In this document: in pieces, positions 1 through 38,801 of the stretch | How positions within the stretch are numbered: position 1 is the stretch's first letter | How the letters are laid out: each line of letters opens with the position of its first letter | NCBI GenBank assembly: GCA_021325235.1 | Contig: JAJPHN010000018.1 | Span: 1-38,801, forward strand | Reading direction: 5' to 3' | DNA from: Terriglobia bacterium | GTDB taxonomy: Bacteria > Acidobacteriota > Terriglobia > Bryobacterales > Bryobacteraceae | DNA: 38,801 nt | Notes under the pieces: generated by a model | The model's input: the letters and a program-made list of their open reading frames with translations, nothing else | Told to the model about the DNA's origin: nothing | The model's database searches: none | Program-made: the position numbers and the translations under genes

Positions 1-136
1 CTGCCTCCGCGCACAGAAGTAGCATGGCGAAAAGCGAACACCTGGCGAAAGCGGGAGTAAGTGGCTGAAAACGCTCGGTCGATTTTTATGCTGCGGCTGT
101 GAACGGCCTTTGGACATTACAATATAAGTTCCCGCC
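1..136. other. Upstream region of metH, no confident gene
   Basis: A short open frame on the plus strand runs from the window edge to a TGA at 66-68 and could be the tail of an upstream gene, but it is too short to identify. Just before metH lies an AT-rich box, TATAAG at 123-128 (or TACAAT at 118-123), which could be a -10 element. No good -35 and no Shine-Dalgarno sequence precede the metH ATG, so the start may be leaderless or the promoter may lie further upstream. No cobalamin or SAM riboswitch is recognisable in these 136 bases. Confidence 0.4.
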
Positions 137-3100
137 ATGTCTGAATTCCCCCGTGAGAGCCAGGCGGAACGCCGGCAGGCTCTTGAAGACGCGCTTTCTA
201 CCCGTATTCTCGTGCTCGATGGAGCGATGGGAACGATGCTGCAGGACCGGCATCTGACGGCGGCGGATTTTGGCGGGCCATCGCTCGAAGGCTGCAACGA
301 GAACCTGGTGGTGACACGGCCCGACGTCATTCTCGACATTCATCGCGCGTACTACACGGCGGGGTCGGACATTGTCGAGACGAACACGTTTGGCTCGAGC
401 TCGATCGTGCTGGCGGAGTTTGGGATTGCGGAGAAGTCGTACGAGCTGAGCCGGCGCGCGGCGGAACTGGCGCGAGAAGCGGCGGCGGAATTTTCGACGA
501 CGGCGCGGCCGCGATTCGTGGCGGGATCGATCGGGCCGACGACGAAGGCGATCTCGATTAACGGCGGGATTACGTTTCCGGAATTGATCGAGAGTTTCTA
601 CACGCAGTCGAAAGGGCTGGTGGAGGGCGGGGCGGATTTTCTGCTGCTCGAAACCTGCAACGACACGCGCACGATCAAAGCGGGACTGCTGGCGATTCAC
701 CGGCTGGGCAAAGAGCGCGGGGAACGGATTCCGGTGGTGGTGTCGGGGACGATCGAGCAAATGGGCACGATGCTCGCGGGGCAGCCGGCGGATGCGTTTT
801 ATGTTTCGATTGCACATGCGGACTTGCTGGCGGTCGGGCTGAACTGCGCGACGGGCCCGGAGTTCATGACCGATCACATCCGCTCGATTCATGAGCTGGC
901 GGCGACGCGCGTTTCGTGTTATCCGAACGCGGGATTGCCGGATGCGGAGACGGGGCAGTATCTGGAAACGCCGCAGAGCCTGGCGCATCAGCTCGAGCGA
1001 TTTGTCGATCATGGCTGGCTGAATGTTGTCGGGGGATGCTGCGGGACGCGGCCGGATCATATTCGCGCGATCGCGCAGATGGTGGATGGGAAGAAGCCGC
1101 GGCCTTTGAAAGAGCCGGCGCACCGGACGTATTTTTCGGGAATTGAGGTGGTGGAGGCGGAGGACAGCAACCGGCCGCTGATCGTGGGTGAGCGGACGAA
1201 TGTGATCGGCTCGCGGCTGTTCAAGAACATGATCGCGGAAGAGAAGTGGGAAGAGGCGACCGAGATCGCACGGCGGCAGATACGGAACGGGGCGCACATC
1301 ATCGACGTCTGCCTGCAATCGAGTGATCGCGACGAGCTGGCCGATATTCCGCCGTTCTATGAAAAGCTGATCCGCAAGATTAAGGCGCCGATCATGATCG
1401 ACACGACGGATCCGCGCTCGGTGGAACTTTCGCTCACGTATTGCCAGGGCAAGGCAATTATCAACTCGGTCAATCTGGAGGATGGCGAGGAGAAGTTTGA
1501 GCGCATCTGTCCGGTAGCGCGCGAGTATGGGGCGGCGCTGGTGGTGGGCTGCATCGACGAAGATCCGGTGCAGGCGCAGGCGTTCACACGGGAGCGAAAG
1601 CTGGCGGTTGCGAAGCGTTCGGTGGAACTGTTGACCACGAAATACGGAATTGCGCCGGAGGACATCCTTATCGATCCGCTGGTGTTTCCGTGCGCGACGG
1701 GCGATGAGAACTACATTGGCGGCGCGGTGGAGACGATTGAATCAATCCGACTCATCAAGCAGCAGATCCCGTACGTCAAAACCATCCTCGGGATCTCCAA
1801 TATTTCGTTCGGGCTGCCGGCTGCTGCGCGCGAGGTCGTCAACTCGGTTTTCCTCTACTACTGCACTCAGGCCGGGCTCGATCTGGCGATCGTCAATTCC
1901 GAGAAGCTCGAACGGTTTGCGTCGCTTCCGAAGGCGGAGCGGGCGCTGGCTGAGGCGCTGCTGTTTAATACACCTCCGGCGAGTGTCCCGGCAGACCATC
2001 CGAACGCATCGCTCCTCCATCTTGCTCATGAGAATCAGGCTCTCAGGGACTGGAGAGAGCAATCGCGTGACCAAAAGATCGCGATCAACCAGTTTCATAT
2101 TGCGGCGATTTCGGAGCACTTTCGCGGGACGGTGCGGGAGAAGAAAGCGGCGGCGGATCTGCCGCTGGACGAACGGCTGGCGAACTACATTATTCAGGGC
2201 ACGAAGGACGGACTGATTCCGGACCTGGAGCGCAAACGCGCGGAAGGCGCGGCGCCGCTCGACATTATCAACGGGCCGCTGATGGCGGGAATGGCCGAGG
2301 TCGGACGGCTGTTCAACAAGAACGAGCTGATTGTGGCGGAGGTGCTGCAGTCAGCGGAGGCGATGAAGGCTGCTGTCAATCATTTGCAGCAGTTTATGGA
2401 GAAATCCGAGAGCTCGACGCGGGGCAAGATCGTGCTCGCCACGGTGAAAGGCGATGTGCATGACATCGGCAAGAACCTGGTTGAGATTATCTTGAGCAAC
2501 AACGGATTCGAGGTGGTGAATCTCGGGATTAAAGTGCCGCCGGAGGAGCTGATCAAGGCGTATCACGAGCACCGGCCGGATGCGATCGGGCTTTCGGGGC
2601 TGCTGGTGAAGAGCGCGCAGCAGATGGTGACGACGGCGGAGGATTTTCGCGATGCAGGTATTCACGTTCCGCTGCTGGTAGGCGGAGCTGCTTTATCCGA
2701 AAAGTTCACGAAGACGAAGATCGGGCCGATGTATGCTTCGCCCACGTTCTATGCCAAAGATGCGATGACGGGGCTGCGGCTGATGAACGAGATTACCGAC
2801 CCGGCGATTCGGGAAGAGGTGCTGACAAAGCATATCTTTCGCGATATGCCGGCAGAGAAAGTCGAGCAGGAGCCGGTGGTGGTGCCGTCGGGCGAGCGGC
2901 GGAGTCCGAAAGTGCGGACCGATGTGCCGATTCCGAGCGTGCCGTACACGGAGCGGCGGGCGCGCACGATTCCGAACCTGGCGGAAGTCTGGAGCTACAT
3001 CAATCCGTTCATGTTGTACGGGCGGCATCTGGGGTTCAAGGGCAATTTTGAGAAGATGCTGGCGGAGCGCGATCCGAAGGCGCTCGAGTTATTTCACACG

Positions 3101-3736
3101 GTCGAGGATGTGAAGCAGAAAGCTGCGACGTTTATGAAGGTGCGCGGCGTCTGGCAGTTCTTCGAAGCCGAGCGCGACGGGAATGCGGTGCATCTGTTCG
3201 AGCCGGGCGGGAAGACGCCGATCGAGACGTTCCGGTTTGGGCGGCAGGCGAAGTCGGATGGATTGTGCCTGAGCGATTACGTCCTCGATCCGCAGGATGG
3301 CAGGCGGGATCACCTGGCGCTGTTTGTGGTGACGGCGGGCGAGCAGGTGCTGGAGCGTTCGCAACAGGCGAAGGAGCGGGGCGATTTTCTGGAGGCGCAT
3401 GCGCTGCAGGCGCTGGCGATCGAGACGGCGGAAGCAGCGGCGGAGTGGCTGCACCGGCGGCTGCGCGAGGATTTCGGTTTCCCGGATCCGGCGGAGATGA
3501 CGATGCAGGAGCGGTTTACGTCGCGGTATCGGGGCAAGCGGTACAGCTTCGGGTATCCGGCGTGTCCGAATTTAGAGGACCAGGCGAAATTGTGGAAGCT
3601 GCTGCGGCCCGAGGAGATTGGCGTGCAGTTGACCGAAGGCTTCATGATGGAGCCGGAGGCGAGCGTGTCGGGGCTGGTGTTTCATCATCCGGACTGCGTG
3701 TATTTCAGTGCGGCGGAGGAGACGGAAGCGGCTTAG
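137..3736 (+). CDS. metH: Cobalamin-dependent methionine synthase MetH
   Basis: This 1199-residue cytosolic enzyme transfers a methyl group from 5-methyltetrahydrofolate to homocysteine through cobalamin, giving methionine and tetrahydrofolate. All four modules are present. The N-terminal homocysteine domain has zinc ligands Cys237 (GLNCATGP) and Cys301-Cys302 (GGCCGT). The pterin-binding domain starts near residue 350 (VGERTNVIGS). The cobalamin domain carries DVHDIG at 773-778, where His775 is the expected lower cobalt ligand. The C-terminal reactivation domain has RYRGKRYSFGYPACP near 1130-1144, which binds S-adenosylmethionine. The length is normal for the family and no lesion is seen. 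The ATG at 137 fits the usual N-terminus, although no ribosome-binding site is obvious. No metF or other methionine gene is adjacent. The gene converges with the small membrane-protein gene at 3774, leaving 37 bases between stops. Confidence 0.98.
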   Translation: MSEFPRESQAERRQALEDALSTRILVLDGAMGTMLQDRHLTAADFGGPSLEGCNENLVVTRPDVILDIHRAYYTAGSDIVETNTFGSSSIVLAEFGIAEKSYELSRRAAELAREAAAEFSTTARPRFVAGSIGPTTKAISINGGITFPELIESFYTQSKGLVEGGADFLLLETCNDTRTIKAGLLAIHRLGKERGERIPVVVSGTIEQMGTMLAGQPADAFYVSIAHADLLAVGLNCATGPEFMTDHIRSIHELAATRVSCYPNAGLPDAETGQYLETPQSLAHQLERFVDHGWLNVVGGCCGTRPDHIRAIAQMVDGKKPRPLKEPAHRTYFSGIEVVEAEDSNRPLIVGERTNVIGSRLFKNMIAEEKWEEATEIARRQIRNGAHIIDVCLQSSDRDELADIPPFYEKLIRKIKAPIMIDTTDPRSVELSLTYCQGKAIINSVNLEDGEEKFERICPVAREYGAALVVGCIDEDPVQAQAFTRERKLAVAKRSVELLTTKYGIAPEDILIDPLVFPCATGDENYIGGAVETIESIRLIKQQIPYVKTILGISNISFGLPAAAREVVNSVFLYYCTQAGLDLAIVNSEKLERFASLPKAERALAEALLFNTPPASVPADHPNASLLHLAHENQALRDWREQSRDQKIAINQFHIAAISEHFRGTVREKKAAADLPLDERLANYIIQGTKDGLIPDLERKRAEGAAPLDIINGPLMAGMAEVGRLFNKNELIVAEVLQSAEAMKAAVNHLQQFMEKSESSTRGKIVLATVKGDVHDIGKNLVEIILSNNGFEVVNLGIKVPPEELIKAYHEHRPDAIGLSGLLVKSAQQMVTTAEDFRDAGIHVPLLVGGAALSEKFTKTKIGPMYASPTFYAKDAMTGLRLMNEITDPAIREEVLTKHIFRDMPAEKVEQEPVVVPSGERRSPKVRTDVPIPSVPYTERRARTIPNLAEVWSYINPFMLYGRHLGFKGNFEKMLAERDPKALELFHTVEDVKQKAATFMKVRGVWQFFEAERDGNAVHLFEPGGKTPIETFRFGRQAKSDGLCLSDYVLDPQDGRRDHLALFVVTAGEQVLERSQQAKERGDFLEAHALQALAIETAEAAAEWLHRRLREDFGFPDPAEMTMQERFTSRYRGKRYSFGYPACPNLEDQAKLWKLLRPEEIGVQLTEGFMMEPEASVSGLVFHHPDCVYFSAAEETEAA

Positions 3737-3773
3737 GTTTAGAGGCGCACGCTTCCGGCTCCGGTTCGGCGTT

Positions 3774-3998
3774 CTAGGTTACGGGTGCGCGGTTCGGGTT
3801 CTTCGAGAACAGGCGACGAACCAGGTGGCCTTTCCACATCCAGAGCCCGGTGAGAAGGATCACCGGGACGAAGAAGAAGCGCGTAATTCGGGCGTAGTAG
3901 TGGACCTGATCGAAGGGGCTGTAGATATAGCCGATGATCGGGATGCCGAAGACGATGTGGATCCAGCGGAAGATCACGCGTTGGGTGGCGGCAGTCAT
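3774..3998 (-). CDS. Small two-TM membrane protein
   Basis: A 74-residue protein with two hydrophobic stretches (about residues 12-30 and 38-57) and a basic C-terminus (KGHLVRRLFSKNP). It is likely an inner-membrane protein of unknown function, and I do not recognise a named family. It starts with ATG 18 bases downstream of the SRPBCC gene and runs in the same direction, so it is probably the last gene of the ArsR-SRPBCC transcript. Arg, Tyr and Trp residues flank the predicted helices, as is usual for real membrane proteins. The gene is probably genuine because it fills the space between the operon and metH in frame and without overlap. Confidence 0.75.
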   Translation of the reverse strand: MTAATQRVIFRWIHIVFGIPIIGYIYSPFDQVHYYARITRFFFVPVILLTGLWMWKGHLVRRLFSKNPNRAPVT

Positions 3999-4016
3999 GA
4001 TCGTGCGTCCTCCTGT

Positions 4017-4565
4017 TTACGATTTCTGGTTGCCCCAGCTCGGTTGTTCGACACCGAACTGCTGCGCGTACTCAGCGTTTAATTTTTGCCAGCCGGCGAA
4101 CTTCATCAGTTCGGGGCCGCCCATGCGGCCGATGGGCGTACCAGCCAGATAGCGGTCGAGAACGTCGAAGGAGATGTGCCAGCCAGCGGCGCCCCAGGAG
4201 ATGAAGCGGCGATCGATGGTGTGCCAGAGCTTCAGGCGTGTGCCGCCGTCGAAAGGCTCGAGTTCCCATCGGGTATCGTCGTATTCGAGCAGCCTGGGAG
4301 CGTCCGCGCGGGTCACTTTCGTTTGAATGGGCGTGGGCGCCGCGCCGATCCAGGTGAGCTGCACGGTTCCGACGTTCGCGAGGCTCTTGTCGGTTTCGAA
4401 CGGAGCCCATTCGCGCAGCTGGGAAGGCTCGGTGAGCGCTTGCCAGACTTTCTCGGGCGAGTGGCGCAGCTCGCGGACGAGAATCAACGTCCACTTGTCT
4501 CCTTCACTCTTGCGCACTTCGGCTCCAGTTGCGGGGCCGGGCATGTACGGATCGCGATGGCTCAT
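4017..4565 (-). CDS. SRPBCC (AHSA1-type) domain protein
   Basis: A 182-residue cytosolic protein of the START/Bet v1-like SRPBCC superfamily, close to the Aha1-C-terminal-like group. Typical features are the opening RELRHSPEKVWQALTEPSQL (helix-grip start, about residues 31-50), the WAPF segment and the late GGTRLKLWHTIDRR strand pair. These proteins bind hydrophobic ligands in a cavity, and the ligand cannot be read from sequence. The start codon overlaps the stop of the upstream ArsR-type gene by four bases (4562-4565). ArsR plus SRPBCC is a very common bacterial pair in which the regulator controls the ligand-binding protein. Start and length are normal. Confidence 0.92.
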   Translation of the reverse strand: MSHRDPYMPGPATGAEVRKSEGDKWTLILVRELRHSPEKVWQALTEPSQLREWAPFETDKSLANVGTVQLTWIGAAPTPIQTKVTRADAPRLLEYDDTRWELEPFDGGTRLKLWHTIDRRFISWGAAGWHISFDVLDRYLAGTPIGRMGGPELMKFAGWQKLNAEYAQQFGVEQPSWGNQKS

Positions 4566-4954
4566 TTCTTTCTCCTTGTCTTCTTTTTGGGTGGTGATTT
4601 CTTTGCGGGTTCGGGCTTTGCGGGTTCGGGTGGATGCAGGCGGTCGAGATGGCGTTCGAGCGCGTCGACGTGAGCGGACCAGAAGCGGCGGAACGGGGCG
4701 AGCCAGGCATCGATCTCCTGGAGCGGCTCCGGGCGCAGGCGATAGAGACGGCGCTGGGCGTCGACGGTCGCTTCAACGAAACCGGCTTCGCGCAGGACGC
4801 GCAGGTGCCGGGAAACGGCGGGCTGCGGCAGGCGGAGGCGGCGCTCGATCTCACCCACCGACTGCTGGGAAGAGACGAGCAGATTCAGGATGGCGCGGCG
4901 GTTCGGCTCGGCGATGATTTCGAACACAGACTCCACAGTTGTTATATACGACAT
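4562..4954 (-). CDS. ArsR-family transcriptional regulator
   Basis: A winged-helix repressor of the ArsR family (130 residues from ATG at 4954). The core runs from FEIIAEPNRRAILNLL through the recognition helix (QPAVSRHLRVLREAG, about residues 42-56) to the wing (VDAQRRLYRLRPEP). No metal-binding Cys cluster is seen, so it belongs to the non-metal group usually paired with SRPBCC proteins. The C-terminal tail is rich in Pro, Ala and Lys, ending KKKTRRKK. An in-frame TTG start upstream (5053) would add 33 residues that do not look like the family. The sequence also offers a GTG at 4936, codon 7, which coincides with the predicted transcription start of the promoter described at 4943-4972. The true start is therefore either ATG 4954 or leaderless GTG 4936. 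Confidence 0.92.
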   Translation of the reverse strand: MSYITTVESVFEIIAEPNRRAILNLLVSSQQSVGEIERRLRLPQPAVSRHLRVLREAGFVEATVDAQRRLYRLRPEPLQEIDAWLAPFRRFWSAHVDALERHLDRLHPPEPAKPEPAKKSPPKKKTRRKK

Positions 4955-4972
4955 TGTGCATATACGTGTCAA
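4943..4972 (-). promoter_or_regulatory. Sigma70-like promoter and possible ArsR operator
   Basis: On the minus strand TTGACA (4972-4967) is followed after 18 bases by TATATA (4948-4943). This is a near-consensus promoter, and its start point would fall near 4936. The heptamer ATATACG occurs twice on the plus strand, at 4944-4950 and 4960-4966, a spacing of 16 bases, one and a half helical turns. The repeats sit inside the promoter and are a plausible operator for the regulator encoded here (autoregulation). The promoter is seen in the sequence; operator function is inferred. Confidence 0.6.
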
Positions 4973-5004
4973 GATATATAAGAGACGGGTATAACTATTT
5001 TTGG

Positions 5005-5056
5005 AAATTGGAAAATCCGCTTGCTGCGCGCGCGGCTCAGTTAGCGCTTCCAATTT
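5005..5056. repeat. 9-bp perfect inverted repeat
   Basis: AAATTGGAA at 5005-5013 is matched by TTCCAATTT at 5048-5056 with a 34-base GC-rich spacer. It lies between the stop of the acyltransferase-like gene (5078) and the ArsR promoter. The AT-rich stem without an adjacent T-run is not a typical intrinsic terminator. It could be a pair of protein-binding sites or an mRNA 3' end structure. Confidence 0.45.
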
Positions 5057-5077
5057 GCGGGTACTAATCGCTTCGTT

Positions 5078-6166
5078 TCAGTCGCCGGCGGCCTGGCGGG
5101 GTGCGGGGGCGGGGCTCGGGCCGAAGAAGGAGCCCACGGATTTGATGCGGGTGCGGATGACCGAAAGCACGGCCATGAGGACGAGCAGGATGGTGGTGAA
5201 GAGCAGGACCTGCGGCACGGAAAGCGCTTCTTTCCAGATACCGAACCAGCGGCCATAGACGATTTCGATGTGGACCCAGTAGACCAGCAGCGAAGTGGTA
5301 CCGAGCTGGCGGAAGAGGCTCCACTTCTCCAGCGGGGCGAGGCGAACCCAGAGAAACGCGATGGCCAGCATGATGAGCACGACGCCCAGCTTGATGAGAA
5401 TCATGCACGGGCTATTGAGCCAGAAATCGCTCTTGGCGTAGATGGAGTAGGGCTGATTGGAGAAATAGTAAGCAGCTCCGGCGATGCCGAGGCCGATGCT
5501 GAGGGTCCATTGGAGCACGCGCGGAAGATCGTCGGGCTTGACGACGCGCAGGATGCTGCCGAAAGCGAGTCCGAAGGCGAGGAACGAGGCCCAGGGGAAG
5601 AAGCCGAAGTAATTCAGGCTGGGGAAGAAGTAGCCGCGGACGAGTTTTGGGACGCCGTCGGCGGGGATCATGCTGATGACGGGCGAGAGGCCGGCGATGA
5701 CCAGGCCGAGAACGGTGCAGAGGCGGATGCGCTCGAGGGTGGTGAAGACGGCCATGGGCGCCATGATGAGCATGGCCATGCCCATGCAGTTGAGGATGTC
5801 GACGCGCAGGAGTTCGCTGGCCGGGCTGGTGGGAAAGCCGAACACGTAGAGCTGAATGCGGAAGAGAAACGCGATCAGAAAGAGATAGCGCGAGCGCTTG
5901 AGAGCGGCGACGACGCGCTGGCCGGCGGATTTGCCCTGGCGCTGCTGGCTGTCCATGAGGAACGCGAAGGTGATGCCAGTCAGCAGGAGAAAGATGGCAG
6001 GCGGCATGCCGCCAAGAAATTGCGAGAGAACAAACGGACCTTTGGAGCGGAGATCGGTGCGGGTGAAGGAATCGAAGACGTGCCCCTGCAGCATGATGAC
6101 GGCTGCAAAACCGCGCGTCCAGTCGATGAACGCGAGCCGGCCGGCGGATGTCTTCTTATCTGGCAT
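5078..6166 (-). CDS. Membrane acyltransferase-like protein (HGSNAT/DUF1624 type)
   Basis: A 362-residue polytopic inner-membrane protein with roughly nine to ten hydrophobic helices. The N-terminus has the hallmark RLAFIDWTRGFAAVIMLQGH of heparan-alpha-glucosaminide N-acetyltransferase-like / DUF1624 and related acyltransferase-3-like proteins; the conserved D-W-x-R-G and following His lie at about residues 14-28. Such proteins move acyl groups onto sugars or other acceptors across the membrane, but the donor and acceptor here are unknown. The C-terminus is a Pro/Ala-rich cytosolic tail. It follows the LolA-like gene on the same strand by 55 bases, so co-transcription is possible. No strong ribosome-binding site precedes the ATG at 6166. 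Confidence 0.85.
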   Translation of the reverse strand: MPDKKTSAGRLAFIDWTRGFAAVIMLQGHVFDSFTRTDLRSKGPFVLSQFLGGMPPAIFLLLTGITFAFLMDSQQRQGKSAGQRVVAALKRSRYLFLIAFLFRIQLYVFGFPTSPASELLRVDILNCMGMAMLIMAPMAVFTTLERIRLCTVLGLVIAGLSPVISMIPADGVPKLVRGYFFPSLNYFGFFPWASFLAFGLAFGSILRVVKPDDLPRVLQWTLSIGLGIAGAAYYFSNQPYSIYAKSDFWLNSPCMILIKLGVVLIMLAIAFLWVRLAPLEKWSLFRQLGTTSLLVYWVHIEIVYGRWFGIWKEALSVPQVLLFTTILLVLMAVLSVIRTRIKSVGSFFGPSPAPAPRQAAGD

Positions 6167-6221
6167 GCACGATTCTTGTTCGCCACCGCTGTGCTAAACG
6201 CGCGGGCGGGCGAGAGTACTT

Positions 6222-6893
6222 CTACGAGCTCTGTTTATTGACGCCGGGAGGCAGTTTGAGTTCCAGTTTGCCGTGGATGGCGGGGCGCAGATTGATGTCG
6301 GTGTACGTGACGATGCGGTAATTGCCGGAAGGTTCGTAGAACTCCTGCTGGATGGGATAGGCGGCATCGTTCGGGATCCACATCTCGATTTTGCTGAGGC
6401 GCTTGGCGACGTCGGGATTCTTGGGAACGAGGGCGAGCTTAGTGGTTTCGCGGTTGCCGAGCTTTTCCGTGCCTTCGGAGCTGATGGTGTAGGCGTTGGC
6501 GAGATCGCGTCCCGAAGAGCCGAATCCGAGGAGGAGGAACTGGTTCAGGACGTCGGTATTCTTGCCGAGATCGTAGTCCTGATACGAGTTGAGTTTAGGG
6601 TAGTAGATGCGAACAATGCGGCCGAGGAAGCCGATCTGGCGGGAATCGGTTTCGCCCGAGAAATCGAGGATGGCGCGCACCTGGCCATCCTTGAGGCGCT
6701 GCATTTTGAAGGTACCGCTCTCGCTGGTGGTGTCGTTGATGATGGCGGTGTGGGTGGTCATGTGGACATTGGCGGTCATGGAGTGGAAGCTCGGGGCGGC
6801 TTTATCCATGCGCGCCAGCACGGTCTCGACGCTTTCCGCGTGAGCGAGCGCGCCGCCTAACAGGCACACCAGAGGAAGTAGGAACTTAGTCAT
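6222..6893 (-). CDS. LolA-like outer-membrane lipoprotein-sorting protein
   Basis: A 223-residue exported protein. Residues 1-19 form a clear signal peptide (MTKFLLPLVCLLGGALAHA), and cleavage is expected before Glu-Ser. The rest is a LolA/LppX-like half-barrel: ARMDKAAPSFHSMTANVHM at the start, then alternating strands such as GTFKMQRLKDGQVRAILDF and KIEMWIPNDAAYPIQQEFYE. Proteins of this kind bind lipid or lipoprotein acyl chains in the periplasm. Lack of a LolB partner nearby leaves the cargo open. It sits 24 bases after the small TM-protein gene and upstream of the acyltransferase-like gene, all on the minus strand, suggesting an envelope-related unit. Confidence 0.88.
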   Translation of the reverse strand: MTKFLLPLVCLLGGALAHAESVETVLARMDKAAPSFHSMTANVHMTTHTAIINDTTSESGTFKMQRLKDGQVRAILDFSGETDSRQIGFLGRIVRIYYPKLNSYQDYDLGKNTDVLNQFLLLGFGSSGRDLANAYTISSEGTEKLGNRETTKLALVPKNPDVAKRLSKIEMWIPNDAAYPIQQEFYEPSGNYRIVTYTDINLRPAIHGKLELKLPPGVNKQSS

Positions 6894-6917
6894 GAATGTC
6901 TCGTATGGTTTTCAGGA

Positions 6918-7274
6918 TCAGGGCGCGGCATGCGCGATGAAACCCTTCACTTCCTGCTCGGCCTCGTCGCGAATCGGCTCGACGCGCAGCACGTGCCAGC
7001 GCTTGCCGGTGCGCTGATGAATAAGCGCTTCGGCACGCGCGGACCGCTCCGCCTCGGGCACGCTGGCAAGCAGACCGGGAGCGATAAACACGTTGTTGAT
7101 TCCGTTGCGCGAGGAGATCAGGATTACGCTCGAGGCTTTGGGCTGATCGTGGAACCATTCGCGCGGGGTAGCGAAAATAAAGAGCAGAATCAGCGCGACC
7201 ACGACGTCGTATTGCCAGGATGCGCGCGCGAAATCCCAGAAAAGCAGGCGGCGGCCGAAGCCGAGAGTAGACAC
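6918..7274 (-). CDS. Conserved small single-TM protein
   Basis: A 118-residue protein read from GTG at 7274 (in protein VSTLGFGRRLLFWDFARASW), with one strong membrane helix at about residues 22-40 (VVVALILLFIFATPREWF). A soluble domain follows with strands VILISSRNGINNVFIAPG and a late KRWHVLRVEPIRDEAEQE, rich in charged residues. The family is not one I can name; the domain probably faces the periplasm. The GTG is preceded by AAGGG, and this start is preferred over the longer in-frame option at 7397, whose extra 41 residues look random. It lies 24 bases upstream of the LolA-like gene and is probably co-transcribed with it. Confidence 0.75.
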   Translation of the reverse strand: MSTLGFGRRLLFWDFARASWQYDVVVALILLFIFATPREWFHDQPKASSVILISSRNGINNVFIAPGLLASVPEAERSARAEALIHQRTGKRWHVLRVEPIRDEAEQEVKGFIAHAAP

Positions 7275-7440
7275 ATTCCCTTCGCCTGTCACTACGGGCA
7301 GTTTAACACCCAAAAGGGCCCGCGCGAGGGCTACAAACAGCAGGTCCGGAAGGGGGTGAGCGGTTCTGAGAGATGCTTTGGATTTTGACCGGGGCACATC
7401 GTTTCGATGGCTTCGAGCAGCAGGCCCCGGATATTTTTGC
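7275..7440. other. Intergenic region with nested hairpins
   Basis: No gene is seen. A 7-bp stem CCGGGGC/GCCCCGG (7389-7395 with 7424-7430) encloses a small perfect hairpin CATCG-TTT-CGATG (7397-7409). It follows the stop of the ADOP permease gene and may be its transcript end. The only good T-run (TATTTTT, 7431-7437) lies on the plus-strand side, so terminator activity for the minus strand is uncertain. Confidence 0.35.
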
Positions 7441-9954
7441 CTACTGTTGCCGCAGTGTGACCATGGGATCTACTCTCGCCGCACGGCGCGCCGGGATGTA
7501 TCCGGCAAGGAGCGCCACGGCCGAGAGAACACCAGCTGCCAATAACATCGTCGTTGCATCGCGCGGCGTGAGGCCAAACAGCATTTGATGTAGTACGCGC
7601 GTAGCAGCGAGCGAAAGCAGGGTGCCGGCAAGTAAGCCTGCAGATAGCACTCCAGTGACGTCTCGCATGACGAGAGCCAGGATGGAGGCCGGCTCAGCTC
7701 CTAGTGCGGTTCGCACGCCGAATTCTTTTTGCCGCTGGGTCACCAGATAGCTAAACGTGCCATACAGGCCAATCATCGCCAGTATGAGCGCCAGCGCGCC
7801 GAAGAAACCCGAAAGAAGTGCCAATAAGCGCTCCTGAACTAACGAATCGTTCACCTGATCGGCGAGCGTGTGGCACTCAAGGGGAATTTGACGGCTCACT
7901 TCGGCGACCGCGGTCAGAACTGGTACGATCAGCCGCGAGGGTGGTACTGCCGTACGCAACTCGAGAGTGTCGCTACCTCCGAGGTCGGATGGCTCGTGGG
8001 CCAAGAAGGCTGTGGGCAGGTTTTCCTCGCGGAGTGAAAGATATTTGGAGTCTTGCACCAGTCCCACAACCTCGACTGCTTTCGCGGGTGTACCTTCTAA
8101 ATACGTTCGCCCGATCGGGTTTAAACCAGGAAAGAACCGGCGCGCAAAGGTCTGATTGACGATCGCTACGGCACGCGAACTTCGCACATCCGCGCTGGTG
8201 AAATTTCGCCCGGCTAGTAATCGCATGCGCAAGGCCGGCAAATAGCCGGGCGAGATGTAGTCTTGATAGACCACGAACTTCTTGTCAGCGTCGGCCCAAC
8301 CGCGAAAGTTTTTCTGAGGGACAGACGCTTTCGTCCAGTCGGTGCGAACGCTGGTGTTCACGCCCAGCTCGCCGGAAATCGGGGTGATCATGGAACGGCC
8401 GACTGAAACGACGCCAGGCAACGCACTCAGGCGGCGTTCGATCTCCTCGTAGGTCGCAGCTTCTCGATCTACCGGTATTTTTGCCGCCTGCAAATCTGTG
8501 TGCACCAGCAGGACATTCTTGGGGTCGAAACCGATGTCGAGCGTGACCAGCTTCAGGAAACTTTTCAGCAGAAGGCCGGCACCCACCAGGAGAATCAGTG
8601 AGAGTGCCACTTGTGAACCGATAATCCATCTGCGGACGTCAAGGTAGGGCGACCGGCCGGCTTTCGAAGACTGGCTACCATTCATGGCTGAACTCAGCGA
8701 CGCTCGCGTCAAGTGCAGAGCAGGTAACAGGCCGACGAGAAGTGAGGTGAGCACAGCGCCCGCAAGAACGAATGCAATGATCCGCGTATCGAGGGATAAG
8801 TCTAGAAAGACCGAATTCTGCGTACTCGAGATGAGGCGCACGAGCAAGGCTGCGGTCCAGCGCGCGAGAAGAGCGCCGAGCAGTGCGCCAGCTGACGAAA
8901 CCAGAATGTATTCCGTTAAGAGTTGGCGAAGCAGGCGCGTGTGACTAGCTCCGAGTGCCTGCCGTACTGCGAATTCTTTATCGCGTGTTACGGTGCGGGC
9001 CAGAGTCAGGCTCCCGAGGTTGGCACAGGCGATGAGCAGCACAAGCCCGACTACAGCCAGCAGGATTTGCAAGGGCCGGCTGAATTGGCTCCGTAAACGG
9101 GAAATACCAGACGCAGCAGGGATCGCCGTCAGCGCCATTTTCGACAGATACTCACGTTCTTCCGCTGAGGAATCCTGCGGCACGAAGATCCTGGTCGAAA
9201 TGGTTTTGAGTCGCGAGGTTAGCTGAGTGCTGCTCATCTTCGGATGGATACGCCCTCCGATGTTCAGCCACAAAAAGTTGCGATCGTCCAGCCGGGGATT
9301 TTTTCCGTCGAAGACCGCTGTAGCGCAGATGGGCAGTGCCAGATCGAACGTATCACCCACTTCCATACCAAAAAAGCCGCGCGGCGCAATGCCGATCACT
9401 TCAAAGGCTCGGCTGCGGAGAAAGAGCGTGCTGCCGATGGCGCTCTTCACCCCTCCGAAGTGATCCTGCCAGTAGCCGTAGCTGAGTACGGCCACGGGTG
9501 GGCAGCCGCGCCGATCATCCGAATCGGAAATCAAGCGTCCGGCCGCGGCATGCAGTCCAAGGGCGCTGAAAAAAGTGCCGCTGACCCAGAGCCCGTTGGC
9601 AGGACGAATCATTCCGCCCTGGGTGAGATTGAATTGATCCTTATTGCTCCAGGCGAACGCTTTGGAGAAAACGTTCTGATGGTCACGCAGCTGCTCCCAC
9701 ATCGGATTGGCAAAGGTGGTCGAGGCACTGTTCCAATCTGGTGCGCGGGATTGCAATTGCATCAACTCGCGGGGCCGCTCGACGGGCAAGTATTTCAAAA
9801 TTACGGCATCCACCAGGCTGAAAATGGCGATGTTGGCACCGATTCCCAATGCCAACGACAAGATGGCGACTGCGGCAAACGCTGGGCTGTTCCTAAGGGT
9901 GCGGAGACCGTAGCGCACATCCAGTATCAGTGCGTCGAGCGAGCGGATTGCCAC
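7441..9954 (-). CDS. ADOP-type duplicated MacB-like ABC permease
   Basis: An 837-residue inner-membrane protein with two copies of the MacB periplasmic-core plus FtsX-like permease arrangement. The first half opens with DVRYGLRTLRNSPAFAAVAI and the first TM containing LGIGAN (residues 36-41). FtsX helices follow in the middle, then a second periplasmic core and a final three-helix FtsX block ending in the family signature PARRAARVDPMVTLR. This layout, without an ATPase domain, is the acidobacterial duplicated orphan permease. No ATP-binding partner or PadR regulator is adjacent. The GTG at 9954 is chosen because GAGGA lies 10 bases upstream; a longer in-frame start at 10110 would add 52 residues unlike the family. 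The substrate is unknown. Confidence 0.93.
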   Translation of the reverse strand: MAIRSLDALILDVRYGLRTLRNSPAFAAVAILSLALGIGANIAIFSLVDAVILKYLPVERPRELMQLQSRAPDWNSASTTFANPMWEQLRDHQNVFSKAFAWSNKDQFNLTQGGMIRPANGLWVSGTFFSALGLHAAAGRLISDSDDRRGCPPVAVLSYGYWQDHFGGVKSAIGSTLFLRSRAFEVIGIAPRGFFGMEVGDTFDLALPICATAVFDGKNPRLDDRNFLWLNIGGRIHPKMSSTQLTSRLKTISTRIFVPQDSSAEEREYLSKMALTAIPAASGISRLRSQFSRPLQILLAVVGLVLLIACANLGSLTLARTVTRDKEFAVRQALGASHTRLLRQLLTEYILVSSAGALLGALLARWTAALLVRLISSTQNSVFLDLSLDTRIIAFVLAGAVLTSLLVGLLPALHLTRASLSSAMNGSQSSKAGRSPYLDVRRWIIGSQVALSLILLVGAGLLLKSFLKLVTLDIGFDPKNVLLVHTDLQAAKIPVDREAATYEEIERRLSALPGVVSVGRSMITPISGELGVNTSVRTDWTKASVPQKNFRGWADADKKFVVYQDYISPGYLPALRMRLLAGRNFTSADVRSSRAVAIVNQTFARRFFPGLNPIGRTYLEGTPAKAVEVVGLVQDSKYLSLREENLPTAFLAHEPSDLGGSDTLELRTAVPPSRLIVPVLTAVAEVSRQIPLECHTLADQVNDSLVQERLLALLSGFFGALALILAMIGLYGTFSYLVTQRQKEFGVRTALGAEPASILALVMRDVTGVLSAGLLAGTLLSLAATRVLHQMLFGLTPRDATTMLLAAGVLSAVALLAGYIPARRAARVDPMVTLRQQ

Positions 9955-10154
9955 CTGAATAGATTCCTCATCACATGCTCCGGCAGTGTTTGTGCGAAGC
10001 AGAAGTACAGCGTAATCGACGTCAGGGGACCATGTTACACCGGCCAAGTGGACACAAGGCAGAGGCGCACGGGTAGCTCCATTTGGCACGGCAGCGTCTC
10101 TTGCGGACAATCTTTGCGGCGAGGCGGCTGGGCCATCTGGAACACTGTAAACAG
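9955..10154. other. Divergent intergenic region between ADOP gene and folP
   Basis: About 200 bases separate the preferred start of the minus-strand permease from folP on the plus strand. Promoters for both must lie here or nearby, but no near-consensus -35/-10 pair stands out. A longer permease start at 10110 would reduce the gap. No RNA gene or repeat is visible. Confidence 0.4.
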
Positions 10155-11045
10155 ATGAGCAAACGTCACCACTGGAAACTGAAGCAGCGCGAGCTCATTC
10201 TCGGCGAACGAACGCTGATCGTGGCGGTACTCAATGTAACGCCCGATTCGTTTTCCGACGGCGGCTTGTACGCGGATCCGGATCGCGCTTTCGCACGCGC
10301 CATCGAACTGGAAGAACAGGGCGCCGACATTCTGGATATCGGGGCGGAATCGACGCGGCCGGGCTCGCAGCGCATCGCCGAAGCGGAGGAATTGCGCCGG
10401 CTGGTGCCGGTGCTGAAACGGCTGCGCGGGAAGCTCACGATTCCGATCTCGGTGGATACTTATAAGTCCGCTGTGGCGGAGAAGGCGCTCGAGCATGGAG
10501 CGGAGATCATCAATGATCCGACGGGTCTGCTGCTCGATGTGACGCTTTCGAAAACTGTGGCGAAGCACGACGCGGGGCTGATCATTAATCACATGCGCGG
10601 GACGCCGGAGACGTGGGCCAAACTGCCTCCGCTGAAGAATCTGATGCGGTCGATTGCGATCGATCTGGAAGCGGCGGTGCACCGGTCGCGGCAGGCGGGC
10701 GTGCAGAAGCATCAACTGGTACTCGATCCGGGGCTGGGGTTTGGGAAGCGGCGCGAGCAGAATGCGGAGATCATCGCGCGGCTGGGAGAACTGCGCGCCT
10801 TCGATCTGCCGCTGATGGTGGGCCCGTCGCGCAAATTATTTCTGCGAAAAGAGGATGCCGAGAGCACGGAATTCGCAACGGCGGCCGCGGTGACGGCGGC
10901 GATTCTGAATGGCGCGCAACTGGTGCGGGTGCACGATGTGAAGGTGATGAAGAACGCGGTGGAAGTGGCGGATGCGATCCGCCAATCAGCTGAGAGCGAG
11001 GACGAGCCGACGCCGGTTCAGACACGCTGGCAGCGCGGGCAGTAG
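10155..11045 (+). CDS. folP: Dihydropteroate synthase FolP
   Basis: A 296-residue cytosolic enzyme that condenses 4-aminobenzoate with 6-hydroxymethyl-dihydropterin diphosphate to give dihydropteroate in folate synthesis. Family motifs occur in order: NVTPDSFSDGG (27-37), DIGAESTRPGS (61-71), a PISVDTYKSAVAEKALEHGA strand-helix, EIINDPTG, LDPGLGFGKRREQN and GPSRKLFL. The start at ATG 10155 gives the usual N-terminus (MSKRHHWKLKQREL); 24 extra in-frame codons upstream look spurious. The C-terminus runs 28 bases into the end of the convergent mutM gene. The usual ftsH/glmM neighbours are absent. No resistance-type insertion can be judged by eye. Confidence 0.97.
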   Translation: MSKRHHWKLKQRELILGERTLIVAVLNVTPDSFSDGGLYADPDRAFARAIELEEQGADILDIGAESTRPGSQRIAEAEELRRLVPVLKRLRGKLTIPISVDTYKSAVAEKALEHGAEIINDPTGLLLDVTLSKTVAKHDAGLIINHMRGTPETWAKLPPLKNLMRSIAIDLEAAVHRSRQAGVQKHQLVLDPGLGFGKRREQNAEIIARLGELRAFDLPLMVGPSRKLFLRKEDAESTEFATAAAVTAAILNGAQLVRVHDVKVMKNAVEVADAIRQSAESEDEPTPVQTRWQRGQ

Positions 11046-11803
11046 TGGGTGCTGCGCTGGCCTAAGACGATGCGGCGAATGGGCGTGCCGCAGCGAAGAC
11101 AGGGCTCCCCTTCGCGGCCATAAACCGCGTGCAGGCTCTGATAGCTGCCTTTTTCGCCGCTGGCATCGACGTGATTGGAGATGGTTGAACCGCGCCTGGC
11201 GATGGCGGCTTCGAGCACCTGCAGAATGGCGTCGAACAGGCGGCGAGCGCGGGTTTCCGAGAGGCGGGCAGCCACAGTGCGGGGGTGAATGCGCGCGGCA
11301 AAGAGCGCTTCGTCGGCGTAGATATTGCCTACGCCTCCAATGAAACTCTGGTTCAGCAGCAGCGGTTTGATGGCGCTTTTGCGGCCGTGCAGGCGAGCGA
11401 AGAACGTTTCGAAATCGAGGGCGAGCGCATCGGGTCCGACGCGCTGCTCGGGGGTTTCGGCGTAGTATTCAAAGCGGCCGAACTGGCGGATATCGTTGAG
11501 CAGCAGCACGCCGTTGTCGAGCTCGAGGACAGCGCGCGTGTACTTGCCGGGAGCAGCGTTCCAGAGCAGATTGCCGGTCATGCCGAGATGGATGTAGAGC
11601 AGGCCGCGATCAAGCTCGATATGAATCTGCTTGCCGTGGCGACGGACGCGTACGATTCGCGCAGCGGCGAGACCTTGTTCGGTAGAGCGATGATCGTTGC
11701 GGGTGACGCGGGCGGAAGAGACGGCGGCGGAACGGATGGTCTGGCCGGTGATGTGCGCGGCGATGGAGCGAACGACGGTTTCAACTTCGGGAAGTTCAGG
11801 CAA
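11018..11803 (-). CDS. mutM: Formamidopyrimidine-DNA glycosylase MutM (Fpg)
   Basis: A bifunctional glycosylase/AP lyase that removes 8-oxoguanine and ring-opened purines from DNA. Read from TTG at 11803 it gives 261 residues beginning (M)PELPEVETVV, where Pro2 is the catalytic nucleophile and Glu3 the proton donor. The conserved lysine occurs in RRHGKQIHIEL, and HLGMTGNL follows. The C-terminal zinc finger has CLRC and CPRC pairs. A longer frame upstream exists (to 11923) but would bury the catalytic Pro, so the TTG start is strongly favoured even though no clear ribosome-binding site precedes it. The 3' end overlaps folP by 28 bases tail to tail. It is divergent from the sigma-factor gene, with 75 bases between starts. 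Confidence 0.96.
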   Translation of the reverse strand: MPELPEVETVVRSIAAHITGQTIRSAAVSSARVTRNDHRSTEQGLAAARIVRVRRHGKQIHIELDRGLLYIHLGMTGNLLWNAAPGKYTRAVLELDNGVLLLNDIRQFGRFEYYAETPEQRVGPDALALDFETFFARLHGRKSAIKPLLLNQSFIGGVGNIYADEALFAARIHPRTVAARLSETRARRLFDAILQVLEAAIARRGSTISNHVDASGEKGSYQSLHAVYGREGEPCLRCGTPIRRIVLGQRSTHYCPRCQRV

Positions 11804-11878
11804 AGGTGCTCGGCTGATTATAGGAAACTGCCGTCGAACTTTTTGGCGTGATTTTACGAATAAGATGCAGGAGCTTTG

Positions 11879-12361
11879 ATGCCAGAGCACGACAGCGCTG
11901 CCAAAGCCTCTGCTTTCGACCATTTATACCGGGAGCAGGGCTCGCCCATTCGCCGCTTTCTGCGGCTTTCAACCGGGGATGAGTCAGCGGCCGACGATCT
12001 CACGCAGGAAACCTTTCTCGATCACTGGCGCCGTCCGCACGCCTTCAATCCGGCGCGGGGCGGCATCAAAGCGTATCTGCTCGGGATCGCACGGCGGAAA
12101 GCGGCGGACTGGTGGCGCGCGCACAAAGCGATGCCGGCGGCCGCTAGCGAATGCACTGCGCCGGGCGATAACCTGCTGATTCGCGACGCGCTGAATCAAC
12201 TTCCCGAAGAGGCTCGCTCGCTGCTCTGGCTGCGCGAGGTGGAGGGCTACTCGTACGACGAGCTCGCGCAGATTCTGAAAATTCCGATTGGGACCGTTCG
12301 CTCCCGGCTCCACTCGGCGAGGCAACAATTACGAACGATCTGGATGAAGGAGAGAAAATGA
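11879..12361 (+). CDS. ECF-type RNA polymerase sigma factor
   Basis: A 160-residue sigma-70-family factor of the extracytoplasmic-function type. Region 2 spans about residues 14-80 (FDHLYREQGSPIRRFLRL, then DDLTQETFLDHWRR). Region 4 spans about 104-155 (LNQLPEEARSLLWLREVEGY and the helix-turn-helix YDELAQILKIPIGTVRSRLH). A good Shine-Dalgarno AGGAG (11869-11873) lies five bases before the ATG. Its stop overlaps the start of the anti-sigma gene by four bases (ATGA), so the two are translationally coupled. Target promoters cannot be predicted from this window. Confidence 0.95.
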   Translation: MPEHDSAAKASAFDHLYREQGSPIRRFLRLSTGDESAADDLTQETFLDHWRRPHAFNPARGGIKAYLLGIARRKAADWWRAHKAMPAAASECTAPGDNLLIRDALNQLPEEARSLLWLREVEGYSYDELAQILKIPIGTVRSRLHSARQQLRTIWMKERK

Positions 12362-13413
12362 ACTGCAGCGAAGCTGAATCGCATCTTTCCGCTTTGTATG
12401 ACGGGGAACCGGTAGCGCACGAGGTGGCCGAACATGCGGCGCAGTGCGAGAACTGCCGGGCTGTATTGAACGATTATTCGCGGATGGGGGCGGAGCTGCG
12501 GCTGGCGTCTGCGCTGGATGCGGCGCCGCTTCCGCCTTTGAAGATACCGAAGCGCAGAGCGTGGCTGGACGTGCTGTGGGCACGGATTGCGATTCCGCGT
12601 TTTGCGCTGGTGACATTGCTGGCGGGATTGGTGCTGTTGCCGATCGGCGTGTCGATGCTGCGTGCGCAGTCGCGGCCGTTGTGGTTCGAGTTCGGGTATA
12701 CGCTGAGGCCGGACAGCGAATTGCATCACTACTTCATTGCGGAAGCCGGCTATGACGCAGTGGAGTCGACGCTCGGATACGTGAATGGCAGGCCCGTATC
12801 GGCGGCGATCCGGATCAGCGTAGATCGGGTTAGTGACGACGATGTGCGGCTTCGCGTGCGCGCGATTAAACCGCCGCTCACAGCGCAAGGCTCGGGCTTT
12901 GCTATCAGCAGTGTGTCCAAAAACAGCATTTTGCTGGAGGGTGTGCCTGCCATTCACTATAAGCAGGGCGATGCGTTACCGGTGCCGATCGAAGGAGGCG
13001 GGACGATCTATTTGAAGGGCGAGGTGCTGGACCACCAGCCTCAAATCGCGTTCGGCTATCCGCTCGAAGCGCCTCCCGAAAAGTTGATTGTGCGCGCGCC
13101 GGTGCTGACCGATTCACATGAGCTTCTGGCCAGCGAAGCCGGAGCAACGGCGCTGGTGGGCAACTCCGATCAGGCGATACGATTCCAGGCGGGAAGCAAC
13201 GGACTTTTCCTTTTCTCACTGCATGAGTTTCCGGGTGCAGTGGAAGGCAAAGCCGAGTGGGGCGAGATCAAGTTCAAAATGGATGGAGAAGATTACCGGC
13301 TTGTGGCGGCTGCTCCGATCACCGGCGGTGATCAACCGGTACCGGTGTGGGTGCGTCGCGATGTGTCCAATACGGACGAAGTTTCGTTGGGAGCCGGGCG
13401 GATTACGCAGTAG
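12358..13413 (+). CDS. Zinc-finger (ZAS) anti-sigma factor with large outer domain
   Basis: A 351-residue single-pass membrane protein. The N-terminal 35 residues carry the anti-sigma zinc motif His26-x3-Cys30-x2-Cys33 (HAAQCENC) and should hold the sigma factor encoded just upstream. A TM helix at about 81-99 (FALVTLLAGLVLLPIGVSM) leads to about 250 residues outside the membrane. That region is mostly beta-strand in appearance, with phrases such as GGGTIYLKGEVLDHQPQIAF, and contains no Cys and no recognisable sensor fold. It is much larger than in typical ECF anti-sigmas. Release of the sigma factor probably follows ligand sensing or proteolysis. The 3' end overlaps the convergent M20 peptidase gene by 11 bases. 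Confidence 0.88.
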   Translation: MNCSEAESHLSALYDGEPVAHEVAEHAAQCENCRAVLNDYSRMGAELRLASALDAAPLPPLKIPKRRAWLDVLWARIAIPRFALVTLLAGLVLLPIGVSMLRAQSRPLWFEFGYTLRPDSELHHYFIAEAGYDAVESTLGYVNGRPVSAAIRISVDRVSDDDVRLRVRAIKPPLTAQGSGFAISSVSKNSILLEGVPAIHYKQGDALPVPIEGGGTIYLKGEVLDHQPQIAFGYPLEAPPEKLIVRAPVLTDSHELLASEAGATALVGNSDQAIRFQAGSNGLFLFSLHEFPGAVEGKAEWGEIKFKMDGEDYRLVAAAPITGGDQPVPVWVRRDVSNTDEVSLGAGRITQ

Positions 13414-14686
13414 CCCCGCACCATTCGACCACAAAGTGCAGCAAAACCCGCGCCGCTTCGACGAGTGTGTCGATTTCTACATACTCATCCGCGGCATGGG
13501 TGTTGCCGCCGTGAGCGCCCCACAAAATGCCGGGTATGCCGAAGCCTTGCTGAAAAACGAACAAATCGCAGGGACCTTCGATTCCGCACACCTCGGGCTC
13601 TCGGCCGAGCACGGCGGCGGCGCATTGCTGAAACGCCAGCACGAGCGGCTCGTTCCGCGCAATCGCCGAGCCGGGCAGCCAGCGCACGGGCGAGCGAAAG
13701 CGCGGCATTCTGACAAAAACCTCCGGCTCCTCGCGCACCATGCCTTCGAGCCAGGAGGAGAATTCGCGATCGATCGCTTCGCGTGTTTCGCCCGGCATAG
13801 TCTGCCAGTAGAATTCGATGAGCGCGGTTTCGGGAACGGTGATCGGCTCGCTGGTGCCCCAGGGCGAGGTGACCACTTTCGTTACAGACACGGGAACCGG
13901 ATCGACGAACGTGTGAAAGAGCTCGTGGTGCGGAGCGGTCCGTTTTCGCTGCTCGGCAAACTCGGGAACTCGCTCGAGAAAACGCGTCAGCTGCGGAATC
14001 ACGCCCTGCGGAAATTTTCCGTTCTGCAGCACCCCGCCGGGCGCCTCGAACTGGATATGCTGAATGCGGCCGCCGCGCTGGGCGGGACAGAGGCGCAGAG
14101 AAGTGGGCTCGCTCAGTACGACGGCGTCGGCGTTATAACCGCGCAGACGGCCCGCGAGCGTTCCATTGGATCCGCCGAATTCCTCGTCAGCAACGGTTTC
14201 AAAGAGCAGATCGCCGGCGAGCTCGATGCCGAGCTTCGCGAGCATCTCGACAACGAACAGGTTAGTGGCGACGCCCGCCTTCATATCGTTGGCTCCACGA
14301 CCGTAGAGCCGATTGCCTTCGATCGCGCCGCCGAATGGATCGCGGGTCCAGGGCTGCGTCCCGCGCGGAACCGTGTCGATGTGGCCGGATAAAAGCAGCG
14401 AACGTCCGTTGCCGGTTCCCTGTTTGCGCGCACCGATGTTCGGACGGCCGGCGTAATCGCGCCCGGCGAAAAAGAGCGGATGCTCGCGAAGCCCGGCGAC
14501 GGAATCGAGTGGATACAGGTCGGGCTCCCAGCCGCAGGCACGAAGCTGCTCCGCAATCCAGCTTTGGCAGGCGAGCTCGGCGCCGTGCGGAGGCTTGTTT
14601 TCCGAGGGGCGGCGCACGAGCTGCTGGGTGATCTCGATCAGCCGCTGACGATCCTGCTCGACGGCATGGTTGAGTTCCGCTTTCAC
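13403..14686 (-). CDS. M20-family metallopeptidase (ArgE/DapE/CPG2-like)
   Basis: A di-zinc amidohydrolase of the M20 family, about 427 residues from GTG 14686. Metal and catalytic motifs appear in order: LLSGHIDTVP (His and Asp), GRGANDMKAG (bridging Asp), TVADEEFGG (catalytic Glu and ligand Glu), VLSEPT, and GGNTHAADEY near the C-terminus (final His ligand). The inserted dimerisation domain sits in the middle. Such enzymes hydrolyse N-acyl amino acids or small peptides; the substrate is not predictable. An in-frame TTG at 14731 would add 15 residues. An AGGAGGT lies between the two candidate starts but is not correctly spaced for either, so the start is uncertain. The gene is divergent from the phosphatase-superfamily operon. 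Confidence 0.9.
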   Translation of the reverse strand: MKAELNHAVEQDRQRLIEITQQLVRRPSENKPPHGAELACQSWIAEQLRACGWEPDLYPLDSVAGLREHPLFFAGRDYAGRPNIGARKQGTGNGRSLLLSGHIDTVPRGTQPWTRDPFGGAIEGNRLYGRGANDMKAGVATNLFVVEMLAKLGIELAGDLLFETVADEEFGGSNGTLAGRLRGYNADAVVLSEPTSLRLCPAQRGGRIQHIQFEAPGGVLQNGKFPQGVIPQLTRFLERVPEFAEQRKRTAPHHELFHTFVDPVPVSVTKVVTSPWGTSEPITVPETALIEFYWQTMPGETREAIDREFSSWLEGMVREEPEVFVRMPRFRSPVRWLPGSAIARNEPLVLAFQQCAAAVLGREPEVCGIEGPCDLFVFQQGFGIPGILWGAHGGNTHAADEYVEIDTLVEAARVLLHFVVEWCGATA

Positions 14687-14697
14687 CGAACTATAAT
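14670..14697 (+). promoter_or_regulatory. Sigma70-like promoter of the 14.8-22.3 kb operon
   Basis: TTGAGT (14670-14675), a 16-base spacer and a perfect TATAAT (14692-14697) face the phosphatase-superfamily operon. The predicted start point is near 14704. The -10 region extends into ATAATTAT, which is its own reverse complement, so it may also serve the divergent M20 gene. A 6-bp inverted repeat GACTTA/TAAGTC (14712-14717 and 14733-14738) in the untranslated leader could fold in the mRNA. Confidence 0.6.
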
Positions 14698-14802
14698 TAT
14701 GAGGTGCCGCCGACTTATTTACCTCCTGCAAGTAAGTCTAGGCGATCGGATCGAGCGCGTCAATCAAAATCGCGAGGCGCAGCGTATGATGTAGCAGCAA
14801 CG

Positions 14803-15642
14803 GTGCCGCGCAACAACTACCTGCTGATCGTTTTCGACAGCTGCCGCTACGATGCGTTCGTGAAAGCGCGCCCGCGCACGATGCGAAAGCTGGGGCGGCT
14901 GGAGAAGCGCTGGTCGTATGCGTCGTGGACGGCGCCTTCGCATTACAACCTGCTGATGGGGCTGATGCCGCATTCGAGCCCGCGCGGTGTGTTTGCATCC
15001 GATTATTACCAGCGTGATTTCTTGAAGTTTAACGAGCGGCTGGGGGCGGAGGGCCTCGAGTTCAAGCGCTTTGTGCCGCGATTGTATTTGCCGGTGCTGT
15101 TGCAGAGTCTGGGGTACAGCACGAATGCGATGGTTTCGCTGCCGGTGCTGAATCCGCTGACGGCTCTCAACAGCGGATTCGACAGCTACCGGCTGATGGA
15201 GCGGCATAACGACTTGCGGGCGATGTTTCCCCAGCTGCGGTTTTCAGACGAGAAGCCGTCTTTTTATCTGTTGAACACGGGCGAGACGCATTATCCATAC
15301 GCGCTGCCGGAGGAATCGCCCGAAGAGTGGCCGCGGATCAGCGGAGTGCACGGCGTGTTCAAACATCTCGATGATCATGTGGTGGGAGGCAAGCTGCGGC
15401 GATCGCGCACGCGGCCGTTTAACGCGGCCAAGCTGGCAGAACTGCGCGACCGGCAGATCGAAGCGGTGCGCTACCTGGATCGCGCGATGGAAGAGCTGTT
15501 CGATCGGCTGCCGAAGAATACCTATGTGACGATCACGTCCGACCACGGCGAACTGTTCGGAGAGGATGGCTATTTCGGGCACGGTCCGATACAGCACGAG
15601 AAGGTTTTGGAGGTGCCATTCCTCGAGGGCAAGCTGCGATGA
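14803..15642 (+). CDS. Sulfatase-fold (alkaline phosphatase superfamily) enzyme
   Basis: A 279-residue protein (from GTG 14803) of the sulfatase/alkaline phosphatase superfamily. Visible elements are the first metal Asp in LLIVFDSCRYDAF (Asp12), the nucleophile region YASWTAPSH (39-47), and the late metal pair in SDHGELFGEDGYFGHG (Asp247, His248, His260). The nucleophile region has Thr43 where formylglycine sulfatases have Cys or Ser in C/S-x-P-S-R. It is therefore more likely a phosphodiesterase or phosphotransferase than a sulfatase. There is no signal peptide or TM helix, so it should be cytosolic. An in-frame GTG at 14704 would add 33 non-conserved residues and coincides with the predicted transcript start. 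The stop overlaps the next gene (ATGA). Confidence 0.85.
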   Translation: MPRNNYLLIVFDSCRYDAFVKARPRTMRKLGRLEKRWSYASWTAPSHYNLLMGLMPHSSPRGVFASDYYQRDFLKFNERLGAEGLEFKRFVPRLYLPVLLQSLGYSTNAMVSLPVLNPLTALNSGFDSYRLMERHNDLRAMFPQLRFSDEKPSFYLLNTGETHYPYALPEESPEEWPRISGVHGVFKHLDDHVVGGKLRRSRTRPFNAAKLAELRDRQIEAVRYLDRAMEELFDRLPKNTYVTITSDHGELFGEDGYFGHGPIQHEKVLEVPFLEGKLR

Positions 15643-17657
15643 AGCGATTTCTGCCGGCTCTCGTGTGTTCACTCGCGGTGGTGGCGCTTTCGCGGCACTG
15701 GCATCCGTCCGTAGACTTCGCGTACGTCGGGCCGGGTGCGGGATTTGCGTTTCTCGGATCGTTTCTGACGCTCGTGATCGCGTTTTGCGCGAGCGTTGTG
15801 TCGCTTCTGATCTGGCCCTTTCGCGTGTTATGGCTGCTCGTGCGGAGGCGCGGACATTTTGGCGCGGTCCGTGTGAAGAGGGCGATTTTTCTCGGCCTCG
15901 ACGGGCTCGATCCGAATCTGGCGGAGCGCTGGATGGAGGAAGGCAAGCTGCCGAATCTGGCGCGGCTGCGGGCAGAGGGCTGCTACACGCGGCTGCGGAC
16001 CACGTTTCCGGCGCTGTCGCCGGTGGCCTGGTCTACGTTTGCTACGGGCGTGAATCCGGCGAAGCACAACATTTTTGATTTCCTGAATCGCGATCTGCGC
16101 ACGTACGCGCCGGAGCTATCGTCGGCGCGCGTCCGGATAGAGGAGCGAGTGTGGCGGATCGGGCGCTGGCGTATACCAATGTCGCGTGCGTCGGTGGAAC
16201 TGCGGCGCAAGAGCGAGCCGTTCTGGAAGATACTGGGGCGGAACGCGATTCCGAGTACGATTCTGCGCGTGCCGGTGACGTTTCCGCCGGATCGCTTCGA
16301 AGGGCGGATGCTTTCGGCGATGTCGACGCCGGATCTGCGCGGGACGCAGGGCAGTTTCACGTGGTTTTCGACGCGCGCTGATCACACGTGTGTTGAAGGC
16401 GGATTGCGGCTTCCGCTCACGCGACGCGGCGATTGCTATGAGGGTTGCCTGCCGGGACCTGAAAAGACGCGGATTGCCTTTACACTCTCGCGCGAGAATC
16501 TGCTGGCGATTGCGGGTCAGCGATTTGTGTTGAAGGTGGGCGAATATACGCCGTGGGTCCGGCTGCGCTTCGGACGCGCTCGCGGAATTGTGCGTTTTTT
16601 GCTGACCAAAATGGCGCCTCCCCTAGAGCTCTATGTGACACCGATTGAAATCGACCCGGAACACCCCGCGCTGCCGATCAGTCACCCGGGATATTATGCG
16701 ACGTATTTGGCGAAGCTGCTGGGCACATACGCGACGCTCGGGATGGCCGAGGACACGTGGGCGCTGAACGAAGGTGCCATTGATGAAGACGCATTTCTGG
16801 CGCAGGCGCGGCTGATTCAGGAGGAGCGCGAACGGATGTATTTCAGCGCGCTCGAGCACATGCGGAGCGGCGTGGTCGCGTGCGTTTTCGATACGACGGA
16901 CCGGGTGCAGCATATGTTCTTTCGGCACCTCGGGCAGGAGTCGCGGTATGCGCGGGTGATTGAAGAGCTGTATCGGGACATGGACCGCGTTGTGGGTCGC
17001 ACGCTGGCGTTTGCGGACGCGGACACGGCGGTGTTCGTGTTGTCGGACCATGGTTTCTGCGCTTTTCGGCGCGGCGTGAATCTGAATACGTGGCTCAGGC
17101 AGAACGGTTATCTCGCGCTTAAGGACGGCGCTGAGGAGAGCGGCGAATATCTGAGCGGCATCGACTGGGCTCGCACGCGTGCGTATGCGTTCGGGCTCGG
17201 GGGACTGTATCTGAACCTGGAAGGCCGGGAAGCGCACGGGATTGTTCGGCAGAGTGAAGCGGCGGCCCTCAAAGCCGAGCTGATTGAAAGGCTCACCGGG
17301 TTGTGTGACGACGAGACCAGCGAAATCGGGATACAAAACGTGTACGATGCGGAGAAGATTTATCGCGGACCGTATCGCGATGCGGCGCCGGATCTGGTTC
17401 CGGGCTATGCGCCAGGGTATCGTGCGGCCTGGTCGGCGGCGGTGGGACGGGTCACGCGGACCGTTTTTGAAACGAACGACAAAGCATGGAGCGGCGATCA
17501 TTGCGTGGATCCGGCGGTGGTACCCGGCGTGCTGTTTTCGAATCGAAAACTGAAGGTCGCGAATCCCGGGATCGAAGATCTGGCGCCGACTGTGCTCGAT
17601 CTGTTCGGCATAGCGGCGCCGAAATGGATGGAGGGCCAGACGCTATGCGCGGAGTGA
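15639..17657 (+). CDS. Membrane-anchored alkaline phosphatase family / type I phosphodiesterase
   Basis: A 672-residue protein with two N-terminal hydrophobic segments (about 1-18 and 28-68), then a soluble domain of the nucleotide pyrophosphatase/phosphodiesterase branch. Putative metal and catalytic residues are Asp88 (FLGLDGLD), Ser127 in FPALSPVAWSTFATG (nucleophile; Thr122 is an alternative), Asp418-to-His425 in DTTDRVQH, Asp470-His471 (SDHGF) and His621 (GDHC). The substrate is unknown; relatives act on phosphodiesters or phosphonates. It overlaps the upstream sulfatase-fold gene by four bases and the following small gene by 13. Having two members of one superfamily in tandem, one soluble and one membrane-bound, suggests sequential action on the same compound. 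Confidence 0.88.
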   Translation: MKRFLPALVCSLAVVALSRHWHPSVDFAYVGPGAGFAFLGSFLTLVIAFCASVVSLLIWPFRVLWLLVRRRGHFGAVRVKRAIFLGLDGLDPNLAERWMEEGKLPNLARLRAEGCYTRLRTTFPALSPVAWSTFATGVNPAKHNIFDFLNRDLRTYAPELSSARVRIEERVWRIGRWRIPMSRASVELRRKSEPFWKILGRNAIPSTILRVPVTFPPDRFEGRMLSAMSTPDLRGTQGSFTWFSTRADHTCVEGGLRLPLTRRGDCYEGCLPGPEKTRIAFTLSRENLLAIAGQRFVLKVGEYTPWVRLRFGRARGIVRFLLTKMAPPLELYVTPIEIDPEHPALPISHPGYYATYLAKLLGTYATLGMAEDTWALNEGAIDEDAFLAQARLIQEERERMYFSALEHMRSGVVACVFDTTDRVQHMFFRHLGQESRYARVIEELYRDMDRVVGRTLAFADADTAVFVLSDHGFCAFRRGVNLNTWLRQNGYLALKDGAEESGEYLSGIDWARTRAYAFGLGGLYLNLEGREAHGIVRQSEAAALKAELIERLTGLCDDETSEIGIQNVYDAEKIYRGPYRDAAPDLVPGYAPGYRAAWSAAVGRVTRTVFETNDKAWSGDHCVDPAVVPGVLFSNRKLKVANPGIEDLAPTVLDLFGIAAPKWMEGQTLCAE

Positions 17658-17839
17658 TCGCGGTGAAGCTGAACAAATCGCTCTGCGAGCGCGCCAAGAA
17701 GCTGGTAGAGAAAGCCGGCTACAGTTCGCTTGAAGAATTCATTGAGCACGCGATGGAGCGCGATCTGGCGCGGTTGGAAGAAGCCGAGTCGAAGGAAGAG
17801 CTGATCAGGAAGCTGGAAGGGCTTGGCTATCTGAAGTGA
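17645..17839 (+). CDS. Small ribbon-helix-helix-like protein
   Basis: A 64-residue protein (ATG 17645; a GTG at 17663 is an alternative start). The core VKLNKSLCERAKKLVEKAGY followed by SSLEEFIEHAMERDLARLEE fits a ribbon-helix-helix fold: one beta-strand and two helices. A short charged tail ends in LEGLGYLK. Such proteins usually bind DNA as dimers, but in this position it may instead be an adaptor for the enzymes beside it. It overlaps the upstream gene by 13 bases and the downstream gene by four (GTGA), so it is tightly coupled with both. Confidence 0.75.
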   Translation: MRGVIAVKLNKSLCERAKKLVEKAGYSSLEEFIEHAMERDLARLEEAESKEELIRKLEGLGYLK

Positions 17840-18426
17840 TTCCCGTGGAGCGTGGCTGGCTCGCATTCTGGATGGTGATCGCGGCGGGATTTTTCTCGAC
17901 CCTGCTCTCGATTGTGGCTTTTCGGCGGTTGGTTGACGGCGAGAAGCTGCGGGTTGCGGTGAACCGGGTGATGGCGCATCTGTTCGAATTCCGGCTGTTT
18001 GCGAGCGAGCCGCTGCTGCTGCTGCTGCGTGCGCAACGGGATCTCTTACTTGCGAATGGGCAGATGCTGAAGGAATGCGCGAAGCCGCTGCTGGTTTTAA
18101 CGATTCCGCTGGCGCTCCTTTTCGCGGCACTCGACGGCTTCGTCGGACATGCGCCGTTGCCGGTCAACGAAACGGCGGTGGTGACGACTTCGGGCGCACA
18201 ACCGGAGCTGCCGGCTCGGATGCAGATTGACAGCCCGCCGGTTCATATTCTGCGACTTAGGCAAGTGAGCTGGCGAGTGCGCGCGATTGCGCCTGGGCAC
18301 GATTTTGGCTGGCCGGCGGCGTACGACCGGCCCGCTCAGGTGCTGCATCATCACTGGCTGCTCTGGTACTTTGCCGGGATGCTGCTCGCCTGTCTCGCGT
18401 TCTACATAGGGCGAGCGTTCGCATGA
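17836..18426 (+). CDS. Membrane protein resembling the EMC3/TMCO1 (Oxa1-superfamily) group
   Basis: A 196-residue protein from GTG 17836 with three likely TM helices: about 8-28 (GWLAFWMVIAAGFFSTLLSI), 84-103 (PLLVLTIPLALLFAALDGFV) and 173-194. A charged helical segment (29-82, with LLRAQRDLLLANGQMLKEC) lies between the first two helices. This TM, cytosolic helical hairpin, TM pattern resembles DUF106/EMC3/TMCO1 proteins of the Oxa1 insertase superfamily. The large outer loop between TM2 and TM3 (about 70 residues) is unusual for them. Family assignment is an inference from pattern only. Overlaps of four bases on both sides tie it to the phosphatase-superfamily genes and to the APC permease. 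Confidence 0.6.
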   Translation: MIPVERGWLAFWMVIAAGFFSTLLSIVAFRRLVDGEKLRVAVNRVMAHLFEFRLFASEPLLLLLRAQRDLLLANGQMLKECAKPLLVLTIPLALLFAALDGFVGHAPLPVNETAVVTTSGAQPELPARMQIDSPPVHILRLRQVSWRVRAIAPGHDFGWPAAYDRPAQVLHHHWLLWYFAGMLLACLAFYIGRAFA

Positions 18427-19775
18427 ACTCGCAGCCGCATCTGCGCCGAATCCTGACGCGCACGGATCTGGTGATCTATGGGCTGGTGCTGCTCGGGCCG
18501 ACGGCACCGTATCCGGTGTACGGACTGGTGCAGCAGAAGACCCTGGGGCATGCGGCGCTGGCGTATCTGGCGGCGATGGTGGGCGTGCTGTTCACCGCGC
18601 TGAGCTACGCCAAGATGTCGAGCGCGTATCCGGCTGCGGGTTCCACGTATACGTACACGCGACGCGCGTTGAATGAGCATGCCGGTTTTCTCGCCGGGTG
18701 GTCGATGATGCTGGATTATTTTTTGATTCCGCTGGTGAGCATCATCTTCGGCGCGCTGACGGCGCACCGGCTCATCCCCGGTATTCCGTATGCCGCCTGG
18801 GCTCTTGGCTTCACTGCTGCGCTCACGGCCATTAATATTTTCGGGATTCGCGTGACGGCGCGCGCGAGCGAAATCATGATGGCGATCATGTCGATTTTCG
18901 CGGTTGTCTTTATTGTTTTGTGCGCGCGCTACGTCGTAACGCAACATGGCATCGCGGGGCTGTTCGATTCACGAGCGTTGTACCGGCCGCAATCGTTCCA
19001 CATGAGCGCGCTCATGCTCGGCGCAGGCATCGCCGCGCTGTCCTATATCGGCTTCGACGCTATTTCTACCCTGGCTGAAGATACGGTGAACCCGATGCGC
19101 GATATCGGCTTCGCTACGGTGCTGGTCTGTATTTTGCAGACCGCGATCTGCTTCATTACGGTTTATCTGGCGGCGCTTGTCTGGCCCGATTACGCGAGTT
19201 ATCCGGAAGCGGAGACGGTGATTCTCGATATCAGTACGCGCATTGGCGGGCCGGTGCTGTTCGGCTTTTTGAGCTTTGTCATTCTGGTGGCGGCGCTGGC
19301 CAGTGCACTCACCGGACAGGCGGGTGCTTCTCGTCTGCTTTACGGAATGGGCCGCGACGGCGCGCTTCCGCCGCGCATCTTTGCATACCTTCATCCGCGC
19401 TTTGCGACTCCCACGCGCAGCATTTACCTGATGGGAGCGCTGTGCGCGTTTGCCGCCGTTGCGATGCGCTTTGAGATCGCGGCGGAACTGTTGAACTTTG
19501 GCGCGTTTGCCGGGTTTGTCCTGGTGAACCTGAGCGTGATCCGGCATTTCTATGTTCGCCAGCGTGAACGGAGCGGGCTTGCGTTTGTGACCAATCTGCT
19601 CTTCCCTGCCCTGGGCGCGCTGGTGTGTCTGTATCTCTGGGCGAGCCTCAGCAGGAATGCGAAAATCGCCGGGTTCCTCTGGCTCTTGGTTGGCGCGATC
19701 TATCTGGCGATTGTGACGCGCGGATTTCGTCTTGCGCCGAAATCGCTTGGCTCGCTTTCGGAGAGTTCGTCCTGA
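18423..19775 (+). CDS. APC-family amino acid/amine permease
   Basis: A 450-residue transporter with about 12 TM helices. APC hallmarks are the first unwound helix (GLVLLGPTAPYPVYGLV), the SSAYPAAGSTYTYTRRALNE region after TM2-3, the SYIGFDAISTLAEDTVNP segment of TM6 and the conserved cytosolic loop SRLLYGMGRDGALPPRIF. The first helix lacks the GSGIF signature of exchanger-type members, and PuuP-like polyamine or amine importers are the closest general type. The substrate is unknown. The start overlaps the upstream membrane-protein gene (ATGA), and the secreted GH42-like gene follows after five bases. Confidence 0.9.
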   Translation: MNSQPHLRRILTRTDLVIYGLVLLGPTAPYPVYGLVQQKTLGHAALAYLAAMVGVLFTALSYAKMSSAYPAAGSTYTYTRRALNEHAGFLAGWSMMLDYFLIPLVSIIFGALTAHRLIPGIPYAAWALGFTAALTAINIFGIRVTARASEIMMAIMSIFAVVFIVLCARYVVTQHGIAGLFDSRALYRPQSFHMSALMLGAGIAALSYIGFDAISTLAEDTVNPMRDIGFATVLVCILQTAICFITVYLAALVWPDYASYPEAETVILDISTRIGGPVLFGFLSFVILVAALASALTGQAGASRLLYGMGRDGALPPRIFAYLHPRFATPTRSIYLMGALCAFAAVAMRFEIAAELLNFGAFAGFVLVNLSVIRHFYVRQRERSGLAFVTNLLFPALGALVCLYLWASLSRNAKIAGFLWLLVGAIYLAIVTRGFRLAPKSLGSLSESSS

Positions 19776-19780
19776 ATCCG

Positions 19781-22291
19781 ATGCGCCGATTGTGCCTCTT
19801 TCTGCTGGCCGGCAGCTGCGCGGCCGCCGAGCTGATACTTCCCTCAAAGGCTTTCGATCGAACGGAACCGGTCACGATCGTCTACCGCACGCAGCCGCAG
19901 GTAACCGGCAGCGGCACACTGCACATTCAATGGACCGACGCCTATCATCGACTGGTAGAAGATCGCACGCTGCCCGTTACATTGACGGAGGAAAGTGAGC
20001 TGCGCTTTTCGCTCGATCTGCGGCGCGCGCTGACGATTGAGAATAAGCTGGAAGTTCATCTCTCGCTGCAGGGACAGAATCTGAAGGGCGAAGCGGACAA
20101 CCGCGAAGAGAATGCCTCCGCCGAGTTCATCGCCAGTCCGGATGCAGATGCCTGGCGCGACTACCAGATTATTGAGTGGCAGTCGGGTTCGGCGGAACGT
20201 TTTCGCGTGCTGCAAGAGCTTGGCGTAAATGCGGGGCGATCGGGAGAACGCTCGACCAGTTTGCCGGCGGCGCTGCTTGAAGACAACCTGCGCTGGTTTG
20301 TCGAAAATATTGCGACTGATTTCTATTCGGAATATCACCGCGCGCGACGCGATCGCCCGCACGACTGGTCGCTGCTCCAAGCGCAGAAGCTTTATGAAAG
20401 CGATCCTTCGAGTAGAGAAGGTTTGAAGCGGCACCCGAGCTTCAACGATCCAGCGTGGATTGCGAAGATTCATGACCGGGCGGTGGAAACCGCGCGCGCG
20501 TACGCACCGTACCGGCCGCTCTACTACAATCTGGCGGATGAATCGGGGATTGCAGAACTCGCCAGCTTCTGGGATTTCGACTTCTCTGACCATTCGCTCG
20601 ATGCGATGCGGGCGTGGCTCAAAGATCGCTATGGGACCCTGGCGGCGCTGAATGCGCAGTGGGGCACAGCATTCACGGACTGGAACCTGGTGACGCCCGA
20701 AACCACACGCGAGGCGATGCGCCGCACGGATGAAAATTACTCGTCGTGGTCGGATTTCAAAGAGTGGATGGACATCGCGTACGCCGCGGCGCTGAAGATG
20801 GGCGCCGACGCGATTCATTCGGTTGATCCCGCCGCGAACGTGGCTATTGAAGGCGCGCAGATGCCGGGCTGGGGCGGCTACGATTACGCGCGGCTCGCCT
20901 CCGTGCTCGACCTGATGGAGCCGTACGATATTGGCGACAACATCGAGATTCTGCACACGCTGAACCCGCGGGTGAAATTTGTCACGACCTCGTTCGATAC
21001 CGGGCCGCTCGAAAAGCATCGGGTCTGGTACGAGCTGCTGCATGGTGCCAGCGGGCAGATTATCTGGGATCCGGATCAGAAACTGGTGGGTGCGGATGAC
21101 ACGATCGGTCCGCGGGGACGCGAAGTTGCACCGTACTGGAATGAATTGCGCAACGGCGTGGCGGCGGTGATTATGAACAGCAGGCCGGAATACGCACCGA
21201 TCGCAATCCACTATTCGCAGCCCAGCATGCGTATTGAATGGATGCGCGAACAGCGGCCGAAAGGCGATGCGTGGATGAACCGCAAATCGTCGACCGAGCG
21301 CCGGGACAGCGATTTTCTTCGCGATCGGGATTCGTGGTGCCGGCTGATGGAAGACCTCGGGCTCTCGTACAAGTTTGTTTCCTACGGCGGCGTTGAGAAC
21401 GGCGATCTGGAAAAAGACGGCTATCGCGTGCTGATCCTGCCGCGCTCGAGTGCGCTGTCGGCGGAGGAGGCTGCGGCCATACGCCAATTCGCCGAGACGG
21501 GTGGACTGGTGCTGAGCGACGGCGAACCCGGCCGCTACGACCAACACGATCGCCGGCTGAAGAGACCGCAGCTCGAAGGTCTGGAAAACATGGTTGCGGT
21601 GAGCGCGTTCGGCTACGATCGCGACCGCGTGCTTGGGGCTGGCGAGCCGCTTCGGGAGCATGTTCGAAAATTGATGAGCGAAGCCAATCTTCGCCCTTCA
21701 TTCGCCGTGCTCGATGCAAGCGGTAAGCCGGCAACTACGATCCGGAGCTATGTTTTTCGCAACGGCGGGGTGAGAATCCTGGGGCTGCTGAACAATCCGC
21801 CGATCGAACAGGACGAGCTCGGCCCATTGAAAATTCAAAGCCAAAAGCAGTTTGAAAAAACGAACCGAGTTCGTTTGGTAATTTCAGAGCCGGCCTACGC
21901 TTACGATCTGCGCAACCGCAAATCGCTGGGCAAGGTTAGCCAAGTGGAGCTTACGCTCGACCCGTACGAACCGGCGCTGATCGCTTTGGCGCCTTCTGCT
22001 TTGCCGAAGTGGCGAGTGCGCATACCGAAACGTGTGCGGCGCGGCGAGACGGCTGTCGTTTCGATCGTTTTCGACGAATCTTCGCCGGTTGAAACGGATG
22101 TGCTGCACGTGGAGATACGGAATCCCAGCGGCGAACTAGCGCGATTTTTCTCCGGCAATGTGCTGACGCGCGACAACGCCGCGACGAAACCGCTGCCGAT
22201 CGCCTGGAATGATCCGGCCGGGCGATGGAGCGTGTTCGTGAAGGATGTACTGAGCGGGCAGCAGACTCAAGCCAGCTTCGAGGTGTATTAA
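19781..22291 (+). CDS. Secreted GH42-like glycoside hydrolase
   Basis: An 836-residue exported protein with a short signal peptide (MRRLCLFLLAGSCAAAELIL). A beta-rich N-terminal domain precedes a TIM barrel of the beta-galactosidase GH42 type. Its YNLADESG segment, with Glu254 as candidate acid/base, is followed by the typical DRYGTLAALNAQWGTAF helix. WYELLHGASGQIIWDPD further on corresponds to the late barrel. A flavodoxin-like trimerisation domain (residues ~530-640, RVLILPRSSALSAEEAAAIR) and C-terminal beta-domains follow. The usual nucleophile Glu position reads KFVTTSFDTG here, so catalysis in the standard way is doubtful. The start at 19781 is chosen for the signal peptide. The gene ends one base before the convergent DksA-like gene. 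Confidence 0.82.
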   Translation: MRRLCLFLLAGSCAAAELILPSKAFDRTEPVTIVYRTQPQVTGSGTLHIQWTDAYHRLVEDRTLPVTLTEESELRFSLDLRRALTIENKLEVHLSLQGQNLKGEADNREENASAEFIASPDADAWRDYQIIEWQSGSAERFRVLQELGVNAGRSGERSTSLPAALLEDNLRWFVENIATDFYSEYHRARRDRPHDWSLLQAQKLYESDPSSREGLKRHPSFNDPAWIAKIHDRAVETARAYAPYRPLYYNLADESGIAELASFWDFDFSDHSLDAMRAWLKDRYGTLAALNAQWGTAFTDWNLVTPETTREAMRRTDENYSSWSDFKEWMDIAYAAALKMGADAIHSVDPAANVAIEGAQMPGWGGYDYARLASVLDLMEPYDIGDNIEILHTLNPRVKFVTTSFDTGPLEKHRVWYELLHGASGQIIWDPDQKLVGADDTIGPRGREVAPYWNELRNGVAAVIMNSRPEYAPIAIHYSQPSMRIEWMREQRPKGDAWMNRKSSTERRDSDFLRDRDSWCRLMEDLGLSYKFVSYGGVENGDLEKDGYRVLILPRSSALSAEEAAAIRQFAETGGLVLSDGEPGRYDQHDRRLKRPQLEGLENMVAVSAFGYDRDRVLGAGEPLREHVRKLMSEANLRPSFAVLDASGKPATTIRSYVFRNGGVRILGLLNNPPIEQDELGPLKIQSQKQFEKTNRVRLVISEPAYAYDLRNRKSLGKVSQVELTLDPYEPALIALAPSALPKWRVRIPKRVRRGETAVVSIVFDESSPVETDVLHVEIRNPSGELARFFSGNVLTRDNAATKPLPIAWNDPAGRWSVFVKDVLSGQQTQASFEVY

Positions 22292-22292
22292 G

Positions 22293-22670
22293 TCACAGGG
22301 CGGATTCGAAGGCACCGGGCTGCTCGCGCTCGCGATCGTGTTTTTCCTGATCGTCGCGGCAATAGGGCGTCCAGGGCACCGCATTGAGGCGCGCTTCTTC
22401 TATCGGCCGGCCGCAATCGACGCAGATACCGTAGTCGCCCTGCTCGAGCCGCTGCAGGGCGGCGCGCACCTGCAGCAGCGTTTCAGAAGCCATGTTGCTG
22501 ACCGCGAAGGAACCGGCCTTGGCCTGCGACGAGATCACCTCGTCGATGGGATCTTCCACATCAGAGGGCCGCGAGTCGCGGGCGTCCTCGTTGAAAGTGG
22601 CGATCTCGTCGCTCAATTCGCGCTCGCGCTGCAGGAGCCTGCGTTTCACTTCTTCTTTGTCGATAGGCAT
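22293..22670 (-). CDS. DksA/TraR-family zinc-finger protein
   Basis: A 125-residue cytosolic protein with an N-terminal coiled-coil region (residues 5-75, acidic DVEDPIDE near its tip) and a C-terminal zinc finger. These proteins bind the secondary channel of RNA polymerase and modulate transcription. The finger reads Cys83-x2-Cys86 ... Cys104-x2-Asp107: the fourth ligand, normally Cys, is Asp, so metal binding may be weaker or use Asp. An 11-base inverted repeat TGTGT-G-ACACA (22681-22691) lies just upstream of the start. The gene is tail to tail with the GH42-like gene, one base apart. Confidence 0.9.
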   Translation of the reverse strand: MPIDKEEVKRRLLQRERELSDEIATFNEDARDSRPSDVEDPIDEVISSQAKAGSFAVSNMASETLLQVRAALQRLEQGDYGICVDCGRPIEEARLNAVPWTPYCRDDQEKHDREREQPGAFESAL

Positions 22671-22720
22671 GGATTGCTTATGTGTGACACACCCAGCCTA
22701 TGACTCGTTGCAGCGAAAAT

Positions 22721-23770
22721 TCAGACCGATGCAGCAGCGGCGCGGGGCGGCTGATCGGAAGAAGTCTCCTCGTCGATATAGGAGAAGCGCTGCGTGCGGT
22801 GCAGATAGTAGTAGACAGCCAGGAGCGTGAGCATGAAGAGCGCCAGAACTACCATGCCGATCGCAAAGCGTTCGAGCAGACGCACGGGGGCGGCGGCTAC
22901 ATGCTCATCTTCGCTAACCGTGACGACCCAGCCAAGATTCGGGAAGTGCTGTTTCAAGCCCGTGCTGGCATAGCCGACAACATACGGGCCGCGAGCGAGA
23001 TCGGCGGTTACCCAACCAGTCTGGCTGCCTTGATTTGTGCCGAGCGAATCCCGCACGAAATCAAATTCGGGAGACTTCACGCGCGCAAAAACATCGGCAT
23101 TGGGACCGCTCACGACGACTCCGTCATCGTTCACGAGAGAGGCGCGTGCACCGCTGCCAATCTGATCCTGGCGGAAGGGCGTGAGCACCTCGTTGATGTT
23201 GACGGCGGCGGTGAGAACGCCAATGGTGTGGCCGGTCTGGTCGGCGACCGGTACGCCGATATTCACGTAGTTGGCTTTGGCCAGCGAATCATCGAGAATG
23301 TCGCTGATCCTGGTGGTGCCTTGTCCGTTGTTATAGACCGATTGCCACTGGGCGTCCTGGGCATAAGATACCTGCGAAGGCCGCTGCGACGAGGCAACCA
23401 CATTGGCGTTGGAGTCGGTCACAACGATGGAGAGATAACGCGGGTCCATGGTCTTCTGCTGGTGCAGAATTGCCGAGGCGTTGGCATCGAGCGAGCCCTT
23501 GGTTTTTCCGGCGTTCTGGACCGCGTTGACCACGGCCGGATTGCTCGCCAGCACGCCGGTATCGATGACGCGTTCATGGACGAATTGGGTCACCTGATTG
23601 GCGTAAAGCTGCGCCATTGCCTTGAAATTGGAGCCGACATTATTGTCGAGGGTCTTGTCGCTGCGCTCCGTCAGGACGAGACCGAGAATGCTCAGCGGCA
23701 CGATCACAATCATCAGCGCGAGCAAGAGTTTTGTGATAGAAACGCGAACTTCCAGCCGATCCACAGACAT
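22721..23770 (-). CDS. Membrane-bound Cache-domain sensor without output domain
   Basis: A 349-residue protein with an N-terminal TM (about 11-33, ITKLLLALMIVIVPLSILGL). A large extracytoplasmic double-Cache domain follows (YLSIVVTDSNANVVASSQRP, then IGVPVADQTGHTIGVLTAAV and SLVNDDGVVVSGP). A second TM lies at about 304-326 (IGMVVLALFMLTLLAVYYYL). Only about 22 residues come after the last helix, so there is no HAMP, kinase, cyclase or methyl-accepting domain. It may pass its signal to a separate partner. ATG 23770 is chosen over an upstream in-frame start because GGAGG lies five to nine bases before it. Its leader is highly structured (see 23771-23932). Confidence 0.88.
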   Translation of the reverse strand: MSVDRLEVRVSITKLLLALMIVIVPLSILGLVLTERSDKTLDNNVGSNFKAMAQLYANQVTQFVHERVIDTGVLASNPAVVNAVQNAGKTKGSLDANASAILHQQKTMDPRYLSIVVTDSNANVVASSQRPSQVSYAQDAQWQSVYNNGQGTTRISDILDDSLAKANYVNIGVPVADQTGHTIGVLTAAVNINEVLTPFRQDQIGSGARASLVNDDGVVVSGPNADVFARVKSPEFDFVRDSLGTNQGSQTGWVTADLARGPYVVGYASTGLKQHFPNLGWVVTVSEDEHVAAAPVRLLERFAIGMVVLALFMLTLLAVYYYLHRTQRFSYIDEETSSDQPPRAAAASV

Positions 23771-23932
23771 GGCAGACCTCCTCTGCTGGTCTTCAAATCG
23801 AAGACGAGCCATGTCCCGGGTCGCGGCCTGGCGCTTGCTGCCGGTTGGGTGTTCACCTCGGTTGGGAGGTAATCCGGCGTAGTATGCCAGTTCGTGCTCG
23901 GCCTAACATGGCCGCTTCCCGATTCAATATTA
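23771..23932 (-). ncRNA. Candidate structured cis-regulatory leader of the Cache gene
   Basis: Reading the minus strand, four nested helices are seen. H1 is GCCATGT (23912-23906) with ACATGGC (23814-23808). H2 is CTGGC (23890-23886) with GCCAG (23832-23828). H3 is GCCGG (23878-23874) with CCGGC (23844-23840). H4 is ACCTC (23870-23866) with GAGGT (23859-23855). H2 and H3 flank a 7x7 internal loop, and CCCAACCG occurs twice around H4. Closer to the start codon two mutually exclusive hairpins follow: GTCTTC-GATTT-GAAGAC (23805-23789) and AGACC/GGTCT (23792-23788 with 23778-23774). The second pairs part of the Shine-Dalgarno GGAGG (23781-23777). This looks like an aptamer plus a translational switch. 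A weak -10 (TAATAT, 23932-23927) would start the transcript just before H1. I do not recognise it as a common riboswitch class. Confidence 0.5.
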
Positions 23933-24000
23933 CTCCAAATAACGGAGACCGTATAGGGGATTAGTGAGCCGTTTTTGGGACGAGCGAAAAGCTGGATCGG

Positions 24001-24036
24001 CAGGAAAATCGGAGCACCGGTTTGTGGTTCCGGTGC
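24001..24036 (-). terminator. Weak intrinsic terminator candidate after gntR
   Basis: A perfect 7-bp stem GCACCGG/CCGGTGC (24036-24030 with 24020-24014) with a 9-base loop lies 40 bases after the gntR stop on the minus strand. The following sequence has only a four-T run a few bases later, so termination efficiency is doubtful. Confidence 0.4.
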
Positions 24037-24037
24037 G

Positions 24038-24049
24038 GTTGCATACAAT
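24038..24049. promoter_or_regulatory. GntR-like operator variant downstream of gntR
   Basis: GTTGCATACAAT matches the palindrome ATTGTATACAAT at 10 of 12 positions. It lies downstream of gntR and upstream of the Cache-gene leader. It may be a weak regulator site or a chance match. Confidence 0.25.
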
Positions 24050-24075
24050 TGTGCGTGCGATTCGGGAGTATTGGA

Positions 24076-24819
24076 CTATCTGTACCAGCTGCCGCGCTCG
24101 CCGATATTCTGGATCACTTTTTCGAGGCGCTGTGCACCATTCGTCCAGTTCGCCTGTATGCCGGATTCGGCGGTGTCGGCATCACCGTCGGCGATCGCTT
24201 CGATGATGGCGCGGTGCTCATCGACAGACTTTTTGAGATCGTCCAGGATGGCGGTGGCGTATAAGCGCCAGTATCGCTCTGCCTGAGGCTGAACGATCTT
24301 GTGTAGTTCGAGTAGGCGCGGTCCGGCACAGGCCTCGACGATAGTGCGATGGAAACTCATATCAAGGTCGAAGACGCGATTGGCCTGCGAACGATTCTTA
24401 TCGCGCAACGCGGCGAGGCTGCTGTTGTATTCGCGAAGCCTTCGCACAAGCACGCTGCGGGCGGCATGAGGAAGATGTGCGGTGAGGCGGGCAGCTAATC
24501 CTTCCAGGTGGCCAATGATCGAGTAAAGTTCGCGGGCATCTTCCTTAGTCAGGGGCGCAACGATCACGCGCGTTTTCGGGCCATCGCCGGAGGAAACCAC
24601 GTAGCGCTCGCGCTGAAGCCAGTGAAGCGCGCCGCGAATGGGGGTTCGGCTGAATCCAAGACGCTCGGCAAGTTCGGCCTCAATGAGCCAGGTCCCGGGC
24701 AGCAGTTTGCCGCTGACGATCAACTCGCGCAGTTCGTGGAAAGCGAGGCGAAGACTATGGCCCCGGTCGGATTTGGCGCGTTTTCTGACACGCGCGGGTG
24801 TGCGAGCCAAAGAGGACAT
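24076..24819 (-). CDS. GntR-family (FCD) transcriptional regulator
   Basis: A 247-residue regulator. The winged helix lies at about 22-90 (LRELIVSGKLLPGTWLIEAEL, then AERLGFSRTPIRGALHWLQR). The FCD ligand domain follows at about 95-230. FCD domains normally bind a metal through an Asp and three His; here Asp153, His157 (DMSFH) and His202 (EHRAI) are visible. The last His position near 224 reads ANWTN, so the metal site may be altered. The gene is the last of the hydroxyproline operon, two bases after the transporter gene, and probably senses hydroxyproline or a pathway intermediate. The likely operator is the palindrome ATTGTATACAAT at the operon start. The start at ATG 24819 is normal. Confidence 0.93.
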   Translation of the reverse strand: MSSLARTPARVRKRAKSDRGHSLRLAFHELRELIVSGKLLPGTWLIEAELAERLGFSRTPIRGALHWLQRERYVVSSGDGPKTRVIVAPLTKEDARELYSIIGHLEGLAARLTAHLPHAARSVLVRRLREYNSSLAALRDKNRSQANRVFDLDMSFHRTIVEACAGPRLLELHKIVQPQAERYWRLYATAILDDLKKSVDEHRAIIEAIADGDADTAESGIQANWTNGAQRLEKVIQNIGERGSWYR

Positions 24820-24821
24820 GA

Positions 24822-26336
24822 TTACAGATTCGTGGAGGAACGGCCCGAATAGAATTCGTTACTGGATACAATTCTATCGGTACGGCGTTGGTAACGGGTG
24901 AGTACGGCATAAACAGGAATGCCGAGAAGCACAATGGCAATGCCGGGCCAGGTGGTGGCGGGACGAAATACGAGCAGGCAGATTACAACGGCGGTAGCGC
25001 CGGCAATGTAGAGAACCGGCACGAGCGGATATGCCGGAACTCGGAACGGGCGGGCGGCGTCAGGACGCAGTTTTCGCAACCGGATGACACCGGCAACAGT
25101 GGCGATATAGAACAGAAGAGCCGCCGAGATCACGTAGTCGAGCAGATTGCTGTAGAGATTTCCGTACTGATTGGTGGCGGGATCGAAGGTGCGGGGCAGA
25201 ACGAGAACAGCAGCCCACATAGCTTGGATCCACAGCGAGCGGCCGGGAACATGATGGCGATTGAGCCTGGCGGCAGCGGAGAAAAACAGACCGTCGTGGG
25301 CCATGGCGTAGAAGACGCGCGGCCCGGCGAGTATGAGGCTGTTGAGGCATCCGAAGGTCGAGATCATGATGGCGGCGGCCATCAGGAATGCTCCGCGTGC
25401 AGGAAAGATCGAGTTCATCATGGCGGTTGCAACGCGATCGCCGGCCACGTGCTGGATCGCGGGGAACGGTAGAGCGACCAGATAAGCCACATTCGCCAAT
25501 AAGTACAGGGCAATGACGAGAGCGCTGCCGATGGCAAGGGCAAGGGGGAGATTGCGGCGCGGATGTTTCACCTCAGCGCCAGCAAAGGTTACGTTGTGCC
25601 AGGAATCGGCGGAAAACAACGAGCCCGATTGCGCGACACAGATAGCAATGAAAAGTCCGAGACCGGACGAGCTTGTGTTGCGGCTCCAGAAATGCTGAAG
25701 GTTCTGCGCAACGGCCGCTGAATGCCAGCCGATGCTGAAGCCGATGACGATGAGCGCCGCGAGCGCGACGAGTTTCGCGACGGTAGAAACGTTCTGGACG
25801 AACTTACCGTAACGCAGGCCGCGGCTATTGGTCCAGGTCAGGAGCGCAATGATAGAAAGCGCGATGAGCTGAGCAGTGGAAAGCGAGACGGCGTAATGCG
25901 AGGAGATGCGGAGCGGCGCAATGATATAGCGCGTTTCCGAAATAGCCGGCCACAACACACCACAGAAGCGGGCGAAAGCGACGGCAACGGCAGCGATGGT
26001 GCCGGTCTGGATCACGCTGAAGAGAGTCCAGCCATAGAGGAATCCGGCAACGGGAGAAAACGCTTCGCGCAAATAGATGTACATGCCGCCGGCGCCGGGC
26101 AGCATGGAGGCGAGTTCACCATAGGAGAGCGCGGCGGAGACGGTGAGCAGGCCCGCGAAGATCCAGGCGGCGAGAAGTCCCGCGGGGCTGCCAATGATGC
26201 GAGCCATCTCAGCGGGAACGATAAAGATGCCGGAACCGATCATCACGCCGGCAACGACCATGACAGAGTCGAACAGAGACAACTCGCGCAGGAAGGTAGC
26301 GGGTCGGGCGGCCGCCGATGCGTTCACTCTGCTCAC
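24822..26336 (-). CDS. APC-superfamily transporter, probable hydroxyproline uptake
   Basis: A 504-residue permease with about 12 TM helices. The first helix has the classical GVMIGSGIF signature (GSGIF at 34-38), as in LAT/amino-acid-exchanger members. GELASMLPGAGGMYIYLREA follows, and TM6 has SADSWHNVTFAGAEVKHPRR. It sits inside the hydroxyproline catabolic operon, so hydroxyproline or proline-type amino acids are the likely substrate; this is inferred from context only. The start is a GTG at 26336, 13 bases after the deaminase gene. The C-terminal coding region contains a sequence related to the GntR operator (24861-24872). Confidence 0.9.
   Translation of the reverse strand: MSRVNASAAARPATFLRELSLFDSVMVVAGVMIGSGIFIVPAEMARIIGSPAGLLAAWIFAGLLTVSAALSYGELASMLPGAGGMYIYLREAFSPVAGFLYGWTLFSVIQTGTIAAVAVAFARFCGVLWPAISETRYIIAPLRISSHYAVSLSTAQLIALSIIALLTWTNSRGLRYGKFVQNVSTVAKLVALAALIVIGFSIGWHSAAVAQNLQHFWSRNTSSSGLGLFIAICVAQSGSLFSADSWHNVTFAGAEVKHPRRNLPLALAIGSALVIALYLLANVAYLVALPFPAIQHVAGDRVATAMMNSIFPARGAFLMAAAIMISTFGCLNSLILAGPRVFYAMAHDGLFFSAAARLNRHHVPGRSLWIQAMWAAVLVLPRTFDPATNQYGNLYSNLLDYVISAALLFYIATVAGVIRLRKLRPDAARPFRVPAYPLVPVLYIAGATAVVICLLVFRPATTWPGIAIVLLGIPVYAVLTRYQRRTDRIVSSNEFYSGRSSTNL
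24861..24872. promoter_or_regulatory. GntR-like operator variant upstream of gntR
   Basis: ACTGGATACAAT matches the palindrome ATTGTATACAAT at 10 of 12 positions and lies 42-53 bases before the gntR start, inside the end of the transporter gene. It could allow separate autoregulation of gntR. Confidence 0.3.
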
Positions 26337-26349
26337 GAGAATCGCGCGC

Positions 26350-27267
26350 TCAATGTGTTTGAAAAACGGGCGCGGGTTTGTCTTTCAGGGCCTTCGCGAT
26401 GATGCTATGAGCATCCTCGAGTTCGTCACCTTCGAGCGGCAAGCGCGGCGGACGGACACGAGAACTGCCCATTCCGACCTCTTGCTGCACGAGCTTGATG
26501 AGCTGGACAAATTTTGGGACGGTGTCCATGCGAAGAAGCGGTAAGAACCAATGATAAAGGGCGAGGGCCTGCGAGGTCTGCCGATTCCTGGTGAGTTCGA
26601 AGAGCGCGACCGACTCAGCCGGGAACGCGTTCGCCAGGCCGGCAATCCAGCCCACAGCACCCATCGGAATGGATTCGACAATGGCATCATCAACGCCGAC
26701 GAGAATGCGGAGACGTTGCTCCGGAATCAATTCTCGTAACGCAATCACACGTCGCACATCGGCGCTCGATTCCTTTATGGCCAACAAATTCGGATGCTCA
26801 TCTGCAAGTTCGAGCACCTGATGCGGGGCAAAATCGACGCCGTACGCGATGGGATTGTTATATAGCATGCAGGGCAGATCGGTTGCGCGTATGACGGCAC
26901 TCACGTGCGCTTTGATTTCGCGCCAGTCGCCCGGATAGACGTACGGGGGCAGAACCATCAGACCGCGGCAACCGGCGGCAGCGGCATCCTCTGCGATAGA
27001 AACAGCTTCGGCAGTGCTGAGCGCGGCAACGCCGGCGACGACGGGCGCGCGCTGTGCCAGCGATCGAACGCAGGTACGAAGAATCTCGCCTTTTTCGCGT
27101 GGGAGCAAGGTAGCGCCTTCGCCAAGAGATCCGAGCGCGACGATTCCGGTGCAGCCGTTATCGATAAGCCAGCGGCAATGGCGCGCCAGGAAATCGTGAT
27201 CGACGCTGAGATCGTCGCGAAAGGGTGTGGTGATGGCGGGGATGACGCCTTGCCAGTCGAGATTCAT
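26350..27267 (-). CDS. DapA-family lyase, probable 1-pyrroline-4-hydroxy-2-carboxylate deaminase
   Basis: A 305-residue class I aldolase-type enzyme of the dihydrodipicolinate synthase family. The Schiff-base lysine is Lys165 (LLAIKESSAD), Tyr136 sits in LYNNPIAYG, and the substrate loop is GSLGEGATL (46-54). True DapA has GTTGE at that loop, and the family member in hydroxyproline clusters is the deaminase that turns 1-pyrroline-4-hydroxy-2-carboxylate into 2-oxoglutarate semialdehyde plus ammonia. That role is inferred from the adjacent epimerase and dehydrogenase genes. The start overlaps the stop of the alpha-subunit gene by four bases. Length and motifs are intact. Confidence 0.9.
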   Translation of the reverse strand: MNLDWQGVIPAITTPFRDDLSVDHDFLARHCRWLIDNGCTGIVALGSLGEGATLLPREKGEILRTCVRSLAQRAPVVAGVAALSTAEAVSIAEDAAAAGCRGLMVLPPYVYPGDWREIKAHVSAVIRATDLPCMLYNNPIAYGVDFAPHQVLELADEHPNLLAIKESSADVRRVIALRELIPEQRLRILVGVDDAIVESIPMGAVGWIAGLANAFPAESVALFELTRNRQTSQALALYHWFLPLLRMDTVPKFVQLIKLVQQEVGMGSSRVRPPRLPLEGDELEDAHSIIAKALKDKPAPVFQTH

Positions 27268-28529
27268 GAGTGTTCTGCTCCTTCGGTTATGAGGCTTGCC
27301 AGACGCGCCGGGAAAATCGGCGGACGGATGGATGACGGCTCCCAGCCGAATAAGGCTTCGACAATCGGGCCGCAGATACGGCCCTGGCAGGGCCCCATAC
27401 CGCAGCGATGATGCAGCTTTGCGGAACGCCAGGAGTGCACGCTTTCGAGGCTGGCGCGAATGACGTCTTCACAGCGGCAGATAATGGTGTCCTCTCGAAC
27501 GAGCGAGAGTAACTGGGGGCGGAGAGCGAATGTGCGGGTAAGCAAATTTGCGAAACGCTGTGCGCGCCGGCGGCTGGAGAAGAATTTCTTGGCCCGTTCA
27601 AGCTCTCCGGCAGCAGCATAGCCGGCGATTTGTCCTTCGAGCAGCGCCAGATCCGCGCCGCCGATGCCGGTACATTCGCCGGCCGCATAGACGTGATCGA
27701 TGGAAGTGCGCTGAAACGCATCGACCGAAACAGCGGTTGCATTCCGGGCACAGCCGAGCAACTGCGCGACCTCCAGATTGGGCGTGAGCCCGTAGGAGAG
27801 CGCGAGATAGTCGCAGGGCTCGAACCAGCTACGCGCGCCGCGGCGCAAGCGAACGGCTTCGAGAGAGCGCGCCCCATGAGCAGATTCGACCCAGCAACCC
27901 GGGAGGTAGGGAATACCGGCAAGAGTGGCACGGAGTTGAAGCGTTTGCCACAGTTTCGCAGGATGGAAAAGAAGATGGGCAGCGAAGCGGAGCAAGGAAG
28001 ACCAGGACGCCTGCTCGGCGATGCATTTGACGATGGCGCCGTGGGCATGGAAAAACGCTGCGGTAGCGAGTAATAAAGGACCGCTTCCGGCGACCACAAC
28101 GCGTTTGCGATCGAGCGAGAGGCCGGATTTTGCGAGCGCCTGCAATCCGCCGGCGGCCATGATGTTTGGCAGCGTCCAACCAGGAAAGGGTAACAGAAGT
28201 TCGCGAGCACCGGTGGCCAGGACGAGCCGATCGTATACAATTTCGTATGCATTTGACGGAGTTTCGATCAACAACGTCCGGCGAACCGGATCACAGGCTA
28301 TGACCTGCGCGGACGGAACGAACTCTACGGGCAGGGTGGAGAGCCGATTGAACCAGCCATTGTCTGGACTGCCAGCGACTTTCTGATTTCGCCAGATCTG
28401 TCCGCCGGCGCGCGGGTTGTCGTCGATCAGGGTGACGCGGGCGCCTGATTCTGCGGCACGAATGGCGGCAGCGAGTCCGGCTGGACCGGCACCTACAACC
28501 AGGATCCGCGTTTGGCTTCGCGCGCTCAT
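27264..28529 (-). CDS. D-hydroxyproline dehydrogenase alpha subunit-like flavoprotein
   Basis: A 421-residue FAD/NAD(P)-type oxidoreductase. The FAD fold starts with ILVVGAGPAGLAAAIRAAES (GxGxxG at 13-18). A second dinucleotide fold lies at about 143-160 (RVVVAGSGPLLLATAAF), and YAAGECTGIGGADLALLEGQ is the FAD-closing segment. The C-terminal BFD-like domain carries Cys351-x-Cys353 (CRCEDV) and Cys376-x4-Cys381 (CGMGPC) for a [2Fe-2S] cluster. This matches the alpha subunit of the heterotrimeric D-hydroxyproline dehydrogenase and the related HcnB/opine-oxidase family. It overlaps its neighbours by four bases on both sides. The coding region contains an 11/12 match to the GntR palindrome (28230-28241). 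Confidence 0.9.
   Translation of the reverse strand: MSARSQTRILVVGAGPAGLAAAIRAAESGARVTLIDDNPRAGGQIWRNQKVAGSPDNGWFNRLSTLPVEFVPSAQVIACDPVRRTLLIETPSNAYEIVYDRLVLATGARELLLPFPGWTLPNIMAAGGLQALAKSGLSLDRKRVVVAGSGPLLLATAAFFHAHGAIVKCIAEQASWSSLLRFAAHLLFHPAKLWQTLQLRATLAGIPYLPGCWVESAHGARSLEAVRLRRGARSWFEPCDYLALSYGLTPNLEVAQLLGCARNATAVSVDAFQRTSIDHVYAAGECTGIGGADLALLEGQIAGYAAAGELERAKKFFSSRRRAQRFANLLTRTFALRPQLLSLVREDTIICRCEDVIRASLESVHSWRSAKLHHRCGMGPCQGRICGPIVEALFGWEPSSIRPPIFPARLASLITEGAEHS
28230..28251. promoter_or_regulatory. Second copy of the extended GntR-like motif inside the alpha gene
   Basis: ATCGTATACAAT (28230-28241) matches the operon-start palindrome at 11 of 12 positions, and GTATACAAT-NN-CGTATGCA (28233-28251) is shared with 30869-30887 at all 17 defined bases. 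It lies within codons for NAYEIVYD. Whether it is a working internal operator or a coincidence is open. Confidence 0.35.
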
Positions 28530-28786
28530 TCTTGACTCGTGTTGACCTGCATTCCGGGTTCACACAATACCTGGCAACTGCGGCGATTCGGCCGGCCGTT
28601 GATCGTGACCCGGCATTCGAAGCAGATGCCCATACCGCAGACAGGTCCGCGCGGTTCGCCGGAGACGGAGGTGCGAAATACATTAATACCGGAACAAAGC
28701 AAAGCGGCGGCTACGCTGGTGCCCACTGCGACCTCGACAGGATCGCCATTGATCAGGAGCGTAAACCTTTCAATGTGCGAGCGCAT
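28526..28786 (-). CDS. [2Fe-2S] ferredoxin-like gamma subunit of D-hydroxyproline dehydrogenase
   Basis: An 86-residue plant-type [2Fe-2S] protein. Its cluster ligands are Cys50-x4-Cys55-x2-Cys58 and Cys71, in the segments CGMGICFECRV and RRSCQVLC. It resembles the small HcnA-like subunit that accompanies the two flavoprotein subunits in heterotrimeric D-hydroxyproline dehydrogenases. ATG 28786 is chosen because GAGAGAG lies just upstream and the N-terminus fits the family; a longer frame to 28837 looks spurious. The start lies 17 bases inside the end of the beta-subunit gene, and the stop overlaps the alpha-subunit start by four bases. Confidence 0.9.
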   Translation of the reverse strand: MRSHIERFTLLINGDPVEVAVGTSVAAALLCSGINVFRTSVSGEPRGPVCGMGICFECRVTINGRPNRRSCQVLCEPGMQVNTSQE

Positions 28787-29884
28787 AGACTCTCTCTGGC
28801 GCGTAGGGAACGTGAGGAATAGCGGAGGCGCGGCCAAGAATGATATCGGCTAATAAACGAGCGGTTCCGAGCGAAGTCGTGATCCCCAAACCCTCGTGTC
28901 CTGCAGCGAGATAGACGTTGCTGCGGCCGGGGCATGGACCGATAAGCGGCAGGTTATCGGGAGTACTGGCGCGAAAGCCGGTCCAAGTACGAATGATGGA
29001 AAACTCGCGCAGCGCTGGCATGTAATCAATGGCGCGGCGCAGCATGCGGTTGAGCATTCGGGCATCGATCGCGGGGTCCTCTGTTCCGTACTGACGCGAT
29101 GAGCCCAACAAAATCTGACCCGTTGCGCGCGGCTGAGCATTGAAAGCGACCGAATCGGCGTCCGAAGAATGGGCATTTTTTAGATAGCCGAGTTCGATCA
29201 ACTGGTGGCGCACAAACTTGGGGTAGCGATCGGTGATGACGAGGTGGCCTTTGCGCGGCCGGATGGAAACTTCGGGAGCGAATTGGCTGACCAAGGTGCC
29301 GTTGGCGAGCACGATTGTTCCGGCAGCGATCCGCGTGCCATTGGAAAGCCTGACAGAGCTGGTGGAAATGTCGATCGCACAAACTCCGATGAGCAATTCG
29401 GCGCCGAAGGACTGGGCGGCACGGGCCAGAAAGAGAGCGGCCGGAGGTGGATACAAGATTGCATCCTGAGGGAGCAGGAGACCGCCGGCAAGACCGTGCC
29501 GGAGATTCGGTTCGGCCTCACGAAGATCCAGCTCATCGAGAATTTGCACCGGCACGCCGCGGCTGGCATAGAAGGCCGCTTTGCGATGTACTTCAGCGAT
29601 CTCCTGCTGATCCGCCGCGACCCAGAGTGCGCCGGCGGCATGATATTCGCAAGCCGGAGGAAGTGTCGCAGAGAGTTCCTGCCAAAGGAGTTGAGAATAG
29701 CGGCAGAGAGCGAATTGCGCTTCGGAATCGTCCATCAGAGCGAGGTGACCCATGCTGGCTGCGGTCGCACCACCGCCGATAACATCGGGCTCGATGAGGA
29801 CCGTGGTTAGACCGGCGCGGGAAAACTCAGCGGCACAGGCACAGCCGACGATGCCGCCACCTACGATGGCTACGTCGTATGATC

Positions 29885-29888
<4 letters not shown>
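28770..29888 (-). CDS. D-hydroxyproline dehydrogenase beta subunit-like (DAO family)
   Basis: A 372-residue FAD-dependent amine oxidoreductase of the D-amino-acid-oxidase family. The FAD-binding fold starts YDVAIVGGGIVGCACAAEFS (GxGxxG within 9-15), with VLIEP at the end of strand 2. The substrate domain includes RTWTGFRASTPDNLPLIGP, and the C-terminal FAD signature is LAAGHEGLGITTSLGTARLL. In the heterotrimeric enzyme this subunit oxidises cis-4-hydroxy-D-proline to 1-pyrroline-4-hydroxy-2-carboxylate. The assignment rests on the neighbouring alpha and gamma subunits and the epimerase. It overlaps the epimerase gene by four bases (29885-29888). Confidence 0.9.
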
Positions 29889-30859
<971 letters not shown>

Positions 30860-30865
30860 TGCTCA

Positions 30866-30887
30866 ATTGTATACAATCCCGTATGCA
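30866..30887 (-). promoter_or_regulatory. Operator/promoter of the hydroxyproline operon
   Basis: A perfect 12-base palindrome ATTGTATACAAT (30866-30877) of the TTGTATACAA type used by many GntR/FCD regulators lies just before the epimerase start. On the minus strand it contains TATACA, which can act as the -10 element with a weak CTGACT 15 bases upstream. A repressor bound here would block transcription. The adjoining CGTATGCA (30880-30887) forms a possible second half-site. Binding by the GntR protein encoded at the operon end is inferred. Confidence 0.6.
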
Positions 30888-30904
30888 AAGTCAGAGGAGT
30901 ACGT

Positions 30905-31379
30905 CTAGCGAGTGGGACGCGGCTGAAGTCTTAGAGGCAGGCCGGTTCTTCCGTCGTAAGCGTCTATTGCAGGCATTTGACCGACGATCAGAGCTGTGCC
31001 GACGCACGGGTGAGCGCGAGTGCAATCCCCGACATCAAGGAAGCTGAAACTTATGCTGCCGTGGACGATCGTCTTCTGCGTACGATTCAGCAGTGAAATA
31101 CTCATGTGTTCGAGCCAGTCTTCTCCGGCATCAAACGGCTCCACTGCTTGAGGTTTTTGCGAACAGCTGGGTTCTGAGACCGCAAGCGATGGGTTTGCCT
31201 GCGACGGAGATATCCGATATGAGGACTGCGTCGGTCCAGAGAAAAAGTTCCCTGACTTTCACGAGCTTCTGGCCCGTCTGCTGAGCGCTCAGGTCTTGGC
31301 AGGCAAGGTGCAGAACGGACGCGATGAGAATGGCGCATGCGGCGAGCCGGCTGCACATATCGCTGAAGTTAGCGTACAA
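30905..31379 (-). pseudogene. Frameshifted, truncated paralogue of the 32.6-33.4 kb secreted protein
   Basis: Two overlapping frames (31379-31131 and 31144-30905) together align with residues ~1-145 of the intact gene at 32646-33374. Shared phrases include TDAVLISDISVAGK (TDAVLISNISVAGK in the intact copy), FLDVGDC and GQMP-IDAYDGRTG. Removing one A from the A5 run (TTTTT at 31154-31158 on the plus strand) restores a single frame reading LFAKPQAVEPFDAGEDWLEH. Even then the protein stops after GLPLRLQPRPTR, about 100 residues short. The first plausible start is ATG 31358. The copy is therefore broken twice, unless the single-base change is a sequencing error. Confidence 0.75.
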
Positions 31380-31454
31380 CGAAAAAGGCGCGGCCCGTTT
31401 CCGATTAGTTGAACAGTGTTCGACGAGTCGCAGGTTCTTCCGCGAGCTGTACCT
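31380..31454. other. Intergenic gap with an orphan half-terminator sequence
   Basis: The stretch around 31384-31407 contains AAAAAGGCGCGGCCCGTTTC, which matches the T-run and right half of the rpoC terminator (34070-34090) apart from a two-base insertion. The left stem arm is missing, so it should not fold as a terminator. Confidence 0.4.
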
Positions 31455-32633
31455 TCATTCCGGCGCGACCAGCAGAATCACGTCGTACGTCCAGCGGCCG
31501 TCAGCGCGGTGACCGGCGCTGTAGATGCGCGACTTATATCGGAAGAGATTTCCGAACTGGTCCTCTCTCCGCGATTCTTCGTAGCGAAGGCTGATTGCCT
31601 CAATTCCGAAGTTCCGCAGGTGCTTCAGTTCGTCCGGCTGACTAATTCCGTCATGATTTGCATCCTGCCAGAGCAGCAGCTTCTCGTAGACGGCGTCCTG
31701 CCGGTCGATGAGCCCATCTCCATTGCCGCCGTTCTCGGGTTTGTCGAATACCGCAAGGGCGAGGAATCCGTTTTTCGATTGACCGGAGGGGGGATCGGGC
31801 TGTGGCGTAGCGTTTCCGAATAGCTCAGCGCCGTTGTCGATGATACCGTTGCCGTTGCGGTCGAGCGCGATCCAGGCGTTGGTGGAATAGCGCGCCGTCC
31901 ACGAGATGAGCGGCTTCAATCCCGAGTTCGCGATGTCGAAATGCACGCCGTCGTCGACGCCTGTCAGGTGGAAACCGGAATGGTCGACATCGATGACGAT
32001 CGGAGTCTGGGCGTTGCAGCACCAGCCGTCACTATTCCTTGCGTTCGTAGGACATCCCGTGGTGGGGTACTCCGCATAGTTCGCAAGTCCCATGCACTCG
32101 TCCACTGGACAATGCCCATCACAGGGCGGCGGGGGATTGCTACACGTACCACCTTGGCAGTAATGCCCGCAGCAATCGGAGTTTTGACCGCAGGATTGCC
32201 CATTTGACCGACAGGCGCCGCAGGCGTTATTTGATAAGCAGATCAGACCGCTGCAGCATGCTCCTGCATCACAGGCGGTCCCTGATGGCGAACAGCAATT
32301 TGGATCATTGACGGCTTGATACCAGGGTTGTGATCCACAACCAGTAAACCCCGTGCCGTCCGGACAGCTGTTTGTTGGGGACCCGCAGCCTGCATACTGA
32401 TCTTGTAGAGTTTGAATACCTGCTCCAACCGACGTGCCGTCTGTCCAGTCTTGAATTGAGTTATTTGCGCTGATGCCGTTGCTGCAGCATTCATTGCAAA
32501 CGATAACGCCTTTCTCCGTGTTGTACTTAGGGCAGGGCGTATTCCCCGCCCGAACGCTTGGCGCCTGCATCAACAGCCATAATGCGCAGATGGCGAAGAC
32601 CGTGACTCTCAAAAAATTGAGAAGGGATTGCAC
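31455..32633 (-). CDS. Secreted cysteine-rich protein with knottin-like repeats and EF-hand-like loops
   Basis: A 392-residue exported protein (GTG start) with signal peptide 1-29. Residues 31-206 contain 26 cysteines, and none occur after 206. Two adjacent segments have a cystine-knot-like spacing: C114-x6-C121-x4-C126C127-x4-C132-x5-C138 and C141-x6-C148-x5-C154C155-x3-C159-x4-C164. The Cys-free C-terminal half carries calcium-loop patterns: DRNGNGIIDNGAELFG (258-273), GNGDGLIDRQD and DANHDGISQPDE (324-335, a canonical EF-hand loop). It is probably a disulfide-rich extracellular calcium-binding protein of unknown function. It lies in a minus-strand run with a thioredoxin-like gene, which could assist oxidative folding. 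A toxin or adhesive role is possible but unproven. Confidence 0.8.
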   Translation of the reverse strand: MQSLLNFLRVTVFAICALWLLMQAPSVRAGNTPCPKYNTEKGVIVCNECCSNGISANNSIQDWTDGTSVGAGIQTLQDQYAGCGSPTNSCPDGTGFTGCGSQPWYQAVNDPNCCSPSGTACDAGACCSGLICLSNNACGACRSNGQSCGQNSDCCGHYCQGGTCSNPPPPCDGHCPVDECMGLANYAEYPTTGCPTNARNSDGWCCNAQTPIVIDVDHSGFHLTGVDDGVHFDIANSGLKPLISWTARYSTNAWIALDRNGNGIIDNGAELFGNATPQPDPPSGQSKNGFLALAVFDKPENGGNGDGLIDRQDAVYEKLLLWQDANHDGISQPDELKHLRNFGIEAISLRYEESRREDQFGNLFRYKSRIYSAGHRADGRWTYDVILLVAPE

Positions 32634-32645
32634 AAAGCACCTGAT

Positions 32646-33374
32646 CTACTGGTTGTATCCCGGAGGCCAGTTGTTTCCTCTTCTGCCCGGGAAATAATCA
32701 ATGGGAAGTTCTTTGAATTTCCCATGATGCTGCGGATCTGGAGCAGCATACCTGCCTAGACTCCACGACAATCCGTCATCGAAATAGAACACACCGCGAG
32801 AAACGTTGACTTTGGTTACGTCCGCCACAGGCATGAAATCGGCCAGGTTGCGCTCAATCTCGGCCATGTAGTCACCGACGTGAACAACGATGGTTTGCTG
32901 CGGCTTCCAATCGAGCGGCGCTCTTTCGGGATGTTCGGGCCTAAGAGGGCGGCCGGTCCTTCCGTCATAAGCATCGATGGTAGGCATTTGACCTAAGTGA
33001 ATCTCTGCCTCCACGCAAGGTTGTGCCGGGCTGCAGTCCCCAACATCCAGGAAGTGAAAGATAATCCCGCCAAATACGATGGTTTTATCTGTTCGGTTGA
33101 CCATCGAAATCGTCATCTGCTGTAGCCAGTTGCTCTCAGCCCTAAAAGGAGCGACCGGCTGAATGACGACGGGCGGCTTTATGAAGAGTCCACATTCCAC
33201 GGTCTTACCCGCGACCGAGATGTTTGATATGAGCACCGCATCCGTGATATGCTCGACATCCATCAGCTTGACGACTTTCTCGCCGCTCTCTTGAGCGTGA
33301 AGAGATCCAAAGAAGGCCAAGAGAAGGCAGAGAGCGTGCGAGCCACAACGAGATGGGTTCAACTGGAGAGTCAC
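32646..33374 (-). CDS. Secreted protein of unknown family
   Basis: A 242-residue protein from GTG 33374 (GGAGG six bases before). A signal peptide covers about residues 1-27 (HALCLLLAFFGSLHAQ). The mature part has two or three cysteines and many short strands (TDAVLISNISVAGKTVECGL, MTISMVNRTDKTIVFGGIIF), suggesting a beta-sandwich. Its C-terminus is rich in Pro, Gly and Tyr (YFPGRRGNNWPPGYNQ). I do not recognise the family. Its start overlaps the stop of the thioredoxin-like gene by four bases, and the cysteine-rich gene follows after 12 bases. A damaged paralogue lies at 30905-31379, which points to local duplication. Confidence 0.78.
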   Translation of the reverse strand: MTLQLNPSRCGSHALCLLLAFFGSLHAQESGEKVVKLMDVEHITDAVLISNISVAGKTVECGLFIKPPVVIQPVAPFRAESNWLQQMTISMVNRTDKTIVFGGIIFHFLDVGDCSPAQPCVEAEIHLGQMPTIDAYDGRTGRPLRPEHPERAPLDWKPQQTIVVHVGDYMAEIERNLADFMPVADVTKVNVSRGVFYFDDGLSWSLGRYAAPDPQHHGKFKELPIDYFPGRRGNNWPPGYNQ

Positions 33375-33948
33375 AATACGCCTCCTCCAGTTGACGAATG
33401 CGAGCCAACAATGGATGTTAAGGCTTGAGCCTGTTCATCGGCGGGAAGCTTCCCAAACCAGGTTTGTTTCACTCGTCCCGAACTATCGATCAGCAGCATG
33501 CTCGGAGTACCCGTCACGCCGATCTTGTCGAGCGGCATCTGCTTGATTTGATCGACGTGGGCGCCGTGGCCTTCGAGATACTGATGCGAAGCGCTGACTG
33601 ACTCCGGAAGCACCGCAACGATCTTAAATGTCTTGCCTGATTTTTGGCTCAACTGCTGGAAAATTGGCGCACTTTCGGTACAGAATGACAGCACGTGGAA
33701 AGCGCCAGAAGAACGGTTTCGCCATTTGCCTTCCAGTCCACGTCCGGGATTTTAGCCTTCAGATTGTCTCCGGCCGAGACGGCTCTCGCCCCCGCCGTTA
33801 TTGGCGTTGGCCGGACAAGTGGACGCGGCAAGAAATAGTTCTTCACGAGCACGATCGACAGCAAAGAAGCCGCGATCAGTGTGGCGATGTTGGCCGCGGC
33901 TTGTAACGAGCTTGAAAGAACCCCGTTTGCGCTGGTTGGTTTTGACAC
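33371..33948 (-). pseudogene. Thioredoxin-like (TlpA/redoxin) gene with a one-base frameshift
   Basis: The N-terminal frame (33948-33649) encodes a TM anchor (about 17-39, AANIATLIAASLLSIVLVKN) and the start of a redoxin domain, GETVLLALSTCCH. The C-terminal frame (to 33371) continues FCTESAPIFQQL and the cis-Pro segment GVTGTPSMLLIDSSGRV. Adding one T beside the TT at 33685-33684 (minus strand) joins them as STCCHFCTESAP, giving a CHFC active-site-like pair and a normal protein of about 192 residues. As sequenced, the protein is cut short before the second active-site Cys. Start: GTG 33948 with GGAGG four bases upstream. It heads the secreted-protein run and overlaps the next gene by four bases. 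Confidence 0.78.
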
Positions 33949-34069
33949 GGATCCTCCGGTAACAAAGCATCAGGTTTAGCACTACAACGAGGCTAATTTA
34001 CCCCCCCGGAAAAAAGAAACAATAGTACGAGATTCGCGAAAAGTACTAACCTTGCGCGGGCTTAGAAAC
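33949..34069. promoter_or_regulatory. Promoter region of the secreted-protein cluster with an inverted repeat
   Basis: This gap is more AT-rich than its surroundings. TAGTAC (34023-34028) and GTACTA (34043-34048) form a 6-bp inverted repeat around a TTCGCGAA palindrome (34033-34040). A weak minus-strand promoter is possible (TTGTTT, 16 bases, TAAATT), with a run of seven G in the spacer. The symmetry suggests an operator, but no regulator gene is adjacent. Confidence 0.4.
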
Positions 34070-34097
34070 AAAAAAGGCGGCCCGTTTCCGAGCCGCC
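34070..34097 (-). terminator. Intrinsic terminator of the rpoBC operon
   Basis: On the minus strand GGCGGCTCG-GAAA-CGGGCCGCC forms a strong hairpin with a GAAA tetraloop and one mismatch, followed directly by six T. It lies 23 bases after the rpoC stop and is a textbook rho-independent terminator. Confidence 0.9.
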
Positions 34098-34119
34098 TGT
34101 TGTTTGACTTATTGGTGAG

Positions 34120-38358
<4,239 letters not shown>

Positions 38359-38451
38359 GAATTGTCCTTGTTTCAATCCAGATGCCAAAATTTCTCAGCT
38401 GCGGAAGCTGAATGCGAGGCATCAATCACGCATCCAGCCCGCATATTCTCT

Positions 38452-38801
<350 letters not shown>

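Follow-up and report, generated by a model that had tools for sequence, protein, structure and literature searches.

The analyzed window (the whole stretch of 38,801 nucleotides) carries on its minus strand a gene encoding a dCache_1 protein, preceded by an untranslated leader (Table 1). No output domain was found in this protein by Pfam. The gene start at position 23770 is backed by the alignment of orthologs, and an N-terminal extension of the protein was excluded by stop codons in three related loci (L034, L016 and L036). An open frame on the opposite strand spans the whole Cache gene and enters the leader; it is probably a composition artefact.

Upstream and on the same strand there are genes encoding a proline racemase family protein, a DAO oxidoreductase, a pyridine-nucleotide oxidoreductase, a DHDPS family protein, an amino-acid permease and a GntR-FCD regulator, which we take to be a likely hydroxyproline/amino-acid catabolic cluster. 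Within the part of this cluster extending to position 29500, no ORF clusters with the ORFs of 11 other Cache loci. The search for an operon partner was equally negative: the largest cluster of neighbouring genes is common to only 4 of 12 loci, so the neighbourhood gives no hint of a pathway.

Table 1. Features of the Cache gene and its leader (positions refer to the window)
Feature	Position	Strand	Details
dCache_1 protein gene	22721..23770	-	349 aa; Pfam dCache_1, E 2.6e-18
Start codon ATG	23770-23768	-	
Shine-Dalgarno GGAGG	23781-23777	-	
Antisense open frame	22700-23872	+	390 codons
Upstream gene set	24076-30859	-	
Promoter-like box TTTGGAGTAATAT	23927..23939	-	predicted transcription start near 23921
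P1a, 5′ strand CGGG	23918..23921	-	pairs with 23820-23817; RNAalifold, 10 leaders
Unpaired AA	23917-23916	-	between P1a and P1b
P1b, 5′ strand GCGGC	23911..23915	-	pairs with 23827-23823
P1, 3′ strand GCCGC-GA-CCCG	23817..23827	-	
P2, possible local hairpin GGCC-AUGUUA-GGCC	23900..23913	-	exclusive with P1b
P3 (= H2)	23828..23890	-	enlarged in the window by an insertion of ~50 nt
P4, 5′ strand	23800..23816	-	anti-start GGACAUGGC and anti-SD UCUUC
P4, 3′ strand	23765..23783	-	SD GGAGG and start ATG
H1	23912-23906/23814-23808	-	7 bp
H2	23890-23886/23832-23828	-	5 bp, CUGGC/GCCAG
H3	23878-23874/23844-23840	-	5 bp
H4	23870-23866/23859-23855	-	5 bp
Duplicated CCCAACCG	23866-23859 and 23849-23842	-	
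Hairpin A GUCUUC/GAAGAC	23805-23800/23794-23789	-	competes with the upper part of P4
Hairpin B	23792-23788/23778-23774	-	

The promoter-like box ends 5 nt before the 5′ stem of the leader, which suggests that transcription starts near position 23921. A scan for sigma-70 consensus promoters returned none. The exact sequence TTTGGAGTATNAT is present in 4 of 11 related leaders, and the others, that of the window included, have variants of it. When TTGGAGTATNAT together with GGGA was searched in 30 genomes, all five matches were located at Cache leaders and the backward control gave none; the box of the window deviates from this pattern. TTTGGAGTATNAT was also observed at two other genes (L116 and L118), a few bases upstream of the apparent start codon, hinting at near-leaderless transcripts in the genus.

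Homologs of the Cache protein were detected in 24 of the 100 genomes searched, including the window's own (E ≤ 1e-10); within the genus, 9 of 17 genomes carry ten such genes. Comparison of 19 upstream regions revealed that 11 of them, from ten genomes, share the promoter-like box and a 5′ stem starting 4-7 nt after it. The stem is of the CGGGAAGCGGCC type in ten of these leaders; the remaining one, L013, is diverged and scores 23.1 bits, versus 57-91 bits for the ten leaders from which a covariance model was built. Every one of the ten Cache genes detected in the genus is preceded by the leader, as is one gene of genome G024 (the diverged L013 is among them), and a second gene copy with the leader (L034) is present in the window's own genome. 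The initial annotation had named absence of the element from relatives as evidence against it; this was not the outcome, since leaders of this kind stand before ten close homologs, spread over ten genomes. At eight more distant homologs the leaders are different or shorter, as judged by eye, and a long leader is missing from some. A scan of contigs for homologs yielded 38 loci: nine of the close set, one with 37% identity and 28 with 20-31%.

The related leaders have a common layout, consisting of the promoter-like box, a stem at the 5′ end (P1), a hairpin that varies (P3) and a hairpin at the 3′ end (P4). The distance from P1 to the Shine-Dalgarno sequence (SD) is 26-34 nt in ten of the 11 leaders and 56 nt in one. 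The unpaired AA and GA are invariant in seven leaders and slightly less so in ten. Two alignments were used, one of ten leaders (without L013) and one of seven (without L013, L017, L036 and L010).

Four nested perfect helices of 7, 5, 5 and 5 bp had been proposed as the core of the leader. All four were found on the minus strand (the name H1 was assigned by interpreting that list of lengths), together with the 7x7 internal loop, located between H2 and H3, and the duplicated CCCAACCG. Two further hairpins, A and B, are mutually exclusive as proposed, but they share four bases (23792-23789) and not five; hairpin B reaches the last two bases of GGAGG, in agreement with the statement that one of them pairs with the end of the SD. 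As the fold of the leader, however, H1-H4 did not hold: when forced they gave -61.3 kcal/mol versus a free optimum of -68.4 kcal/mol, i.e. about 7 kcal/mol worse. In the free optimum, CGGG-AA-GCGGCC (23921-23910) pairs with GGCCGC-GA-CCCG (23828-23817), and the partner of GGACAUGGC (23816-23808) is the start-codon region. Forcing P1, H2-H4 and P4 together gave -63.8 kcal/mol, and the form with hairpin A is less stable than that with P4 by about 1 kcal/mol. Both H3 and H4 belong to an insertion of ~50 nt that none of the nine other aligned leaders has and that also contains the CCCAACCG repeat, perhaps a local duplication within 23866-23842. Only H2 (P3) recurs in the other aligned leaders, alongside P1, and hairpin A is weak as a conserved element across the leaders (total z -2.0).

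The window leader is more stable than its dinucleotide shuffles (z -4.04; 0 of 200). Its reverse complement also exceeds them (z -3.22; 2 of 200), and the minus strand is therefore not distinguished by stability alone. A z as low as that of the window leader was reached by 1 of 66 background upstream regions (129-nt regions compared with the 158-nt leader), and a fold z of -2 or less was obtained for only 2 of 11 leaders.

The strands of P1 pair better than controls in which one strand was mononucleotide-shuffled (11 leaders, total z -8.75; below 0.05 individually in eight). RNAalifold recovered P1a, P1b and P3 from both the seven- and the ten-leader alignment, with unfavourable covariation terms (+0.35 and +0.23, respectively). 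Among the seven leaders, 98% of the P1 cells and 82% of the P3 cells are paired; P1 has no double change, and P3 has both-side changes in two of four pairs. The covariation score was matched or exceeded by 28 of 500 column shuffles; sliding the structure by 2 columns gave as many double changes, one slid version having three such pairs. The support for the P1/P3 fold is thus moderate and consists mostly of kept complementarity. In whole-leader ensembles, the probability of P1b exceeds 0.5 in four of ten leaders (L010, L011, L034 and L015). The possible hairpin P2 gave a partner-swap p of 0.013, one of six such tests, and has a probability of at most 0.02 in each of the ten ensembles.

In a reading at the level of DNA, the conserved CGGGAAGCGGCC directly after the promoter box would be a transcription-factor site whose inverted copy forms the stem. 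High conservation of the 5′ strand beside the box, the absence, in seven leaders, of any P1 pair with changes on both sides, and an opposite strand that folds almost as well would fit such an operator. Nevertheless, P3 keeps its pairing through changes on both sides, P1a persists in L036 with a different sequence (CCGGAG/CUCCGG, by eye), and P4 is left unexplained, so we consider this operator very unlikely.

The 3′ hairpin P4 can bring the SD and the start codon into pairing with the strand that follows P1. In the window leader the start is nearly always paired, and the SD about half of the time. Compared with mononucleotide shuffles of one strand, P4 gave a total z of -7.4 and individual values below 0.05 in 8 of 11 leaders; it does not exceed shuffles in L013 (z +1.3), L034 (+1.3) and L017 (-0.2). 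All 11 leaders were used in the strand-pairing and P4-background tests, whose counts concern leaders that are related to one another and a P4 that was defined after the alignment was seen. With a hand-placed segment, a duplex z of -2 or less was obtained for 8 of 11 leaders and for 3 of 68 background genes of the same genome. These genes came from a crude SD-based gene caller that found only 74 genes on ~332 kb, of which 68 were kept, and 66 after removal of two Cache genes. Without those two rows, the ratio was 7 of 11 versus 3 of 66 (Mann-Whitney p 0.001), one borderline leader shifting with the shuffle. When one fixed window was applied to leaders and background alike, 5 of 11 leaders reached this value versus 3 of 66 background genes (p 0.004). 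Pairing of the SD within the 3′ part was 0.72 in leaders and 0.52 in the background (p 0.008); SD accessibility over whole leaders gave p 0.064. From the 3′ part alone, RNAalifold recovered the anti-SD helix UCUUC/GGAGG, with double changes in two of five pairs, at a P4 consensus energy of only -0.58 kcal/mol. The probability of P4 exceeds 0.5 in only three of ten whole-leader ensembles.

These values bear on the view that the leader is a 5′ stem-loop stabilizing the mRNA, with the SD pairing incidental in GC-rich sequence. P1 sits at the predicted 5′ end of the transcript, the diverged L013 retains a long 5′ stem (by eye), and P4 is minor or absent in several whole-leader ensembles, as this view would have it. 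It accounts poorly for pairing at the P4 position above the same-genome background and for an anti-SD helix recovered across leaders; we regard it as rather unlikely.

Co-evolution of the strands was examined by exchanging partners between species for six segment pairings in ten leaders, L013 being left out here as in the ensemble analysis (a first round was run on all 11 leaders and also without L013). The p values were 0.13 for P1b, 0.21 for the 3:4 pairing and 0.50 for the 1:4 pairing, the equivalent of H1, for which no co-evolution was thus found. Over the different tests, p ranged from 0.05 to 0.13 for P1 and from 0.05 to 0.09 for P4; these values are not strong, as a control pairing (loop with SD/start) scored equally well (0.02-0.05). 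The 1:4 pairing dominates the ensembles of L012, L014 and L017, and neither it nor P1b dominates in L016, L036 and L037; none of five tested pairings appears in the whole-leader ensembles of L036 and L037. Such a predicted pattern is compatible with a bistable leader, and also with chance in GC-rich palindromes.

Known RNA classes were searched for in Rfam 15, as the initial annotation had advised, and no match at the gathering threshold was found in the window. Down to E 10, the single match around the leader (E 5.4) lies outside it; down to E 1, ten relative loci gave two matches, both outside the leaders. No tRNA was found. An intrinsic-terminator attenuator was rejected because no terminator-like site (GC hairpin and U-run) occurs before the gene (23700-24080), and a leader based on an upstream ORF because only 4 of 11 leaders have an ATG at the GCGGCCATG position.

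The covariance model built from the ten leaders was run on 237 genomes of the family and on an overlapping sample of 257 genomes of the order, with stricter filters at which weak matches are lost and the diverged L013 is missed. The ten training leaders gave the best scores, and no leader was found before another gene type. Two weak matches of the family scan, one of them recovered in the order scan, fall in open coding frames and were rejected: that in G224 lies inside a frame of 201 codons, and that in G185 inside an open frame of which the 3′ end was translated. Down to E 5, the model found no leader at the eight distant homologs or L061; one match in L038 (E 0.85) falls elsewhere than the leader. 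The leader was thus found only before Cache genes, in one genus and one other genome, and, with no Rfam match, seems unlike a widespread riboswitch common to the genes of a pathway. Literature searches found no published account of it; the available text of one article (PMC8835794) contains both “Cache domain” and “riboswitch”, but covers cGAMP signalling proteins in Geobacter and not such a leader.

It is unlikely, in our estimate, that the leader is a new small-molecule riboswitch with the P1/P3 domain as aptamer and P4 as expression platform. Its two-domain layout, the SD-pairing 3′ hairpin with alternative pairings, the invariant unpaired AA and GA, and a P3 loop variable enough to accommodate an insertion of 50 nt would suit one. 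Nevertheless, the conserved unpaired core is small, the 1:4 and 3:4 pairings show no co-evolution, the neighbouring genes point to no pathway, and a single gene type in so few genomes is involved. A more specific form, a new, narrow acidobacterial class in which a metabolite gates translation of the Cache sensor and a copy of the start-codon sequence lying upstream serves as decoy partner for the anti-start strand, is distinctly unlikely.

With the conserved layout of the leader, the consensus fold of P1 and P3, and P4-type pairing above background established, we conclude that a conserved folded leader probably heads the Cache-gene mRNA and can hide the ribosome-binding site; control of the gene may thus act on translation. 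What stood of the original proposal is therefore that the dCache_1 gene has a structured, conserved leader in which pairing of the ribosome-binding site and start exceeds background; its H1-H4 fold did not stand. Our main reading, to which we give a probability of about one half, is a gene-specific, cis-acting leader for translational control of the Cache membrane protein, in which repression and switching are inferred. Transcription would begin near 23921 and the 5′ end would form stem P1, enclosing hairpin P3. The next 17 nt (23816-23800) would pair with the SD and start-codon region as P4, and the mRNA would by default be poorly translated, as P4 covers both. Opening of P4 would allow more translation. 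Its 5′ strand has an alternative candidate partner in GCCAUGU (23912-23906), a copy of the start sequence located upstream, and the anti-SD part of that strand could instead pair locally as hairpin A. A metabolite, a protein or a small RNA might open P4, or ribosome competition might fix a low output. If regulated, the leader would represent an RNA layer controlling the production of a membrane sensor in acidobacteria, and the element is small enough to be tested with a single hairpin, a single reporter and defined compensating changes.

Translational riboswitches with SD-sequestering platforms include SAM-II, preQ1 and THF. The leader described here resembles them in having a folded upstream domain followed by an SD-hiding helix, and differs in the lack of an Rfam match or a known aptamer core and in its single gene type. 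Acido-1 and Acido-Lenti-1, structured RNAs of Acidobacteria, are given as not cis-regulatory in the available text of their description (PMC2864571); they share the phylum with our leader, which no Rfam model matches. The same text describes the msiK motif, a leader that has the predicted ribosome-binding site within its basal stem; as a possible mechanism the authors put forward feedback in which the gene product would bind (PMC2864571). The gene differs from ours and no Rfam model matches here, but both are structured leaders.
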